A stretch of 64,000 bases of DNA from Comamonas koreensis (GTDB lineage Bacteria > Pseudomonadota > Gammaproteobacteria > Burkholderiales > Burkholderiaceae_C), in NCBI RefSeq assembly GCF_014076495.1, contig NZ_CP043575.1:2356001-2420000 (forward strand), read 5' to 3'. Shown piece by piece: positions 1 to 64,000 of the stretch; position 1 is the stretch's first letter; every line of letters begins with the position of its first letter. A model generated the notes under the pieces. It searched no databases. It was not told the DNA's origin and saw nothing but the letters and a program-made list of their open reading frames with translations. The translations under genes were made by a program, and so were the position numbers.

Positions 1-1
1 G

Positions 2-655
2 CTGACGATCACCGCCAAGCTGCTGGATTTGGCCAACCGCGATGCCAGCTCGCCATTGCGGGGTGCCAGCGCTGACGACGTGGAGATGCTCGACGGCCGC
101 TTGCGGCTCAAAAGCGATGCTGCGCGCGGGGTGGATATCGCCGATGTCATGCGCAGCACCGGTACGAGCGAAATCACCGAGGTCTACAAGTCAACACCGT
201 CGCCCGAGCGTGACAAGTACGCATCGCTCGCCCATGGCGCGCAGTTTGTCGAGGTGAAGGTGGACCCTGATCTGGGAACCGTCAAGGTCACCCGGGTGAT
301 CGAGATCACTGCCTGCGGCAAGATCCTCAACCCCCTCGCTTCGCACAGCCAGGAGATAGGCGGTGTGGTCTGGGGCATTGGCATGGCGCTGGAAGAGGCG
401 ACCGAGGTGGACCACCGCACCGGGCGCATGATGACCGCTAATTTGCAGCACTACCATGTGCCGGTGAACGCGGACATCCACGCCATCGAGACGGTGTTTG
501 TCGAAGAGGACGACACCATCGTCAACCCGCTCGGCGTCAAGGGCATGGGCGAGCTCGGCATGGTCGGCATCCCGGCGGCCATCGCCAATGCCGTCTACCA
601 CGCCACCGGCAAGCGCATCCGCAGTCTTCCGATCACCCCGGAAAAACTGCTGTAA
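2..655 (+). CDS. Molybdopterin-binding subunit of a xanthine dehydrogenase/aldehyde oxidase family enzyme (C-terminal part)
   Basis: The reading frame is open to the left edge and stops with TAA at 653-655, so only about the last 217 residues are present. Near the end, NPLGVKGMGELGMVG matches the segment of the family's large subunit that carries the catalytic glutamate (GxGE). ANAVYHATGKRIRSLPITPEKLL-type endings, with an IANA(V/I)YHATG core, are usual for PaoC/YagR-like subunits. These enzymes oxidise aldehydes or purine-like heterocycles with a molybdenum cofactor, together with FAD and 2Fe-2S subunits that would lie to the left of this window. The converging xdhC and mocA genes fit a PaoABCD-like aldehyde oxidoreductase locus. 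The exact substrate cannot be told from this fragment. Confidence 0.85.
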   Translation: MTITAKLLDLANRDASSPLRGASADDVEMLDGRLRLKSDAARGVDIADVMRSTGTSEITEVYKSTPSPERDKYASLAHGAQFVEVKVDPDLGTVKVTRVIEITACGKILNPLASHSQEIGGVVWGIGMALEEATEVDHRTGRMMTANLQHYHVPVNADIHAIETVFVEEDDTIVNPLGVKGMGELGMVGIPAAIANAVYHATGKRIRSLPITPEKLL

Positions 656-706
656 GCGCAGAGGGTCGGGCCGTGCACCGGCTCGCTGCGGCCAACCTGG
701 GCGCAG

Positions 707-1678
707 TCAGGCGCTGTGTCGCAAGATGCCGTTCTTGACTGCCAACACCTCTGCCATGGCGCTCACCGCGATCTCGGCGGGGGTTTTGCTGCCAATATGC
801 AGGCCTACGGGAGAGTGCAGTCGCTGCAGCGCATCCTCTGTCGCGTCAAAATGCTCGCTGAAGCGCTGCTTGCGGCTGTGTGCGTTGCGCCGCGATCCGA
901 TGGCACCCACATAAAAGGCAGGGCTGTACAGCGCTTCAAGCAGCGCAAGGTCATCGAGCTTGGGGTCGTGGCTCAGCGCCAGAATGCAGCTGCGCGTGTC
1001 CGGCTGCATGCTGCGCACGGCGTCGTCCGGCATCTCGGTGCTGAGCTTGGCGCCTGCCACCGACCAGGTGTCGTGGTGCTCGATGCGCGGATCGCAGACC
1101 GTCACCTCAAAATGGTTGAACAGCGCCATCACGGCAACATACTCTGCCAGCGCGCCCGCGCCGATGAGCAGCATGCGGTACTGGGGCCCGAGCGTGACCG
1201 ACAGGCTCGCACCATCAAAATGCACAGCCGCCGGCGATGAGGTCTCTGCCAGGCGGACCAGACCAGAGTGGCAGTCCACCGTGCGCTGCACCAGTTGCCC
1301 GGCATCGAGGCGCTGCACGAGGTCGTCCATCACCGAGAGCGCAGGCGCAAACTCGAGCAGCAATTCCAGGGTGCCGCCGCAAGGCAGGCCAAAGCGGTGG
1401 GCCTCGTCTGCCGTTACGCCGTAACGCACGAGCTCGGGCCTGGACTGCCGCATGCAGGCGTCACCATAGGCACTGGTGTAGCGATGGACCAGGTCGTCCT
1501 CAATGCAGCCGCCTGACACCGAGCCGACACACGGTCCGTCTTCGCGCAGGGCCATCATCGAGCCCACCGGACGGGGTGATGACCCCCAGGTTTTGACCAC
1601 CGTGACCAGCATCACGCGGTGCCCGCTGGCCAGCCAGTCGCGCGCACTGCGCAACACCCGTGCATCAACGTTTTCCAA
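707..1678 (-). CDS. XdhC/CoxI family molybdenum-enzyme maturation protein
   Basis: About 323 residues. The N-terminus reads RVLRSARDWLASGHRV followed by WGSSPRPVGSMM and SVSGGCIEDDL, the standard XdhC N-terminal domain with its conserved GGCIE motif. The C-terminal half has a Rossmann-like segment (LLIGAGALAEYVAVMA) and YVGAIGSRRNA, typical of the family. XdhC-like proteins bind and insert sulfurated molybdenum cofactor into a partner hydroxylase, so it probably serves the enzyme ending at base 655. I chose the TTG at 1678 (MENVDARV) because relatives begin like this; an upstream TTG at 1696 is also open. It overlaps the end of mocA by 14 bases, which points to one minus-strand transcript with mocA first. 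Confidence 0.88.
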   Translation of the reverse strand: MENVDARVLRSARDWLASGHRVMLVTVVKTWGSSPRPVGSMMALREDGPCVGSVSGGCIEDDLVHRYTSAYGDACMRQSRPELVRYGVTADEAHRFGLPCGGTLELLLEFAPALSVMDDLVQRLDAGQLVQRTVDCHSGLVRLAETSSPAAVHFDGASLSVTLGPQYRMLLIGAGALAEYVAVMALFNHFEVTVCDPRIEHHDTWSVAGAKLSTEMPDDAVRSMQPDTRSCILALSHDPKLDDLALLEALYSPAFYVGAIGSRRNAHSRKQRFSEHFDATEDALQRLHSPVGLHIGSKTPAEIAVSAMAEVLAVKNGILRHSA

Positions 1679-2270
1679 GGCTGGCCTCCTGCCCAAAGTT
1701 TCCGCTGGTCAGCAGCGCTTGTGCCCGCGCCAGGTCATCGCAGGTGTCGATATCGATGGCGATGCCGGGATCATCGAGCTGCAAGGTGTGCGCCGTTCCC
1801 GCTTGCCGATGGCTGCGCACAACGGCGCTGGCCCCCGTGTCGCCCTTCAGCTGCAGCAATGCCTCACGGCATGTTCTGTCAAAGCCGACCGGGTGACCTT
1901 GCTGCTGTCCGCATTGCGGCACCACCACTGGATAGGTGGCCAGGCTCAGCGCTACCGCCATCAGGCTCTGCGTGCGAACCAGGGGCAGGTCGCCGGGCAG
2001 GATAAGCCAGCCATTGGCGTCGGCAGTCGCTGCCACGCCGCGCGCGATGGAGTGGCCCATGCCATCGATGTGGGCAGCCGGCGGGGCCGCAGCGGGGCGC
2101 ACGACATAGTAGGCAAGCCCCGATGCAACGACGCTGCGCAGCACCTGTTCCAGCACCGTCACGTCGCCGAGCATCGCGTCGAGCTTGTGCGTGGTGCCGC
2201 CCGAACGCGCAAAGCGCCGTCCTTGGCCTGCGGCCAAAACAAGGACCGTGGGGCGGAGGGGTTGCAGCAT
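1665..2270 (-). CDS. mocA: MocA-like molybdenum cofactor cytidylyltransferase (nucleotidyltransferase family)
   Basis: About 201 residues from the ATG at 2270. The start VLVLAAGQGRRF is the G-x-G-x-R nucleotide-binding loop of the MobA/MocA fold. THKLDAMLGDVTVLEQVL carries the conserved lysine region, WLILPGDLPLV is the metal-binding segment, and DPGIAIDIDTCDDL is the family's C-terminal D-x-D motif. MocA enzymes transfer CMP to molybdopterin for enzymes of the xanthine dehydrogenase family, and pairing with xdhC fits. Starts at 2288 (MQRSSQ) and 2354 are also in frame, but the conserved domain begins only after 2270. No clear ribosome-binding site separates the options. Confidence 0.85.
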   Translation of the reverse strand: MLQPLRPTVLVLAAGQGRRFARSGGTTHKLDAMLGDVTVLEQVLRSVVASGLAYYVVRPAAAPPAAHIDGMGHSIARGVAATADANGWLILPGDLPLVRTQSLMAVALSLATYPVVVPQCGQQQGHPVGFDRTCREALLQLKGDTGASAVVRSHRQAGTAHTLQLDDPGIAIDIDTCDDLARAQALLTSGNFGQEASLGKR

Positions 2271-2588
2271 TTGGCTAGACCGCTGCATATCTGCGTGGCC
2301 TGGGCGGGGGGCTGACGGCCAGCCTCCCGGCCCAGCGCGGAGCGTTGAAATCATGCGGAGGCACAGGCAGCTCTTTCATCAGGTGGGCGCGATGCATGGC
2401 GCACCACAGGGGGTTTCTTCTGCTCAATTCTCAACGAAGCCATCGCTGCAACTCATTAGTGAAGCTAATAAGTGTATTAAGTGCACATGCGCCAGCAATC
2501 TCCTGTACACAGGCAATCTCTGTAAGACCCCATCGATAGGGGCGGGGTCGCGCTGTCTCATGGTTTGGCCCACAGGCTTAGGCGTCCG

Positions 2589-3530
2589 TCACGCCTCTGC
2601 CGCGCCGCCGCACAGCGCCTCCACCAACAGCCCCAGCGCGGCACTTTGGGGGGCGCCTTTGCGCAGCACCAGCTCATAGGGCTCGCTGCGCGATTGCAGG
2701 GTCAGATCGATGGTGCCGACCAGGCCATTGCGCGAGAAATAGGTCGCGATGTCGTCGGAGACCAGGGCCACCAGGTCGTTGTTGCGGCCGAGCATGGTGA
2801 CGGTGGCCAGGGCCGACGTGGTCTCGATCAGGTGCGAGGGGAAGTGCAGCCCCGCTTCGTGGAACTCGCGCTCGAGCAAGCGTCGCATGGGCATGCGGGC
2901 GCGGTAGACCAGCCAGCGGCTGTCCTGCAGGTCCTGCAACTGCACGGCCTTGGCGCCCATCGCAGGGTGGCGCACGCTGGCGATCACCGACAGCGACTCC
3001 TGCTTGATGAACAGCGACTCATAGACCTCGGGCGTGCGGCTGACCGAGGAGCGGCAGATGGCGGCATGGATCTGGCCGCGCTCGATCATGCCCAGCAAGG
3101 TCTCGCTGGTGTCCTCGATGATCTCCACCGACATATGCGGCTGGCGCGCCAGCACGTTCGACAGCGCGTCGGACAGCAGCGGCACCGCGCCCATGATGGT
3201 GCCAATCGCCAGGTGGCCGCCCACGCCGCTGGCGATGGCATCGAGCTCAAAGCGCAGCTGGTTGATGTCCGACTGGATCAGGCGGGCAAAACGCAGCGCG
3301 CAGTGCCCGGCCTCCGTCGGGATTAACCCTCGGTTTGTGCGCTCGAACAGGTCCACCTGCAAGGTCGATTCCAGCTCGCGCAGCGCCTTGCTGGCGCCCG
3401 GCTGGGTGAGGCCGACTCTGTCCGCAGCGCCAAGCAGGGAGCCGCTTTCCTCGATGGCGATGAGCAGGCGCAGCTGCTTGGCATGCAGGCGCGACATGAC
3501 GGAATTGAGGCTGGGGATGCTGCTGGCCAT
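2589..3530 (-). CDS. LysR-type transcriptional regulator
   Basis: 313 residues. The winged helix-turn-helix lies at residues about 17-75 (LIAIEESGSLLGAADRVGLTQPGASKALRELE split across the helices, then LFERTNRGLIPTEAG), followed by a periplasmic-binding-like effector domain. It is transcribed away from the alcohol dehydrogenase gene at 3635, with a 104-base shared promoter region. That region holds 9-bp inverted repeats (AGTTATATC at 3538 and GATATAACT at 3615), plausible binding half-sites. By position it probably controls the ADH-transporter-ALDH operon. The effector is unknown. Confidence 0.9.
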   Translation of the reverse strand: MASSIPSLNSVMSRLHAKQLRLLIAIEESGSLLGAADRVGLTQPGASKALRELESTLQVDLFERTNRGLIPTEAGHCALRFARLIQSDINQLRFELDAIASGVGGHLAIGTIMGAVPLLSDALSNVLARQPHMSVEIIEDTSETLLGMIERGQIHAAICRSSVSRTPEVYESLFIKQESLSVIASVRHPAMGAKAVQLQDLQDSRWLVYRARMPMRRLLEREFHEAGLHFPSHLIETTSALATVTMLGRNNDLVALVSDDIATYFSRNGLVGTIDLTLQSRSEPYELVLRKGAPQSAALGLLVEALCGGAAEA

Positions 3531-3537
3531 GAATAAA

Positions 3538-3623
3538 AGTTATATCGGTATGGGAAGCCGTCAGTGTACCGAATGGGCCGTGCTGCCTAGACTTCGGGCC
3601 TTCTGATAGCAATGGATATAACT
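3538..3623. promoter_or_regulatory. Divergent LysR control region with separated 9-bp inverted repeats
   Basis: AGTTATATC at 3538-3546 and its exact reverse complement GATATAACT at 3615-3623 lie between the LysR gene and the iron alcohol dehydrogenase gene. LysR regulators often bind two sites in such divergent intervals. The assignment is inferred from sequence symmetry and position only. Confidence 0.4.
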
Positions 3624-3634
3624 GTTAAAACGTT

Positions 3635-4771
3635 ATGGCTCTGATCAACTATGTGACTGAAGTGCGCTTTGGCGCCGGTGTGCTGGCGGAACTGAAGGAA
3701 GTGTGCGAGAAGCTGGGTATTACCAATCCTTTGATCGTGACCGACAAGGGTGTGGAGGCGGCCGGCATCATCGACCAGGTCAAGCAGGCGCTGGGCACGG
3801 CCCGGTTCGGCGTGTTCAACGGCACGCCGCCCAACCCGTCGGAGACGGCCGTGCGCGCTGGCGTCGAAGCGCTTAACAGCAGCGCCTGCGACGGCATCAT
3901 CGCCGTGGGCGGCGGCTCGTCGATTGACCTGGCCAAGGCCGTGGCAGTATCGGCCCGCCATGAAGGCCCGCTGCGCCAGTTTGCGCTGATCGAGGGCGGC
4001 GCACTCAAGATCACCGCGGCCACCTTGCCCATCATTGCCGTGCCCACCACGGCGGGCACCGGCAGCGAGGTAGGGCGTGGCGCCATCATCATCCTGGACG
4101 ATGGCCGCAAGGTCGGCATCCTTTCGCCCCATGTGATTCCCAAGGTTGCCATCTGCGACCCCAACCTGACCCTGGGCCTGCCCGCAGGCCTGACGGCCGC
4201 CACCGGCATGGATGCGATTGCACACTGCATCGAAACCTTTCTGGCGCCGTCCTTCAACCCGCCGGCCGATGGCATTGCGCTCGATGGCCTCTGGCGCGCC
4301 TGGCGCCATATCGAGGTGGCCTTCCGCGATCCCGCCGACGTGGAGGCGCGTACCAACATGATGAGTGCCTCGCTGCAAGGCGCGCTGGCCTTCCAGAAGG
4401 GCCTGGGCTGCGTGCACAGCCTCAGCCATTCGCTGGGCGGCATCAACCCCAAGCTGCACCACGGCACCCTCAACGCCATCCTGCTGCCGGCGGTGATCCG
4501 CTTCAACCGGGGTGCAGAGTCGGTGGTGCGTGAAGACAAGATCGCCCGCCTGGCACAGGCCATGGGCTTGGCCGAGGGCGTGTCGGTGGAGGAAGCCCTG
4601 GTCACCAAATCCCGCGCGCTGCAGCTGCCCACGGGCCTGGCCGAGCTGGGTGTGAGCGAGGACCTGTTTGAGCGCATCGTCAAGGGCGCACTGGCCGACC
4701 ACAGCCACCGCACCAACCCGCGTGAGGCCAGCGCAGACGACTACGTCGAGATGCTGCGCCAGTCAATGTAA
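3635..4771 (+). CDS. Iron-containing alcohol dehydrogenase
   Basis: 378 residues, the usual length for group III Fe-ADHs. GGGSSIDLAKAVAV near residues 92-105 is the NAD(P)-binding motif. VPTTAGTGSEV is present, and the metal ligands are seen in MDAIAHCIETF, CVHSLSHSLGG and LHHGTLNAILLPAVI. It starts at the ATG in CGTTATGGCT. The next two genes run the same way (an MHS transporter and an aldehyde dehydrogenase of the 2-oxoglutarate-semialdehyde class), so it probably oxidises a hydroxy-acid alcohol group to an aldehyde. Relatives act on 4-hydroxybutyrate, lactaldehyde and other small alcohols, and the real substrate cannot be read off. Confidence 0.9.
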   Translation: MALINYVTEVRFGAGVLAELKEVCEKLGITNPLIVTDKGVEAAGIIDQVKQALGTARFGVFNGTPPNPSETAVRAGVEALNSSACDGIIAVGGGSSIDLAKAVAVSARHEGPLRQFALIEGGALKITAATLPIIAVPTTAGTGSEVGRGAIIILDDGRKVGILSPHVIPKVAICDPNLTLGLPAGLTAATGMDAIAHCIETFLAPSFNPPADGIALDGLWRAWRHIEVAFRDPADVEARTNMMSASLQGALAFQKGLGCVHSLSHSLGGINPKLHHGTLNAILLPAVIRFNRGAESVVREDKIARLAQAMGLAEGVSVEEALVTKSRALQLPTGLAELGVSEDLFERIVKGALADHSHRTNPREASADDYVEMLRQSM

Positions 4772-4883
4772 TCCGGCTTTTTCTACAAAACAGACGCAAG
4801 CCCGGCCCGCCGCCGCAACGGCCGGCAGGCCGCAGGCTTGCGCACAGGCAGACATTCATAAATCAACAACCCGAGGTGGAGAC

Positions 4884-6215
4884 ATGGGCAGCAGCTCTCT
4901 GAATCACACGGCCACGATGGCCGACAAGGAAACCATGGTTCCGGATGCGGAACGCAAGCGCGCGCTGATTGGCAGCGCCGTGGGCAGCACCATCGAGTGG
5001 TACGACTACTTCCTCTACGGAACCATGTCGTCCATCATTTTTGCCAAGCAGTTCTTCCCCAGCGACAACGCGCTGGTCAGCCAGATGCTGTCGCTGGCCA
5101 CGTTTGCGCTGGCCTTCCTGATCCGCCCGATTGGCGGCGTGATCTTCTCCCACATCGGCGACCGCATTGGCCGCAAGAAGACCTTGGCGATGACCTTGTC
5201 GATGATGGGCCTGTCAACCGTGCTGATGGGCCTGCTGCCCAACTATGCGCAGATTGGGATCTTGGCGCCCATCCTGCTGACGGTGTTGCGCCTGCTGCAA
5301 GGCCTGGCGCTGGGCGGCGAGTGGGGCGGTGGCGTGTTGCTGGCGGTCGAGTACTCGCCCCGCAAGAAGCGCGGCTTCTACGGCGCGGTGCCACAGACCG
5401 GTGCGGTGCTGGGCCTGGCACTGGGCAATATCATCACCTCGCTGCTGAGCGCGAGCATGAGCGAAGAGGCCTTCCTGTCCTGGGGCTGGCGCATTCCGTT
5501 TGTGGGCTCCATCGTGCTGGTGATGGTGGGCATGTGGATCCGCAATGCAGTGGGCGAGACGCCATCGTTCAAGAAAATCCAGGCCAGCCGCAGCAGCGCG
5601 CCCATTCCGATCAAGCAGACCCTGCAGTTCCACTGGCGCGAAGTGCTGATCGCCATCGGCGCCAAGGTGGTGGAGACCTCGACCTTCTTCCTCTACGCCA
5701 CCTTCACCATCTCGTACATGATGGACCACGGCTTTGCCCGCGCGACGATCCTCAATATCGTGCTGGTCTGCGCGCTGATCGCCTTCCCCTGCATGCTGTT
5801 CTTCGGGCACCTGTCGGACAAGATCGGCCGCAAGAAAGTCTTTATCGGCGGCAGCATCGCCTTCATGCTCTGGATCTTCCCGTACTTCTGGCTGCTCGAT
5901 CAAAAATCCGTCTGGGCAGCAGCGCTGGCCGTCGGTGTGGGCCTGGGCATCATCTGGTCCAGCTATGGCGCGATGATCGGCACCCTGTTGGCCGAGGCCT
6001 TCCCGCCGGACATCCGCTACACCGGCATGTCGCTGGGCTACCAGATTGGTGCAGCCCTGGTGGGCGGCCCGATGCCGCTGATCGCCACCGCGCTGATTGC
6101 TTACTACAGCGGCAGCTATGTGCCGGTGGTCATCTTCCTGGTGCTCTGTGCGCTGGTGTCCATCGTCGCCGTGGGCGTTGCCCGCGACCGCAGCGGCCTG
6201 CCGCTGGACGAGTGA
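4884..6215 (+). CDS. MFS transporter of the metabolite:H+ symporter (MHS) family
   Basis: 443 residues from the ATG at 4884, which follows the ribosome-binding stretch GAGGTGGAG; in-frame sequence further upstream is not conserved. SAVGSTIEWYDYFLYGTMSS opens the first membrane helix and is typical of MHS transporters (relatives of ProP, ShiA and KgtP). GDRIGRKKTL is the loop 2-3 signature and GHLSDKIGRKKVFIGG its repeat in the second half, with about 12 hydrophobic segments in all. It lies between alcohol and aldehyde dehydrogenase genes, so it probably imports their substrate, likely a small organic acid. Confidence 0.9.
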   Translation: MGSSSLNHTATMADKETMVPDAERKRALIGSAVGSTIEWYDYFLYGTMSSIIFAKQFFPSDNALVSQMLSLATFALAFLIRPIGGVIFSHIGDRIGRKKTLAMTLSMMGLSTVLMGLLPNYAQIGILAPILLTVLRLLQGLALGGEWGGGVLLAVEYSPRKKRGFYGAVPQTGAVLGLALGNIITSLLSASMSEEAFLSWGWRIPFVGSIVLVMVGMWIRNAVGETPSFKKIQASRSSAPIPIKQTLQFHWREVLIAIGAKVVETSTFFLYATFTISYMMDHGFARATILNIVLVCALIAFPCMLFFGHLSDKIGRKKVFIGGSIAFMLWIFPYFWLLDQKSVWAAALAVGVGLGIIWSSYGAMIGTLLAEAFPPDIRYTGMSLGYQIGAALVGGPMPLIATALIAYYSGSYVPVVIFLVLCALVSIVAVGVARDRSGLPLDE

Positions 6216-6349
6216 TGGCCTGAATGCCTGCCTAAGTGGCCGGACCTGCCGCAGCGCTGCTGGCCTGCGGTGGGTCTTGCCATGCTGGGCGCGCTACGCG
6301 CATCCCCTTCATCTTTTCCCCCAAACGCAACTTCTTGAGGAAACCCTCC

Positions 6350-7942
6350 ATGCAGATCACTGGAGACATGGTCATTGGCTACCGCAGCCTGCGCGGCACC
6401 AGCGGCAGCCAACGCGCCTTCAACCCCACACTGAACGCACCCATCGCCGAGCCCGCGTTTGGCCTGGGTGGCAAAAACGAAGTCGAGCTGGCGGCCAGCC
6501 TGGCCGCTGCCGCTTTCGATCCCTACCGCCATCTGCCTTTGGCGCAACGCGCTGCCTTTTTGGAGGCGATTGCCGAAGAAATTCTGCAGCTGGGCGATGC
6601 ACTGATCGAGCGCGCCCATGCGGAAAGCGGCCTGCCCATCGCCCGCTTGGCGGGCGAGCGCGGCCGCACCGTGGGCCAGTTGCGCCTATTCGCCCAGGTG
6701 GTGCGTGACGGGCATTTCTTGAGCGCCGCCATCGACACCGCCCAGCCCGATCGCCAGCCGCTGCCCCGTGCCGATCTGCGCCTGACCAAGATCCCGCTCG
6801 GCCCGGTGGCGGTGTTTGGTGCCAGCAATTTTCCGCTGGCGTTTTCGGTGGCCGGTGGCGATACCGCATCAGCACTGGCCGCTGGCGCACCGGTGATCGT
6901 GAAAGCGCACAGCGCACACCTGGGCACCTCGGAGATGGTGGCGCGGGCGGTGCAAAAGGCCGCGCAGCGCCAAGGCATGCCCGAAGGCGTTTTCTCGCTG
7001 CTGGTGGGCGCAGGCCGTGAGCTGGGCGAGGCGCTGGTGGCTCACCCCGAGATCAAGGCCGTTGGCTTTACCGGCTCGCGCCAAGGCGGGCTGGCGCTCT
7101 TGCGCATCGCCAACAGCCGCGCCGAGCCCATCCCTGTGTATGCCGAGATGAGCAGCATCAACCCCGTCTTCTTGCTGCCCCAGGCGCTGGCCGCGCGGCC
7201 CGAGGCCCTGGCCCAGGGCTTTGCCGATTCGCTGGCGATGGGGGCAGGGCAGTTCTGCACCAACCCCGGCCTGGTGCTGGCCGTCGACAGCCCTGCGCTC
7301 ACGACCTTCATCAGTGCGGCAGCTACGGCCATCCGTGCCAAGGGCGCGCAAACCATGCTGACCGCCGGCATCCACCAAGCCTATGAGGCCGGCCGTGCGC
7401 AGGTGCAAGCCGCCGCTGGTGTGGAGCAGCTGGCCGCCGGCGTGGCCGCAGACCATGACAACGCAGCCCAGGCCGCGCTGTATGTGACCAGCGCGCAAAC
7501 CTTGTTGGCGAATGAAGCCTTGCAGTCGGAGATGTTTGGCCCCGCCTCCATCGTCGTCAAAGCCAGCAGTGTGGAGGAGTTGCTGCAGGTCGCCCAGCAG
7601 CTGGAAGGCCAGCTCACCGCCACCTTGCACTTGGAGCAGGGCGACCACGACAGCGCCCGCGCCCTGCTGCCGGTGCTGGAGCGCAAGTGCGGCCGCATCC
7701 TCGTCAATGGCTTCCCCACCGGCGTCGAAGTGAGCCACGCCATGGTCCACGGCGGCCCCTTCCCCGCTACCTCCAACGCCATGTACACCTCCGTTGGCGC
7801 CAGCGCGATCGACCGCTTCCTGCGCCCGGTCTGCTACCAGGACCTGCCCGATGCGCTGCGACCGGTGGCTTTGCAAAATGACAATGCGTTGGGGCTGTGG
7901 CGCTTGGTGGATGGGCAGCCTAGCCAGGGGGCGGTGGGCTGA
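6350..7942 (+). CDS. Aldehyde dehydrogenase (NADP+), 2,5-dioxovalerate (alpha-ketoglutarate semialdehyde) dehydrogenase type
   Basis: 530 residues from the ATG at 6350, preceded by TTGAGGAAA. The N-terminus ([18 protein letters not shown]) and overall length match the ~525-residue subfamily that oxidises 2-oxoglutarate semialdehyde to 2-oxoglutarate. The catalytic cysteine is C303 in [15 protein letters not shown], and the general base is E266 in [34 protein letters not shown] is the conserved fold segment. As last gene of the ADH-MHS-ALDH operon it probably completes oxidation of an omega-hydroxy-2-oxo acid. Subfamily members vary in substrate, so the reaction is inferred. Confidence 0.88.
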
Positions 7943-8407
7943 GGTGGGATTTTTGGGGAGCGGTGAGGGCTCTCTTGAATAGCAAGCCTGGCGTTCCATG
8001 GCATTCCACCGCATATGGGGGAGCCTGGCTTGTGCGGAGGCCGGACGCATCACTGCTTGCGCCTGTTGGAAGTTGTGAGAACTGCTTGGTGCTTCGGCTT
8101 TTTTGCAGTTGCGCCAGCTGGGATTACGCATATGAAGCGAAAAGCAGGCCGAGTCTTTGCGCGCGGGGAGCCCCTGCGTAGCGGCATCCGCACACCGGTG
8201 AATGCAAACGCCTGAAGTAGGGGTTCCGGGCTGCCCATGGTGGTTCTCGGTTTCGTTGGGCGCACGCGCTGGGCGGGACTATTTATACTCGGACGTTTGT
8301 ACGTTCGTCCCGTTTCAAATCTGGCGCCTTTCAAGCGCCATCAGTCATCAGACTATGCCGTAGGTATTGCGGTTGGCACGGCGCTGCAGCGCACAACATC
8401 TAGCACC
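7943..8407. other. Gene-free stretch, including a possible promoter for the ASCH gene
   Basis: No reading frame here has recognisable domains or a ribosome-binding site. A TATACT box lies at 8284-8289, and a small hairpin (TGGCGC/GCGCCA, arms 8322-8327 and 8335-8340) precedes the gene starting at 8408. No convincing -35 box accompanies the TATACT. Confidence 0.4.
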
Positions 8408-8893
8408 ATGACCATCCCAGCTCACGTTCTCTCGATGTGGTCCGCATACTCTTTGGAGCAAGGCGGAATCCAGGAAGAAAGGTTCTACGAAGCCTTCGGC
8501 TTTGGCGACTCTCCGACATTGGCCGATGAACTCGGGCAGCTCGTGCTGTCCGGCATCAAGCGCGCCACTGCCGGATCCGTCTGGTCCTACGAGTCATCTG
8601 GCAAAGGTGTGCCCAAGCCCGGTGACTTGAGCGTCGTAACCGACTCCAATGACATCCCGCTGTGCATCATCGAGACGGTTCAAGTCGATATCGTGCCGTT
8701 TAGCGCTGTCACTGAGGAATTTGCAGCAACGGAGGGCGAAGGGGATGGCTCTCTGGCCTACTGGCGTGAAGCGCATTTTGCGTACTTCAGCAGAGAATGC
8801 GAAAGCACAGGTCGCTCGTTCGATGAAGACATGCTGCTGGCCTGCGAGCGATTCCGCGTGGTCTATCCACAAGTGGCACGCAGCACGGCCTGA
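8408..8893 (+). CDS. ASCH domain-containing protein
   Basis: 161 residues from the ATG at 8408. GIKRATAGSVWSYESSGKGVPKPGD and LCIIETVQVDIVPF are the core strands of the ASCH (PUA-like) fold. GEGDGSLAYWREAHFAYFSREC continues the usual C-terminal part of the short stand-alone ASCH family. ASCH domains are thought to bind RNA or modified nucleotides, and some small members have amidohydrolase activity on acetylated cytidine, but the activity here is unknown. A longer in-frame start at 8237 exists, but the conserved sequence begins only at 8408. Confidence 0.8.
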   Translation: MTIPAHVLSMWSAYSLEQGGIQEERFYEAFGFGDSPTLADELGQLVLSGIKRATAGSVWSYESSGKGVPKPGDLSVVTDSNDIPLCIIETVQVDIVPFSAVTEEFAATEGEGDGSLAYWREAHFAYFSRECESTGRSFDEDMLLACERFRVVYPQVARSTA

Positions 8894-8923
8894 CCCTCTG
8901 CTCAAACGGCGTGCACAGGTTGG

Positions 8924-9135
8924 CCCTCTGCTTCACATCTGGCTCATCCCCCATCCGAAACAATCTCCGTCTCTGGTGTGCCAAAGCGGTCCAGCGGGAT
9001 TTGCGTCTGGATGCCGGCTGCCATGGCCTTCATTCGATCGGGGCCAGGCCTAGCTTACGGTAGAGGGGACGTGCTGACAGCGCTGCGGCTCACGACGCGC
9101 ACGCGCACGCCTTGGGTGCGCAGCTCGGCCGACGT
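8924..9135 (-). pseudogene. Decayed partial copy of the SDR gene at 9995-10744
   Basis: Bases 8924-9135 align with the 3' end of the intact SDR gene (about 9985-10253), including the flanking CTTCACATCTGGCTCAT. Shared runs include CCATGGCCTT, CACGCGCACGCC and CAGCTCGGCCGAC. Relative to the intact copy it lacks about 50 bases just inside the stop codon and has many substitutions and frame breaks, and the rest of the gene is missing. It codes on the minus strand. It cannot make a functional dehydrogenase. Confidence 0.8.
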
Positions 9136-9155
9136 GAGCCACCGAGGGTGGCATA

Positions 9156-9207
9156 TGAATAAGCGCTGCCGACCCAAGCATCCGGGCGAGCTGGTGCGGC
9201 CTGAAGC
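9156..9207 (+). pseudogene. Possible N-terminal scrap of a HigA-type antitoxin
   Basis: The frame from ATG at 9156 reads MNKRCRPKHPGELVR, which resembles the start of HigA antitoxins (RPxHPGExLRE). The similarity ends after about 15 residues, where the 3' end of the minus-strand gene begins. No helix-turn-helix and no HigB toxin is present. The match is short and could be chance. Confidence 0.2.
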
Positions 9208-9699
9208 TCATTCCTCGCCGGGACGCGGATAGCCTGCATCGGCCCAACGTTGCGCCGACGCTCGGCTGAGGCTATGGTCCGGCCTGACGCGAACCTTGGC
9301 CAACTCACTGCCATCCTCTGCGGTGGCGGTAAGGGTCGCGGAGGGATTGTCCTCGTCGGGCTCAATATCGAGAGAGATGGTCACGCGCGATCCATTCACC
9401 AAGATCTGGATGTCCTTGTGCAGCTGGGCCGCCAGGTGCTGCTCATGCCGCCGCATGACTTCGTGGGCAGTCTTGACGAGGGTGTTGAAAGCAGAAACGT
9501 CAAGCGGCTTGGGATTTTTCTTGTCGCGGCCCATCGTCCATGGCCCCACCAGGCTTGGCTCGGCCTGGCCGTCCTGGGTCATGGCAACCGCCCAGCCATC
9601 GTCGTCTTCATTCTTGATGACGCGGGCCTCCCAGCCGTTGTGATGCCAAAGGCGATCTTCGAAGACTGATGCAGCTTCTTGTTGGAGCTCTTCGGACAT
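9208..9699 (-). CDS. Hypothetical protein, probably SOS-regulated
   Basis: 163 residues, soluble, acidic and without a signal peptide. N-terminal MSEELQQEAASVFEDRLWHH and a central segment with WEARVIKNEDDDGW and VGPWTMGRDKKNPKPL look like a genuine protein, but I do not recognise a family. A near-perfect LexA box lies about 38 bases upstream of the ATG, so it is probably induced by DNA damage. It stands alone between the decayed SDR copy and the intact SDR gene. Confidence 0.7.
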   Translation of the reverse strand: MSEELQQEAASVFEDRLWHHNGWEARVIKNEDDDGWAVAMTQDGQAEPSLVGPWTMGRDKKNPKPLDVSAFNTLVKTAHEVMRRHEQHLAAQLHKDIQILVNGSRVTISLDIEPDEDNPSATLTATAEDGSELAKVRVRPDHSLSRASAQRWADAGYPRPGEE

Positions 9700-9736
9700 T
9701 TCTGGACCTTTGTGAAAACTACCAAGGTCAGAATTT

Positions 9737-9756
9737 TACTGTTTATTCATACAGTT
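9737..9756 (-). promoter_or_regulatory. LexA (SOS) box
   Basis: TACTGTTTATTCATACAGTT contains CTGT-N8-ACAG and matches the enterobacterial/betaproteobacterial SOS consensus TACTGTATATATATACAGTA at most positions. It lies 38 bases upstream of the hypothetical gene that starts at 9699, where LexA would block transcription. Reading on the minus strand, TAAAAT just downstream could be a -10 box. Confidence 0.75.
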
Positions 9757-9994
9757 TCGCGTGCATGGGTCTTTTCCGAAGTGAATCCACTTCTTTCAGC
9801 GGAGCGTCCAGCAAGGCTGGAGTTCAGAGTGGCGGACACCAACGATCCACGTAGCGCGGGTTGCGTCGATCGGTTGAATTCGCAGCCAGAAGCTGTCACT
9901 GGCCGCAAAAACTATAACTGCAACCTCTGGCTCAAGGTGGTTCTTGCGACGCAGCAGCTCCAAACCATCGCTCTGGAACCCACAGCCCCTCGCT

Positions 9995-10744
9995 TCACAT
10001 CTGGCTCATGCCCCCATCCGCAATGATCTCGGTGCCCACAATAAACCCGGACTCCTTGGACACCAGGTGCAGCACGGTGGCGGCGATTTCTTCCGGCGTG
10101 CCAAAGCGGCCCAGCGGGATCTGCGTCTGGATGTCGGCGGCCATGGCCTTGGCCTGTTCGGGTGCCAGGCCCAGCTTGCCGTAGAGCGGCGTGCTGACGG
10201 GGCCGGGGCTCACCACATTCACGCGCACGCCCTGGGGCAGCAGCTCGGCCGACAAGGTCTTGGCCAGGGAGATCAGCGCGGCCTTGCTGGCGGCGTAGAC
10301 GCTGGAGTTGGGCATGCCGATGTGGGCGTTGATCGAGCCGTTCAGCACGATGGATCCACCACGCGTCATCAGCGGAGCGAGGCGCTGGATCAGAAAGTAG
10401 GGGCCTTTGACATTGGTGTCAAAGCTGCTGTCCCACAGCGCTTCATCGATCTGCGGCAGCGGGCCGAACTTGGCCACGCCGGCGTTGATGAACACGCCAT
10501 CGATCACGCCCATCTGCGTTTGCAATTCGGCCACCAGTGCGGCCTGGGCTGATACATCACCGGCTTCGCTGACCAAGGCCAGCGCGTTGGGGCCCAGCTC
10601 GGCCTTGACGCGGGCGAGGCTCTCGGCATCGCGGCCGGTGATCGCTACGCGGGCGCCTTCACGGGCAAAGGCGATGGCGGCTGCGGCGCCAATGCCACTG
10701 CTGCCACCGGTGACTAAAATATTCTTTCCTTCAAAGCGGTTCAT
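9995..10744 (-). CDS. SDR family oxidoreductase
   Basis: 249 residues, the classical short-chain dehydrogenase length. ILVTGGSSGIGAAAAIAF is the TGxxxGxG cofactor loop, GVFINAGVAKFG the NAG motif, and SSVYAASKAALISLAKTLSAE carries the catalytic YxxxK. The C-terminus GTEIIADGGMSQM is standard. TGRD after beta-2 suggests NADP(H) preference, weakly. It is divergent from a LysR gene at 10875, its likely regulator. A decayed copy of its 3' end lies about 1.07 kb away. Substrate unknown. Confidence 0.9.
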   Translation of the reverse strand: MNRFEGKNILVTGGSSGIGAAAAIAFAREGARVAITGRDAESLARVKAELGPNALALVSEAGDVSAQAALVAELQTQMGVIDGVFINAGVAKFGPLPQIDEALWDSSFDTNVKGPYFLIQRLAPLMTRGGSIVLNGSINAHIGMPNSSVYAASKAALISLAKTLSAELLPQGVRVNVVSPGPVSTPLYGKLGLAPEQAKAMAADIQTQIPLGRFGTPEEIAATVLHLVSKESGFIVGTEIIADGGMSQM

Positions 10745-10874
10745 GGTATTTCCTTCGGTTTTTTCGTTGATATCTTGCTGGGTTATCAGCCCAGTTGTTG
10801 AGCCGATGAATGAAGTATCTGACGATGGGTGGCGCTACAGACACCAGCATTTCGCTCGTGCAAAAATATCGAAT

Positions 10875-11792
10875 ATGTTGAGTCTGGAAGATTTACAGCT
10901 TCTCGAAGCGGTGCGCGCCACGGGCAGCTTGTCGCGCGCGGCCGAGCGCCTGGGCAAGGCTGCGTCCACCGTGTCCTATGCCGCGCGCCAGCTGGAAGAG
11001 CGGCTGGATGCCCTGCTGTTTGACCGTGCGGGCTACCGCATCGCGCTCACGCCAGCGGGCTTGCTGCTGGTGGAGCAGGGCGCGCAGCTGCATGCGCAGG
11101 CGCGGCGGCTGACGGAGCGGGTCAAGCAGGTGGCGCGGGGCTGGGAGTCGGAGCTGCGCATCGTGACCGACGAGCTGGCCAATACCGAGGCACTGCTGCC
11201 GCTGATCGCCGACTTTGATGCGCTCAACAGCGGCGTGCGCCTGCGCATTGCCCATGAGGTGCTGGGCGGCACCTGGGAGGCTTTGCTGGACCAGCGCGCA
11301 GATCTGGTGGTGGCTGCCACGAACGAGCCGCCCGCGATGGCGCATCTGCAATGGTTTGAGCTGGCGCAGCTCGAATGGGTGTTTGCCGTCTCGCCGCGCC
11401 ACCCGCTGGCACGCAAGGCACAAGACGGGCGGCCCCTGTCGGTGGAGGCCATTGCCGCGTACCGCTCGGTCGTGGTGGCCGATACCTCGCGCCTGGCGGT
11501 CGCGCGCAGCTATGGCGTGCAGACGCACCAGGAGCGCCTGGCCATGCCCAGCATGCGCGCCAAGATCGCCGCGCAGGTCGCGGGCCTGGGCGTTGGCTGG
11601 CTACCGCTGGAGAAAGTGCGCGATCACCTGGCCCAAGGCAGCCTGGTGGCCCTGGCCACGCAAGACCCGCGCGAACCCAACCTGCTGTTTGTCGGCTGGC
11701 ATTCGCACCGCGCGGGGCCTGCGCTGCAGTGGTGGGTGGACAAGCTGCGTGACCCGCGTCTGGTGGGGCCATTGCTGCATAGGAACTTTTGA
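10875..11792 (+). CDS. LysR-type transcriptional regulator
   Basis: 305 residues from the ATG at 10875 (MLSLEDLQLLEAV). The helix-turn-helix reads GSLSRAAERLGKAASTVSYA then ARQLEERLDALLFDR, followed by the substrate-binding-like domain with MAHLQWFELAQLEWVFAVSP. It points away from the SDR gene at 9995-10744, with 130 bases between starts, and most likely controls it. Longer in-frame starts upstream run through the promoter region and are not conserved. Confidence 0.9.
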   Translation: MLSLEDLQLLEAVRATGSLSRAAERLGKAASTVSYAARQLEERLDALLFDRAGYRIALTPAGLLLVEQGAQLHAQARRLTERVKQVARGWESELRIVTDELANTEALLPLIADFDALNSGVRLRIAHEVLGGTWEALLDQRADLVVAATNEPPAMAHLQWFELAQLEWVFAVSPRHPLARKAQDGRPLSVEAIAAYRSVVVADTSRLAVARSYGVQTHQERLAMPSMRAKIAAQVAGLGVGWLPLEKVRDHLAQGSLVALATQDPREPNLLFVGWHSHRAGPALQWWVDKLRDPRLVGPLLHRNF

Positions 11793-11877
11793 GTTGGCCG
11801 CTTGGTACTGCAAAGATGAGGGCCAAGGCATGGTCAAGCGACGGTGTCAGCCCGGCTGCGCTCGGATGCCCGTGCCG

Positions 11878-12174
11878 TCATTCGTCTCGGAGCAGCTGCG
11901 CATATTTTCTGTATCCCCACGCGGCTGCAACGACCACGCCAATGCCGACGCCCCAACCCACAGGCACCCCCAAGCCGAAGATCAGCAGAAACATCAAACC
12001 AACGCAGACCAGGGCAATCCACAGCAAGCTGACGACATCAAAATGCGCGACCGCCATGGCGTCATCGGCGATGTCGCGCTTGGCATGGCCTCGCTTTTCG
12101 CGCTGGCGCCTGAGCACCAACACATCGGCGAAGAACTCCGCAACGCCGGCGAGAAGATCGGTGACAAGGCTCAT
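11878..12174 (-). CDS. Small hypothetical membrane protein
   Basis: 98 residues. A polar, basic first half (LRRQREKRGHAKRD) is followed by two hydrophobic segments, roughly residues 46-68 and 70-86, and a charged end (YRKYAQLLRDE). I recognise no family. The ATG at 12174 and the two membrane helices make a real gene likely. It converges on the LysR gene that ends at 11792. Confidence 0.55.
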   Translation of the reverse strand: MSLVTDLLAGVAEFFADVLVLRRQREKRGHAKRDIADDAMAVAHFDVVSLLWIALVCVGLMFLLIFGLGVPVGWGVGIGVVVAAAWGYRKYAQLLRDE

Positions 12175-12500
12175 GGTGGAAGAGATTCCCTTGCGATGCT
12201 ATGGGGGGATGGTGCTATCGGCAGATGGTTGGCCAACTGCTGCTGGTCACGATCGCGAATGTAGCCGATAAACAAGAAGTCCGATGGGCTCGATGCGGGC
12301 CGTTGCACGAAGATGCGCCACGGATTTGTTCCAGGCTCGCATGGTTCTTGCCCATTTTCTCGCTGCGCGGCTCGCCAATTACCACCATCGCTCAAACGCT
12401 GCAACCGGTAGATGTTCTAGGCGGGTATGGCCACAATCGTTCTACCATTGTCTGGCGGCGGACAAACGCCACGCAGATTTCGTTGCAGATATTGACATCA
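12175..12500. other. Gene-free stretch upstream of the amidase leader
   Basis: No credible coding frame. It should hold the amiE promoter, but I see no clear -35/-10 pair. A dyad TTGTC-N8-GACAA lies at 12448-12465 and could be an activator site or part of the leader RNA. Confidence 0.35.
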
Positions 12501-12543
12501 GCTGCCAAGGTTGCCAGCGCAGATGTCCGGCAATAAAGCCCGA
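12501..12543 (+). promoter_or_regulatory. Candidate ANTAR-type RNA hairpins (AmiR target) in the amiE leader
   Basis: Two small hairpins precede the leader terminator. The first (12501-12518) has arms GCTGCC and GCCAGC closing a hexaloop AAGGTT, which has the A1 and G4 bases known for ANTAR-bound loops. The second (12526-12543) has arms around a hexaloop AATAAA (A1 present, G4 absent), and its 3' arm is also the 5' arm of the terminator, as required for antitermination. AmiR, encoded at 18281-18904, is the expected binder. Folding was done by eye. Confidence 0.5.
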
Positions 12544-12579
12544 ATCGATTCATTCCAGAGTCGATTCGGGCTTTTTTTT
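12535..12579 (+). terminator. Rho-independent leader terminator upstream of amiE
   Basis: GCCCGAATCGA (12538-12548) pairs perfectly with TCGATTCGGGC (12561-12571) and is followed by eight T residues (12572-12579). It sits 142 bases before the amiE start with no plus-strand gene ending just upstream. This is the arrangement of the Pseudomonas aeruginosa amidase leader, where AmiR allows read-through when amides are present. Confidence 0.85.
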
Positions 12580-12720
12580 GTTCGTTTTTTGGTATTCCCG
12601 TTTTTCGGACCAGGCCTTTGGTCCGCTGGCGGAGCTTTGCCTACGCTGCTTTGAAACCCCTGCGCTGCGGCTGCCAGCCGGACAGGTCGCACTTTTTTCT
12701 CATTAACTTGGAGCACAGCC

Positions 12721-13758
12721 ATGAGACACGGAGATATTTCGAGCAGCAATGATTGCGTAGGGGTAGCAGTGGTCAACTACAAGATGCCACGCCTGCACAC
12801 CAAGGCCGAGGTTCTGGACAACTGCCGCAAGATCGCAGACATGGTGGTGGGCATGAAGCGAGGGCTGCCGGGCATGGACCTGGTGGTGTTTCCCGAGTAC
12901 TCCACGCACGGCATCATGTACGACTCCAAGGAGATGTACGAGACCGCCTCTGCCATTCCCGGTGAAGAGACGGCCATCTTTGCCGATGCCTGCCGCAAGG
13001 CCAATGTCTGGGGGATTTTCTCGCTCACTGGCGAGCGCCATGAAGAGCATCCCAACAAAGCGCCCTACAACACCCTGATCCTCATGAACAACCAGGGCGA
13101 GATCGTGCAGAAATACCGCAAGATCATGCCCTGGGTGCCTATCGAAGGCTGGTATCCCGGCGATTGCACCTATGTCAGCGAAGGCCCCAAGGGGATGAAG
13201 ATCAGCCTGATCATCTGTGACGACGGCAACTACCCGGAGATCTGGCGCGACTGTGCGATGCGCGGTGCCGAGCTGATCGTCCGCTGCCAAGGCTATATGT
13301 ACCCGGCCAAGGAGCAGCAAATCCTGGTGTCCAAGGCCATGGCGTTCATGAACAACACCTATGTGGCCGTGGCCAATGCGGCAGGCTTTGATGGCGTCTA
13401 CTCCTATTTTGGCCACTCCGCCATCATCGGTTTTGACGGCCGCACCTTGGGCGAGACCGGCGAAGAGGAGATGGGCATCCAGTACGCGGAGCTGTCCAAA
13501 TCGCTGATCCGCGATGCACGCAAGAACGGCCAGTCACAAAACCACCTCTTCAAACTGGTGCACCGCGGCTACACCGGCACCATCAATTCTGGCGATGGCG
13601 ACAAGGGCGTTGCCGCCTGCCCCTACAGCTTCTACAGCCAGTGGGTCAACGACCCCGAAGGGACGCGGGAGATGGTCGAGTCCTTCACCCGCACGACGGT
13701 GGGCACCCCTGAATGCCCGATAGAAGGGATTCCTCACGAAGCGCCCCAGCACCGCTAA
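12721..13758 (+). CDS. amiE: Aliphatic amidase
   Basis: 345 residues, within one of the P. aeruginosa enzyme, and starting [20 protein letters not shown]. The catalytic triad falls at the same numbers as in that enzyme: E59 ([10 protein letters not shown]), K134 ([10 protein letters not shown]) and C166 ([11 protein letters not shown]). E142 in IEGWYPGD is also kept. It hydrolyses short aliphatic amides such as acetamide and propionamide to the acid and ammonia in the cytoplasm. It heads the operon amiE-amiS-amiB-VWA-amiC-amiR and is preceded by an antitermination-type leader. Confidence 0.97.
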
Positions 13759-13831
13759 AGCCGCATCCCCAGTGGGCATGGCCGCCCGGTATCGAGCAGC
13801 CATGCCATCCGATAAAAACAAGGAGACAAAC

Positions 13832-14314
13832 ATGCTGGGTATCGCACTTTTTTTCATTGGCATGGTGCTGATCGTCAACGGTATGGGCCTGAGCGGCCGC
13901 ATCGACGCGCGGGACTCTGCGCCTGTCAATCTGCTCGTGGGTCTGCTGGCTTTGTTCATCAATGCCGTTGGCATTCTTCGTGCAGACACGGACCCTGACT
14001 ATTTCGCTGCCGCAGGAGGCCTGCTTTTTGCTTTCACCTACCTGTACCTGGCGGTGGTGCAGTGGTGGGCGCTCAAAGGCGTGGGCCTGGGTTGGTACTG
14101 CCTGTTTGTGGCGGTCAGTGCGCTGGCCTTTGCCGCCGCTGCCGGTGATATCCGCGTCATCGCCATGTGGCTGGTCTGGGCGAGTCTGTGGTTTTTCTTC
14201 TTTCTTGCGCTGGGGCTCGGCAAGCAGCTGCGCTTTCTGGCGGCCTACACGGTGCTGGTGGGCATTGTGACCTGCTGGATTCCAGGTTTGATGTTGTTGA
14301 TGGGGAAATGGTGA
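13832..14314 (+). CDS. amiS: AmiS/UreI family amide transporter
   Basis: 160 residues from the ATG at 13832, with AAGGAG 11 bases upstream. Six hydrophobic segments fill the protein, starting MLGIALFFIGMVLIVNGMGL. FTYLYLAVVQWWALKGVGLGWYCLF carries the family's tyrosine/tryptophan-rich channel signature. AmiS and UreI form hexameric inner-membrane channels for short amides or urea, so it probably lets the AmiE substrate in. It follows amiE by 73 bases. Confidence 0.93.
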   Translation: MLGIALFFIGMVLIVNGMGLSGRIDARDSAPVNLLVGLLALFINAVGILRADTDPDYFAAAGGLLFAFTYLYLAVVQWWALKGVGLGWYCLFVAVSALAFAAAAGDIRVIAMWLVWASLWFFFFLALGLGKQLRFLAAYTVLVGIVTCWIPGLMLLMGKW

Positions 14315-14316
14315 AC

Positions 14317-15162
14317 ATGATGAATGCAAAAGACCCGCTGCATGCCGCCCGCGGCGATGATCCGCTGGCCGGGTACCGCATGGCCAAAGAGCCGTTTTAC
14401 CGGCCCGCCCGCAATGAGATCTCGCTGTACGAGCAGGCCTACCGCCACCGCATGCCGCTGATTCTGAAAGGCCCCACGGGCTGCGGCAAGACGCGCTTTG
14501 TCGAGCGCATGGCCTGGGCGCTCCAGCGCCCGCTCATCACGCTGGCCTGCAACGAAGACATGACCGCCTCTGACCTGGTCGGCCGCTACCTGCTCGACGC
14601 CCATGGCACGGCCTGGCATGACGGGCCGCTCACCATGGCGGTGCGCTACGGTGCCATCTGCTACCTCGATGAGGTGGTGGAGGCCAGGCAGGACACGACG
14701 GTCGTCATCCATCCGCTGACCGACGCGCGCCGCGTGCTTCCCCTCGACAAGAAAGGCGAAGTCGTGCATGCACATCCGGATTTTCAGCTGGTGGTCTCCT
14801 ACAACCCGGGCTACCAGAGCAGCGCCAAGGACATGAAGCCCTCGACGCGCCAGCGCTTTGCCGCGCTGGAGTTTGACTATCCCGATGCCGCCACCGAGTC
14901 CGACATCGTCGCGCACGAAGCGGGCATAGCGCCTGCGCTGGCCGAGCGTCTGGTCGCGCTGGCCCACAGCACGCGCGCGCTCAAGCACCATGGCCTCGAT
15001 GAAGGTGCCTCCACCCGCATGCTCATCTACGCCGGCTTGCTGATACGCGATGGCGTATCGCCCGCCGACAGTTGCGACATGACGATCACGCAGGCCTTGA
15101 CGGATGACCCCGACACCTGCCAAGCGCTGAAGCAACTCGTGCAAGCCAAATTTGCAAGCTAA
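14317..15162 (+). CDS. amiB: AmiB-like MoxR/NorQ-family AAA+ ATPase
   Basis: 281 residues from the ATG at 14317; in-frame starts at 14308, 14311 and 14320 are possible. LILKGPTGCGKTRFVERMAW is the Walker A loop, ICYLDEVVEARQD the Walker B, and QLVVSYNPGYQS the sensor 1 region with the CbbQ/NorQ signature. MoxR-class ATPases work with VWA-domain partners to remodel or activate enzymes, and the next gene encodes such a partner. In P. aeruginosa amiB lies between amiE and amiC; here it follows amiS. Its precise job in amide use is not established. Confidence 0.88.
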   Translation: MMNAKDPLHAARGDDPLAGYRMAKEPFYRPARNEISLYEQAYRHRMPLILKGPTGCGKTRFVERMAWALQRPLITLACNEDMTASDLVGRYLLDAHGTAWHDGPLTMAVRYGAICYLDEVVEARQDTTVVIHPLTDARRVLPLDKKGEVVHAHPDFQLVVSYNPGYQSSAKDMKPSTRQRFAALEFDYPDAATESDIVAHEAGIAPALAERLVALAHSTRALKHHGLDEGASTRMLIYAGLLIRDGVSPADSCDMTITQALTDDPDTCQALKQLVQAKFAS

Positions 15163-15176
15163 AAAAGCACAGCACC

Positions 15177-16979
15177 ATGGCCCCATCATCCGCCTCCCGG
15201 TTCAGCGAGCGCGCCGCCGCAACCTGGATCGACGACGACACACGTAGTTTTGAACGCCTGGCCAGGCTCGCCTCCTGCCTGGCGTTGAGCCGGGTGCAAG
15301 TCCACCCCTTGCAGGCTGCCAGTCCGCATCAGGAGGCGGGGGGGCTGCTGGGGATCGCAGCGGCCAGGCCCGCCCCCGCGCAGCGTGCCATCTTGCTTGC
15401 TGCAGACGGTGGAGCAGCATCGAGCGCTGCGCGCTTGATGCTACCGCCGCTACTCGATCTGCCTGTGGCCGAGCGTGCCCACCGGCACACCGCCATGGTT
15501 GCGCACGCTGCGGCGCATCTGCTGCATTCACCCGCACGCCAGCCCAGCCAGGCCTTGAAGCCCATGGGCATGGTGCTGGTCTCGGCGATAGAAGATGCCC
15601 GCGCCGAACGCCTGTTGCTGCGCGACTACCCCGGCGTAGGCCCTTGGTTCCAGACGCAGATCGCGCCCGAGCCCGAGGCGGAAAACCTGGGCTTCGTCGC
15701 CTTCATGGCGCGGTTGGACCGGATCTTGCTGCTGGCGGATAGCCATAGCGCTAACCACTGGGTCAGCAAGGCGCGGGAGCTCTTTGAAGGCACGGTGCAA
15801 AAGCATGGGCTTGAAGACTATGCGGCATTCCGCGCCATCGCCTCCATCCTCGCCAATGACCTTGGCCAGATGCGGGTGCGCATGGACCCTCAGCACTACG
15901 CCGGGCCCACGCTCTACCGGGATGACAACAGCTACCTCTGGGCGCATCCCGAGTCGGAAGACAACCAGGACGAGGCCTTGCAGCTGCCCCAGACTGCCAC
16001 GCAACGGCCACCGGCGCCTATCGGAAATGCGCAACAGCCGCCCAAGCCGGCGCAAACGCCCCAGGCTGCAGAAGAATTGGAGATCGCCCGCTTTCACTAT
16101 CCCGAATGGGACTACAGGAGCGAGCACATGAAGGCCGATTGGTGCCAGGTGGTCGAAAAACTTCCCGCGTGGCAGGGCCTGAGCGAGGTCAGCAGTGCGC
16201 GCCTGTCCAGTACCACCAGGGTCGACAGCCTGGCGCTGCCCCATCCCCGCGTGCTTGACCGGCGCCATCGGCTTCGCCGCCAGTGGGAGGGCGATGCGCT
16301 GGACCTCAATGCGGCCATCGACGTGCAGGTGGACATGCGCATGCAGCTACGCCCTGACCCGCGCATTTTCATGCGCAGCGGTCAGGGCCCACGCCCTGCC
16401 AGCATGTTGGTGCTGCTGGACATCTCCGAATCGGTCAACGACATCGGCCCGCAGGGCCGGAGCCTGCTGGCCTTGGAGAAGCAAGCCGCGCTGATGCTGG
16501 CGCAGGCGTGCTTGCGCAGCGCCGAGCGTCTGGCCATCCATGCGTTCTCGTCCAACACCCGTGCCGAAGTCAACTACTACCGCCTGCTTGATTTTGGCCA
16601 GGTACACAGCCGCGCCACGGCAGCCATGGTCCAAGCCCTGCGCGGGCGCTATTCGACGCGCATGGGCGCGGCCCTGCGCCACGCCAGCAGCCTGCTGCGC
16701 AACGAGCCCGAAGGGCAGCGCAGCTTGTTGGTGGTCACCGACGGTGCTCCACACGACATCGATGTGCACGACAAGCGATACCTGATCGAAGATGCGCGGC
16801 ATGCTGTTCAGGAGGCCAAGCGCGCAGGGGTGCAAGTTTGCTGTCTGGCCGTCGATGCACAGGCCGATGCCTATGTGCGCCAGATCTTCGGCTGGCGAGG
16901 CTACGACATCGCGGATGAGGCCGTGCAGCTGCTGCCGCGCTTGACCAGGATGGGCGCGCGCCTGGCCGCCGGGCGCTAG
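15177..16979 (+). CDS. NorD-like VWA-domain protein
   Basis: 600 residues, starting 14 bases after amiB. The N-terminal two thirds are poorly conserved helical sequence with a proline-rich linker around residues 275-298. A von Willebrand A domain fills about residues 405-600. Its metal-ion site DISES begins at D415, later parts are YSTRMGAALRHAS and LLVVTDGAPHDID, and ADAYVRQIFGWRGYDI is a NorD/CbbO-type ending. NorD-like proteins pair with NorQ-like ATPases as a chaperone complex, so AmiB plus this protein probably form one. The short amidase operon of P. aeruginosa has no such gene, as far as I know. Confidence 0.85.
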   Translation: MAPSSASRFSERAAATWIDDDTRSFERLARLASCLALSRVQVHPLQAASPHQEAGGLLGIAAARPAPAQRAILLAADGGAASSAARLMLPPLLDLPVAERAHRHTAMVAHAAAHLLHSPARQPSQALKPMGMVLVSAIEDARAERLLLRDYPGVGPWFQTQIAPEPEAENLGFVAFMARLDRILLLADSHSANHWVSKARELFEGTVQKHGLEDYAAFRAIASILANDLGQMRVRMDPQHYAGPTLYRDDNSYLWAHPESEDNQDEALQLPQTATQRPPAPIGNAQQPPKPAQTPQAAEELEIARFHYPEWDYRSEHMKADWCQVVEKLPAWQGLSEVSSARLSSTTRVDSLALPHPRVLDRRHRLRRQWEGDALDLNAAIDVQVDMRMQLRPDPRIFMRSGQGPRPASMLVLLDISESVNDIGPQGRSLLALEKQAALMLAQACLRSAERLAIHAFSSNTRAEVNYYRLLDFGQVHSRATAAMVQALRGRYSTRMGAALRHASSLLRNEPEGQRSLLVVTDGAPHDIDVHDKRYLIEDARHAVQEAKRAGVQVCCLAVDAQADAYVRQIFGWRGYDIADEAVQLLPRLTRMGARLAAGR

Positions 16980-16981
16980 AT

Positions 16982-17007
16982 GTGCAGGGTGTTGCCCAGC
17001 CCTGCAC
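16982..17007. promoter_or_regulatory. Inverted repeat upstream of the amiC promoter
   Basis: GTGCAGGG (16982-16989) and CCCTGCAC (17000-17007) form a perfect 8-bp dyad starting 2 bases after the VWA gene stop codon. No T-run follows, so it is not a typical terminator. It lies about 40 bases upstream of the sigma-54-like -24 box and could be an activator site or an mRNA 3' hairpin. Confidence 0.35.
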
Positions 17008-17046
17008 CGATGAGACCGGCCAGCGCCTGCTGCTGCGCTAAGCTGG

Positions 17047-17064
17047 CTGGCACGCTTTATGCAT
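17047..17064 (+). promoter_or_regulatory. Sigma-54 (-24/-12) type promoter for amiC-amiR
   Basis: CTGGCACGCTTTATGCAT matches the sigma-54 consensus (TGGCACG-N4-TTGCA): the GG and GC doublets are exactly 10 bases apart (17049-17050 and 17061-17062). It lies about 70 bases before the amiC start. It would give amiC and amiR their own nitrogen-responsive promoter inside the operon. Predicted from sequence alone. Confidence 0.55.
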
Positions 17065-17132
17065 TTATGCATTTACCCCGCATCCGCCCCAATGCCCCAA
17101 GCATTGGAGTGGGATAGACCAGGAGACAGGTT

Positions 17133-18278
17133 TTGGCAAACAACGATCCCTTGCGTGTCGGCATTCTTTTTTCGGAAACGGGCACCACGTCCATCATTGG
17201 CCAGTCGCAACTGCAGGGCAGCTTGCTGGCCATCGACGAAATCAACAACGCCGGCGGCGTGCTCGGGCGTGAGCTGGTGGCCGTGCGCTATGACCCCGCG
17301 TCCAACCCTGCCGAGTACGCGCGCCTGGCCGAGCAGTTGATCATGCACGACCGCGTCAACACCATCTTTGGCTGCTATATGTCCAGCAGCCGCAAGGCTG
17401 TGCTGCCCGTGGTCGAGAAATGGAACAAGCTTTTGTTCTACCCCACGCTCTACGAAGGCTTCGAGTTCTCAGCGAACATCATCTACACCGGCGCGGCCCC
17501 TAACCAGAACAGCGTGCAGCTGGCCGATTTCATGACCAGCAGCTTTGGTGCGCGTGTGTACCTCATCGGCTCGGACTACATCTACCCCTATGAATCCAAC
17601 CGCATACTGCGCGAGTTGGTGCTGCAGCACCCCGAGGGCGAAATCCTCGGCGAGCGCTACCTGCCGCTGGCGGCCACCGAGCAGGACTACCAAGTCGTCA
17701 TGGAGGATGTACGCCAGAAACGCCCTGACTTCATCTTCTCCACGGTGGTGGGAGACTCCACCGCCAAGCTCTACCGCGCCTATGCCGATGCCGGCTTCAA
17801 CACCAAAGAAATGCCCATCTGCAGCCTCACCACCTCGGAGGCCGAGATCGGACAAATGGGCTTTGATATCGCAGCCGGCCACATCACCTCGGCACCTTAT
17901 TTTCAGTCGATCCAATCTGCCGCCAACCAGCGCTGCCTGGCCCACCTCAAGCGGCTGTTCGGCGATGACTGCCGCCCCAATCTGTGCTGGGAAGCCTCCT
18001 ATTTTCAGCTGCATATGTTTGCCAACGCCTTTCGCCGCTCGGGCAGCGACACCATCAGCGAGTTGCTGCCTCACCTGCTGGGCAGCGAGTTTGATGCCCC
18101 CCAGGGGCGTGTGCGCATCGATCCCGGCAACCACCACACCTGGGTCTACCCCCGCATTGGGCGGGCCAATGCGCAAGGGGAGTTCACCATACTGCGCGAG
18201 GCCAAACGTGCCGTATCGCCGGATCCTTATCTGGTCACCCATTCCTTGGGCGACTGGACGGCCAAGATCGAGGTCTGA
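17133..18278 (+). CDS. amiC: AmiC, amide-sensing negative regulator
   Basis: 381 residues from a TTG start chosen because AGGAGA (17121-17126) is spaced 6 bases from it and MANNDPLRVGILFSETGTT is the normal AmiC start. It has the periplasmic-binding-protein type I fold but no signal peptide, as in cytoplasmic AmiC (TIFGCYMSSSRKAVLPVVEK, FYPTLYEGFE, GSDYIYPYESNR). AmiC binds AmiR and keeps it inactive until acetamide binds. The amiR start follows after only two bases. Confidence 0.95.
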   Translation: MANNDPLRVGILFSETGTTSIIGQSQLQGSLLAIDEINNAGGVLGRELVAVRYDPASNPAEYARLAEQLIMHDRVNTIFGCYMSSSRKAVLPVVEKWNKLLFYPTLYEGFEFSANIIYTGAAPNQNSVQLADFMTSSFGARVYLIGSDYIYPYESNRILRELVLQHPEGEILGERYLPLAATEQDYQVVMEDVRQKRPDFIFSTVVGDSTAKLYRAYADAGFNTKEMPICSLTTSEAEIGQMGFDIAAGHITSAPYFQSIQSAANQRCLAHLKRLFGDDCRPNLCWEASYFQLHMFANAFRRSGSDTISELLPHLLGSEFDAPQGRVRIDPGNHHTWVYPRIGRANAQGEFTILREAKRAVSPDPYLVTHSLGDWTAKIEV

Positions 18279-18280
18279 GC

Positions 18281-18904
18281 GTGAACCCGCAGCAGCCCCG
18301 CGCCACCTCGCAGCACCTCAAGGAGCTGCGCCAACTCAAAATCATCCTGATGCACCCCGAGGATGCCGATGGCTTGCTGCTGGCCCAGCAGCTCCAGCGC
18401 ATTGGCTGCCAGGTGCGCAGCGTCTGGCCACCGGTGCAGCAATTGCCGGACGACCCGGATATCGTCCTGTTGGCGGTACGCCCTGATTTTCTGCACCTGC
18501 GCATGCCTTGGGCGAGCGGCGAGCAGGCGCCTGCGCTGGTCGCGGTGGTGAACTATGAAAACCCCACCATTGTGTCTGCCGTGCTGGAGCTCAAGGCCCA
18601 GGCCGTCCTGCCTTCGCCCATACGCTCCTTTGGCCTGCTCTCCACCTTGGTTGTCGCGCGCCAGATGCACAAGGAGCACCGGCAGATGCAGCAACATGTG
18701 CACAAGCTGCAAAACAAGCTGCTGGGCCAACGCCGTGTGACCGACGCCAAAGCCATCCTCATTGCCACCCACCAGGTCAGTGAAGACCGCGCCTACGAAA
18801 TGCTGCGCGAGCAGGCCATGAAAAAGCGCGTATCCGTCGAAGACATCGCCCAGGCCATCATCAGTGCGAGCGAATTGTTGGGGATGAAAGGCAAGCCCGA
18901 GTAA
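18281..18904 (+). CDS. amiR: AmiR, ANTAR-domain transcription antiterminator
   Basis: 207 residues from a GTG start two bases after amiC. The N-terminus is a degenerate receiver domain without the usual phospho-acceptor (IILMHPEDADGLLLAQQLQRIG). A long coiled coil follows (residues about 125-150, MHKEHRQMQQHVHKLQNKLL), then a C-terminal ANTAR RNA-binding domain (TDAKAILIATHQVSEDRAYEML continuing to KRVSVEDIAQAII). AmiR dimers bind the amiE leader RNA and prevent termination; a matching leader lies at 12501-12579. Confidence 0.95.
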   Translation: MNPQQPRATSQHLKELRQLKIILMHPEDADGLLLAQQLQRIGCQVRSVWPPVQQLPDDPDIVLLAVRPDFLHLRMPWASGEQAPALVAVVNYENPTIVSAVLELKAQAVLPSPIRSFGLLSTLVVARQMHKEHRQMQQHVHKLQNKLLGQRRVTDAKAILIATHQVSEDRAYEMLREQAMKKRVSVEDIAQAIISASELLGMKGKPE

Positions 18905-19046
18905 TTGCACACCAGGGTTGTGGTGGAGTGGAAGACCCTCGGTCTGCTGCAGACATGGCCGTGGGCGCATGGCACCTAGGCGAGGTTGACAGCCCGCAGC
19001 AGCCAATCTGCCCATCCCGCCGCCGGCCCATTACGGCACTCGCCGG

Positions 19047-19604
19047 CTACCGTGTAGAGGCATAGACACAGCCGTTCTTCAATTGCCCCGAAGGGGTGAT
19101 GCGCTCATTTTTCATCACGCCCTCCAGCAGCATCCCCGCGCTGGCGCAGGTCGCGCGGCCGCCCGCGTTATCTTCATCGGTGCGCGCAAACACCCGCCGC
19201 GCTTTCAAACGCGTGAATGCCAAGTGCAGCACTGCCGTGACCGCTTCCTTCGCAAATCCGTTTCGGTGCATGCCAGTGCGCATCCAAAAACCCATCTCCC
19301 TGCTGGGAATGTCCCAGCGGATCGTGTGCAGGCCCACGCTGCCGACCAATCGCTGCTCGTGGTCCCACACCAGAAAGGCCAGGCCAGTGCCGTTTTCGCG
19401 ATCGCGCATGCTCGCCAGGCAGAAGTCTTCGGAGGCGGATGCCGATGGCTCATACAGTGCCCAGGGCAGCGAGGTGGGCCAGGCGCGCAGGCTGGCCAGG
19501 CTTTCTACCACCGCTGCATAAACGGCCTTACCATCGCCGGGGCCGGCTAGGCGCAGGGTCAGGCGAGGCGTTTGGATGGGGATGTCGACACTGTCAGGGA
19601 ACAT
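19047..19604 (-). CDS. GNAT family N-acetyltransferase (RimJ/RimL-like)
   Basis: 185 residues from the ATG at 19604 (MFPDSVDIPIQTPRL); the longer frame to 19700 adds unconserved sequence. TPRLTLRLAGPGD, HEQRLVGSVGLHTIRWDI and MGFWMRTGMHRNGFAKEAV are the conserved parts, the last being the acetyl-CoA-binding loop. RimJ/RimL-like enzymes acetylate protein N-termini or small amines. The target is unknown. It lies 29 bases downstream of the end of the LysR gene on the same strand. Confidence 0.85.
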   Translation of the reverse strand: MFPDSVDIPIQTPRLTLRLAGPGDGKAVYAAVVESLASLRAWPTSLPWALYEPSASASEDFCLASMRDRENGTGLAFLVWDHEQRLVGSVGLHTIRWDIPSREMGFWMRTGMHRNGFAKEAVTAVLHLAFTRLKARRVFARTDEDNAGGRATCASAGMLLEGVMKNERITPSGQLKNGCVYASTR

Positions 19605-19633
19605 GGGCGTTCTCGCTTGAATGCGGCGGGAGT

Positions 19634-20635
19634 TTAGGCGCCTGTGACGGGCTGGTGGTGGCTGCTGGAGGCTGAATTTTGCGCCTGAACCAGCGCCCAC
19701 AAGGCTTCCGCCGCAGGCGCCATCTCCGACCGTTGGCGGTACAGGCGGATCTCCACCGGTACGTTCCAGCGGTCGTCGCCCGCGGGCACCAGGCTGCCGC
19801 TGCGCAGCTCTTCGGTGATAAGGCTGTGGGGCAGCCAGGCGACGCCTCGGCCTTCCAGGGCCATGGTTTTGAGTAAGGCCGCGTGGTGGGCGGTAAAGAC
19901 GACGGCGACGCCCTGCGCCATACCGGGGGTGGGGGAGTGCACGGCGTCTGCGCCATCGGCAAACATGCCGCGCATGCGCGACCGCATGATGCGGCCCAGG
20001 CCCGAGGCTTCGCTGTAGGCGAGCACGGGTACAGCGCTGTCCTGGCCGATGCGGTGCAGCGGCTGGCCGGGGGCATCGGGGGCAGCGGCGCTGACCGGGC
20101 GTAGCAGGTCATCGGACAGGCGCAGCACGGGGTACTGGCCTTCGTCCAGGCGCCCGGGCACAGCGGCATGGCCGTGGCACAGCACAAACTGCACGCGCCG
20201 CTGCAGCATCAGGTCCTCGCAGGCAAGTGAGCTGTCGCTCATCGTCTGGATCGGACCCATGCGCAACTGCGCTTCCATGCCCACCAGCCAGCGCGGAAAG
20301 AAGGTGAGCGACAGCACATGGGTGGCGGCAAAGCGCAGGCTGGCGGCCGCTGTGTCGTGCGCGGCGCGGGCCTTGATGCGGGCGGCCTCCAGGTTGGCCA
20401 GCACGTTTTGCAGCAGCGGCAGAAAGCGCTGGCCGGCGGGGGTGAGCGCGGCGGGGTGGGCGCTGCGGTCAAACAGCTCCACGCCGACCCAGTCTTCCAG
20501 CGAGCGGATATGGCGGCTAAAGGCGGGCTGGGCGATGGCGCGGGCCTCGGCTGCGCGCGAGAAGTTGCCGGTATCGGCCAGTGCCATGAAGTCTTCGAGC
20601 CACTCCAGATCGAGCGGGCGGTTGCCGGGTCCCAT
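19634..20635 (-). CDS. LysR-type transcriptional regulator
   Basis: 333 residues from the ATG at 20635. LEWLEDFMALADTGNFSRAAE starts the helix-turn-helix and HIRSLEDWVGVELFDRS ends it. The effector domain follows, with a longer C-terminal tail than usual. In-frame sequence upstream to 20839 belongs to the inverted-repeat element at 20668-20935, not the protein. It is divergent from the DapA-like/Bug/SDR/TarD operon, which it probably controls; the mobile-type repeat now sits in their shared promoter interval. Confidence 0.88.
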   Translation of the reverse strand: MGPGNRPLDLEWLEDFMALADTGNFSRAAEARAIAQPAFSRHIRSLEDWVGVELFDRSAHPAALTPAGQRFLPLLQNVLANLEAARIKARAAHDTAAASLRFAATHVLSLTFFPRWLVGMEAQLRMGPIQTMSDSSLACEDLMLQRRVQFVLCHGHAAVPGRLDEGQYPVLRLSDDLLRPVSAAAPDAPGQPLHRIGQDSAVPVLAYSEASGLGRIMRSRMRGMFADGADAVHSPTPGMAQGVAVVFTAHHAALLKTMALEGRGVAWLPHSLITEELRSGSLVPAGDDRWNVPVEIRLYRQRSEMAPAAEALWALVQAQNSASSSHHQPVTGA

Positions 20636-20667
20636 GGGTTTCCTTGTTTGGAGTCTGCTAAGGCTAT

Positions 20668-20935
20668 AGAACGTGTTTGCGATCTCTACGCAGCTGCGTT
20701 GGAGTGCAATCGGGATGAGTTCGAAGCGCTGGTTCGCAGCTTGCACCGGGGTGCAAGCAAGGGCCAGCGCGAAGAAGTCGCCCGATTTCACTCCAACCCG
20801 TAGGGACAGTGGCTTTGCGGGACGTGTGCGTTGTTCCAAATCCTAGAAATAGCATGACTATTGCTGCGGTATTGCGCCTCGCATCCCATCCCGCAAAGAC
20901 ACTGTCGCGGCGCGAGGAGATCGTAAACACGTTCT
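20668..20935. repeat. MITE-like repeat, copy 1 (268 bp, inverted orientation)
   Basis: The ends are AGAACGTGTTTGCGATCTC (20668) and GAGATCGTAAACACGTTCT (20917-20935), near-perfect 19-bp terminal inverted repeats. Inside are a CTTGCACC/GGTGCAAG palindrome, a GAAATC/GATTTC hairpin and a nested inverted repeat (GACAGTGGCTTTGCGGGA and its near complement about 80 bases apart). Compared with copies 2 and 3 it is reversed. It carries no gene, is too short to encode a transposase and sits between the LysR and DapA-like genes. Confidence 0.85.
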
Positions 20936-21031
20936 TAGATACATGTATGCGTTTCGGGTATTGGACAGCAGAGGCAGCCTGCGAAATGATGAACACCGTT
21001 GACCACTCGCACCCCTAACGGAGACAAAAAC

Positions 21032-21970
21032 ATGCCTGCCATCGCGAATTATCGTGGAATTATTCCCGCCATCTCTTGCCCTTTCACCCCTGACCATCGC
21101 ATTGACGAGCCCGCGCTGCGTAAGCTCGCCTCCTGGCTAGCCGGCCACGATGGCGTGGTCGCGATCATGACCAACGGCCATACCGGCGAGGTGTTCTCGC
21201 TGACGCCCTCCGAGCGCGCTGAGGTGACGCGCATTGTGGCTGATGAGCTCAAAGGCCGCCTGCCGGTGATCTCGTCCATCGTCTGCGAAGGCCTGGCCGA
21301 TGCGGCCGAACATGCCCGCGCTGCGGTGGAAGCCGGTGCCGTGGCGCTGGATGTCATGCCCCCGCACCACTGGCTGCGCTTTGGCTTCACCTCCGGCCAT
21401 GCGCTGCAGTATTTCGATGCCATCCACAAAGCCGCCCCCCATGCCGACCTGGTCTGCCATGTCTACCCGGCCTGGACGCGTGCCTCCTACTCGTCGCAAC
21501 TGCTGGCCGACCTGGCCAGGCTGCCGTACCTGCAGGCCTTCAAGGTGGGCCAGCGCGACATGAACAAATATGCCCGCGACATCCAGGCGATCCGCGAGGC
21601 CGATGCCTCCAAGGCCATCCTGACCTGCCACGACGAGTACCTGCTCGCCTCGATGGTGCAGGGCGTGGACGGCGCGCTGGTGGGTTTTGCGACGTTTATT
21701 CCGCAGCTGATCATCGACCTGTGGAATGCGGTGAAGGCAGGCGACCTGAAGAAGGCGATGGAAGTGCAGGCCATCATCACCCCGCTCAAGGATGCCGTGT
21801 ATGGCGGGGGCGAGCCCACCGGCGAGGCCCATGCCCGTATGAAGGGTGGCATGTACCTGGCCGGCGTGATCGACGACGCCACCGTGCGCCCACCGACCGA
21901 AGCGCCCAATGCCAAGGAAGTGGAGGCACTGCGCGCGGCCGTCAAGCAAGCCGGGTTGCTCAAGCGCTAA
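21032..21970 (+). CDS. Dihydrodipicolinate synthase/N-acetylneuraminate lyase family protein (DapA-like)
   Basis: 312 residues from the ATG at 21032, with ACGGAGAC upstream. It is a TIM-barrel class I aldolase: the Schiff-base lysine is K171 (LQAFKVGQRD) and the conserved tyrosine is Y145 (CHVYPAWTR). The phosphate/carboxylate-type loop near TNGHTGEVFSLTPSER (GTTGE-like) is altered to NGHTGE. Such proteins condense or cleave, or dehydrate, 2-oxo acids. Being first in an operon with a Bug receptor, an SDR and a tartrate dehydratase suggests a hydroxy- or oxo-acid role, not lysine synthesis. Confidence 0.88.
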   Translation: MPAIANYRGIIPAISCPFTPDHRIDEPALRKLASWLAGHDGVVAIMTNGHTGEVFSLTPSERAEVTRIVADELKGRLPVISSIVCEGLADAAEHARAAVEAGAVALDVMPPHHWLRFGFTSGHALQYFDAIHKAAPHADLVCHVYPAWTRASYSSQLLADLARLPYLQAFKVGQRDMNKYARDIQAIREADASKAILTCHDEYLLASMVQGVDGALVGFATFIPQLIIDLWNAVKAGDLKKAMEVQAIITPLKDAVYGGGEPTGEAHARMKGGMYLAGVIDDATVRPPTEAPNAKEVEALRAAVKQAGLLKR

Positions 21971-22024
21971 ACAGCCGTTGAAGTAGGGCAGGGGATTTTG
22001 AGCCCCTGCGCCCTGGGGTCCCGA

Positions 22025-22256
22025 AGATGGTGTTGACGATCTCCTCGCGCCTCGACAGTGTCCTTGCGGAATGACGTGATGCGTGCACCTCAAGACGGGA
22101 TGTCCCCAAAGTCACTGTCCCTACGGGTTGACGTGAAATCGGGCGATTTCTTCGCGTTGGCTCTTGCTTGCACCTCGGTGCAAGCTGCGAACCACCGCTT
22201 CGAACTCATCCCGATTGCACGCCAACGCGGCTGCGTAGAGATCGTCAACACGTTCT
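22025..22256. repeat. MITE-like repeat, copy 2 (about 232 bp)
   Basis: The right end GAGATCGTCAACACGTTCT (22238-22256) is intact; the left end is eroded (GTGTTGACGATCTC kept at 22030-22043). It shares with copy 3 the run GAAATCGGGCGATTTCTTCG and the TTGCACC/GGTGCAA palindrome. The inner insert is about 50 bases and differs from that in copy 1. It fills most of the 315-base gap between the DapA-like gene and the Bug gene. Confidence 0.82.
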
Positions 22257-22285
22257 AGAAAAAAACCGACAGGAGACAAGACACC

Positions 22286-23260
22286 ATGCAACGCCAACCA
22301 TTCATCCGTACCGCGCTACGCAGCGCCATCGGTGCCGCCGCCCTGGCCCTGGCCGCCAGCGGCTTTGCGCAGACCTACCCGGCCAAGCCGGTGCGCGTCG
22401 TGATTCCCTTTCCGCCGGGCGGCACGCTCGATGCGGTGGGCCGTATGCTGGGCCAGAAGCTCGCCGACCAGCTGGGCCAGCCCTTTGTCATCGAGAACAA
22501 GCCCGGTGCCAGCGGCGTGATCGGCGGTGAGACGGTGGCCCGCGCGCCGGCCGATGGCTACACCTTGCTGTTCAGTGCCTCCACGCATGTCACAGCGCCG
22601 CTGACGCTCAAGTCCGTGCCCTACAACGTCACGCAGGATTTTGTGCCGATTGCGCTGGTGGCCAAGGCCCCGCTGTCCGTGGCCATCAACAAGAACCTGC
22701 CGGTGACCGATATCAAGTCGCTCATCGCCTACGGCAAGGCCCACCCCGGCAAGATGACCTTTGCCGTGGGGTCGCTGGGCTCGGCCGGGCATCTGTCTAC
22801 CGAGCTGCTCAAGCGCGCGGGCGGCCTGGACTACCTGATCGTTCCGTACAAGGGCACGGCACCGGCGTTCCAGGATTTGATTGGCGGCCAGATCGATGGC
22901 TTTATCGACCCGATCCTGGGATCCCTCCAGTACCACAAGGGCGGCATGCTGCGGGTGGTGGCCGTCACCTCGGCCGAGCGTGTGCCCAGCCTTCCGGATG
23001 TGCCTACCGTGGCCGAGACCATTCCCGGCTATGAGTTCTACAGCTGGTATGGCCTCTGGGCGCCTGCCAAGACTGCGCCCGCGCTGGTGCAGCGCCTCAA
23101 CGCCGAGGTGAACAAGGCCCTGGTCGATATGGCGCCCAAGCTCAAGGAACAAGGCCTGCTGCCCACGCCCGGTAGCGCCGAGGACTTTGTGAAATTCCAG
23201 CGCAGCGAGATGGACCGTGCGCAAAAGATCGTGAGCGAAGGAGGCATCCGTGCAGACTGA
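22286..23260 (+). CDS. Bug family tripartite tricarboxylate transporter substrate-binding protein
   Basis: 324 residues with a signal peptide (about residues 1-27, RTALRSAIGAAALALAASG then FAQ). YPAKPVRVVIPFPPGGTLD is the hallmark Bug start, the PPGG loop binding a carboxylate. It also has FVIENKPGASGVIGGE and VPTVAETIPGYEF. Bug proteins capture organic acids in the periplasm; no TctA/TctB membrane partners are nearby, which is normal for this large family. Its neighbours suggest tartrate or a related acid as ligand. Confidence 0.92.
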   Translation: MQRQPFIRTALRSAIGAAALALAASGFAQTYPAKPVRVVIPFPPGGTLDAVGRMLGQKLADQLGQPFVIENKPGASGVIGGETVARAPADGYTLLFSASTHVTAPLTLKSVPYNVTQDFVPIALVAKAPLSVAINKNLPVTDIKSLIAYGKAHPGKMTFAVGSLGSAGHLSTELLKRAGGLDYLIVPYKGTAPAFQDLIGGQIDGFIDPILGSLQYHKGGMLRVVAVTSAERVPSLPDVPTVAETIPGYEFYSWYGLWAPAKTAPALVQRLNAEVNKALVDMAPKLKEQGLLPTPGSAEDFVKFQRSEMDRAQKIVSEGGIRAD

Positions 23261-23948
23261 GCTGGGCCATGTCGTCGTAACCGGAGCGAGCATCGGCATC
23301 GGCTGCGCCATTGCCGATGCGCTGCTGGCGGCGGGCTGGCGCGTCACGGGGCTCGATGTGGCGCAGGCCACCATCGTGCATGGCGGCTATGCGCATGTGC
23401 CGGTTGATCTGACGGACGGCGCCGCCATTGCGCGCACCGCTGCGGCCTTGCCCGCTGTGGATGCGCTGGTGCATGCCGCCGGCGTGCTGCGCGTGGGCGC
23501 GTTGGGCCAGCTCGACCATGACGGCGGCGCGCTGATGTGGCGCCTGCATGTGGATGCCGCCACGCGCCTGGCCGATGCCATCGTGCCCGGCATGGCGCAG
23601 CGCGGCCAAGGCCGGGTCGTGTTTATCGGCAGCCGGGTGGCGCAGGGCATGGCAGGGCGCGGCCAGTACGCCGCCACCAAGGCGGCCTTGATCGCGCTGG
23701 CGCGCAGCTGGGCGGCCGAGGTGGCTGCGCAGGGCGTGACGCTGAATGTGGTCTCGCCCGCAGCCACAGCGACTGGCATGTTGAACGACCCGGCCCGCGC
23801 CGGCAGTGCGCCGCGCCTGCCACCCATGGGCCGCTTGATCGAGCCGGCCGAGATCGCCGCCCTGGTGGGCTTTCTTTTGTCTCCGGCGGCGGCAGCCATT
23901 ACCGGGCAGGACATCGCCATCTGTGGTGGCTCGTCACTGGCCCGCTGA
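23250..23948 (+). CDS. SDR family oxidoreductase
   Basis: 232 residues from a GTG start that overlaps the Bug gene by 11 bases, indicating translational coupling; AAGGAGG lies just upstream. VVVTGASIGIGCAIADAL is the cofactor loop, ALVHAAGVL replaces the usual NAG motif (HAAG), and GQYAATKAALIALARSW holds the catalytic YxxxK. An acidic residue after beta-2 (GLDVAQ) suggests NAD. It probably oxidises a hydroxy acid in the same pathway as TarD. Confidence 0.88.
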   Translation: MQTELGHVVVTGASIGIGCAIADALLAAGWRVTGLDVAQATIVHGGYAHVPVDLTDGAAIARTAAALPAVDALVHAAGVLRVGALGQLDHDGGALMWRLHVDAATRLADAIVPGMAQRGQGRVVFIGSRVAQGMAGRGQYAATKAALIALARSWAAEVAAQGVTLNVVSPAATATGMLNDPARAGSAPRLPPMGRLIEPAEIAALVGFLLSPAAAAITGQDIAICGGSSLAR

Positions 23949-23974
23949 TATTTCATCCAACATTTTCACAACCG

Positions 23975-25150
23975 ATGACCACCATGAAGATCGTCAACAT
24001 CCTCGAATCCACCCGTCCCATCAAGTCGGACATCCGCAACGCCTACATCGACTTCTCCAAGATGACCTTGAGCCTGGTGGCCGTGGTCACCGATGTCATC
24101 CGCGATGGCAAGCCCGTCATTGGCTACGGCTTCAATTCCAACGGCCGCTACGGGCAGGGCGCGCTGATGCGCGACCGCTTTATCCCGCGCGTGCTCGAAG
24201 CCCAGCCCGGCAGCCTGCTGGACGAGACCGGCGAGAACCTGGACCCGCACAAGGTCTGGGCCCGCATGATGATCAATGAAAAGCCCGGCGGCCATGGCGA
24301 GCGCTCGGTGGCGGTCGGCACCATCGACATGGCCGTCTGGGATGCCACGGCCAAGATCGCCGGCAAGCCCTTGTTTCAGCTGCTGGCTGAGCGCTATGGC
24401 AATGGCACAGCCAACCCGCGCGTGTTTGTCTATGCCGCCGGCGGCTACTACTACCCCGGCAAGGGCCTGGAGGCACTTCAGCGCGAAATGGAAAGCTACC
24501 TGGCGCGCGGCTACTCGGTGGTCAAGATGAAGATTGGCGGAGCTACCCTGGCCGAGGACTGCGAGCGCATTGAATCGGTGCTGAAAATCCTGGGCCCGGG
24601 CCAGCAACTGGCGGTGGATGCCAATGGCCGCTTTGACCTGCAGACCGCCATCGACTACGGCAAGGCGCTGTCGCAGTACCCGCTGTTCTGGTACGAAGAG
24701 GCCGGTGATCCGCTGGACTACGAGCTGCAGGCCAAGCTGGGCGAAGTCTACAAAGGCCCCATGGCCACGGGCGAGAACCTGTTCTCGATGCAGGATGCCC
24801 GCAACCTGATCCGCCACGGCGGCATGCACAAGGACCGCGACTGGCTGCAGTTTGACTGCGCGCTGAGCTATGGCCTGGTGGAATACCTGCGCACCTTGGA
24901 CATGCTCAAGGAATACGGCTGGTCGCCCAGCCGCTGCATTCCCCACGGCGGCCACCAGATGTCGCTGGCCATCGCCGCAGGCCTGGGCCTGGGCGGCAAC
25001 GAGAGCTACCCGGACCTGTTCCAGCCCTATGGCGGCTTCCCCGATGGCGTGAAGGTGGACAACGGCTATGTCACGCTGCCAGCGCTGCCAGGCATCGGCT
25101 TTGAAGGCAAGTCCGACCTGATTGCGGAGATGCGGGCCCTGGCTTCCTGA
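23975..25150 (+). CDS. tarD: D(-)-tartrate dehydratase (enolase superfamily)
   Basis: 391 residues from the ATG at 23975 (MTTMKIVNILESTRPIKS). It closely resembles the characterised Bradyrhizobium TarD through long stretches such as GYGFNSNGRYGQGALMRDRF split by few changes, AAGGYYYPGKGL, WLQFDCALSYGLVEY and GGFPDGVKVDNGYVT. Active-site residues are in place: K184 and K186 (VVKMKIGG), the DANG metal ligand segment, and H324 (IPHGGHQM), each two above the Bradyrhizobium numbering. TarD dehydrates D-tartrate to oxaloacetate. It ends the DapA-like/Bug/SDR operon. Confidence 0.9.
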   Translation: MTTMKIVNILESTRPIKSDIRNAYIDFSKMTLSLVAVVTDVIRDGKPVIGYGFNSNGRYGQGALMRDRFIPRVLEAQPGSLLDETGENLDPHKVWARMMINEKPGGHGERSVAVGTIDMAVWDATAKIAGKPLFQLLAERYGNGTANPRVFVYAAGGYYYPGKGLEALQREMESYLARGYSVVKMKIGGATLAEDCERIESVLKILGPGQQLAVDANGRFDLQTAIDYGKALSQYPLFWYEEAGDPLDYELQAKLGEVYKGPMATGENLFSMQDARNLIRHGGMHKDRDWLQFDCALSYGLVEYLRTLDMLKEYGWSPSRCIPHGGHQMSLAIAAGLGLGGNESYPDLFQPYGGFPDGVKVDNGYVTLPALPGIGFEGKSDLIAEMRALAS

Positions 25151-25598
25151 CCCGGTCTGGCCACAAGCGCTTGCGAATAGGGCGCTTGCGACTTTATTTT
25201 GAGAATCGGCAAGTGGTCGCGCCAGGCGACGCTTGCGACTGCCTCCCCCAGCGGCGCCTTATAGGCGCCTTTGCGCCTCTGCTTGTCTAAAGCCGAGGCG
25301 TTTTCTTTTTGGGCCATGGCTGCTTGGGCCTGCGCATCCGCCATTGAGAACGGAGCGCCTTCAGGTGATTTATCCCGCCTTTCTTTTCGGCCAGCACAGC
25401 CCGTGCATCGGTCTCCCAAGCCCCGTCCAGCAGGGGCAAAAACACACAGCTCCCAGCGACCAAGGGTTAGCACTGAAAGCTATTCAAGCTTTTTTTTGTA
25501 CTATTTACCTGTCGGCAGGTATGTAGTCCAACACCAAGATCTGGACGGCCGGCCAAGACACGGTTCATCGCAAAAAAAGAGCTGATCAAGGAGACAAC
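25151..25598. other. Gene-free intergenic stretch with hairpins and an operator
   Basis: No coding frame of note. A perfect hairpin GGCGCC-TTATA-GGCGCC lies at 25253-25269. A weak hairpin AAGCT-ATTCA-AGCTT with a T-run lies at 25477-25498 and may end the tarD transcript. The TetR-type operator follows at 25506-25521, so the promoter of the next operon should lie between about 25450 and 25590. Confidence 0.5.
25506..25521. promoter_or_regulatory. TetR-type operator, site 1
   Basis: TACCTGTCGGCAGGTA has perfect 6-bp arms (TACCTG/CAGGTA) around TCGG. It is identical to the site at 53262-53277 and differs by two bases from the sites at 37312 and 53366. It lies 77 bases before the ABC receptor gene that opens a long catabolic operon. 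Confidence 0.75.
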
Positions 25599-26822
25599 GT
25601 GAAATCTGTACGCCCGCATGCATTGCTTTTGTCGTTATTGGCGGCCATGGCCGCGCCGTCCGCTTCCTGGGCCCAGGTCAGTGATGACGTGGTCCGCATT
25701 GGTGTGATGGGGGACCAGACGGGGCCTTACTCGGGCAATGGCGGTCCCGGCCATGCGCTGGCCGTCAAGATGGCGGTCGAGGACTTTGGTGGCAAGGTGC
25801 TGGGCAAGCCCATCGAGGTGGTGGTAGCCGACGACCAGAACAAGCCCGACATCGGCCTGAGCATCACCCGCCGCTGGCTGGATGTGGAGAAGTTCGACAC
25901 GATCGTCGGCAACTCCGCCTCGTCGATTGCGCTGACGGTGGCCCAGCTGATGAAGGAGCGCAGCAAGCCCTACCTGATCGCAGGCACCACGACGGCCGAC
26001 CTGACCAACAAGGCCTGCTCGCCGATGAATTTCAATTTTGTCGCCGACTCCTACGCGATGCCCAAGGCGGGGGTGAAGGCGCTGATGAAGCAGGGCGTCA
26101 AGAGCTTCTACTTCATCGCGGTCGACTACGCCTTTGGCCAGGCCTACCTGGACGAGGCCACGCGCTTTATCAAAGAGGGTGGCGGCAAGGTGGCCGGGGT
26201 CACGCGCCACCCGCTGGGCACGGCCGATTTCTCGTCCTACCTGCTGCAGGCGCAGGCCAGTGGTGCCGAGGCGATTGTCATCATCAACGCGGGGCTGGAC
26301 CTGTCCAACGCCCTCAAGCAAGCGGCTGAGTACCGCATTGCCCGCGGTGGCCAGAAGGTGGCGGTGTTTGGCATGACGATCAACAGCGTCACCGCCATGG
26401 GCCTGGATGTGGCCCAGGGCCTGCAGCTGGCGCTGCCCTTCTACTGGGACCAGAACGACGAGACCCGGGCCTGGTCCAAGCGCTTCATGGCGCGCTACAA
26501 CAATGGCGCGCCCACCTACCTGATGGCCGGTGCCTACAGCGCCACCACGCACTACCTGCAGGCGGTGCAGGCCGCCGGCACCGACGAGGGCAAGGCCGTG
26601 GCGGCCAAGATCCGCGAGCTGCCGGTCAACGACTTCTTCTCCAAGCAGGTCAAGGTGCGGGCCGATGGCCAGGTGCTGCGCCCGCTCTATGCGGTGCAGG
26701 TCAAGACCCCGGCGGAGTCCAAGGCCAAGTTCGACTACTACAAGATCATCGGCACCATCGCGCCTGAAGAGGCCTGGCGACCCGCCTCCGAGAGCGCCTG
26801 CGACCTGCTCAAGGGGCAGTGA
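25599..26822 (+). CDS. ABC transporter substrate-binding protein, branched-chain amino acid (LIV) type
   Basis: 407 residues with a signal peptide (LLLSLLAAMAAPSASWAQ, cleavage near residue 26). VRIGVMGDQTGPYSGNGGPG is the start of the type I periplasmic-binding fold, and SFYFIAVDYAFGQAYLDEA is typical of receptors for aromatic or other organic acids. No permease or ATPase genes follow. The only LIV-type permeases and ATPases in the window are at 46249-49744, behind the same operator sequence, so they probably form one transporter. Confidence 0.9.
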   Translation: MKSVRPHALLLSLLAAMAAPSASWAQVSDDVVRIGVMGDQTGPYSGNGGPGHALAVKMAVEDFGGKVLGKPIEVVVADDQNKPDIGLSITRRWLDVEKFDTIVGNSASSIALTVAQLMKERSKPYLIAGTTTADLTNKACSPMNFNFVADSYAMPKAGVKALMKQGVKSFYFIAVDYAFGQAYLDEATRFIKEGGGKVAGVTRHPLGTADFSSYLLQAQASGAEAIVIINAGLDLSNALKQAAEYRIARGGQKVAVFGMTINSVTAMGLDVAQGLQLALPFYWDQNDETRAWSKRFMARYNNGAPTYLMAGAYSATTHYLQAVQAAGTDEGKAVAAKIRELPVNDFFSKQVKVRADGQVLRPLYAVQVKTPAESKAKFDYYKIIGTIAPEEAWRPASESACDLLKGQ

Positions 26823-27652
26823 TGGGCCGCACTCTCGTCACCGGTGCCGCACGCGGCATTGGCCGCGCCATTGCGCTGCGCCTGGCCCAAGACGCCCATG
26901 ACCAAGCCGACCCAGCGCAACTGACCCTGCTGGACCAGCATGCGGCCGAGCTCGATGCGGTGGCCGCTGAGCTGCAAGCGCTGGGCGCGCAGGTCCAGGT
27001 GCTGGCGGGTGATCTGTCGGGGCTGGACTTTGCCGCCCAGGCGGTGGCCGCTGCCGTGCAGCACTGGGGCGGGCTCGATGGCCTGGTCAGCAATGCGGGC
27101 GCGGCTTTTCCCGGGGCCTTGAGCGACTACCCGGTGGCCGACTGGGACCGGACCTTTGCGCTCAATGCGCGGGCGCCATTGCTGCTGGCCCAGGCGGCCC
27201 TGGCACCGCTGCGTGCCAGTGGCGGCAGCATCGTGGTCATCACCTCGGTATCGGCCAGCCATGCCACACCACCGCTGGGCGCCTACAGCGCCAGCAAGGC
27301 GGCCGCGCTGATGCTGGTGCGCCAGCTGGCGACCGAGTGGGGGCCGCTGGGTGTGCGCATCAATGCGCTCTCGCCCGGCTTGATCGCCACGCCCGGTACC
27401 GCGCTGGCCTATGCCGATCCGGCAGCCAAGGCTCAGCGCGAGCAGCGCGTACCGCTGCGCCGCATTGGTGAGCCGGGTGACATAGCCGGTGCCGTCAGCT
27501 TCTTGCTGAGCGATGCGGCTGCGTACGTCAACGGCGCCGAGCTGGTGGTCGATGGCGGGCTGGCCCACACGATGATGGCCTCGCTGCCGCAAAAAGCCTG
27601 GCAGGACCAGGCGGCGCTAAGCCGCTTGCCCCAGGCCGTTGCCGCGCGTTAG
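26822..27652 (+). CDS. SDR family oxidoreductase
   Basis: 276 residues; the ATG at 26822 overlaps the previous stop (TGATG), with AAGGGG upstream. LVTGAARGIGRAIALRL is the TGxxxGIG loop, GLVSNAGAAFPG the NAG motif, and GAYSASKAAALMLVRQL the YxxxK. The C-terminus AELVVDGGLAHTM is standard. It probably oxidises a hydroxyl to a ketone, or a 3-hydroxyacyl-CoA, in the catabolic pathway encoded by this operon. Confidence 0.88.
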   Translation: MGRTLVTGAARGIGRAIALRLAQDAHDQADPAQLTLLDQHAAELDAVAAELQALGAQVQVLAGDLSGLDFAAQAVAAAVQHWGGLDGLVSNAGAAFPGALSDYPVADWDRTFALNARAPLLLAQAALAPLRASGGSIVVITSVSASHATPPLGAYSASKAAALMLVRQLATEWGPLGVRINALSPGLIATPGTALAYADPAAKAQREQRVPLRRIGEPGDIAGAVSFLLSDAAAYVNGAELVVDGGLAHTMMASLPQKAWQDQAALSRLPQAVAAR

Positions 27653-27704
27653 GCGACTGCTGACCAGCCCATAGCAACAACGTATTTTGTGATGGAGACC
27701 TGCC

Positions 27705-28688
27705 GTGTCTATCTCTCAAAAATTCAAGCGGGCCGCCACCTGGGGCGTGTTCATCGGCGCCTGGGCCGGGGCCGTGGTGCAGGCGGCGGAGTTCCCTGAC
27801 AAGCAGGTCACCATCGTTGTGCCCTATGCGGCCGGCGGCTTTACCGACCAGGTGGCCCGCGCCATTGCGCCGGTGCTGGCCGAGAAATGGGGCAAGCCGG
27901 TGGTGATCGACAACCGCCCCGGCGGCGGCACCACCATTGGCACGGCCCTGGTCGCCCGGGCCCCTGCCGATGGCCACACCCTGCTGCTGAGCAGCCTGGG
28001 TTACTTGACCAACCCGCTGATGATGCCCCGCCTGCCCTATGACCCGCAGGACCTGAAACCTTTGATGATGGTGTCCGAGTCGCCCAGCGTGCTCTATGTA
28101 GGCAAGCAGGTGCCCGCCAACAACCTGGCCGAGTTTGCCAGCTATATGCGCGCCAATGACGGCAAGGTGGCCTTTGCCTCGTCGGGCGTCGGCTCCAGCC
28201 CGCATATCTGCGCCGAGATGCTGGCCTCGGCCGTCGGCGCGCACATCATCCACGCGCCCTACCGGGGCAATGCCCCGGCCTTGAACGCCTTGATGGCCGG
28301 CGAGGTAGCGGCCTTGCTGGATGCGCCCAGCGCAGTGAGCTATGTGCAGGCCGGGCGCATGAAGGTGCTGGGTGTGGCCAGCGACAAACCCGTGCGCAGC
28401 GCACTGCCGCTGACCCCGTTCTCCCAGTCGTCCGCGCCTGAGCTCAAGCCCTACAGCTGCAGCAGCTTCTTTGGCTTCTTCATGCCTGCCAAGGTGCCCG
28501 CAGCACTGCAGCAGCGCATCTACCGCGATCTGCGCGCGGTGGTGGAAGTGCCCACGGTAGCCGAGGGCGTGACCCGCCCCGGCGGCGAGCTGCACCTGCT
28601 CGGCCCCGAAGACTTCACCGCCTACCTGGATGCCCAGCGCCCGCGCTGGGCCGCCGTGATCCGAGAAAAGCACATTACCCAGGAATGA
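27705..28688 (+). CDS. Bug family tripartite tricarboxylate transporter substrate-binding protein
   Basis: 327 residues from a GTG start after GGAGACC, with a signal sequence of about 30 residues ending VVQAAEFPDK. QVTIVVPYAAGGFTDQVARA is the Bug ligand loop (AAGG form), and VIDNRPGGGTTIGT the second conserved block. It is an orphan receptor with no Tct membrane genes beside it. It gives the operon a second, different periplasmic receptor in addition to the LIV-type one at 25599. Confidence 0.9.
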   Translation: MSISQKFKRAATWGVFIGAWAGAVVQAAEFPDKQVTIVVPYAAGGFTDQVARAIAPVLAEKWGKPVVIDNRPGGGTTIGTALVARAPADGHTLLLSSLGYLTNPLMMPRLPYDPQDLKPLMMVSESPSVLYVGKQVPANNLAEFASYMRANDGKVAFASSGVGSSPHICAEMLASAVGAHIIHAPYRGNAPALNALMAGEVAALLDAPSAVSYVQAGRMKVLGVASDKPVRSALPLTPFSQSSAPELKPYSCSSFFGFFMPAKVPAALQQRIYRDLRAVVEVPTVAEGVTRPGGELHLLGPEDFTAYLDAQRPRWAAVIREKHITQE

Positions 28689-28751
28689 GGGCCAGGGGCA
28701 CCCAGCCCTTGCCCGCCCCTTGTCGTTTGATTTGACCTTGAACCCGGAAAC

Positions 28752-29930
28752 ATGACAGCAACCACCGATCCCTATGCCGATTTTCGACAAACCCTGCGCG
28801 ACTTTGCGCAGCAGCACTGCCCGCCCGCGCTGAAAGCCAAGGTCCGCGCCAACGAGAAGCTGGGCCGCGCCGAGATGAGCGAGTGGGCCAAGATCCTGCA
28901 GCGCAAGGGCTGGAGCGCCCCCAACTGGCCGATCGAATGGGGCGGCACCGGCTGGGACATGCAGCAGCGCTATTTGTTTGAAGAAGTGATGGCGCAGGAA
29001 GACTGCCCGCCGCTCTACCACCATGGCATCGGCCACATCGGCCCGGTGATCATGCACTTTGGCACGCCTGCGCAAAAGGAGCGCTACCTGCCGCGCATTG
29101 TGGACGGCAGCGAATGGTGGTGCCAGGGCTATTCCGAGCCCGGCGCCGGCTCCGACCTGGCCTCGCTGCGCACGGCGGCGGTGCGCGATGGCGATGACTA
29201 TGTCATCAACGGCCAGAAGATCTGGACCTCTCACGCGCAGGAGGCCGACATGATGTACACCCTGGTGCGCACCTCCAAGGAGGGCAAGAAGCAGGCCGGC
29301 ATCTCCTTGCTGCTGGTGCCGATGGATGCGCCCGGCATTGAAGTGCGCCCCATCCCGACGATTGACCACTGGCACCATGTCAACGAGGTGTTCTTGCGCG
29401 ATGTGCGCGTGCCCGTGGCCAACCTGATTGGCGAGGAGGGCGGCGGATGGGCCTGCGCCAAGTTCCTGCTCGACCGCGAGCGCCTGTCGCCCGCGACCGT
29501 GCCGCGCCTGGTGCGCCTGCTGGAACAAATCGAGCAGCCGCTGCGCGAGCGCGGCCGCAGCCAACAAGGTGCCAGCCAGCACATGCTGCTGGAGCGTTTG
29601 TTCCTGGCCCAAGCGGCCGTGGCCGGCGCCAAGGAGATGCTGATCAGCGCCATCGACGAAGAGATGCAGGGCACGCTGGCCTCGTCCAAATCCTCGGCGC
29701 TCAAGCTGTTCTGCTCCGACCTGGCCCAGCAGATCATCGGCATCGCCTTTGACATGAGCCCCGACTACGCGGCGCGCCTGATTCCGAGCCTGCCCGAGAG
29801 CAGCCCGGCTGATGTGGAGCTCAAGCGCGAGCTGATCCACACCTACCTCTTCTACCGCTCGCGCACCCTGGCCGGCGGTACCAGCGAAGTACAAAAAAAC
29901 GTGATTGCACGCGATATCTTTGGAGCCTGA
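28752..29930 (+). CDS. Acyl-CoA dehydrogenase family protein
   Basis: 392 residues. WPIEWGGTGWDMQQRYLFEE, CQGYSEPGAGSDLASLRT (FAD- and substrate-contact loop) and VINGQKIWTSHAQ are the family signatures. The C-terminus LAGGTSEVQKNVIARDIFGA has the GGTSE(V/I)Q motif that contacts FAD. It starts 63 bases after the Bug gene. The next gene encodes a second, less canonical family member three bases further on; such pairs often make mixed tetramers in steroid and alicyclic acid breakdown. Confidence 0.92.
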   Translation: MTATTDPYADFRQTLRDFAQQHCPPALKAKVRANEKLGRAEMSEWAKILQRKGWSAPNWPIEWGGTGWDMQQRYLFEEVMAQEDCPPLYHHGIGHIGPVIMHFGTPAQKERYLPRIVDGSEWWCQGYSEPGAGSDLASLRTAAVRDGDDYVINGQKIWTSHAQEADMMYTLVRTSKEGKKQAGISLLLVPMDAPGIEVRPIPTIDHWHHVNEVFLRDVRVPVANLIGEEGGGWACAKFLLDRERLSPATVPRLVRLLEQIEQPLRERGRSQQGASQHMLLERLFLAQAAVAGAKEMLISAIDEEMQGTLASSKSSALKLFCSDLAQQIIGIAFDMSPDYAARLIPSLPESSPADVELKRELIHTYLFYRSRTLAGGTSEVQKNVIARDIFGA

Positions 29931-29933
29931 CCC

Positions 29934-31088
29934 ATGCCTTTTCAAGCCTCTCCCATGTTTCCGGGCGATCTGTACGACACGACGTTACGGGTGGCAGCCA
30001 ATGCTGTGGCGGCCGATGCACAGGCGGTCAATGCCACGCTGGCCGAAGCCCAGGCCAGCGGCAGCTGGCAGCAGTTTCTGGAGCTCGGCTGGCAAGCCGT
30101 GCTGGTGCCCGAGGCCAGTGGCGGCGCGGGCTCGACCTTTGCCGATGTGGCGTCCATCGCAGAGGCCGCTGGCCGCTATGGCCTGACCACGCCGCTGGTC
30201 GCACGCTGCGCGGTGGTGCCAGCGGTGCTGGGCGCCATCCCCGGCCGGGACGATGTGGCCCAGATGCTGGGGCTGCTGGCTGCCGGCGAAGTCTCCATCG
30301 CCCCCGTGTTTGCGCATGACGGCAGCTGCAGCCTGACGGCAATGGTCGATGCCGAAGGCGTGCAACTGCAGGGCAGCCTGCGCGGCATTGACCTGAGCGA
30401 GCCCGCCAGCCATCTGCTCTTCCTGGCCCGCAGCGCTGCCGGCGAGGCCTTGCTGCTGTTGGCCAGCCGCGATCAATTAGGCGGCAGCCTGCAAAGCTGG
30501 GCTGGCCATGACAGCCGACTGACGGCCGACCTGAGCCTGAAGGCTACGCGCCTGCCCGCCAGCGCCGTGCTGCAACGGGGCCGGGCGGCAGTGGCTGCTG
30601 CCAAGCGCGCCAATACCGTGGGCGCGCTGGTCTGCTGCGCGCAGATCGTCGGCGCCATTGGCGCGATGGTCGAGCAGACCATTGAGTACCTGAACACGCG
30701 CCAGCAGTTTGGTGTGCAGCTTGCCACCTTCCAGGCACTGCGCCACCGCACGGTGGACATGTATGTGGCTTATGAGAGCGTGCGCGGCATGGTGCGCGAG
30801 CGTGTCGTGGCCTTTGACCAGGGCGACAGCGATGCGCATGCGGTGGCACTGCTCAAGCACTACCTGTCGATCGCGGCCCGCCAGGTGGGCGAGTCGGCGA
30901 TCCAGCTGCATGGCGGCATCGGCATGTCGCGCGAGCTGCCTGCCGCCCGCCTAGCCATGCATGCGATTGGCTGCAGCCTGCAGTGGGGCGACCGCTACGA
31001 GCAGCTCGACAGCCTGGCAGCCGACATGGCCGCCGAGATCGCGGCTGAAGTCGCCGCTGAATCCGCCCCCACTGCCGCCCGCGCCTGA
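29934..31088 (+). CDS. Acyl-CoA dehydrogenase family protein, divergent partner subunit
   Basis: 384 residues, starting three bases after the previous gene. LGWQAVLVPEASGGAGSTFAD and LNTRQQFGVQLATFQALRHR place it in the family, and QLHGGIGMSRELPAARL is its C-terminal segment. It lacks the GGTSE-Q motif of its neighbour and has a weakly conserved middle (FLARSAAGEALLLLAS). An alanine-rich tail ends it. It is probably the second subunit of a heteromeric acyl-CoA dehydrogenase; alone it may be inactive. Confidence 0.85.
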   Translation: MPFQASPMFPGDLYDTTLRVAANAVAADAQAVNATLAEAQASGSWQQFLELGWQAVLVPEASGGAGSTFADVASIAEAAGRYGLTTPLVARCAVVPAVLGAIPGRDDVAQMLGLLAAGEVSIAPVFAHDGSCSLTAMVDAEGVQLQGSLRGIDLSEPASHLLFLARSAAGEALLLLASRDQLGGSLQSWAGHDSRLTADLSLKATRLPASAVLQRGRAAVAAAKRANTVGALVCCAQIVGAIGAMVEQTIEYLNTRQQFGVQLATFQALRHRTVDMYVAYESVRGMVRERVVAFDQGDSDAHAVALLKHYLSIAARQVGESAIQLHGGIGMSRELPAARLAMHAIGCSLQWGDRYEQLDSLAADMAAEIAAEVAAESAPTAARA

Positions 31089-31099
31089 GAGGATCCGCC

Positions 31100-33226
31100 A
31101 TGAGCCCAACATCTTCGTCCCTCGACGCCTTGTTCCACCCGCGCTCGGTGGCGCTGGTCGGCGCCTCGTCCGATCCCGAGCGCATTGGCGGCCGCCCGCT
31201 GCGCTTTATGCTCGAAGCCGGCTTTGCCGCGCCCATCTACCCGGTCAACCGCAGCGGCGCGCTAATCCAGGGCCTGCAGTCCTACCAAAAGGTGTCCGAT
31301 ATCCCGTTCCCGGTCGACCAGGCCATCATCTGCGTGCCGGTGGCCGGGGTGGAAGAGGCCGTGCGCGATGCCATTGCCAAGGGCGTCAAGGCCATCCAGG
31401 TGATGACGGCCGGCTTTGCCGAGATTGATGCGGCCGGCCGCGCGCTGCAGGACCGCATTGTCGGCCTGTGCCGCGCAGCCGGTGTGCGCATGCTGGGCCC
31501 CAACTCGCTGGGCCTGCTTAATGTGCCGGCGCGCTTTTTCTCGACCTTCTCCACCTTTCTCAACGGCGCCCAGCCCCAGCCGGGCTCCATCTCGCTGGCC
31601 ACGCAAAGCGGCGCCTTTGGCTCGGCCGCCTATGGTCTGGCCACCTTGCGCGGCCTGGGTTTCAGCAAGATCATCGCGACGGGCAATGAGGCCGATGTTG
31701 ATGTGGCCGAGAGCATTGACTACCTGGCAGGCGACCCGGACACGCGCATCATCTGCGCGGCGGTCGAATCCTGCCGCGACGGCAACCGCCTGCGCCGCGC
31801 CTTGCTCAAGGCAGCCAGCGCCGGCAAGCCGGTGCTGATCATGAAGGTAGGGCGCACCGAGCTGGGTGCCGCCGCTGCCTCCACCCACACCGGGTCGCTG
31901 GCCGGCAATGACAAGGTCTACGACACGGTGTTCCGCGAGTGCGGCGCCCTGCGGCCCGAGTCCATCGAGGAGATGCTGGACATCGCCTACCTCTATACCG
32001 TGAGCGGCGTGCTGCCGGCCAATGACGAGCTGGGTGTCTTCACCGGCTCGGGCGGCATCGGCGTGCTGATGGCCGACGAGGCGGGCGCCCAGGGCATGGA
32101 GCTGCCACCCTTGCCCGCCCCCGCGCGCGAGGCCACCCTGGCGCTGCTGCCTTTTGCGGTGGCCGCCAACCCGCTGGACATGACGGCCCAGGTCACCTCG
32201 GTGGCCAGTGGCACCGCGCGCACGCTGGGCGTGATGCTGGAGCACACGCGCTATGGCGCAGTGCTGGGCTACCTGGCCCATGTGGGCCTGTCGCCCGAGC
32301 GCTTTGCCAGCACCCAGCAAGAGATTGCGGAACTGGCTGCGCAGCACCGCGAGCGCCTGACCATCCTGGTGATGCTGGCCTTGCCCCAGGTGCGCAGCGC
32401 GCTGGAGAAGCAGGGCGTGGCCGTGTTCGAGGACCCGACCCGCGCCGTGCGCGCCGTTGCCGGCCTGGCCAAGATCCGCCAACGCTGGCAGGCGCTGTAC
32501 CAGCTGCCCGGCAGCGCGCAGCCTGCCGCGCCCGCCTTGGCGCTGGACGATGTACATACCGAAAGCGGCGCCAAGCGCGCGCTGGCAGCCGCTGGCCTGC
32601 CGGTGCCGCCCGAGCACCTGTGCAGCAGTTCCGCACAAGCTGCCGCTGCCGCAGCGCAGGTGGGTTTCCCGGTGGTGGTCAAGATTGTCTCGCCCGACAT
32701 TGCGCACAAGACCGAGGTCGGCGGCGTCATGCTCAATCTGCAAGATGCCGCCGCCGTCGAACGCGCCTTTGCGACCTTGATGGACCGCGCGCGCACAGCG
32801 CGGCCCGATGCCCGGCTGGACGGCGTGCTGATTGCCCCGATGCTGAGCGGCGGCGTGGAGGTGATCCTGGGCCTGCACCGCGACCCGACCTTTGGCCAGA
32901 TGGTCATGTATGGCAGCGGCGGCACAGCGGTGGAGCTGTTCCAGGATGTGGCGCTGGCATCGGCACCACTCACCGCAGACCGCGCCCAGGCGCTGGTCGA
33001 TGCGGTGCGCTCCAGCCAGCTGCTGCGCGGCTGGCGCGGCGGCCCGCAGTATGACGAGGCTGCGCTGGTGCAGGCGCTGTGCCGGCTGTCGGAGTTTGCG
33101 ATGCAGCATGCTGACAGCATCCAGAGCGTGGACATCAACCCGCTGATGGTGCGCACCCAGGGCGCCATGTGCCTGGATGCGGTGATCGAGCTGCGCGCGC
33201 AGACGCAGCAGGTGGCACAGCCATGA
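31100..33226 (+). CDS. ADP-forming acyl-CoA synthetase (acetate--CoA ligase family protein)
   Basis: 708 residues. The CoA-binding domain comes first (FHPRSVALVGASSDPERIGG, residues about 10-30). Succinyl-CoA-synthetase-like flavodoxin domains follow, with SLATQSGAFGSAAYG and ATGNEADVDVAESIDYLAGD. The C-terminus from about residue 480 is an ATP-grasp domain (FPVVVKIVSPDIAHKTEVGG). Fused synthetases of this kind make acyl-CoA from free acids with ATP to ADP. In this operon it probably activates a pathway acid or recovers energy from an acyl-CoA. Its stop overlaps the next start (ATGA). Confidence 0.92.
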   Translation: MSPTSSSLDALFHPRSVALVGASSDPERIGGRPLRFMLEAGFAAPIYPVNRSGALIQGLQSYQKVSDIPFPVDQAIICVPVAGVEEAVRDAIAKGVKAIQVMTAGFAEIDAAGRALQDRIVGLCRAAGVRMLGPNSLGLLNVPARFFSTFSTFLNGAQPQPGSISLATQSGAFGSAAYGLATLRGLGFSKIIATGNEADVDVAESIDYLAGDPDTRIICAAVESCRDGNRLRRALLKAASAGKPVLIMKVGRTELGAAAASTHTGSLAGNDKVYDTVFRECGALRPESIEEMLDIAYLYTVSGVLPANDELGVFTGSGGIGVLMADEAGAQGMELPPLPAPAREATLALLPFAVAANPLDMTAQVTSVASGTARTLGVMLEHTRYGAVLGYLAHVGLSPERFASTQQEIAELAAQHRERLTILVMLALPQVRSALEKQGVAVFEDPTRAVRAVAGLAKIRQRWQALYQLPGSAQPAAPALALDDVHTESGAKRALAAAGLPVPPEHLCSSSAQAAAAAAQVGFPVVVKIVSPDIAHKTEVGGVMLNLQDAAAVERAFATLMDRARTARPDARLDGVLIAPMLSGGVEVILGLHRDPTFGQMVMYGSGGTAVELFQDVALASAPLTADRAQALVDAVRSSQLLRGWRGGPQYDEAALVQALCRLSEFAMQHADSIQSVDINPLMVRTQGAMCLDAVIELRAQTQQVAQP

Positions 33227-33798
33227 GCAGCGAAGCCAGGCTGGCCCAACTGGAGGCGCAGTTCCAGGCGCTCTGCGACCGCGAGGCGATCCGCGAAGCA
33301 CTCTACTCCTACTGCCGGGGCATTGACCGGGGCGACGAAGCGGCGCTGCGCGCCGCCTACTGGCCCGATGCCACGGACCGCCATGGCGCCTACCAGGGCA
33401 GTGCGGAAGGCTTTATCCAGGCGGCGCTGCCCCAGCTGGCCAAGGGGCGCTATATCCACAACATCGCCAATCTGTCGATCCAGCTGAATGGCGATGCCGC
33501 TGCGGTGGAGGCGTATTTTCTGGCCTACCAGACGGACAGCGATGCCGCCGGCGCACCACGCGCCACCTTCTTGTGCGGCCGCTATGTCGATCTGTTTACC
33601 TGCCGCGCCACGGCCACCGCCGCGCGCGAATGGCGGGTGGCCAAGCGCGTGGTGGTTTACGACTGGCAGGACATCTGGGCCGCGCCCACGCAGGACGAAG
33701 CCACGCGCTTTGGCCGGCGCCTGCCCCTAGGCGCCAGGGCGCCTGATGACCCCTGGTACGCGTTGATGCGCGAGGTGGCCATGCCCGCTAGCCCATAG
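33223..33798 (+). CDS. SnoaL-like (NTF2 fold) nuclear transport factor 2 family protein
   Basis: 191 residues from the ATG at 33223, overlapping the synthetase stop by four bases. LCDREAIREALYSYCRGIDRGDEAALRAAYW is the classic start of the SnoaL_4 family, split here by no gaps, and IHNIANLSIQLNGDAAAVEAY the second block. Such small domains act as dehydratases, isomerases, or small subunits of ring hydroxylases. No catalytic residues can be assigned with confidence. It is translationally coupled to the synthetase and so belongs to the pathway. Confidence 0.85.
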   Translation: MSSEARLAQLEAQFQALCDREAIREALYSYCRGIDRGDEAALRAAYWPDATDRHGAYQGSAEGFIQAALPQLAKGRYIHNIANLSIQLNGDAAAVEAYFLAYQTDSDAAGAPRATFLCGRYVDLFTCRATATAAREWRVAKRVVVYDWQDIWAAPTQDEATRFGRRLPLGARAPDDPWYALMREVAMPASP

Positions 33799-34004
33799 CC
33801 GCGCCGCTCACCGCGCTCCATCTGGCGGATCGCGTCCGCCCCTTCTGCCCCTGCGTTTGACTGCAGGGACTCCCTTTCTCACTGCGCTTTCTAGCGCGGT
33901 GGGGATCTGCTCGGTCTAAAAAAAACAGCAAAGCGTTTTCACCGTGGTCGTGCATGGGGCCAGGCCCGACCACGTCTTTCCAAAACTACACCAGGAGACA
34001 AACC

Positions 34005-35198
34005 ATGAAAGCCAACAAGCCCAGACTTCATCCGCTGCTCGCAGCACTCATCGCCTCTGCAGCGGCCGGGGGCGCGGCGGCGCAAACCGCGCAGACCCAG
34101 GAGCTCAAGCAGATCACCTCGCCGGCCGGGGGGCTGGCCTCGGGCGGCAGCAGCTCGGTGCAGGTCTATGGCCTGATCGACAGCAGCGTGGCCAGCGTAT
34201 CGATGCAGGGCCAGCGCGCCACCAAGCTGGAGAGCGGCCACATGATGGGCTCGCGCCTGGGCTTCAAGGGCAGCGAGGACCTGGGCGGCGGCCTGCGGGC
34301 CAACTTCCAGCTGGAGATGGGTATCAACACCTCCAACGGCGCGCAGCAGCAAAACCAGGGCTTTGGCGCCAAGGCCTTTGGCCGGGGCTCGCTGATCAGC
34401 CTGACCGGCAACTTTGGCGAGCTGCGCATGGGCCGCACCCTGGCATCGCTGCCGACCGAGGTGCAGGCCGTCGGTGACCCCTTTGGCCTGGGTGGCGGTG
34501 GCAACCTGCAGGGCATCCAGCCCTCGCCCGGCCGGCAGAACAACAACATCCTCTACCAAAGCCCGTCGATCGGCGGCTTTATCGGCAAGGCGGCCTATAC
34601 CATCAGCGAATACACGCGCCAGAGCATCGACATCGAGCACCGTGCCCACCAGTACACCCTGGCGCTGTTCTACAAGAACGATGCCTGGAGCGCAGCCGTA
34701 TCGGCCACGCGCATGACCAACCCCACCGATGGCTCGGCGACGCGCTATTTCAACTCGGCGCTGGCCTATGACTTCAAGGCCTTCAAGCTGTTTGGCTCGT
34801 TTGCCACCTTCAAGAACCCGGGCGCCGCCATCACGCCCACGGTGAACACCGGCCTGGACAACAGCGGCCAGCTCGCCGGCTTCCCCTCCGTGGGCTACTA
34901 CGAGGGCCAGGACGACCGCAGCTTCTCGATCGGCGCCTCCGTCAAGCTCGGCCCAGGCACCTTGCTGCTCAATGCCATCGACCTGAACGACACTGGCCCA
35001 TTGAACCGCGATGCGCGCCAGTACGGCGTGGCCTACCTGTACCCGATGTCCAAGCGCACCACCTTGTACACGGACTACGGCTATGTGAAGAACAAGAACG
35101 GCGCCGGCTACACCTTGACCGGTGCGGTGACCGCAGCGGGCTTTACCAACAACGGCAACAGCAATGCCTACCGGGTGGGCATCATCCACAGCTTCTGA
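34005..35198 (+). CDS. Gram-negative porin (Burkholderiales type)
   Basis: 397 residues from the ATG at 34005, after AGGAGAC. A signal peptide of about 30 residues (LLAALIASAAAGGAAAQ) is followed by SSVQVYGLIDSSVASV, the usual first strand of these 16-stranded trimeric porins. SRLGFKGSEDLGGGLRANFQLE is a family hallmark in pieces, and the protein ends with the aromatic YRVGIIHSF needed for outer-membrane insertion. It probably admits the substrate of the adjacent operon. An inverted repeat CGTGGTCG/CGACCACG (33943-33974) lies just upstream. Confidence 0.92.
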   Translation: MKANKPRLHPLLAALIASAAAGGAAAQTAQTQELKQITSPAGGLASGGSSSVQVYGLIDSSVASVSMQGQRATKLESGHMMGSRLGFKGSEDLGGGLRANFQLEMGINTSNGAQQQNQGFGAKAFGRGSLISLTGNFGELRMGRTLASLPTEVQAVGDPFGLGGGGNLQGIQPSPGRQNNNILYQSPSIGGFIGKAAYTISEYTRQSIDIEHRAHQYTLALFYKNDAWSAAVSATRMTNPTDGSATRYFNSALAYDFKAFKLFGSFATFKNPGAAITPTVNTGLDNSGQLAGFPSVGYYEGQDDRSFSIGASVKLGPGTLLLNAIDLNDTGPLNRDARQYGVAYLYPMSKRTTLYTDYGYVKNKNGAGYTLTGAVTAAGFTNNGNSNAYRVGIIHSF

Positions 35199-35213
35199 TA
35201 GCTGAAATACGCC

Positions 35214-35252
35214 ACAAGGCCCAGGCGTTTGCAGCGCCTGGGCCTTGTTTTA
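35214..35252. terminator. Terminator between the porin and TetR genes
   Basis: ACAAGGCCCAGGCG (35214-35227) pairs perfectly with CGCCTGGGCCTTGT (35235-35248) across a 7-base loop and is followed by TTT on the plus strand. The porin ends at 35198 and the TetR gene ends at 35272 on the other strand, so it may stop both. Confidence 0.85.
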
Positions 35253-35271
35253 TAGGTATCCCGTGTCTGGC

Positions 35272-35919
35272 TTAGCGAGCGGGATTGCTGGCGAGCAGCC
35301 CCTGGAAAATCATGTCAATGTACTGCTGCACCACCTGGCGGGCGCTGAGCCGCCCAGTGGGCGAGTGCCAGCGGGGCAGCTGGTTGAGCACGGCCAGCAG
35401 CATGCGGCTGGCAATGGTGGGGTCCACCTTCTGGAACACCTCGCTGTCCACGGCTTGCTTGATTGCATCGCGCAGCAGTTTTTCGTACTGGTCGCGCAGG
35501 GCCAGGTTCTCGGTGCGGGGCTTGGCATTGTCGCCAAACCAGAACATGTTGGAGCCGGCGATCCAGGAGTCGCGGTTGCGGTCCATGTAGTCGGCCGACG
35601 ACAGCATGAACTCGCGCACCTTGCCCTCGGGGCTGGCCACCTTGCCCATGGCTGTAGACACATAGTTGACAAGGGTGCGCATGCCATCGACGAGGATGCT
35701 TTCGTAGAGCGCATCCTTGTTGGGGAAGTGGTAGTAGAGCGCCGCCTTGGTGATCTGGGCTTCGTCGGCAATGTCGCGCAGCGAGGTACCGTCAAAGCCC
35801 TTGCTGGCAAACAGCCGGACCGCTATCTCTATCAGTTGCTCTTTCCGGTCTTCCACACGCATGCGCGTGCTGCTGCCTTCTTCGGGGGCGTCGGAGGGTT
35901 TCGTCGTGTTTTTTTGCAT
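35272..35919 (-). CDS. TetR family transcriptional regulator
   Basis: 215 residues from the ATG at 35919. The N-terminal domain reads KEQLIEIAVRLFASKGFDGT then SLRDIADEAQITKAALYYHF and PNKDALYES, a complete TetR helix-turn-helix. The C-terminal domain resembles regulators of acyl-CoA catabolism. It sits inside the cluster whose four transcription units share the operator TACC[T/G]GTCGGCA[G/A]GTA and is the best candidate for binding it. The ligand is probably a pathway acyl-CoA. No copy of that operator precedes its own gene. Confidence 0.9.
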   Translation of the reverse strand: MQKNTTKPSDAPEEGSSTRMRVEDRKEQLIEIAVRLFASKGFDGTSLRDIADEAQITKAALYYHFPNKDALYESILVDGMRTLVNYVSTAMGKVASPEGKVREFMLSSADYMDRNRDSWIAGSNMFWFGDNAKPRTENLALRDQYEKLLRDAIKQAVDSEVFQKVDPTIASRMLLAVLNQLPRWHSPTGRLSARQVVQQYIDMIFQGLLASNPAR

Positions 35920-35945
35920 AGTCACCAAAATTTGTTTGCCCTGAT

Positions 35946-35966
35946 ATCGGCCGGGAGACGGCCGAT
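35946..35966. promoter_or_regulatory. Inverted repeat upstream of the TetR gene
   Basis: ATCGGCCG (35946-35953) and CGGCCGAT (35959-35966) flank a 5-base spacer, 27 bases before the TetR start. It could be an autoregulatory site or an unrelated hairpin. Its sequence differs from the shared operator of the structural genes. Confidence 0.4.
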
Positions 35967-36063
35967 CCGCACCCGGCGGCTTGTGGCTTCTGGGCGGTGG
36001 CACCATCATAGTTCAACGAAAATCATCCATCCATCGGGCCCCGCCTGATGCTGTCTGGCGGCC

Positions 36064-36234
36064 GTTAAGGACCCTCTACAAAACTCCCTGCCGTGGTCTG
36101 AACGCGGACTCGGGCGATCCGCTGCGTTGTCTTCCTTGTGAATAGCTACGGCTATTCACTGCAAAAGACGCCTAGCGTCTCATCCCGATCCGCGTCCATC
36201 CCGCTTGGCGAGGGTTCTGCAGAGGATCCTAAAG
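36064..36234. repeat. Large imperfect palindromic element (about 170 bp)
   Basis: The two halves are approximate reverse complements through about 80 bases. The outer ends are AGGACCCTCTACAAAAC and its near complement GTTCTGCAGAGGATCCT; the middle arms are ACGCGGA (36102) and TCCGCGT (36189); the centre is GTGAATAG-CTACGG-CTATTCAC (36139-36160). It contains no gene. The layout resembles a degenerate palindromic intergenic repeat or miniature element, unrelated in sequence to the 19-bp-TIR family. Confidence 0.7.
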
Positions 36235-36351
36235 GCTGCGCTGGCCGGGTTTTGTAGCCCAGGGCCAGCGGCAGCGATCGATGATTCTCGGCGCGTGGGA
36301 CGGGGAGCTGTTAACAGCACCCAGCAAACCGAAGGTTTGCCGTTGAGGCTC

Positions 36352-36421
36352 GGCGCCCCCGACTTGGCGCCCCCAGCTAGGCGCCCCCAACTGAGCGTCC
36401 CTGACACGGCGTCCTGACGCT
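36352..36421. repeat. Short tandem repeat, 14-bp unit
   Basis: Five successive 14-base units start with GGCGCCCCC (units 1-3, at 36352, 36366 and 36380) or degenerate forms AGCGTCCCT and GGCGTCCTG. No gene is present. This lies between the palindromic element and the end of the crotonase gene. Confidence 0.65.
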
Positions 36422-36507
36422 GTCAGTACAGACGCACGGCAAGTCAGGGCGCGGCACGCCAGGCGAGGACGTACCAAGGGCGTTGTAAGAGCGGCCCTTA
36501 GTAGCGC

Positions 36508-37281
36508 TTAGCGGCCCTTGTAGACCGGCTCGCGCTTTTCCAAAAACGCCTGCTGCGCCTCGCGCGTGTCTTCCGTCTTGGACAGTGCCACGGTGTTGCC
36601 TTGCTCATAACGGTAGGCATCACGCGTGGGCATCAGCAAGGTCATGCGCGCAGCTTCCTTGGCCAGGCGCAAAGCGATAGGGCTCTTGGATGCGATCTCG
36701 CGCGCCATCTCCATCGCATAGGGCATCAGCTGGTCGGCGGGCAGGCAGGCCTCGATCAGGCCCAGGCGGTACATCTCTTGCGCCGACACCTTCATGCCGG
36801 TAAAGAACATGCGGCGTGCACGCGACTGGCTGAAATAGCGCTGCAAGAACGTCACGCCCCCCGCCAGGCCCACATTGATTTCAGGCATCGAGAAATAGGC
36901 GTCTTCCGAGGCCACCCAGATGTCCGAAGCCATCACCAGCCCAAAGCCAGCCCCCAGCGCTGGGCCGTTGATCGCCGCAATGATGGGCTTGGAGCATTCC
37001 ATGATCGCGTTGTTCGACTCGCGCACCAGGCGGTTGTGGCGGCCATAGGCACCGGGCTCTCCCGCCAAGTTGGGGCGTTCGCGAATGTCGGCACCGGCCG
37101 AGAACACCTTGCCTGTGCCCGTGAGCACGATGCAGGCCACATCGTCGCGGTCGGACAGCTCGTCAAACAGCTCCATGATCTCGTTGCGGAACTCCTTGTT
37201 CTGCGCGTTGACGGGCGGGCGGTTGAGGGTGACAACGGCAATCTTGTCCTTGATATCGACGATGAGCGTGTTGTAGGCCAT
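36508..37281 (-). CDS. Enoyl-CoA hydratase/isomerase family protein
   Basis: 257 residues. VVTLNRPPVNAQNKEFRNEI, VFSAGADIRERPN and INGPALGAGFGLVMASDIW form the crotonase oxyanion-hole region; FSMPEINVGLAGG follows. The second catalytic glutamate (MPEI) is present, but the position of the first (GGCEL in classic hydratases) is glycine here (GAGFGL), so it may be an isomerase, hydrolase or lyase. An operator of the shared type lies 30 bases upstream, placing it in the regulon. Confidence 0.9.
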   Translation of the reverse strand: MAYNTLIVDIKDKIAVVTLNRPPVNAQNKEFRNEIMELFDELSDRDDVACIVLTGTGKVFSAGADIRERPNLAGEPGAYGRHNRLVRESNNAIMECSKPIIAAINGPALGAGFGLVMASDIWVASEDAYFSMPEINVGLAGGVTFLQRYFSQSRARRMFFTGMKVSAQEMYRLGLIEACLPADQLMPYAMEMAREIASKSPIALRLAKEAARMTLLMPTRDAYRYEQGNTVALSKTEDTREAQQAFLEKREPVYKGR

Positions 37282-37311
37282 GCAGGGTCTCCTGGTTGAA
37301 TACTAGTAATT

Positions 37312-37327
37312 TACCGGTCGGCAAGTA
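37312..37327. promoter_or_regulatory. TetR-type operator, site 2
   Basis: TACCGGTCGGCAAGTA, within TTACCGGTCGGCAAGTAA, is identical over 16 bases to the site at 53366-53381 and differs by two bases from the other two. It lies 30 bases before the crotonase start, where it would cover the promoter. Confidence 0.75.
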
Positions 37328-37559
37328 AATATTAGCGAATAACGGCGGAGGGCTCAAGCGGGTTGGTACGGGGGAGGGGTGGGGGTGTCGCTCAGGTGAT
37401 TGGGGAAGTGAGTCCAAGGGTCGCCGGGGTATGGTGCTGTGTATGCGGGTAGATGCCCATCATCGACAAGGTTAAACGTACTCGGAATAAAGCTCGAGCT
37501 TTTCGTAAGGACTTCGAGGCTCCGCGTAGATTGGACCTCCAGTCGGCAAGATAGGGATT

Positions 37560-38260
37560 GAATAATTCTGGTAACAGCTTAAAAAGGCGCTGATATGGGA
37601 TAGCTGGATGCTCGGCGATACCTTGCACGAGATCGGCAAGCTCCTTGAACGGCTGCATACCTCGATCCGTCCCATGCTAAGTACAACAGACGTCCTTTTT
37701 CCCGCTGACCTAAAGCATCGACCCCGCTTAGCGTTAACGATGTCTGAGAGAGAAGAGATCTTCTAAGCATTAGCTGCTGTAGAATTGATTTGCTGCGTTG
37801 CCAAGTGCTTGAGAAGAGTTGGCTCCACCATTAGTTACGAGCTGCTGTGCTATGACGGAAGGACTTGCTACTGAGCGGCTAAGTCCGTTGCTGTATGCCT
37901 GGGAGCGTGCTAGTCGCCCCAAGGCATGCAAATTGGCATGTAACCCCGCAGTGGCTCAGATCTTGGCGGTTAAATTGCAAGGTCTATTGTCACCCTGAAT
38001 AGATGGCGGGATGGCTCAAGCGAACTATCTGGACCAAAAGGTGTTGCAAGTGTCTCATGAAGCCCTTTGCCACACGCTATTCGTCCAACCACGTAGCGCA
38101 TTGAACAAGGAGCTCCTGGAGCAGTCGTGCATACCAGAGGAATGCGTCGCTCAAGACACTACGAACAGTAAACTCCAATCTATGGTCGCATCGTCGATGC
38201 AGTGCCTATCTGCAAAGCCCCGCTAAATGCTGATGCTTAAATCAATGATGGTGCAGAGTT
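37560..38260 (+). pseudogene. Decayed IS30-family transposase
   Basis: Translating the plus strand across stops and frameshifts gives the IS30 order of motifs: ALIWDSWMLGDTLHEIGKLL, then LALTMSEREEI, LRRVGSTISYELL, AWERASRPKACKLACNP, and finally VSHEALCHTLFVQPRSALNK with MRRSRHYEQ and YGRIVDAVPI in a shifted frame. These match the N-terminal helix-turn-helix and the start of the catalytic domain (AWxRAxRPKxCKLA, VSHETIYRxLFVQARG). At least four in-frame stops and two frameshifts are present. The catalytic C-terminal half is missing, so it is inactive. Confidence 0.8.
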
Positions 38261-38325
38261 TTATTAAAAGGCCTTTTTCTAATTCAAAATATCATCATAG
38301 GTAATAATAATGGATTTGGGTATTT

Positions 38326-41300
38326 TCAAACCGGACGTCCCTTGTAGCCAGCCGGTGGTGACTTCTTCTCTTTATGTGCTTTAGCTGTTGCAGTTGACTT
38401 GAATAATGAAGGATCTATCTCGAAAACACTGACCGCGACTTGTTGATTGCCGTGTACGTGAGCGACGAGTCGATCATGCTTGGGCAAAGGAACCTGAGCC
38501 GTTGATCCTCCAAACTCTCCTGAGTTTGCCAGAATAACAGGCTGGTACATGTGGAAATGCAGTGCTGCGACCATATTGTCGAAGGTCTGAACATCTTGAT
38601 TTAGAGCTGCAACTAGAAAAACGTCGGATCTGTCACGAAGATCGGCTACAAGGTCTAGGTCCGTGGCGTCGAAGCAAATCGCGGCTGCAACTCTCGTGCG
38701 AGTTTGTGCTCCGATAGGAAGCTCAACCAGTGTCATGTGTGGTCTATATCCCTTAATGCCCATTTTTGCTTCAAGTTTCATAGGATGCTTTTTCCCCTGC
38801 CATACATACTGGAACGTTCGGCCGTGTGCCTCAGATTCCTCGCGAATAATCCACAGGCCTTGATTGATAGTTCCTCCTGCACGCGGGGAATCAAAGAATG
38901 TGAGACCTGCGAAAATATTTGCTTTGAGATCATCCGACAGGCGTCTGAGGAGAAACGTGTGTTCAGGATGGATAGCTAGTTCGGGAAAAACAAGTAGATC
39001 CACGATAGGCTCAGAACTACTATCGTTCTCGAAATTTTGTGTGGCGCTGGCCCATGTCTTAAGCTTCTGATGTGTGAGCCGACAAACTTCTGCGAGATGC
39101 CTCCGATGTTCTGCAATAGCTTTCGGCGTCCAGTGCGTGGGATCCTTCATATTGAACTCATCAAGGCGTGGCCGCATAGGCTGAACAATAGCTACGCGGA
39201 GTGGACGATCTACCAAAGGTCGATGGTCGTCGACGGGTACAACATACATGGGCGTTCTGCTTCGAGGTCCAAACAAAGCAGCCTGAACGTGCATTCGCTT
39301 TTCGACATAAGTCAGAAGGTCTGTACGATTTTTCACGGAGAAAATCTCGTCCCGTCCATCCGCTCGAAAGTCCACGCCAGGCCATTGAAGAAGACAGGAC
39401 AGAAGCCCAGAGAGCCAAGGGGAAACAGGGGCGGGTTCGTCGAATAACGCTCTTCCAGAGTTCATTAATCCGAAACGTCGCAGATACCATGTACTTCTCA
39501 GGCCTGAATAGCGACCAAAATCCTCTGTTACGAGATATCGACGCGAGGTAAAATCAATCTCGCCCGTAAGAGCCGACCGCAAGATTCTTCCTAAGCCATA
39601 CAGCCACGCTTTATCATCATCGACCCACTCGGGTATCTCGCACAGCGGATCTGAACGGTCAGGTGAATCTATTTTTGAAACTAACAAATACTCTGAATCT
39701 ATCGGAACAGCATGAAGTCCTGGCCATTCCTTGCACTCGAGAGTAATGTCGGCTACACCTAGCCCATTTGCTAGAAGCTTTTCAATACCCTCTTTCCTTA
39801 GTAGCGCTGCGGCAAGCATGAGTACTCCATTCTCTTGCGAGAAAGGGTTGCTCGGCTGCGCGATAATCATGGAAAGTGGGGCGGTGGTCTGCGCGCCATT
39901 CTCGATCGTCGTAGTGGCCCCTGCAACACGACTAGTTTCCATAAGCGAGCGAGGAATGTATTGCTTCCAATTCGTGGCTGCGCCACGCGCTTTCATAGCG
40001 CTTAAAATGAGATCTGGTCTATTTAGACATACCGTTTTGACTACACTAGATGTTATCTCCGGAGGCGCTGAACGAAGAACCTCTGTGAACCAGGTCCCAA
40101 ACCGCTTAATATTGGGGTGCAGCTGTTGTGCCACTAGTGCGAATGGAAGAGCCTCCTGTACTTCGTTTGGCGTTACAGTCTGGAATTGTGCGACCTTCTG
40201 CAAGATAAAATATGAATCCAGTTGTTCATCCTTGACCTTTACCGCTCCTATAAAACAATAGTCATCCATTGACGATAAGTAAAGCATTGCCTGTTGAAGC
40301 ACGTACCAAGGGAGCGTTGAGGACCTCTCTATAATACGTCTAGCAAACGCCGCTAGATCCTCGCGATAGCCATCCGAATCGATGCCATCAGGATAATCCT
40401 CGGATTGTCTAAATCCAGTCTCGATGGCCCCTGCACGAAAGATATCTGCAGTAATGTATTGAGCCGTCTTAATCTCACGACGCTGGTCAAGGGTAGGTTC
40501 GGCTGGAGGGTGAAAGAGTTTGATTTCCAATGCTTCAAGAATAGGGGATAAAAGACGAGGGTGAGGAAATAAATCCAATCCGCATCGAAGTAGTAGTGCC
40601 AGCGCAGGGTTCTGAGCCCAGCAATTAATGAGCTTTCTAGCAGATGACTCAAACTCATGGGAGAGAAGCTGCCCTAGAGTAACTTTGTCTGAGAGTGAGC
40701 TTCCACCCTTCACTAAACCTTCCCGATCAGTCATCGCGAGACGATGTCGTAATACCTGAGTTAGTCTAGATGCAACGAAGCGCTTAACAGTATCATCCCT
40801 GACATCGGTATTTGTCACCGCTATATTGGCTAACCCCATCCGCGAGCGACTCCGTTTTTCCTCTTCCTCATCTATTTGGTCTGACATCCAGAGAAGGCCG
40901 TCAAGGCCACCGGCAGCCTGAGTTAGCGACTCTAAGTCAAACGTTCCGCTAACCTCTCCCTTGAGTAGCTCCATCAATGCTGAAACATGACTTTGGGCTG
41001 CCATAGCTCGATAGGGTTTTGCATCTGACTTGTGAGAAGAGAATTCAAGTTTCTTTTCGGCTCCTAGTTTTTTGCAGTGGTCCTGAAGGAGTTTTCCAAC
41101 TGTGCATTCAACCCGCTCTTTAATTGCCGTCAAGCTCTCGGGTGTGAGGCCTCCTCGCGCTTCAACGACGATTCTCATGTCATCAACATAGCGGCAGTAA
41201 TCACGGATATGAATCTCAAGATTTTGATCGAGTAAGATTAGTGGGAAGTCCAACGGCGCGACTGCTAATGCTTTCTCTTGCATAATACGGTCAAAACGTA

Positions 41301-42321
41301 CTAGGTAGGCATTTGCTAAGAACCCGGCCGCTACTAGCCCTTGAGGGATGCCTAATGGCAGTTCGGTGCAATTAACGCCGCCAATTAGGTCAGATTGGTC
41401 ATGTTCGCTTTGCTGCCACTGCCATTTGAGAATTTTTTTAGCTGAATTCCAGAATTTTGCATCCGAAGATAGCTCTTGAGGCAGCCCTTTTCGATCTGCA
41501 TGCTCTGCTTCGAGGACCTGTAGTTCTTTCACCAGCGCATTTTGATCAATGTTGTCGAAGAAAGATTTAATATCCAACGAAACCACAAAAAGCTCACGAC
41601 GCACGCTTATCCGTGGAGAAAGTTCAGCACATACCTGTCGAGGTCTTGCGAGGAATGTCCGATAGTCCTGAAAATACTGGCGATAGGTTTTACCGTTACC
41701 CCAAGAAAAAGTAGCTTCATCTTCTCCGGTTTGCGACTTCACCCAAGAGCAATGAAGTCGGTTGCCATAGCTGACCACGAGGCGACTCATACGCCCCTCG
41801 TCGTCAGTTCCTGAGGGATTTCCTTGAGCGGTTTCCACTGCTTCTGCTAAGCAAGCCATAACCGCGGTAGCAAGTGTCTGATCGCGTACAGAAATATGTG
41901 CAAGTGGCCTAAGCTTCAGCGCGCCAGCCATATCGGAACTTTCTCCTATAAGAGTATCATTCTCCATTGCCACTCTGGGTCGCCACTCATTGAAGTGTGG
42001 ACGGTTTATATCGTCCACCGCTTCATCAAGCAAAAGCTCGGATGGCGTCGGTGTTTGAAAATCCCATCGTGCATTTTTGGGAGCAGGAACTAATCGAAGG
42101 TCATCCGTCTTGAAGTTTCGCTTTTCAAGTTGTTTAGCCCATTCATTTAGGCGATCTTCAAGGTTCAGTGCAGAAGCATCGAGCTCAAGTACATCTGCAT
42201 ACCAATTATGCTGACGGATAAATGCGTGTGATTTCTTCCAGGCTTGGGAGAGAACTACTACATTTACAAGTCGATTCCATTGAGGAGGTAGCGCTTGAAA
42301 CTGGCTTTTAATTATACTCAT
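38326..42321 (-). CDS. Reverse transcriptase-nitrilase fusion (DRT type 1 / UG1-like defence protein)
   Basis: 1331 residues. The reverse transcriptase domain spans about residues 150-480: motif A aspartate D250 in VVSLDIKSFFDNID, the LPLGIPQGLVAAGF loop, and the catalytic YVDD at 378-381. A long helical region follows (about 480-1040). The C-terminus (about 1065-1310) is a carbon-nitrogen hydrolase: E1114 (LLVFPELAIH), a lysine in GKKHPMKLE (K1177, K1178 or K1182), and C1216 (AAAICFDATDLDL). RT plus C-terminal nitrilase is the architecture of DRT type 1, an anti-phage system. All catalytic residues look intact. It is the last gene of the minus-strand island genes, 121 bases after the ATPase gene. 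Confidence 0.85.
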   Translation of the reverse strand: MSIIKSQFQALPPQWNRLVNVVVLSQAWKKSHAFIRQHNWYADVLELDASALNLEDRLNEWAKQLEKRNFKTDDLRLVPAPKNARWDFQTPTPSELLLDEAVDDINRPHFNEWRPRVAMENDTLIGESSDMAGALKLRPLAHISVRDQTLATAVMACLAEAVETAQGNPSGTDDEGRMSRLVVSYGNRLHCSWVKSQTGEDEATFSWGNGKTYRQYFQDYRTFLARPRQVCAELSPRISVRRELFVVSLDIKSFFDNIDQNALVKELQVLEAEHADRKGLPQELSSDAKFWNSAKKILKWQWQQSEHDQSDLIGGVNCTELPLGIPQGLVAAGFLANAYLVRFDRIMQEKALAVAPLDFPLILLDQNLEIHIRDYCRYVDDMRIVVEARGGLTPESLTAIKERVECTVGKLLQDHCKKLGAEKKLEFSSHKSDAKPYRAMAAQSHVSALMELLKGEVSGTFDLESLTQAAGGLDGLLWMSDQIDEEEEKRSRSRMGLANIAVTNTDVRDDTVKRFVASRLTQVLRHRLAMTDREGLVKGGSSLSDKVTLGQLLSHEFESSARKLINCWAQNPALALLLRCGLDLFPHPRLLSPILEALEIKLFHPPAEPTLDQRREIKTAQYITADIFRAGAIETGFRQSEDYPDGIDSDGYREDLAAFARRIIERSSTLPWYVLQQAMLYLSSMDDYCFIGAVKVKDEQLDSYFILQKVAQFQTVTPNEVQEALPFALVAQQLHPNIKRFGTWFTEVLRSAPPEITSSVVKTVCLNRPDLILSAMKARGAATNWKQYIPRSLMETSRVAGATTTIENGAQTTAPLSMIIAQPSNPFSQENGVLMLAAALLRKEGIEKLLANGLGVADITLECKEWPGLHAVPIDSEYLLVSKIDSPDRSDPLCEIPEWVDDDKAWLYGLGRILRSALTGEIDFTSRRYLVTEDFGRYSGLRSTWYLRRFGLMNSGRALFDEPAPVSPWLSGLLSCLLQWPGVDFRADGRDEIFSVKNRTDLLTYVEKRMHVQAALFGPRSRTPMYVVPVDDHRPLVDRPLRVAIVQPMRPRLDEFNMKDPTHWTPKAIAEHRRHLAEVCRLTHQKLKTWASATQNFENDSSSEPIVDLLVFPELAIHPEHTFLLRRLSDDLKANIFAGLTFFDSPRAGGTINQGLWIIREESEAHGRTFQYVWQGKKHPMKLEAKMGIKGYRPHMTLVELPIGAQTRTRVAAAICFDATDLDLVADLRDRSDVFLVAALNQDVQTFDNMVAALHFHMYQPVILANSGEFGGSTAQVPLPKHDRLVAHVHGNQQVAVSVFEIDPSLFKSTATAKAHKEKKSPPAGYKGRPV

Positions 42322-42442
42322 GTAGTGATTTGCTTGTTGTAGTTTGAGTTACTGTCGTACGGTGCAGGGTTTTCAATAAGTACGAGTCGCCCTGGGAGTT
42401 GTTGCATAACGGTTTCTTTAAATCTTTCAATCGACCTTGAAA

Positions 42443-42991
42443 TTATCTAAAATGCCTAATCGACTCAATTTTAGAGACCTGTTTTAACCATGTCTCGACC
42501 TCCTGGGGGCTTGGCGAGTCGAGAGTCTTAAAGGGGATGCCCAAAATCTCAGTTACTTCAACGCTATGGCTGTCCTCAGCCTTATTGAAATCAGCAAGTT
42601 CAGCTTCAGACCAGCTCATGTCCTGCCTTGCATGCAGGCGCTCAAGCAAAACTGGCACCGGACTACGGATCAATAAGACAGACGAGCACTCCAGTGCGCG
42701 GAAAACGTCGATAGGCAGCCTTTCATGAATGCCTGGCGCTCGTCGAAGCACAAAGTGGCCGTCTATGACAAGTGTCGAGCCACTCGCGCGGATACGTCTG
42801 ACGGCCGAGATGAGCGCTGCCTGGTTCCGGTCAACGTCAGACACCACCTTCATCCTGTCCCACGTGGCCTGTCCTCGCTCCTCTTGAATTAGTTGACTGG
42901 CCGTAGCATGCACCAAGCCTAGATTTTTACAGGCTGGCTTCGTGGCAAAGGTTTTCCCCGCGCCATGGACTCCTGCGACGAAGATGGTCAT
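42443..42991 (-). CDS. Small P-loop ATP-binding protein (kinase-like)
   Basis: 182 residues. MTIFVAGVHGAGKTFATKP is a Walker A loop at the N-terminus. GSTLVIDGHFVLRR and SVLLIRSPVPVLLERLHAR fit the nucleoside/adenylate-kinase-like fold, with the arginine-rich LERLHAR as a lid-type segment. Its ATG overlaps the ASCH stop (ATGA), so the two are translationally coupled. The phosphate acceptor, if any, is unknown; a nucleotide or RNA end would suit the neighbouring ASCH and PIN domains, but that is inference. Confidence 0.75.
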   Translation of the reverse strand: MTIFVAGVHGAGKTFATKPACKNLGLVHATASQLIQEERGQATWDRMKVVSDVDRNQAALISAVRRIRASGSTLVIDGHFVLRRAPGIHERLPIDVFRALECSSVLLIRSPVPVLLERLHARQDMSWSEAELADFNKAEDSHSVEVTEILGIPFKTLDSPSPQEVETWLKQVSKIESIRHFR

Positions 42992-43455
42992 TTGGACTCC
43001 TCCGCTAGGCCGAAATGCTTGCCGATGCGGCGCAGTTCTGCTGTAGTCAAGTAGCGAAAGGACTGTGGTGGTCGGAACCCTTTAAACAGTGACTTTGGTC
43101 GAATCGGCCTTTCCGGACTGGTCAGCTTTCCGAGCAAGATGCCATAGGCTTGGCTCTTGTCTGCGAAATACTCCATTAGCTCCTTGCGTTCGAGGCCCGG
43201 TCCACGCACGCGGCATTTCGTCCAGACGGACGCAGGTGACGCGCTAATCGTCCCATCAATCTCCACGATTCCGACTAGACACTGGACCGGAGAGCTGGAA
43301 TAAATGACAGCCAGCCCAACGGGCTCGGCAGCCCATGACCGACGAAACTCCACTGTTTTGGTTCCCGCCAATATCTGCTCGGCAAACCTTGGCTTGACGG
43401 AAAGCAGAACGGCCCTAGGCCCCTGCGGCTGCAAGCACTCTTGAAAACGCGTCAT
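42988..43455 (-). CDS. ASCH domain protein (COG4933-like)
   Basis: 155 residues from the ATG at 43455 (MTRFQECLQPQ), overlapping the end of the upstream gene by 41 bases; a TTG at 43434 is also possible. AVLLSVKPRFAEQILAGTKT then VEFRRSW is the standard start of this ASCH subfamily. VIYSSSPVQCLVGIVEIDGT and KSQAYGILLGKL complete the fold. It is the middle gene of the PIN-GNAT/ASCH/ATPase operon. ASCH domains are presumed to bind RNA or modified nucleotides; no direct function is known for this group. Confidence 0.82.
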   Translation of the reverse strand: MTRFQECLQPQGPRAVLLSVKPRFAEQILAGTKTVEFRRSWAAEPVGLAVIYSSSPVQCLVGIVEIDGTISASPASVWTKCRVRGPGLERKELMEYFADKSQAYGILLGKLTSPERPIRPKSLFKGFRPPQSFRYLTTAELRRIGKHFGLAEESK

Positions 43456-44887
43456 CGGAAATCTTGGTGATAGATTGAATGTTGCCGGCGACCACACCTT
43501 CTTTCAGAAGACGTTTGAGAGCGGGCGGTTCTGGGAAATGCTTTACGAGTCTAAAGAGGATGACCTTCGTTGGCCGAGTGGCCATATCTTCAATATCTTT
43601 GATGCTATAGACGGTGCGCCTACTGACCATGGCCGCGATGCTTGCTGCATCACTAAGCACTGCGAAACGATCTACTACGCCGAGCGAGGTCACTGCCTGC
43701 TCATCGGCTGACCTGTAGAACAGCAATACGTCGCCTGATCTAATCTGATTGGAGGCGGCATGGCAAAGGTAGGCCAGCTTGATGGCATTCCCTACGCTCC
43801 CTTGGGGTGTAAATAGTTCGGATCGAAGCGCCTGATAGTCGGGGAAAAGTAATCGATGGAAATCCTGCTGAATCGGTACTAGAAACTTCTGGACCTGTTG
43901 CCCGCTCTGGTAATGGGGGTAGAACCGTCGTACAAAGTCCAGTGCAGAGAACCCCTCTGTATCTGGAGCCTTGATTGGGTGCTGCTTCACGAAGACCCGG
44001 TCCGCCTCATATGAGCCCACATCATCAAAACCAAAGTCGACGAGGAGGTTGACGAGGTAGGCATGCTTTTCCACGTCAGCGTGGATGAATATGTGTTCGC
44101 AGGCATTTTCGGTTCCGTAGCGGAATGCAGCCTTCAGAAAGAGTTCGCCAATTTTTCGTCCACGGACACCTTGGCCGACCTTGAATGTGCAGAGTTTTAG
44201 TGCCTTTCCGTCAAGGCGCTTGCCTTCGCTGGTAACGACCTCATCAGTCTGAACATCGTATATGCAGATCGCACCTAGTACGCCTGACTCGTCTCGATAG
44301 GTCCAGGCCTTGCGATTCTCTCTTGCCTTTCTGCGGAACCAGCCATCGAAACCGTCATAACCCGCTCGTAAACTGTCGAAGAAGATGTTCGCAAGCTCTG
44401 GCGTCAAACTGTGCAGTGGTACGTCGTGAATATTCGGTAGCACGACTTCGTGTGGCTGATGTAGCCTTCGCAACCAATCTTCGGCAGTTTGGATATTGTA
44501 GGTTCGGTGAGCCAGACCGCGTGCTCGTGCCTTCGTCAGAAGGCCTTTGTCTTCCGTGACTAGCGCATGTGCAGCGTCGCACTCGAGAGCGTACAAAATT
44601 TCGTTGTCGCAGGCATCGTTCGGGCTCGTAGCGGAGGTGTTCCAGGGGCATTTGACTAGATGCTCTAGAGCTGGATACCGGCGGACATGCTCCAAATTCC
44701 TGCCGCGCCGGCCCAGATCTGCATCCCTTTCGAAGTCTTCGATGCTGGCGGGGTGGTAGACCAACTTGTGGCCTCCCACAAGCGCTAATCGATGGAAATT
44801 TGCTAGGTTGTCGTCTAGTACTGCATGCGAGTCTTGCAACGGTATCAGGACATTGGTGTCGAGTAGAAACGTAAGTTGCTTTGGCAC
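43415..44887 (-). CDS. PIN-GNAT-PUA-like three-domain fusion protein
   Basis: 490 residues from the GTG at 44887, chosen because GGGAGGAG lies 4 bases before it and the PIN domain starts at once (MPKQLTFLLDTNVLIPLQD); an ATG at 44908 is also open. The PIN nuclease domain covers about residues 5-145, with acidic residues in LLDTN, DNEILYALE and VTEDKGLL. A GNAT acetyltransferase domain covers about 160-310 (GVLGAICIYDVQ, CTFKVGQGVRGRKIGELFLKA split over the CoA loop). The C-terminus has a PUA/EVE-like segment (GDVLLFYRSADEQAVTSLGV). It heads the operon with the ASCH and ATPase genes. I recognise no named system with this set. Confidence 0.8.
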   Translation of the reverse strand: MPKQLTFLLDTNVLIPLQDSHAVLDDNLANFHRLALVGGHKLVYHPASIEDFERDADLGRRGRNLEHVRRYPALEHLVKCPWNTSATSPNDACDNEILYALECDAAHALVTEDKGLLTKARARGLAHRTYNIQTAEDWLRRLHQPHEVVLPNIHDVPLHSLTPELANIFFDSLRAGYDGFDGWFRRKARENRKAWTYRDESGVLGAICIYDVQTDEVVTSEGKRLDGKALKLCTFKVGQGVRGRKIGELFLKAAFRYGTENACEHIFIHADVEKHAYLVNLLVDFGFDDVGSYEADRVFVKQHPIKAPDTEGFSALDFVRRFYPHYQSGQQVQKFLVPIQQDFHRLLFPDYQALRSELFTPQGSVGNAIKLAYLCHAASNQIRSGDVLLFYRSADEQAVTSLGVVDRFAVLSDAASIAAMVSRRTVYSIKDIEDMATRPTKVILFRLVKHFPEPPALKRLLKEGVVAGNIQSITKISDDAFSRVLAAAGA

Positions 44888-44908
44888 AGAGCTCCTCCCT
44901 AGCCTCAT

Positions 44909-45421
44909 GCGTGTCTCGGGCTGTGCGCACTGACCCGGATTTACCGCATCGAATGATTTACATTTTGCTGTCTTTGAAACATCTTACTGACTAATCTAAC
45001 CTCTGAGATGATCTAAGGAATTATTTGCCGATTTTCGTTCTTGAATCATTGTTGCCGTTGTGCGCTCGCGCCATCTTGGCGATGCGCAGAACCATGGGGG
45101 TAGTAAATGAAGTGTCTAGGTGCCCACTTTTTGTGAATAAGCAGACTTTAGTGGAAATCAAAGGAGCGTCTGAATCTGCTGCATGGCGGCTCTCTAGCGT
45201 CCTGAATCGGACAACTATCAGGTCAATAGGAAGCTACCTCACCTAATCCAAAAACTAAGAAATCAGCGACGAAGACTGCACGAAGTGCAAAACTGAGCAA
45301 AACAAGATTTCGAGCCTTAACGCCCTAACCAGGATCCAACAGCCCGTCCTAACTCACCGCCAAGTTCAGAATCCTTTGCCGATCGCCACCAGCCAATCCC
45401 TTGTCTTTCCTCATTCGCCCC
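44909..45421. other. Island right flank, no gene seen
   Basis: Short open frames here have no recognisable domains or ribosome-binding sites. The upstream part should hold the promoter of the PIN-GNAT operon. Base composition returns to the high-G+C style at about 45.35-45.40 kb, marking the approximate island edge. Confidence 0.45.
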
Positions 45422-46246
45422 CTAAACCGCCAACGTCCCCCCATCCACCGGCAACGTCACCCCATTCACATAACTAGCCAACCCCGACACCAAAAACACC
45501 GCCGGCCCTGCCAGCTCTTGCGGCACGCCGATCCGCCCGGCAGGCGTCCGCTGGATAAAGCCTTGCAGGCGCTGCGGGTTGTTGCGGGTGGCTTCGGTCA
45601 TGGGGGTGTGGATGACGCCGGGGGCCAGGGCGTTGACGCGGATGCCGTCGCGGCCCAGGTCGAGGGCCAAGGTTTGGGTGGCCATTTTTACGGCGCCTTT
45701 GGAGGCGGAGTAGCCCATGGCGTTGCCCTGGGCGATAAAGGCCGCGCCGGAGGCGATGTTGAGGATGCAGCCGCGCGTGGCGCGCAGGGCGGGCAGCCAG
45801 GACTGCACCATGTTGTAGAGGCCGAAGACATTGACGTCCATCACCTGGCGCAGGTGGCGCGATGCCTGGGGGTGGTCGATGCCTTCGCGGATCAGCAGGC
45901 CGGCGTTGTTGACGAGGGTGTCCACCGGGCCGATGTCGTTTGCGATGCGGGCGGCCAGCGCCTGGCAGGCCTCCAGATCGGTCACATCCAGCGCAAAGGC
46001 CCAGCCGTCTGTGCCTGCGGCTTTAACCTGGGCCAGGGTGCCCGCGCAGCGTGCAGTGTCCAGATCCGTCACGATGACGCGGGCTCCTGCCCTGGCAAAG
46101 CTGATGGCAATGGCCTGGCCGATGCCGCTGGCCGCGCCGGTGATGAGGGCCAGACGGCCTTGCAGCAAGCCGGGCGTCTCGGGGAAATGGCTGGGGGCCT
46201 GGGCTTGGGCAGGGGCTTGCGCGGATGCGGGTGTTGGATCAGTCAT
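45422..46246 (-). CDS. SDR family oxidoreductase
   Basis: 274 residues from the ATG at 46246, chosen because CAAGGAG lies 7 bases before it (the ATG at 46252 is too close). An alanine/proline-rich leader of about 25 residues precedes LALITGAASGIGQAIAISFA (cofactor loop). DTLVNNAGLL is the NAG motif and MGYSASKGAVKMATQTLALD the YxxxK. VIVTDLD after beta-2 suggests NAD. It is the last gene of the minus-strand operon that begins with the CoA ligase at 53238, two bases after the livM-like gene. Confidence 0.9.
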   Translation of the reverse strand: MTDPTPASAQAPAQAQAPSHFPETPGLLQGRLALITGAASGIGQAIAISFARAGARVIVTDLDTARCAGTLAQVKAAGTDGWAFALDVTDLEACQALAARIANDIGPVDTLVNNAGLLIREGIDHPQASRHLRQVMDVNVFGLYNMVQSWLPALRATRGCILNIASGAAFIAQGNAMGYSASKGAVKMATQTLALDLGRDGIRVNALAPGVIHTPMTEATRNNPQRLQGFIQRTPAGRIGVPQELAGPAVFLVSGLASYVNGVTLPVDGGTLAV

Positions 46247-46248
46247 GC

Positions 46249-47259
46249 TCATGCTCCTTGTCCCGTTTGGCTGCGGCTTTGGCGCTCGGCCTGGCTTTGG
46301 GCCTCCTGCGGTGCCGCCTGGCGTGCCTGGCGGGTTTCCAGCCAGGCGTAGAGCTGGCCGATGATGCCCTTGCGGAACAGCATCACGACGACGACAAAGA
46401 CGAGGCCCTGGATGATCAGCACCCACTCGGCCATGGCGACCAGGTAGTTCTGCATGCTGACGATGATGGCCGCGCCGATGACGGGGCCCAGCAAGGTCTG
46501 CAGGCCGCCGACGATGCAGATGAGCAGCGCCTCGCCCGAGGTGGTCCAGTTCACATCATTGAGGGTGGCCAGCTGGAAGGTGATGACCTTGAGCGCACCA
46601 GCCAGGCCGGCGAGCGCGGCCGACAGCACAAAGATCACCAGCTTGTAGCGCAGCACCTGGTAGCCCAGCGACTGGGCGCGCGCCTCGCTGTCGCGGATGG
46701 CGCGCAGCACCTGGCCGAAGGGCGAGTAGACGATGCGGTAGATGAGCCAGAAGGCGGCGGCGACCAGGGTGGCGGCAAAGTAATAGAGGGTGGTGTTGTC
46801 GGCCAGCGAGATAAAGCCAAACACCTCCGGCCGGGGCACGTTCTGGATGCCGTCCTCACCGCCGGTAAAGGGCAGGCGAAGCGCGAAGAAGTAGATGACC
46901 TGGGAGAAGGCCAAGGTGATCATCGAGAAGTAGATGCCATGGCGGCGGATGGCCAGCAGCCCGGTGACCACGGCCACGGCCATGGCGCAGAGCATGGCCA
47001 GCACGATGGCGGCCGAGCCGTCCCAACCCCAGACCTTGATGGCATGGGCGGCCGCATAGCCGGCCGTGCCAAAAAACATGGCATGGCCAAAGGACAGCAG
47101 GCCGGCGTAACCCATCAGCAGGTTGACCGAGGCGGCCAGCAGCGCGTAGCACATCAGCTTGATCAGAAAGACCGGGTAGGCCACTAGCGGCGCCAGCAGC
47201 AGGGCCACCAGCGCCAGCACCAGCAAGACGGTGTTGGTGCGTTGTGAGAAGAAATGCAT
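46249..47259 (-). CDS. Branched-chain amino acid (LIV) type ABC transporter permease, LivM-like
   Basis: 336 residues from the ATG at 47259 (MHFFSQRTNTVLLVLALVAL). About ten hydrophobic helices are visible. LMGYAGLLSFGHAMFFGTAGYA is the conserved LivM segment and LRAIRDSEARAQSLGY the cytoplasmic EAA-like loop that contacts the ATPase. The tail (RQARQAAPQEAQSQAERQSR) is polar. It works with the LivH-like protein to move the substrate delivered by a LIV-type receptor, probably that at 25599. Confidence 0.9.
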   Translation of the reverse strand: MHFFSQRTNTVLLVLALVALLLAPLVAYPVFLIKLMCYALLAASVNLLMGYAGLLSFGHAMFFGTAGYAAAHAIKVWGWDGSAAIVLAMLCAMAVAVVTGLLAIRRHGIYFSMITLAFSQVIYFFALRLPFTGGEDGIQNVPRPEVFGFISLADNTTLYYFAATLVAAAFWLIYRIVYSPFGQVLRAIRDSEARAQSLGYQVLRYKLVIFVLSAALAGLAGALKVITFQLATLNDVNWTTSGEALLICIVGGLQTLLGPVIGAAIIVSMQNYLVAMAEWVLIIQGLVFVVVVMLFRKGIIGQLYAWLETRQARQAAPQEAQSQAERQSRSQTGQGA

Positions 47260-47323
47260 GTTCAATCCTTGGGAAAGACAAGAGCTTGGGTGGAGACCCA
47301 GGGGGCAGGGCGGTGCGGGTGCA

Positions 47324-48205
47324 TCAATGCGCTCTGCCAAACAGGCCGTTGGGGCGCACGGCCAGCACGATGATCATCACGATGAAGATGACCACGCCAG
47401 CGCCTTCGGGGTAGATGACGCGCGTCAGGCCCTCGATGGCGCCCAGCGCAAAGCCGGTGATGATCGATCCCATGATCGAGCCCATGCCGCCGATGACGAC
47501 GACGGCAAAGACGATGATCATCAGGTTCGAGCCCATCAGCGGGCTGACCTGGTAGATGGGCGCGGCCATCACGCCGCTGAAGCCGGCCAGGCCCACCCCC
47601 AGCGCATAGGTCAGGGTCAGCATGCGCGGCACATTGATGCCGAAGGTGCGCACCAGGGGCGTGTTCTCGTTGGCGGCGCGCAGGTAGGCGCCCAGCTTGG
47701 TTTTTTCGATGAAGTACCAGGTCACCAGGCAGACGGCCAGGCCCGCCAGGATCACCCAGACGCGGTACATCGGCAAAAAGCTCAGGCCCACATCGATGCC
47801 GCCTTGCAGCGGGTTGGGGTAGGGCTGGCCGCTGACGCCAAACCACAGCCGGAACGCGCCCTCCATCAGGATGGAGATGCCGAAGGTGAGCAGCAGCGCG
47901 TAGACATGGTCCACCGCATAGAGGTGGCGCAGCATGGTGCGCTCCAGCAGGATGCCGAAGGCCGCCACCACCAGCGGCGCCAGGATCAGCGCCCACCAGT
48001 AGCTCAGCCCCAGGTAGTGCAGCAGGCCCCAGGCCACAAAGGCGCCTAGCATGTACTGCGCGCCGTGGGCAAAGTTCACCACATGCAGCAGGCCGAAGAT
48101 GATCGACAGGCCCAGGCTCATCAGCGCGTAGAACGAGCCATTGATCAGGCCCACCACGAGCTGGCCGATCAGCGCGGCTGTCGGGATTCCGAAAAGAGTA
48201 TCCAT
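47324..48205 (-). CDS. Branched-chain amino acid (LIV) type ABC transporter permease, LivH-like
   Basis: 293 residues from the ATG at 48205, after GGAGACAATACG. LINGSFYALMSLGLSIIFGL and LHVVNFAHGAQYMLGAF are the standard LivH start. YLRAANENTPLVRTFGI is the ATPase-contact loop, and VVIGGMGSIMGSIITGFALG the C-terminal helix pair. It lies between the LivF-like ATPase gene (gap 17 bases) and the LivM-like gene (gap 64 bases). Confidence 0.92.
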   Translation of the reverse strand: MDTLFGIPTAALIGQLVVGLINGSFYALMSLGLSIIFGLLHVVNFAHGAQYMLGAFVAWGLLHYLGLSYWWALILAPLVVAAFGILLERTMLRHLYAVDHVYALLLTFGISILMEGAFRLWFGVSGQPYPNPLQGGIDVGLSFLPMYRVWVILAGLAVCLVTWYFIEKTKLGAYLRAANENTPLVRTFGINVPRMLTLTYALGVGLAGFSGVMAAPIYQVSPLMGSNLMIIVFAVVVIGGMGSIMGSIITGFALGAIEGLTRVIYPEGAGVVIFIVMIIVLAVRPNGLFGRAH

Positions 48206-48222
48206 CGTATTGTCTCCGCCTG

Positions 48223-48978
48223 TCACAGTCCCAGCAGCGCTTCGATCTCGTCGCGCCGCGTTTCCAGCTCGGCGCGGTGGAAGTGGCTGGCCACGCGCCC
48301 TTCCTCGATCACGTAGAAGCGGTCGGCCACCGATGCGGCAAAGCGGAAGTTCTGCTCCACCATCAGCACCGTGTAGCCGCGCGCGCGGATCATCTCCAGC
48401 GTCTGGCCGATCTTCTGCACGATGACGGGGGCCAGCCCTTCGGTGGCCTCATCGAGCAGCAGCAGGCGTGCGCCGGTGCGCAGAATGCGGGCAATGGCCA
48501 GCATCTGCTGCTCACCGCCCGACAGGCGCGTGCCCGGGCTCTTGCGGCGCGCCTGCAGGTTGGGGAAGACCTGGTAGATCTCCTCCACCGTCAGCCCGCC
48601 GGGGTGCAGCACGGGCGGCAGCATCAGGTTTTCTTCGGTGCTGAGGCTGGCAAAAATGCCGCGCTCCTCCGGGCAATAGGCCACGCCCAGGTGGGCAATG
48701 GCCTCGGGCGGCAGGCCTTCGGTGGGTTGGCCCTGGATGCTGATCTGGCCCTCGCGCTTTTTGAGCAGGCCCATGATGGCGCGCAAGGTGGTTGTCTTGC
48801 CGGCGCCGTTGCGCCCCAGCAGGCAGACGACCTCGCCTTCGCCCACATGCAGGTCGATGCCATCGAGCGCCAGGGTTTCGCCATACCAGGCGCGCAGGTT
48901 CTGCACCTGCAGCATCTGGCGCGGTGCGGTGTTGCTGTTGCCGTTGTTGGCGTTAACGTTTTGGTTGTTCTCAGGCAT
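48223..48978 (-). CDS. LIV-type ABC transporter ATP-binding protein, LivF-like
   Basis: 251 residues from the ATG at 48978, preceded by GGAGGGG inside the end of the LivG-like gene (8-base overlap). An asparagine-rich leader (about 20 residues) precedes the domain. Walker A is GRNGAGKTTTLRA, the signature is RLSGGEQQMLAIARIL, Walker B is LLLLDEATEGLAP, and MVEQNFRFA follows. It is shorter than LivG-type subunits, as expected for LivF. Confidence 0.92.
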   Translation of the reverse strand: MPENNQNVNANNGNSNTAPRQMLQVQNLRAWYGETLALDGIDLHVGEGEVVCLLGRNGAGKTTTLRAIMGLLKKREGQISIQGQPTEGLPPEAIAHLGVAYCPEERGIFASLSTEENLMLPPVLHPGGLTVEEIYQVFPNLQARRKSPGTRLSGGEQQMLAIARILRTGARLLLLDEATEGLAPVIVQKIGQTLEMIRARGYTVLMVEQNFRFAASVADRFYVIEEGRVASHFHRAELETRRDEIEALLGL

Positions 48979-49744
48979 GGGCGGCCCCTCCGACATAGGC
49001 TTCAATGACCCTGGGGTCGCGCGATACCTCGTCATAGCTGCCTTCGGCCAGCACCTGGCCGGCCTGCAGCACGGTGACGGTTTCGCACAGATGCGATATC
49101 ACTTTCATGTTGTGCTCCACCATCAGCACGGTGCGCCCCTGCGCCACCTTGCCAATCAGCTCCACTACCGGCCAGATGTCCTCATGGCCCAGGCCCGCCA
49201 TGGGCTCGTCCAGCAGAATCATCTCGGGCTCCATCGCGATCGTGGTGACCAGCTCCAGCACGCGCTTGCGGCCATAGGGCAGGTCGCAGGCCTTGACGTT
49301 TTTCCAGCGCGTCAGGCCTACGCTGTCGAGCAGGTCCATCGCACGCTCGTCCAGCGCGCCCAGCACCTTGACCGAGCGCCAGAAGGTGAACGTGCCGCCA
49401 GTCTTGCGCTGCAGCGCAATGCGCACGTTCTCCAGCACCGTCATGTGGCTGAAGACGGCTGCAATCTGGAACGAGCGCACCAGGCCCAGCGCCGACACGC
49501 TGGCCGGGTCGCTGCGCGAGATATCACGCCCGTTGAACAGCACCTGGCCCGAGCTGGGGCGCAAGAAGGTGGTCAGCAGGTTGAAGCAGGTCGTCTTGCC
49601 GGCGCCATTGGGGCCGATCAGCGCATGCACCGAGTGGCGCTTGACTTTCAGGTTCACGTCCTTGACGGCATAGAAGCCGCTGAACTGGCGGCAGAGCTGG
49701 CGCGCCTCCAGGATGGGGGCATCGGCCTCGGGGGGAGCAGTCAT
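48971..49744 (-). CDS. LIV-type ABC transporter ATP-binding protein, LivG-like
   Basis: 257 residues from the ATG at 49744. Walker A is GPNGAGKTTCFNLLT, the Q-loop region contains RSFQIAAVFSHMTVLENV, the signature is DLPYGRKRVLELV (LPYG form usual in LivG), and Walker B is EMILLDEPMAGLG. The GLVRSFQ and SHMTVLENVRIALQ spacing is typical of this subunit. It pairs with the LivF-like protein to drive the transporter. Confidence 0.92.
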   Translation of the reverse strand: MTAPPEADAPILEARQLCRQFSGFYAVKDVNLKVKRHSVHALIGPNGAGKTTCFNLLTTFLRPSSGQVLFNGRDISRSDPASVSALGLVRSFQIAAVFSHMTVLENVRIALQRKTGGTFTFWRSVKVLGALDERAMDLLDSVGLTRWKNVKACDLPYGRKRVLELVTTIAMEPEMILLDEPMAGLGHEDIWPVVELIGKVAQGRTVLMVEHNMKVISHLCETVTVLQAGQVLAEGSYDEVSRDPRVIEAYVGGAAHA

Positions 49745-49758
49745 CGCGGCGCCTCCGA

Positions 49759-50511
49759 TCAGATGAAGGACTGGGTGGCGCCGCCGTCGACCAGCATCGA
49801 TTCGCCGGTGACAAAGCGGCTGTCGTCCGACGCGAAAAAGCAGGCGGCGCGGGCAATGTCCTGCACCGTGCCCAGGCGGCCCATCGGCGTCTTGGCGATG
49901 CGCAGCCGCACTTTTTCTGCATCCACGTTGATGCCCACGCCTTCGGTCGGGATGGAGCCAGGGCATACGGAGTTGACGCGGATGCCGCGTGGCCCGAGCT
50001 CCGCCGCTGCTGCGCGCGACAGGCCCAGTGCCCCGGCCTTGACGCCGCAGTACACCATGCCCTGGGGCATGCCGATAAAGGCGGCCGCCGAGGCGATGTT
50101 GACGATGCTGCCGCCGTCGTCCATGGCTTCCGCTGCCGTCTGGATGCCCCAGACGATGGAGTTGAAGCCCGTGCCCACCATGCGCTGCAGCGCCTCGGGC
50201 GTGATGTCGGCAATCGGGCCGTAGCGCACCCAGATGGCGTTGTTGACCAGGATGTCAAAGCGGCCGTAGCGGTGCTTGAGATCAGCAATCGCGCTGCTGA
50301 AACTGTCGCGGTCGGCCACATTGCCGCCATAGGCGTGGGCGCGGCCGCCCTGGGCCACGATGGCTGCGGCCACCTCGGCGGCCTTGTCCTCGGCGCGGTC
50401 CAGAATGCCGACGCTGCCGCCCTCATCCGCGATGGCCTGGACGATGGCGCGGCCGATACCCTGGGCGCCGCCGGTCACGAGTGCAACCTTGCCTGCAAAG
50501 CGTTGTGTCAT
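49759..50511 (-). CDS. SDR family oxidoreductase
   Basis: 250 residues. VALVTGGAQGIGRAIVQAIA is the TGxxxGIG loop, DILVNNAIWVRYG an NNAxx motif (the G of NNAG is replaced), and MVYCGVKAGALGLSRAA the YxxxK. The C-terminus GESMLVDGGATQSFI is standard. GILDRAE after beta-2 suggests NAD. It lies 14 bases upstream of the LivG-like gene and downstream of the lactonase gene, so it probably oxidises an alcohol of the same pathway. Confidence 0.9.
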   Translation of the reverse strand: MTQRFAGKVALVTGGAQGIGRAIVQAIADEGGSVGILDRAEDKAAEVAAAIVAQGGRAHAYGGNVADRDSFSSAIADLKHRYGRFDILVNNAIWVRYGPIADITPEALQRMVGTGFNSIVWGIQTAAEAMDDGGSIVNIASAAAFIGMPQGMVYCGVKAGALGLSRAAAAELGPRGIRVNSVCPGSIPTEGVGINVDAEKVRLRIAKTPMGRLGTVQDIARAACFFASDDSRFVTGESMLVDGGATQSFI

Positions 50512-50555
50512 GGTGTTTGTCTCCTGGTCAAAATAAAAATGAGGTCCGCCACGTC

Positions 50556-51476
50556 TCAGCGTGGGCTGTTGGTATCGTCAAAACGCGCTTCTTCCAGCCC
50601 CGTTGCGGCCAGGCCGTCGATGACAAAGACGGCCCCCGCATCCGGGTGGCTGGAGCGCAGCAGGTTGCCGCTGTTGCTGATCGAGGTGAGGTAGATGGTT
50701 TGCAGCGCCGGGCCACCAAAGGCCGGGCAGGTGACGTAGGCATCGGTGGGAAAATCCACCGTGCCGGCCAGCTCGCCACTGGGCGTAAAGCGGGCCAGCT
50801 GGCCGCTCAGCACCATGGCCACCCAGAGGTAGCCCTGGGCATCGACGGTGGCGCCATCGGGCGCCAGGCCCAGCGCGCCAGTGTCGATAAAGGCCTCGCG
50901 CGCACCGCAGGCGCCGGTGGCCGGGTCATAGGCATAGCGCCAGATCTGGCGCGCCGGGCTGTCGGCAAAGTAGAGCCAGCGGCCATTGGGGCTAAAGCAG
51001 GTGGCATTGGCCACCTGAAAACCCTGGTCCAGCTCGCGCAGGCGGCCATCACCGCTCAGCTGGTAGAGCTTGCCGGTAGGCGACTGCGGCGTCATGCTCA
51101 TCGAGCCGACCACAAAGCGGCCGCCCCGGTCGCAGCGCCCATCGTTCAGGCGCATGCGCTCGCCCTGGTGTTGCACCTGCACGCCCATAGGGGTGATCCG
51201 GCCGCTGTCCGGGTCCAGAAAATGGAAGTCATCTTCCAGCGCCAGCAGCAAGCGCCCACTGCGGCACAGCGCGATCGAGCCGATATGGGCATGCAGCGCC
51301 CACTGTTGCTGCCGGCCGTCTGCCGGCCAGTAGCGGTGTACCCACTGGGCGCGGCCATCGATCCAGTACAGCGATTGCGTGGCCACATCCCACAGCGGGC
51401 ATTCGCCCAGCAGATCGCGCTGGGGCAGCAATGGATGGATGCGCGCGGCCGCTGCCTGCGCGGTGAGGGCGTTCAT
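50556..51476 (-). CDS. SMP-30/gluconolactonase/LRE family protein
   Basis: 306 residues from the ATG at 51476, after AGGAGACAAGAC. LLGECPLWDVATQSLYWIDG is the first blade of the six-bladed propeller with the metal-binding glutamate (GEC). LNDGRCDRGGRFVVGSM, NATCFSPNGRWLYFADSPA and LAPDGATVDAQGYLWVAM provide the other metal ligands (N, N, D). Members hydrolyse lactones with a divalent metal. In a regulon with a Baeyer-Villiger-type monooxygenase it is a natural candidate for opening the lactone made by that enzyme. Confidence 0.9.
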   Translation of the reverse strand: MNALTAQAAAARIHPLLPQRDLLGECPLWDVATQSLYWIDGRAQWVHRYWPADGRQQQWALHAHIGSIALCRSGRLLLALEDDFHFLDPDSGRITPMGVQVQHQGERMRLNDGRCDRGGRFVVGSMSMTPQSPTGKLYQLSGDGRLRELDQGFQVANATCFSPNGRWLYFADSPARQIWRYAYDPATGACGAREAFIDTGALGLAPDGATVDAQGYLWVAMVLSGQLARFTPSGELAGTVDFPTDAYVTCPAFGGPALQTIYLTSISNSGNLLRSSHPDAGAVFVIDGLAATGLEEARFDDTNSPR

Positions 51477-51573
51477 GTCTTGTCTCCTGGTGCGGTCAGC
51501 CAAGGCGGTGCCCTGGCTGCTGCGGGTGCGCCGGCCTTTCTAGGGGGCCGTGCGCGTAGCGGGCGTGTTTAGG

Positions 51574-53238
51574 TTAGGTGGCGACGGGTGCCGAAGAGGT
51601 GGCCGCCGGCAGCCGGTAGCCTTTGAACTGCTCGCGCAGCCGGGTCTTGAGCAGCTTGCCGGTGGCGGTGTGGGGTAGCTCGTCAACAAACTCCACCGCA
51701 TCGGGCAGCCACCAACGCGCCAGCCGGTCTTTCATAAAGTTCAGCAGCTCCTGGCCGCTGACCTCAGTGCCGGGCTTGCGCACGATGACCAGCAGCGGGC
51801 GTTCCTGCCAGCGCTCGTGGTGCACGCCGATGACGGCCGCCTCCTTGACGGCGGGGTGCGCCAGCGCCAGGTTCTCGATGTCGATCGACGAGATCCATTC
51901 GCCGCCAGACTTGATGACATCCTTGGCGCGGTCGGTGATCTGCACAAAGCCTTCTTCATCGATCCGGGCCACATCGCCGGTGCTGAACCAGCCTTGCGCA
52001 TCCAGCGCCGAGCCAGCATCCTGGCCGTAATAGGCGGAGATGACCCAGGGGCCGCGCACGCGCAGCTCGCCGGGCGCTGGGTCGCCGGGCGGCAGCTGCT
52101 GGCCCTCGTCATTGAAGATGGCCACATCCACGCCATACATGGGCCTGCCCTGGCGGGCGTGCACATCGATGCGCGCGTCGCGGGCCAGTGCCTCATGCTG
52201 GGGCAGCAGGGTGCTGATGGTAGCCACTGGACTGGTCTCGGTCATGCCCCAGGCCTGGTTGGCGGTCACGCCCAGCAGGCTGTCGAACTGGTCGATCATC
52301 GCGCGCGGTGCGGCCGAGCCGCCCATCATGATGCGTTCGAGCTTCAAGGCCTCTTTGTCGGCAGCTGGCAGGCTCTCCACATGCTGCAAAAAGCCCATCC
52401 AGACGGTGGGAACGCCCAGCGAGAAGGTGCAGCCCTCGTCGCGCATCAGCTGGTAGAGCGCCTTACCGCTCAAGTCCGGCCCGGGCAGCACCAGCTTGGC
52501 GCCGCACATGGCGCTGGCATAGGGCAGGCCCCAGGCGTTGACATGGAACATCGGCACGGTGAGCAGCACGCAATCGCGGGCGCGCAGCGCCAAGCCATCG
52601 GCAGCGCAGACCACCCAGGAATGCAGCACGGTAGAGCGGTGGCTGTAGAGCACGCCCTTGGGGTTGCCGGTGGTGCCCGAGGTGTAGCACAGCGATGAGG
52701 CGCTGTCTTCGGCTAGCTCGGGCCAGTCAAAATCGCCCGCGTCCTCGGCCACCAGGTCCTCGTAGCACAGCAGCGGGGCGGGCAGGTCCATCGCGGGCAT
52801 CTGGTCGGGTTTGCACAGCGCCACATAGGCCTTGACGGTTTTGAGGCTGGGCGCCAGCTCGGCCACCAGGCCGGCAAAGCTCAGATCGAAGAACACATAG
52901 TCATCGGCCGCGTGGTTGATGATGTAGCGGATCTGGTCGGCAAACAGGCGCGGGTTGACGGTGTGCAGCACTGCGCCGGCGCCCGATACGGCGTAGTACA
53001 GCTCCAGATGGCGGTGCGTGTTCCAGGCCAGCGTAGCCATGCGTGCACCGCTGGCCATGCCCTGGCGCAGCAGGGCGGCGGCCAGGCGCTGCGAGCGCTG
53101 GGACACGGTCAGCCAGTTCGAGCGCGTGAGCTCCCCGTCCGGGGTGCGGGAGACGACTTCCACCTGGGGATGAAAGCGTGCTGCATGTTCCAGCAAGCCG
53201 GAAATCCGCAGCGCGCGCTGCTGCATTAGCCCTTGCAT
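51574..53238 (-). CDS. AMP-forming acyl-CoA ligase (long/medium-chain fatty-acid--CoA ligase family)
   Basis: 554 residues. [20 protein letters not shown] is the AMP/P-loop motif, [13 protein letters not shown] and [17 protein letters not shown] the adenine-binding part, and [20 protein letters not shown] the hinge region. [15 protein letters not shown] carries the C-terminal catalytic lysine. It is closest to the DmdB/FadD3-like group that activates medium-chain or unusual acids. It is the first gene of the minus-strand operon and starts 23 bases inside operator site 3, so it is likely tightly repressed. Confidence 0.93.
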
Positions 53239-53261
53239 GTTGCTCCTTGTTTTGTTTTATA

Positions 53262-53277
53262 TACCTGTCGGCAGGTA
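53262..53277. promoter_or_regulatory. TetR-type operator, site 3
   Basis: TACCTGTCGGCAGGTA is identical to site 1 (25506). It lies 23 bases upstream of the CoA ligase ATG, overlapping where its transcript should begin. Confidence 0.75.
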
Positions 53278-53365
53278 AAAAGTTTAGCAGCCGCAGCAGC
53301 GTCGCAAGCCCGGGATTACCCTGGACTTGCTCCCTCCAAAACGCTTGCGGGGAAACCCTGTTGTT

Positions 53366-53381
53366 TACCGGTCGGCAAGTA
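53366..53381. promoter_or_regulatory. TetR-type operator, site 4
   Basis: TACCGGTCGGCAAGTA is identical to site 2 (37312). It lies 111 bases before the monooxygenase start and 104 bases from site 3 (start to start), so the divergent interval carries one operator for each direction. Confidence 0.75.
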
Positions 53382-53492
53382 GGCATGATGCAGCGAGAAC
53401 AAGGTGGAGGCGAGCTGCCATCCCCTATCAAGCCGGTGCCCCACTGCGGTGTGGCGGGGCGGCCGGCACCAGCCAGCAGGAGACAAAGAGCA

Positions 53493-55157
53493 ATGGACAA
53501 TCACACAATCCACCAGGTGGATGCGATCATCGTGGGCGCCGGTTTTGGCGGTCTGTGCGCAGTGCACAAGTTCCGGGAGATGGGGCTGAAGATCCAGGCC
53601 TTCGAGGCCGGTGGCGATGTGGGCGGCGTCTGGTACTGGAACCGCTACCCCGGCGCGCGGGTCGATCTGCCCAGCATCGACTACAGCTTCTCCTTCTCGC
53701 CCGAGATCGAGCAGGAATGGACCTGGTCCGAGCAGTTTGCCGCGCAGCCCGAGCTGATGCGCTATTTCAACTTTGTCGCCGAGCGGCTGGACCTGCGCAA
53801 GCACTACCAGTTCAACACCCGCGTGGACAGCGCCCGCTGGGACGAGGCACGCCAGCTGTGGGTGGTGCGCACCAACCGGGGCGAATGCTATGAGGCGCGC
53901 TATTGCATCATGGCGACCGGCCCGCTGTCGGTGCCCAAGGAGCCGGAGATTGACGGCATTGAGCGCTTTGGCGGGCAGATCCTGCGTGCGGCGCGCTGGC
54001 CGCATGAGCCGGTGGACTTCAGCGGCAAGCGCGTGGGGGTGATCGGCACCGGATCGACCGGCATCCAGATCGTGCAGGAAGTGGGCAAGCAGGCCTGCGA
54101 GCTGTTCGTCTTCCAGCGCACGCCCAGCTTTACGATGCCGATGCGCAATGTGCCGCTGGAGCCCGAGTATGTCGCCGAAGTCAAGCGCCACTATGCCGGC
54201 ATCCGCGAGCTGGCGCGCAACAGCAATGTGGGCGGCGTGCGGCCGCAGTCGAGCCGCCCGTTTTTCAGCGTGACGCCAGCGCAGCGCCAGGCGCTGCTGG
54301 AAGATGCCTGGCTGCAAGGCGGCCTGGCGATGCTGGGCACCTTTGCCGACCTGATGCAAAACGAGCAGGCCAACGAGGAAGTGGCCGAGTTTGTGCGCGG
54401 CAAGATTGGCGAGGCGGTAGACGACCCGGCCACCGCCGAGGCCTTGAAGCCGCGCGGCTACCCCATCTTTGCGCGCCGCCCGTGCCTGGACACCGGCTAC
54501 TACGAAACCTACAACCAGCCCCATGTGCATCTGCGTGACTGCATCACGGACCCTATCGTGTCCATCACCGAGAAGGGTGTGCGCACGCAGTCGGGCGAGG
54601 TGGAGCTGGATGTGCTGATCTTTGCCACTGGCTACGACGGCCTGACCGGCGCACTGCTGGCTTTTGAGGTGGAAGGGCGCGACGGCCTGACGGTGCAGCA
54701 GAAGTGGAAGGAGGGTGCGACCTCCTGCCTGGGCATCATGATGCATGGCTTCCCCAACCTGTTCATGACCACCGGGCCCAATGGCCCCTCGGCCCTGGCC
54801 AATGTGGTGCGCACCAGCGAGAACGATGTGGACTGGACGGCCGCTGCCATCCGCCACATGCAGGCCCAAGGTTTCGGCAGCATCGAGCCCAGCGCGCAAG
54901 AGGAGCGGGCCTGGATGGAGCTGGTCCATTCGCTGGCGCCGCGCACCTTGCTGTCCAAGGCCAAGACCTGGTATGTGGGCGCCAATGTGCAGGGCAAGGC
55001 CCCGGGCCTGACCATGTTTACCGGCGGCTTCCAGAAGTACCGCGAGCACTGCCTGGCTGCCATCCAGAAGGGCTTTAGCGGCTACCACTTTGCGCAGAAG
55101 CGCGAACGCGAGCGCGCGGCAGACGCCAGCGCAACAGTGGAAAACGCCACGCACTGA
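53493..55157 (+). CDS. Flavin-containing Baeyer-Villiger-type monooxygenase
   Basis: 554 residues from the ATG at 53493, after CAGGAGAC. The first Rossmann loop is IIVGAGFGGLCAVH (G15) and the second GVIGTGSTGIQIVQE. GGVWYWNRYPGARVDLPSIDY is the conserved type I BVMO block in pieces, and FATGYDGLTGAL sits near the C-terminus. The BVMO fingerprint FxGxxxHxxxWP appears as F159-GGQIL-R165-AAR-W169-P, so the usual histidine is arginine. Type I BVMOs use NADPH and O2 to turn ketones into esters or lactones. Expected partners (SDRs, SMP-30 lactonase, beta-oxidation enzymes) are in the regulon. Confidence 0.88.
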   Translation: MDNHTIHQVDAIIVGAGFGGLCAVHKFREMGLKIQAFEAGGDVGGVWYWNRYPGARVDLPSIDYSFSFSPEIEQEWTWSEQFAAQPELMRYFNFVAERLDLRKHYQFNTRVDSARWDEARQLWVVRTNRGECYEARYCIMATGPLSVPKEPEIDGIERFGGQILRAARWPHEPVDFSGKRVGVIGTGSTGIQIVQEVGKQACELFVFQRTPSFTMPMRNVPLEPEYVAEVKRHYAGIRELARNSNVGGVRPQSSRPFFSVTPAQRQALLEDAWLQGGLAMLGTFADLMQNEQANEEVAEFVRGKIGEAVDDPATAEALKPRGYPIFARRPCLDTGYYETYNQPHVHLRDCITDPIVSITEKGVRTQSGEVELDVLIFATGYDGLTGALLAFEVEGRDGLTVQQKWKEGATSCLGIMMHGFPNLFMTTGPNGPSALANVVRTSENDVDWTAAAIRHMQAQGFGSIEPSAQEERAWMELVHSLAPRTLLSKAKTWYVGANVQGKAPGLTMFTGGFQKYREHCLAAIQKGFSGYHFAQKRERERAADASATVENATH

Positions 55158-55281
55158 TAACCTGGGTCTCCAAGCTCCCTGGGCGTTGGAACAGCCTGTC
55201 TGCTGGCCGATCCGCCCTGGGGCTGTGCCTGCCTGCGCCCTGCAGCGGGGCATTTTTATCTTCCACCAAGAGCTGCCAGCC

Positions 55282-57387
55282 ATGAGCAACGTCACCTTTC
55301 ACAGCGCAGACGGGATAGGCCGTATCTGCATCTCCCACCCGCCGCTGAACCTGTTCTCGCACAGCCTGCTGACGGGGCTGAGCGCCGCGCTGGCGCAGTT
55401 TGAGGCCGATGCCTCGCTGCCGCTGCTGCTGATCTACTGCGAAGGCCCGTCCTTTGTGGCGGGTGCGGACATTGCCGAGTTCAACAACCCGGCGTTTTCT
55501 GCCGAGGCCATCAATGCGCTGCTGAACCGCATCGAGGCGCAGACGCGGCCGGTGGTGGTAGCCCTGCATGGCACGGTATTTGGCGCTGGCATGGAGCTGG
55601 CCCTGGCCTGCCACTACCGTGTGGCACAAAAGGGAACCAGGCTGGGCCTGCCCGAGGTGAAACTGGGCATTCTGCCCGGCGCCGGCGGCACCCAGCGCCT
55701 GCCACGCCTGGTGGGCGCCAGCTTGGCGCTGGACATGATGCTGAGCGGCCGGCCGGTGCCTGCGCAAGAGGCGCTGGCCAGCGGCATCGTCGATGCGGTG
55801 GAGGAGGGCGACCCGCTGGCGTTTGGACTGGCCTTTGGCCGCCAGTTGCTGGCCCAGGGGGGCCAGCCGCGCCGCTTGAGCGCGCAAAGCGCCCCGCCCG
55901 GCGAGCACAGCCAGGCGATTGCGGCAGCGCTGGAGGCTGCACGCCAAAGCCCGCAGTACCCCGCCAAAGAGGCCATCGTGCTCTGCGTGCAGCAGGCGCT
56001 TACCGCTGACTTTGCCAGCGGCGCCCGTGCCGAGGCCGAGGCCTTCAAGCGCTTGCTGCCGTCGGCGCAGTCGCGCGCACTGCGCCATCTGTTTTTTGCA
56101 CAGCGCCGCAGCCGGCAAATTCCTGGCCTGGAGCGGCAGGTGCCGGCCGGCAAGATCGAGCAGGTGGGCATTCTGGGGGCAGGCACCATGGGCAGCGGCA
56201 TTGCGATGTGCTTTTTGAACGCCGGCATCCGCACCGTGCTGGTGGATGCCGCAGCTGCGGGGCTGGAGCGCGGGCTGCAACTGATCCGCTCGACCTATGA
56301 GGCCCAGGTGGCCAAGGGCCGCATGGGGGCTGAGCAGCCCAGCGCGCGCCTGGCGCTGTTGACCTCGTCGCTGGACGACCAGGCGCTGGCGCCCTGCGAC
56401 CTGGTGATCGAGGCGGTGTTTGAGGACATGGCCCTGAAACTGCAGGTCTGCCGCCGTTTGGGCGAGGTCTGCAAGCCCGGCGCCATCATCGCCAGCAACA
56501 CCTCGACCCTGGATGTGGATGCACTGGCACAGGCCACCGGACGGCCTGCCGATGTGGTGGGCATGCATTTTTTCAGCCCGGCCAACATCATGCGTTTGCT
56601 GGAGGTGGTGCGCGGCGCTGAGACGGCCCCGCAGGTGCTCAAGACCGTCATCGACCTGGCCGGCAAGATCGGCAAGACGCCGGTGGTCTCGGGCGTCTGC
56701 TTTGGCTTTATCGGCAACCGCATGGCCGAGGTTTACCTGCGCGAGGCCGAGTTCTTGCTGATGGAAGGCGCAAGCCCCGCGCAGATCGACGAGGCGGTGC
56801 AGGCGCTGGGCCTGGCGATGGGCCCTTGCCGCATGCTGGATATGGCCGGGCTCGATGTGGGCGCCAAGACGGTCATCGAATGCGAGAAGGCCGGCGGCCT
56901 GCCGCCCGATGCCAGCTACCGCGCGGTGGTGCGCAAGATGTATGCACTGGGCCGCTTTGGCCAGAAAACCGGCCTGGGCTACTACCGCTACGAAGGCCGC
57001 AACGCGCTGTCTGACCCGGAGGCTGGCCGCATCGCAGCCGACCTGGCGCAGACGCATGGCATTGCCCAGCGCAGTGATATGGCAGCGCAAGAGATTGTCG
57101 AGCGGTTGCTCTACAGCATGGTCAACGAGGGCTGCAAGATTCTGGATGAGGGCATTGCTTACCGCGCCAGCGATATCGATGTGGTCTGGGCGGCGGGCTA
57201 TGGCTTTCCGGATTTTCAGGGCGGGCCCATGTTCATGGCCGAGGAGATTGGCCTGGCGCAGATCGTTGCGCGGCTGGAGCACTATGCCGCCAGCCGGGGC
57301 AACCGCTATGGCTACTGGACAGTGTCGCCACTGCTGCAGCGGCTGGCTGCACAGTGCCAGGGCTTTGACAGCCTGCAAGCCGCCTGA
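55282..57387 (+). CDS. Bifunctional enoyl-CoA hydratase/3-hydroxyacyl-CoA dehydrogenase (FadB/FadJ-like)
   Basis: 701 residues from the ATG at 55282. The N-terminal crotonase domain (about 1-190) keeps both glutamates (GAGMELALACHYR and LPEVKLGILPGAGG). The NAD-binding domain begins near residue 290 (VGILGAGTMGSGIAMCFLNA), with the catalytic histidine in GMHFFSPANIMRLLEVV. PVVSGVCFGFIGNRMAEVYL starts the C-terminal dimerisation part. It performs two successive beta-oxidation steps. It lies between the monooxygenase and thiolase genes. Confidence 0.93.
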   Translation: MSNVTFHSADGIGRICISHPPLNLFSHSLLTGLSAALAQFEADASLPLLLIYCEGPSFVAGADIAEFNNPAFSAEAINALLNRIEAQTRPVVVALHGTVFGAGMELALACHYRVAQKGTRLGLPEVKLGILPGAGGTQRLPRLVGASLALDMMLSGRPVPAQEALASGIVDAVEEGDPLAFGLAFGRQLLAQGGQPRRLSAQSAPPGEHSQAIAAALEAARQSPQYPAKEAIVLCVQQALTADFASGARAEAEAFKRLLPSAQSRALRHLFFAQRRSRQIPGLERQVPAGKIEQVGILGAGTMGSGIAMCFLNAGIRTVLVDAAAAGLERGLQLIRSTYEAQVAKGRMGAEQPSARLALLTSSLDDQALAPCDLVIEAVFEDMALKLQVCRRLGEVCKPGAIIASNTSTLDVDALAQATGRPADVVGMHFFSPANIMRLLEVVRGAETAPQVLKTVIDLAGKIGKTPVVSGVCFGFIGNRMAEVYLREAEFLLMEGASPAQIDEAVQALGLAMGPCRMLDMAGLDVGAKTVIECEKAGGLPPDASYRAVVRKMYALGRFGQKTGLGYYRYEGRNALSDPEAGRIAADLAQTHGIAQRSDMAAQEIVERLLYSMVNEGCKILDEGIAYRASDIDVVWAAGYGFPDFQGGPMFMAEEIGLAQIVARLEHYAASRGNRYGYWTVSPLLQRLAAQCQGFDSLQAA

Positions 57388-57429
57388 GGGCCTGAAGGCC
57401 AGAACCCATCAACATTGAAGAGCACCGCC

Positions 57430-58614
57430 ATGAAAGACGCCGTCATTGTTTCCACCGCCCGCACGGGCATCGGCCGGGCCTACAAGGGCTCGCTCAACCA
57501 CACCCGTTCGCCCCAGATGATGGGCCACAGCATCGAGCACGCGGTGGCGCGCGCCGGGGTGGACCCGGCGGAGGTGGACGATGTGATCGTCGGCTGCGTG
57601 CTGACCGGGGGCACCGCCGGCATGAACCTGGCACGCAATGCCTTGCTGGCCGCAGGCCTGCCGATGAGCGTGGCCGGGCAGACGATAGACCGGCAATGCG
57701 CCTCCGGCCTGATGGCGATTGCCAGCGCAGCCAAGCAGGTGCTGGTCGATGGCATGCAGGTGGTGGTGGCAGGCGGCTGCGAGAACATCACCGCCGTGCA
57801 AACGTCTTATATGGAATGGGCCAGCCGCGAGCGCGATCCGGCCGTCATCGCCCGCGCGGCCCATGCCTATATGCCGATGCTGCAAACGGCCGAGCATGTG
57901 GCGCGCCAGTACCGCATCAGCCGCGAGGCGCAGGATGCCTATGCGCTGGAGTCGCAGCTGCGCACCGCGCGCGCCCAGGCCGCTGGCCTGTTTGACCGTG
58001 AGATCGTGCCCTTCAGCACCCAGATGGCGGTGACGGACAAACTCACGAAGGAAGTCAGCCTGCAGCAGGTGACCCTGGCCCGCGACGAAGGCAACCGCCC
58101 CGACACCAGCCTGGAAGGGCTGGCCGCCCTCAAACCGGTGATCGAGGGCGGCGTCATCACCGCCGGCAATGCCAGCCAGCTGTCGGATGGCGCATCGGCC
58201 TGCGTGGTCATGGATTCGGTACTGGCCGAGCGCCGGGGCCTGGAGGTGCTGGGCATCTACCGGGGCATGGCAGTGGCTGGCTGCGCACCGGAAGAGATGG
58301 GCATCGGCCCCATTTATGCGGTCCCCAAGCTCTTGGCCCAGCACGGGCTGCGCGTGCAGGACATCGGCCTGTGGGAGCTGAACGAGGCCTTTGCCTGCCA
58401 GGCGCTGTACTGCCGCGACCAGCTGGGCATCGATCCAGCCTGCTTCAATGTCAACGGCGGCGGCATCTCCATCGGCCACCCCTATGGCATGACGGGCGCC
58501 CGCATCGCCAGCCATGCCTTGCTGGAAGGCCAGCGACGCGGTGTGCGCTATGTGGTGGCCACTATGTGCGTGGGCGGCGGTATGGGAGCGGCAGCCTTAT
58601 TTGAGGTTGCTTAA
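57430..58614 (+). CDS. Acetyl-CoA C-acyltransferase (thiolase)
   Basis: 394 residues from the ATG at 57430; an upstream TTG at 57415 is less likely. The acylated cysteine is in TIDRQCASGLMAIASA, the histidine in NGGGISIGHPYGMTGAR, and the second cysteine in VATMCVGGGMGAAAL. NEAFACQALYCRDQLGI is the family's NEAFA motif. It cleaves 3-oxoacyl-CoA with CoA to give acetyl-CoA and a shortened acyl-CoA. Its stop codon TAA overlaps the first base of the inverted-repeat element at 58614. Confidence 0.93.
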   Translation: MKDAVIVSTARTGIGRAYKGSLNHTRSPQMMGHSIEHAVARAGVDPAEVDDVIVGCVLTGGTAGMNLARNALLAAGLPMSVAGQTIDRQCASGLMAIASAAKQVLVDGMQVVVAGGCENITAVQTSYMEWASRERDPAVIARAAHAYMPMLQTAEHVARQYRISREAQDAYALESQLRTARAQAAGLFDREIVPFSTQMAVTDKLTKEVSLQQVTLARDEGNRPDTSLEGLAALKPVIEGGVITAGNASQLSDGASACVVMDSVLAERRGLEVLGIYRGMAVAGCAPEEMGIGPIYAVPKLLAQHGLRVQDIGLWELNEAFACQALYCRDQLGIDPACFNVNGGGISIGHPYGMTGARIASHALLEGQRRGVRYVVATMCVGGGMGAAALFEVA

Positions 58615-58788
58615 GAACGTGCTGACGATCTCCTCGCGCCGCGACAGTGTCCCTACGGGTTGGAGCGAAATCGGGCGATTTCTTCGCGCTGGCCCTTGCT
58701 TGCACCCCGGTGCAAGCTGCGTTCCATCCCTTCGAACCCATCCCGATTGCTCTCCAACGCCGCTGCGTAGAGATCCTCAACACGTTCT
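58614..58788. repeat. MITE-like repeat, copy 3 (175 bp)
   Basis: The ends are AGAACGTGCTGACGATCTC (58614-58632) and GAGATCCTCAACACGTTCT (58770-58788), imperfect 19-bp inverted repeats. It is the shortest copy: the inner insert found in copies 1 and 2 is absent and the sequence runs straight through GACAGTGTCCCTACGGG. It fills the gap between the thiolase stop and the acyl-CoA dehydrogenase ATG at 58792. Confidence 0.85.
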
Positions 58789-58791
58789 AAC

Positions 58792-60639
58792 ATGCAACTC
58801 GACTACGCCAGCATCCGCCAGACCCTGGATTTTTTGCTCTACGACTGGCTGGAGGTAGAGGCACTCAGCCGCCATGCGCGCTATGCCGGCCATGACCGGC
58901 AGACCTATGGCGCCGTGCTGGACATGTGCGAGCGCCTGGCTGCTGACAAGTTCGAGCCCTTCAACCGCCTGGTGGACCAGCAGGAGCCGCATTTTGACGG
59001 CCAGCAGCTGCATCTGCCTGACTGCACACCGGCAGCCTGCGCCGCCTATGCCGAATCGGGCATGCTGGCTGCGTCGCACGACTACGAGGTGGGGGGCATG
59101 CAGCTGCCCTGCGTGGTGGATATGGCGGCCAACAGCATGGTCTCGGCCGCCAGCATTGCGCTCAAGGCCTATTCGATGCTGACAGCGGCCAATGCCGGCC
59201 TGCTGCTGGCCCATGGCACGCCCGCGCAGCAAAAGGCCTTTGCGCTGCCGCAGCTGCAAGGCCGCTTTTTTGGCACGATGAACCTCAGTGAGCCCCAAGC
59301 CGGCTCCAGCCTGTCGGACATCACGACCCGTGCCGTGCCCGATGGTGACGCCTATGCCGATGACCCGCTGGGCCCGCGCTACCGGCTGACGGGCCGCAAG
59401 ATGTGGATCTCAGGCGGCGAGCATGCGATGGGCGAGAACATCGTCCACCTGGTGCTGGCCAAGGTGCCCGATGACAGCGGCCAGCTACCCGCTGGCGTGG
59501 GCGGCATCTCGCTGTTCATCGTGCCCAAGGTCCTGGTCGATACCGAAGGCCAGGTGACCGGCGAGCGCAACGACATTGCGCTGGCCGGGCTGAACCACAA
59601 GCTGGGCTACCGGGGCACCGTCAACACCTTGCTGCATTATGGCGAGCAGGGCGGGGCCGTTGGCTACCGTGTGGGCGCGCTGGGCGCGGGCCTGAAGTGC
59701 ATGTTCCACATGATGAACGAGGCCCGCATCCAGGTGGGGCTGGGCGCCACGATGCTGGGATACGCTGGCTACCTGCAATCGCGTGACTATGCCCGCCAGC
59801 GCCCGCAGGGCCGCCCGGTCGCTGCCGGCCAAAAGGTGGTGAAGAACGCGCAGCAGCCCCAGGTGCCGATTGCCGAGCATGCCGATGTCAAGCGCATGCT
59901 GCTGGCGCAAAAAAGCTATGCCGAAGGCGCGCTGGCGCTGCAGCTGTACTGTGCCAAGCTGGTCGATACGCAGCGCGCCGGCGCGCCGCAGCAGGCCGAT
60001 GCCGCGCAGCTGCTGCTGCAGGTGCTTACCCCCATCGCCAAAAGCTGGCCCAGCCAGTGGTGCCAGGAGGGCAACAGCCTTGCCATCCAGGTGCTGGGCG
60101 GCTATGGCTATACGCGCGACTATGCGGTGGAGCAGCACTGGCGTGACAACCGGCTCAACATGATCCACGAAGGCACGCACGGCATCCAGGCCCTCGACCT
60201 GCTGGGCCGCAAGCTGCGCATGGATGGGGGAGCCGCCTGGGCCTTGCTGCAAGCCGAGATCGCGCAAACCGTCGCCACTGCCCGGTCGGTGCCCGCATGC
60301 GCCCCCTGGGCCGATCGCTTAGATGCGGCCACCCAAGCCCTGCATGCCGCCACCGACGCGGCCTGGGCCAGCGGCAACGCCCAGCTGGCCCTCGCCAACG
60401 CCACCGCCTACATGACCGCCTTCGGCCATGTCACGCTGGCCTGGTTGTGGCTGGACATGGCGCTCAAGGCGCATGGGCGCATGGCGGCCGCTGATGCCGG
60501 GCAGCAGGCCTTTTTGCAGGGCAAGCTGGATTGCGCGCGCTACTTTTACGCGTATGAGCTGCCGCTGGTGCAGGCCTGGCTGGCGCCGGTGATGGCGGGG
60601 GAGGCGCTGTTTATGGAGCTGGGGGGGAGTGGGTTTTGA
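58792..60639 (+). CDS. Acyl-CoA dehydrogenase, long (about 600-residue, DmdC-like) subfamily
   Basis: 615 residues, much longer than the 390-residue members at 28752 and 29934. GTMNLSEPQAGSSLSDITTR is the FAD/substrate loop, LTGRKMWISGGEHAMGENIV the central sheet, and MIHEGTHGIQALDLLGRKL the C-terminal glutamate-bearing segment characteristic of this subfamily (EGTxGIQALDLxGRK). A C-terminal extension domain follows. It directly follows the inverted-repeat copy 3, whose end is 3 bases from the ATG, so its native ribosome-binding site is replaced by the repeat's GAGATCC. Confidence 0.92.
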   Translation: MQLDYASIRQTLDFLLYDWLEVEALSRHARYAGHDRQTYGAVLDMCERLAADKFEPFNRLVDQQEPHFDGQQLHLPDCTPAACAAYAESGMLAASHDYEVGGMQLPCVVDMAANSMVSAASIALKAYSMLTAANAGLLLAHGTPAQQKAFALPQLQGRFFGTMNLSEPQAGSSLSDITTRAVPDGDAYADDPLGPRYRLTGRKMWISGGEHAMGENIVHLVLAKVPDDSGQLPAGVGGISLFIVPKVLVDTEGQVTGERNDIALAGLNHKLGYRGTVNTLLHYGEQGGAVGYRVGALGAGLKCMFHMMNEARIQVGLGATMLGYAGYLQSRDYARQRPQGRPVAAGQKVVKNAQQPQVPIAEHADVKRMLLAQKSYAEGALALQLYCAKLVDTQRAGAPQQADAAQLLLQVLTPIAKSWPSQWCQEGNSLAIQVLGGYGYTRDYAVEQHWRDNRLNMIHEGTHGIQALDLLGRKLRMDGGAAWALLQAEIAQTVATARSVPACAPWADRLDAATQALHAATDAAWASGNAQLALANATAYMTAFGHVTLAWLWLDMALKAHGRMAAADAGQQAFLQGKLDCARYFYAYELPLVQAWLAPVMAGEALFMELGGSGF

Positions 60640-60780
60640 GCCCTGGGGGAAAGGGCGGGGCAGGGTGCCGCAGGGCTTGCATCCGCGTTCAGCGCATGGT
60701 GCAGGTGCTGGCGGCGGGTAGGGCTCTATTGGTTGATGGGCCGCTCAAGCCTGCCAATAGGGCCTCTGCGGGCGGCGCAC

Positions 60781-61221
60781 TCATACCTTGGCGAGGAAGG
60801 CCGCCGCATCACCCGCTTCACACTTCCAGTCTGCGAAGACCCCCACCAGATCGCATTCAACGCAGTGGCAAGCGATGTAGTACCAGCGCACATCATGCGT
60901 GCCCTGGTACACGGAGACGCCGGACACCAGCTCGAACACCTCGTTCTCGCACACGCAGGCGTGCCCCTCGGGGGTGGCCTCTTCCATGTAATCCTCGCTG
61001 TCGCCCATCAGGTGTTCCTGCCCGCAGTCGGAGCAGGTGCGGATGGCCACGCCGGCTTCTTCGTCGGTCTGCAGCGCAAAAGTCCGGGAGCCGCACTCGC
61101 ATTTGGACGAGGCAAACCGGGTGGCCTCATGGCCATTGGCAACGCTGTAGCTGCGCAGCTCGGCTTGGGTGTCTCCCGACGTCGTCCCGTACATGAACTC
61201 GCCCTTTTTCGTCAGTGCCAT
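60781..61221 (-). CDS. Hypothetical cysteine-rich protein, probable zinc-ribbon
   Basis: 146 residues from the ATG at 61221 (MALTKKGEFMYGTTSGDT). It has four cysteine clusters: KCECG, RTCSDCGQE, ACVCENE and CHCVECDLVG. These are spaced like two zinc ribbons. I recognise no named family. Nothing nearby is co-transcribed with it. Confidence 0.65.
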   Translation of the reverse strand: MALTKKGEFMYGTTSGDTQAELRSYSVANGHEATRFASSKCECGSRTFALQTDEEAGVAIRTCSDCGQEHLMGDSEDYMEEATPEGHACVCENEVFELVSGVSVYQGTHDVRWYYIACHCVECDLVGVFADWKCEAGDAAAFLAKV

Positions 61222-61393
61222 TGGTGTTGTTCCATTCTTCAAAGTGGGCTTCCCAGCAGACCTGTGCCAGGCTTGCCCCAATCATCTGGATTTTGCCTGA
61301 ATTGGCCGATCCCAGACGGTTGCAATGACACCTACCGGGACAGCAAGCACTGGCCGGATGTGTCGCGCTACAGGCTCGCTTTGCCGGCGTTTA

Positions 61394-61636
61394 TCAATGC
61401 GGCCATGGCTTGGATGGCATCCTTCCTGAAGGTCTGCTGCCACTGCGCAGTCCATTTAGCCGTCCCTGCTCTTCCCATGCGGCCAGAGCCAGTGCATTCA
61501 CGATCTCTGCATCCAGCCAGGCATCGGCATAGCGTGGATCCGTCGACAGATCTTCGGCCGCTGCAACAAACGCTGCGAAGGAGAACATACTCTCTGTTGC
61601 CCTCGTGGCGCGAGACTCAAAGGTGTTTAAATCCAA
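61394..61636 (-). CDS. Small hypothetical protein
   Basis: 80 residues from a TTG at 61636, chosen because GGAGG lies 5 bases before it; a TTG at 61648 is also open. The sequence has FAAFVAAAEDLSTDPRYADA and DAEIVNALALAAWEEQGRL, a helical soluble protein. The family is not recognised. The ideal ribosome-binding site supports it, but it could be a remnant. Confidence 0.4.
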   Translation of the reverse strand: MDLNTFESRATRATESMFSFAAFVAAAEDLSTDPRYADAWLDAEIVNALALAAWEEQGRLNGLRSGSRPSGRMPSKPWPH

Positions 61637-61807
61637 CTTGTCCTCCAATGCCTGCTATGGGGCGGCCTTGCGCTTTTGACAGCATGACAATTGCACCATC
61701 TCAACGTGGAGACGATGGACGCGTATGCTATGCGCCCACCACCCGATGGAAATCGGACAATATGCGACGGATGGGTTCCTACCCATCGGATTCACTAAAA
61801 GGAAACA

Positions 61808-62101
61808 ATGCCTGTGGAGCAATATCGCTTTGGGCCTATGCAAGCACGGCACCTTCCAGTGTTGCCTGAGGGCAGTGTGCAGCACCTGGCCGATCACTAC
61901 AGCAGTGCCTGGCGCGGCACGGTCCTGCGCATGGGATGCAACGGACGCGCTGAATTTGGTGCTGGACTGGCAGCCAGACAGTACGTCCATGCGTTGCCTG
62001 GCATCGCGCGCAGCGGGTGTGGGCCAGCGAGATGCAGTAGTGCGGCATTCCTTTGCGAAGCCATGGGCCTTTGGGCCTTTGCCAAGGCAGTGAGCAGGTG
62101 A
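61808..62101 (+). CDS. Small hypothetical protein
   Basis: 97 residues from the ATG at 61808, after AAAAGGAAACA. It begins MPVEQYRFGPMQARHLPVLP and has no recognised domain. Its stop overlaps the next start (TGATG at 62099-62103), which is the main evidence that both are real. Confidence 0.4.
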   Translation: MPVEQYRFGPMQARHLPVLPEGSVQHLADHYSSAWRGTVLRMGCNGRAEFGAGLAARQYVHALPGIARSGCGPARCSSAAFLCEAMGLWAFAKAVSR

Positions 62102-62403
62102 TGGGCCTTCCGAACACCCCGAGCCGACGGCGACCGTGGCTGCAGTCGATGGCAGCCCTCGCCATCGCGGCCTTGATCGGCTGGGGTTGCATTATTGGCG
62201 CGACTGAAGTGGTGGAGAGCTTGCGCTCCGGGGTGCTCAACAACCGCAAAGGACCTGACATCCTTGCCGCTGAGCAGCCCGTCCTTTACTGGGCTTTGAT
62301 CAGCTTCTACACGGCCGCAACCCTGACCGCCGCCGGCTTGGCGCTTTTGGTGATGGCCATAGCAGTGCGCGATCTGATCCGTGCACAAGGCGCTGACCAA
62401 TGA
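62101..62403 (+). CDS. Small hypothetical membrane protein
   Basis: 100 residues from the ATG at 62101, one base overlapping the previous stop. Two hydrophobic segments (LQSMAALAIAALIGWGCIIG and a second near residues 62-88, ALISFYTAATLTAAGLALLV) make it a two-helix inner-membrane protein. No family recognised. Confidence 0.45.
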   Translation: MGLPNTPSRRRPWLQSMAALAIAALIGWGCIIGATEVVESLRSGVLNNRKGPDILAAEQPVLYWALISFYTAATLTAAGLALLVMAIAVRDLIRAQGADQ

Positions 62404-62494
62404 GCGCGTGGTCGACGCGCCAGGCGGCCTGCGTGGGTGTTGCCGAGGTGTAGAAGCTGCGCGCCCATCGCCCAGCGTTCAGCGCTAACCCAGG

Positions 62495-63505
62495 TCAGCT
62501 TGCGGCGGCCTTCAGCGCTGTCTCGATCCAGCCATCAAAGGTATTTTGGTTGGCCTTGATCCAGCTGTCCGTGTGGCGCTCCACGTCCTGTTGGCGGTTC
62601 TCGCCGTCGTGCATCCGGCGGTTTTGCTCGCTGATGTCCCCGATGGGCAGCGTCATGATCTCAAACAGCTTGGCGGCGGCGGGGTTCTTTTCGACAAAGG
62701 TCTTGTTCGCCACGATGTATTCGTTGTTGACAGGAAAGCCGTAGTTCTTGCCGTTGGGCAATTGGGTGTCCGTGCCGGCCTGTACGCCGGGCATGGCCGA
62801 GAACGGCACTTCCAGCCAGACAACGTCCTTGCCCGAGCGCAGCACATTGCTCAACCAGTAGGGGGTCCAGGCGTAGAACAGCACCGGCTTGCCTTGCTGA
62901 TAACGGGCCAGCGTGTCCGAGATCAGCGCAGGGTAGTTGCCCTGGGTGTAGTTCACCATGCCTTGCAGCTTGAAGGCGGCGAGCTGGTGGTTCACCACGG
63001 CTTCGCCACCCCAACCGGCGCTGGGTCCGACCAGATCGGCCTTGCCGTCGCCGTTGGTATCGAAGAGCCGGGCCAGCTTGGGGTCGCTGAGCTGGCTCAG
63101 GTGGGTGATCCCGTACTGATCGGCTGTCTTCTTGTCGATCATGTAGCCCTGTGCGGCGCCGGCTGCGTACACCCCCTTGCGCGACAATTTGGCGTCGCCC
63201 CCTACGCTTTTGTAGAACTCCGAGTGGTGCGGATTCCAATGGTTGGCCATGAAGGTGGCGTCTCCGCGGGCAACGGCCAGATGCGCCAGCGGGTACTCGA
63301 CTTCCTTGATGGGCTGCACGTCATAGCCAAGTTTGGTCAGCGCACGCGTGACCAGCAGGGTCTGGAAGGTTTCCTCGGCCAACGAACTTTGCAGGGGCAG
63401 CACCTTGACGCCCTTGCCGGGCAGATCGCCAGCGTGGGTGGACAGTCCAAGGGCCAGCAGGGCGCTGGCGAGCAGGGTGCGGGCAAAGTGTCGGGTGTTC
63501 ATCAT
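62495..63505 (-). CDS. proX: Glycine betaine/L-proline ABC transporter substrate-binding protein (ProX-like)
   Basis: 336 residues with a signal peptide (FARTLLASALLALGLSTHAG). VKVLPLQSSLAEETFQTLLV, MANHWNPHHSEFYKSVGG and QGYMIDKKTADQYGI are conserved ProX blocks; PVLFYAWTPYWLSNVL supplies aromatic residues of the kind that box the quaternary amine. AGGAAAT lies about 9 bases before the double ATG (63505 or 63502). It would deliver betaine or proline to a ProVW-type transporter for osmoprotection. No proV or proW gene lies in the 495 bases upstream, so the partner is outside the window or elsewhere. Confidence 0.9.
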   Translation of the reverse strand: MMNTRHFARTLLASALLALGLSTHAGDLPGKGVKVLPLQSSLAEETFQTLLVTRALTKLGYDVQPIKEVEYPLAHLAVARGDATFMANHWNPHHSEFYKSVGGDAKLSRKGVYAAGAAQGYMIDKKTADQYGITHLSQLSDPKLARLFDTNGDGKADLVGPSAGWGGEAVVNHQLAAFKLQGMVNYTQGNYPALISDTLARYQQGKPVLFYAWTPYWLSNVLRSGKDVVWLEVPFSAMPGVQAGTDTQLPNGKNYGFPVNNEYIVANKTFVEKNPAAAKLFEIMTLPIGDISEQNRRMHDGENRQQDVERHTDSWIKANQNTFDGWIETALKAAAS

Positions 63506-64000
63506 GCGGTGTATTTCCTATACAAGCGGGTGGAGAAAGCAAGCTAGGCTCTTGGCGCCACGCAAGCGCCTGAGCCGAGCTCAGGGAGGTCTCTGGCGCC
63601 ATGGCGGCAAGCCTGCGGCAATGCAATGCGATGGGCGATAGCCGCCCAAGCCAAGGCAGCCACGTTCCACAGCCGCAAGGCAGGCGCTAAAGACGGCGAG
63701 ACAGACGGCGCAAGCAAGGCCTGCCGATCGTGGGATCAGCGTCCAGCGGGCGGGACAAGGCGTTGGTTGACGACGCAGGGCGGTGGGGGCAACAGCGCCC
63801 CACGCAAGAAAATAGGTACCGCGACGGGACGCAAGCTGGTCCGCGAGTAGTACCGAAGCGCCAACATGCTCTGTTGGCTTTAAGAAGCTAATAAATATAA
63901 CTCCCGAGTCTAAAGCAGTCAAGGCTTGCGCGGCGTTTATCCGTTGCGCTGCAGGGCTCGGAGGGGGGCGGGGGAGGGGGACTGTCAGAGACGGGGTAAG
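63506..64000. other. Gene-free right edge upstream of proX
   Basis: No convincing coding frame. The region should contain the proX promoter; an AT-rich patch TAATAAATATAA lies at about 63888-63900. I see no terminator or repeat. Confidence 0.4.

What the first reader, a model, noticed from the sequence alone, without database searches (positions are those of the whole stretch)
43415..44908. PIN-GNAT-PUA fusion heading a coupled operon with an ASCH protein and a P-loop ATPase: possible unnamed defence or RNA-modification system
One protein joins a PIN nuclease, a GNAT acetyltransferase and a PUA/EVE-like domain. Its gene overlaps an ASCH gene by 41 bases, which overlaps a small P-loop ATPase gene by four. 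All three lie in an AT-rich island beside a DRT-type reverse transcriptase. PUA, EVE and ASCH folds recognise modified bases or RNA, PIN cuts RNA, and GNAT can modify tRNA-bound amino acids or proteins, so the set could sense or act on a modified nucleic acid. The function is inference; I recognise no named system with this composition.
Basis: partly seen in the sequence, partly recalled or inferred. Interest (0 to 1): 0.78.

Follow-up and report, generated by a model that had tools for sequence, protein, structure and literature searches.

The report
PIN-GNAT-EVE/ASCH/kinase phage-defence candidate operon
Three tightly coupled bacterial genes form a sound but untested candidate anti-phage, toxin-antitoxin-like operon of a type already described by others, sitting in a chromosomal slot where sister species keep other phage-defence genes.

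Summary
In detail: a PIN-GNAT-EVE protein (start probably GTG 44887), an ASCH protein and an adenylate-kinase-like P-loop protein overlap head to tail (41 and 4 bases) in an AT-rich island.

It is not an unnamed composition. PADLOC lists genes 1 and 2 as candidate system PDC-M11 (E 7e-132, 1.5e-45). Bell et al. 2020 (PMC7641849) describe (PIN)-GNAT-EVE + ASCH + AAA_17 operons as predicted toxin-antitoxin/defence modules. One phage record labels a PIN-less pair GevT toxin/GevA antitoxin. My searches found no paper testing function.

Added here, from the 80 best of 347 relatives: ASCH is adjacent in 78, the kinase in 57. ASCH and kinase are one protein in 6, in two separate tree regions, so they probably work together. 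An HNH_5 gene recurs beside the operon in 10, not in the window. DRT1 relatives occur in 0, so the reverse transcriptase is probably separate. Three sister genomes with the same flanks carry Thoeris, Gabija, or an SMC/Lamassu-like pair there.

Best reading: an RNA-targeting abortive-infection module with ASCH-kinase as its control half; target unknown.

The parts
43415..44887 (-). PIN-GNAT-EVE protein (PDC-M11A), 490 aa from GTG 44887; the ORF extends to ATG 44908
   Evidence: PADLOC PDLC04422 E 7.1e-132; AF2 pLDDT 91.3; conserved PIN acids and GNAT RGxKxGE motif; start:
42988..43455 (-). ASCH protein (PDC-M11B), probably from ATG 43455; the ORF extends to GTG 43497
   Evidence: PADLOC PDLC04424 E 1.5e-45; family profile hits ZmASCH 5guq E 1.9e-29
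42443..42991 (-). adenylate-kinase-like P-loop kinase (AAA_17), intact Walker A, DGH, R118 and R122
   Evidence: Pfam AAA_17 E 1.3e-14; profile and fold match to NMP/adenylate kinases (the fold is of relative L092); residues; no PADLOC hit at E<=1
38326..42321 (-). DRT1a reverse transcriptase-nitrilase, judged a separate defence system in the same island, not part of the trio
   Evidence: PADLOC PDLC03745 E 0; YVDD in the translation; 0 of 80 relatives
37405..45420 (.). variable island (approximate ends; the right end falls at 45180-45420 depending on the relative) between an enoyl-CoA hydratase gene and an SDR gene; a hot spot of defence genes in three sister genomes
   Evidence: flank alignments and cargo in L116-L118

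Best explanation
It is a PDC-M11-type, toxin-antitoxin-like anti-phage module. Shown: three overlapping genes co-inherited as a unit, conserved putative active-site residues, a defence hot-spot location, and a homologous phage pair labelled toxin/antitoxin by its depositors. Inferred: the PIN-GNAT-EVE protein is the effector. Its EVE domain docks on a modified base in RNA (tRNA the likeliest), GNAT acetylates the target or its charged amino acid, and PIN cuts it, stopping translation in infected cells. The ASCH protein is the cognate restraining subunit, binding the effector or competing for the same RNA. The adenylate-kinase-like protein works with ASCH as an NTP-dependent or substrate-phosphorylating control switch. 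Phage interference with ASCH-kinase, or with the modified RNA, would release the effector.
For: PADLOC PDC-M11A/B. ASCH immediately downstream in 78 of 80 relatives, kinase next in 57 of 80 (the 80 are the closest of 347 found). ASCH-kinase fusion in 6 of 80 and PIN-GNAT-EVE-ASCH fusion in 1 of 80, with L057 apart from L087/L090/L092/L096 on the tree. PIN acids 65-67 of 67, GNAT G250/G254/E255 67 of 67, kinase K13/N56/Q57/G78/H79/R118/R122 43 of 43. Fold matches include the GNAT toxins 7byy (E 1.2e-5) and TacT1 7ak8 (E 3.5e-5), though NatD and others rank higher. Patchy: 6 of 399 genomes of the order, own genome included. All three sister genomes found with the same flanks (of 40 others searched in the genus) carry other defence or defence-like genes there. 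PIN-less phage homologue labelled GevT toxin with GevA antitoxin; both match PDC-M11. Bell et al. also predict TA/defence.
Against: No toxicity, antitoxin activity or phage protection was tested, and my searches found no paper reporting it. PIN has little support from sequence searches. The acetyl-CoA loop has Lys/Arg in 67 of 67 where the general motif has Gly (K252; motif recalled), so acetylation may be altered or lost. The kinase is not detected in 19 of 80 loci with room for it, so it is not essential. The closest studied ASCH relative, ZmASCH, is reported as a weak ssRNase, which fits an effector as well as an antitoxin. A prophage carries a PIN-bearing copy (L009), so PIN does not mark host defence strictly. 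The GevT/GevA names come from one record only. The defence link of the G413 cargo rests on partial, weaker profile matches.
Confidence: 0.55

Rival explanations
1. A counter-weapon (hypothesis of Bell et al. 2020): PIN-GNAT-EVE destroys acetylated aminoacyl-tRNAs made by phage GNAT-EVE proteins, so it is an antidote rather than a toxin.
For: PIN-less GNAT-EVE genes occur in phages and prophages (L008, L137). Both kinds sit in one operon in L018 and L078. Stated in PMC7641849.
Against: Of the 80 relatives only L078 also has a separate PIN-less GNAT-EVE gene in the fetched stretch. A prophage carries the PIN form too (L009).
Confidence: 0.15
2. A base-modification system: GNAT acetylates a base in DNA or RNA as a self mark, EVE and ASCH read it, and PIN or neighbouring nucleases cut unmarked nucleic acid (base acetylation is the idea Bell et al. 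credit to Iyer et al. 2013).
For: EVE and some ASCH domains are described as readers of modified bases. Relatives of three N6-methyltransferase/HsdM-like query proteins lie in 19 of 80 loci (the three query loci included, no background control). An HNH_5 gene lies near the operon in 10 of 80.
Against: None of the 50 listed Foldseek matches is described as a base acetyltransferase. PIN domains act mostly on RNA (general knowledge). The window has no HNH_5 gene of this family.
Confidence: 0.15
3. The trio and DRT1a are one composite system.
For: Same strand, 121 bases apart, same island.
Against: 0 of 80 trio loci have a DRT1 relative in the fetched flank (up to 8 kb, often less at contig ends). 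DNA conservation with L020-L022 covers the three genes and a short leader only.
Confidence: 0.03
4. Ordinary RNA-modification or nucleotide-salvage housekeeping genes.
For: The kinase is adenylate-kinase-like; ASCH proteins include the metabolic enzyme YqfB.
Against: Patchy distribution (6 of 399), island location with divergent GC, variable slot. The YqfB nucleophile position is Glu in 50 of 50.
Confidence: 0.07

Closest known systems
PDC-M11 (PADLOC-DB 2.0.0 candidate system, proteins M11A and M11B)
   Same: Full-length profile matches for genes 1 and 2
   Different: No PADLOC model matched the kinase at E<=1. M11 profiles also cover PIN-less phage pairs. A candidate only; 0 papers in the library hold 'PDC-M11'
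(PIN)-GNAT-EVE / ASCH / AAA_17 operons of Bell et al. 2020 (PMC7641849)
   Same: The same three genes and defence neighbourhoods
   Different: Here beside DRT1a; ASCH-kinase fusions and the HNH_5 neighbour are not in the passages I read (supplements not seen)
GevT/GevA of Escherichia phage PhiR47_2 (PV340567, annotation only)
   Same: GNAT-EVE plus ASCH with a 23-base overlap; both match PDC-M11
   Different: No PIN, no kinase found; lies between cI and kil/gam/bet genes of the phage
ZmASCH (ZMO0922, PDB 5guq), reported ssRNase
   Same: The same ASCH family: profile E 1.9e-29 over nearly the whole domain; Tyr47 and Ser128 equivalents conserved (50 and 45 of 50, equivalence from the alignment)
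   Different: The Lys53 equivalent is variable (Gln 25, Lys 16 of 50; Gln in the window)
TacT-type GNAT toxins
   Same: GNAT fold match to TacT1 7ak8 (E 3.5e-5)
   Different: Three-domain protein, PUA-like partner, Lys in the acetyl-CoA loop; NatD/Naa40 and other GNATs are better fold matches
Adenylate kinases of the archaeal type (e.g. 6pk5)
   Same: Fold (E 2.6e-10, TMt 0.71 in the L092 fusion model), Walker A, two invariant arginines taken as LID arginines
   Different: Conserved SA(S), NQ and DGH motifs; coupled to ASCH

Membership tests
PDC-M11 / (PIN)-GNAT-EVE operon | M11A full-length profile match | tested here: met
   PDLC04422 E 7.1e-132, residues 14-495 of 497
PDC-M11 / (PIN)-GNAT-EVE operon | adjacent M11B (ASCH) gene | tested here: met
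   PDLC04424 E 1.5e-45; 41-base overlap
PDC-M11 / (PIN)-GNAT-EVE operon | frequent AAA_17 gene in the operon | tested here: met
   AAA_17 E 1.3e-14; 57 of 80 relatives
Type II-like toxin-antitoxin system | toxicity of one gene neutralised by the neighbour | not testable with these tools
   needs expression assays
Type II-like toxin-antitoxin system | two tightly coupled operon genes | tested here: met
   overlap in the window; ASCH adjacent in 78 of 80
Anti-phage defence system | protection against phage | not testable with these tools
   context only: hot spot
YqfB-type N4-acetylcytidine amidohydrolase | Thr nucleophile in K-x-x-T-x-R | tested here: not met
   Glu50 in 50 of 50 where YqfB has Thr24 (matched by motif spacing); K47 and R52 kept
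ZmASCH-type ASCH ribonuclease | residues Tyr47, Lys53, Ser128 | tested here: inconclusive
   Tyr 50/50 and Ser 45/50 conserved, Lys53 equivalent Gln in the window
PIN nuclease | conserved acidic active-site residues | tested here: met
   D17 67/67; D62, D101, D120 66/67; D98 65/67; their catalytic role is inferred
PIN nuclease | significant match to a PIN profile or structure | tested here: inconclusive
   PIN_3 in 4 of 67; 3ix7 E 9.6e-4, 1o4w E 0.11
GNAT acetyltransferase | Q/RxxGxG/A acetyl-CoA loop (recalled) | tested here: inconclusive
   R249 and G254 present, central Gly replaced by K252 (K65, R2 of 67)
Nucleoside monophosphate kinase | Walker A, conserved arginines, adenylate-kinase fold | tested here: met
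   the substrate is not testable here
DRT1 composite system | recurrent linkage of trio and DRT1 | tested here: not met
   0 of 80 loci

The most novel reading that the evidence does not exclude
The operon is a two-part RNA reader-writer-cutter with a reader-guided kinase: PIN-GNAT-EVE marks and cuts a modified RNA, while ASCH and the adenylate-kinase-like enzyme form one enzyme that recognises the same modified nucleotide and phosphorylates it, or a mononucleotide released from it, to switch the effector off or make a signal. The ASCH-kinase fusions in two tree regions are its main support.
Probability: 0.15. Interest if true: 0.75.

Novelty: new member of a known kind. Interest (0 to 1): 0.42.

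Why it matters
It turns a vague 'unnamed system' into a specific, testable candidate of a catalogued but uncharacterised kind, and argues the reverse transcriptase out of it. The ASCH-kinase fusions say which two subunits to purify together, the L064 natural fusion gives a single-chain effector-ASCH protein, and the SDR/enoyl-CoA hydratase slot is a small defence hot spot that can be mined in sister species. If the EVE/ASCH pair reads a modified RNA base, it would show which RNA modification bacteria guard or exploit during phage attack.

Tried and rejected
DRT1 as partner: rejected, 0 of 80. ASCH as a YqfB-like ac4C hydrolase undoing a GNAT-made ac4C: rejected for lack of the Thr nucleophile. 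Kinase tied to PIN: rejected; the kinase also accompanies 4 of 10 PIN-less GNAT-EVE loci examined (L119, L121, L133, L136; not L008, L019, L120, L134, L135, L137), while two of those without it are annotated phages (L008, L137) (small, hand-picked sample; the second copy in L018, the cut copies L123 and L128 and the split copy L138 were left out of this count). tRNA linkage: tRNA genes in 14 of 101 loci scanned with no pattern, except a four-tRNA cluster next to the pair in prophage Lj965 (L137). Shared operator upstream of gene 1: by eye, only the last stretch with the ribosome-binding region aligns among close relatives. A first mixed alignment (A5) was discarded because its summary suggested that ASCH rows had been laid on the EVE domain. 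The tree used 74 of 80 relatives plus the window; the six left out (L061, L068, L069, L070, L073, L099) are split or cut copies. Residue counts use the rows of A7 (67 rows, one of them the PIN-less L078 gene), A9 (50 rows) and A8 (43 rows), chosen from the 80 loci as intact copies, plus the window.

Full report
WHAT IS THERE. The window lies in a 5.2 Mb single-contig genome. Between about 37.4 and 45.4 kb GC drops to 0.47-0.59 against 0.61-0.67 in the next few kb on both sides. On the minus strand run, in order of transcription, PIN-GNAT-EVE (43415-44908), ASCH (42988-43497 as ORF), an AAA_17 P-loop protein (42443-42991) and DRT1a (38326-42321). With ASCH starting at ATG 43455 the first overlap is 41 bases; the second is 4. 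The ORFs of close relatives L020 and L022, the GGAGGAG motif and the low-confidence first eight residues of the model put the true start of gene 1 at GTG 44887.

DOMAINS. Single-sequence Pfam support is modest: GNAT E 4e-4, EVE E 0.095, no PIN. Over the 67 members of A7 GNAT is hit in 61, EVE in 28, PIN_3 in 4 at E<=0.01. The N-terminal profile hits PDB 3ix7 at E 9.6e-4 (no function named) and a named PIN domain, 1o4w, only at E 0.11; none of the 50 listed Foldseek descriptions names a PIN domain. The PIN call therefore leans on the five conserved aspartates (65-67 of 67) and on Bell et al. The AF2 model is confident (pLDDT 91.3, pTM 0.83). The best Foldseek matches are an N-acetylglutamate synthase (poor superposition), ZmASCH (TMt about 0.7-0.8) and NatD, with the GNAT toxins 7byy and TacT1 lower; I take ZmASCH to match the EVE part, but the output does not give the aligned range. 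The acetyl-CoA loop reads RGxKxGE with Lys/Arg in 67 of 67 where the general motif (recalled) has Gly. The ASCH family profile hits ZmASCH at E 1.9e-29. ZmASCH is reported to bind nucleic acids and cleave ssRNA, weakly (PMC5615036, abstract and passages). Of its three tested residues, two are conserved in this family and Lys53 is not. The kinase profile matches UMP/CMP and adenylate kinases, after a designed nanoparticle chain at the top; in the model of the natural ASCH-kinase fusion L092 (pLDDT 91.0, pTM 0.80) the kinase part matches archaeal adenylate kinases. So it looks like an NMP-kinase-like enzyme with core residues kept, although Bell et al. call it an AAA+ ATPase.

CONSERVATION OF THE UNIT. 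A scan of genome contigs gave 347 confirmed relatives, of which the best 80 were kept and examined; the counts below are for these closest 80 only. 78 of 80 have the PIN part; the other two (L068, L073) appear cut at contig ends. ASCH follows directly in 78 of 80 (exceptions: L079 contig end, L078 rearranged). The kinase follows in 57 of 80; it lies elsewhere in the operon in L078, cannot be judged in three loci at contig ends (L059, L079, L082), and was not detected in 19 with room for it, also not with an iterated profile; 13 of these 19 are Bacteroidota. ASCH and kinase are one protein in L057, L087, L090, L092, L096 and L099. On the tree L057 lies in a different part from L087/L090/L092/L096 (split supported 97/88; L099 not in the tree), which suggests at least two fusion events, though transfer is not excluded. 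L064 fuses PIN-GNAT-EVE to ASCH. DNA similarity between the window and its closest kin L020-L022 spans at most 42464-45004, the three genes and a short leader, and stops before DRT1a. A DRT1 relative was found in 0 of 80 loci.

VARIABLE PARTNERS. An HNH_5 gene (Pfam E 8e-12 for L020) lies near the trio in 10 of 80: downstream within about 100 bases in L020, L021, L022, L023, L061 and, 1.9 kb off, in L036; directly upstream, touching or within 12 bases, in L080, L082, L085, L095. It is not in the window. Relatives of three N6-methyltransferase/HsdM-like query proteins (one confirmed by Pfam, two named by eye) lie in 19 of 80 loci, the query loci included (no background control). Two operons hold both a PIN-bearing and a PIN-less GNAT-EVE gene: L018 and L078. 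Plasmids: 32 of 72,556 records hold a relative, 18 of them over at least 80% of the query. Phages: 16 of 50,697, 2 of them over at least 80%, both records of psiM100. In 399 genomes of the order, 6 (own included) match PDC-M11A; in 398 of the phylum, 13 (own included) match the PIN-less profile at E<=0.001, three of them only by weak, short matches.

LOCATION. Of 40 other genomes searched in the genus, three (G403, G413, G427) have the same SDR gene at 95% and the same enoyl-CoA hydratase at 99-100% protein identity, 5.2-10 kb apart. Between these flanks (about 86-95% DNA identity in the main blocks) they carry, instead of the trio and DRT1a, ThsA plus several ThsB (Thoeris; ThsA E 3.8e-197), GajA and GajB (Gabija; E 4.1e-247 and 1.2e-200), and a protein partly like PDC-M36A (E 4.3e-21) with an SMC/Lamassu-like 884-residue protein (LmuB E 3.1e-22). 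So all four copies of the slot hold known or candidate defence genes, the G413 cargo on weaker evidence. This is the strongest independent sign that the trio is defensive; it says nothing on mechanism.

WHAT IS KNOWN. PADLOC lists genes 1 and 2 as PDC-M11A and B. PDC-x systems are described as unpublished candidates from Payne et al. in PMC11811056 (passages), and 'PDC-M11' occurs in no paper of the library. Bell et al. 2020 (PMC7641849; section 10 in full, otherwise passages including part of the abstract) describe the same composition, credit Iyer et al. 2013 with the earlier description, predict toxin-antitoxin function, and say that none of the modules in these systems has been experimentally characterised. 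The phage PhiR47_2 record names the PIN-less pair GevT toxin and GevA antitoxin; my searches for these names listed no paper that looked to be about them (listings only).

MECHANISM. I commit to an RNA-targeting, abortive-infection type module (0.55 overall; tRNA as target perhaps 0.35; the kinase as part of the control half with ASCH perhaps 0.5). Steps shown are architecture, coupling, conservation and context. Toxicity, target, trigger and the role of acetylation and phosphorylation are inferred. The invariant Lys/Arg in the acetyl-CoA loop leaves open that GNAT has changed or lost acetylation. The YqfB idea (ASCH erasing a GNAT-made ac4C) fails on the missing nucleophile.

VERDICT. A real, well-conserved member of a known, functionally uncharacterised kind.

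Noticed in passing
window 37405-45420; L116, L117, L118: A small defence hot spot between an enoyl-CoA hydratase gene and an SDR gene: trio + DRT1a here, Thoeris, Gabija, and a PDC-M36A-like/SMC-like pair in three sister genomes.
   Followed up: yes
L117:2529-6497: An SMC/Lamassu-like 884-residue protein beside a protein whose C-terminal half matches PDC-M36A and whose N-terminus looks Mrr-like by eye: possibly another unnamed pair in the same slot.
   Followed up: no
L018:7398-11271; L078:5586-9452: Operons that hold both a PIN-bearing and a PIN-less GNAT-EVE gene with ASCH and kinase.
   Followed up: partly
L137:1771-3866: In prophage Lj965 the GNAT-EVE/ASCH pair lies directly behind a cluster of four tRNA genes.
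   Followed up: no
L009:3001-4846: Archaeal prophage psiM100 carries a PIN-bearing copy, mostly within an annotated inserted fragment (IFa), so the PIN form is not confined to host defence.
   Followed up: no
L020-L023, L036, L061, L080, L082, L085, L095: HNH_5 gene recurrently near the trio, on either side in different lineages; absent in the window.
   Followed up: partly
L133:1938-2453; L136:3919-4515; L121:53-598: A second, free-standing GNAT gene lies near PIN-less GNAT-EVE genes.
   Followed up: no
control genome Bacillus subtilis: The PIN-less profile PDLC04419 finds a match in the named control genome Bacillus subtilis, the only one of 14 controls that rings: a possible laboratory model for the PIN-less form.
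   Followed up: no
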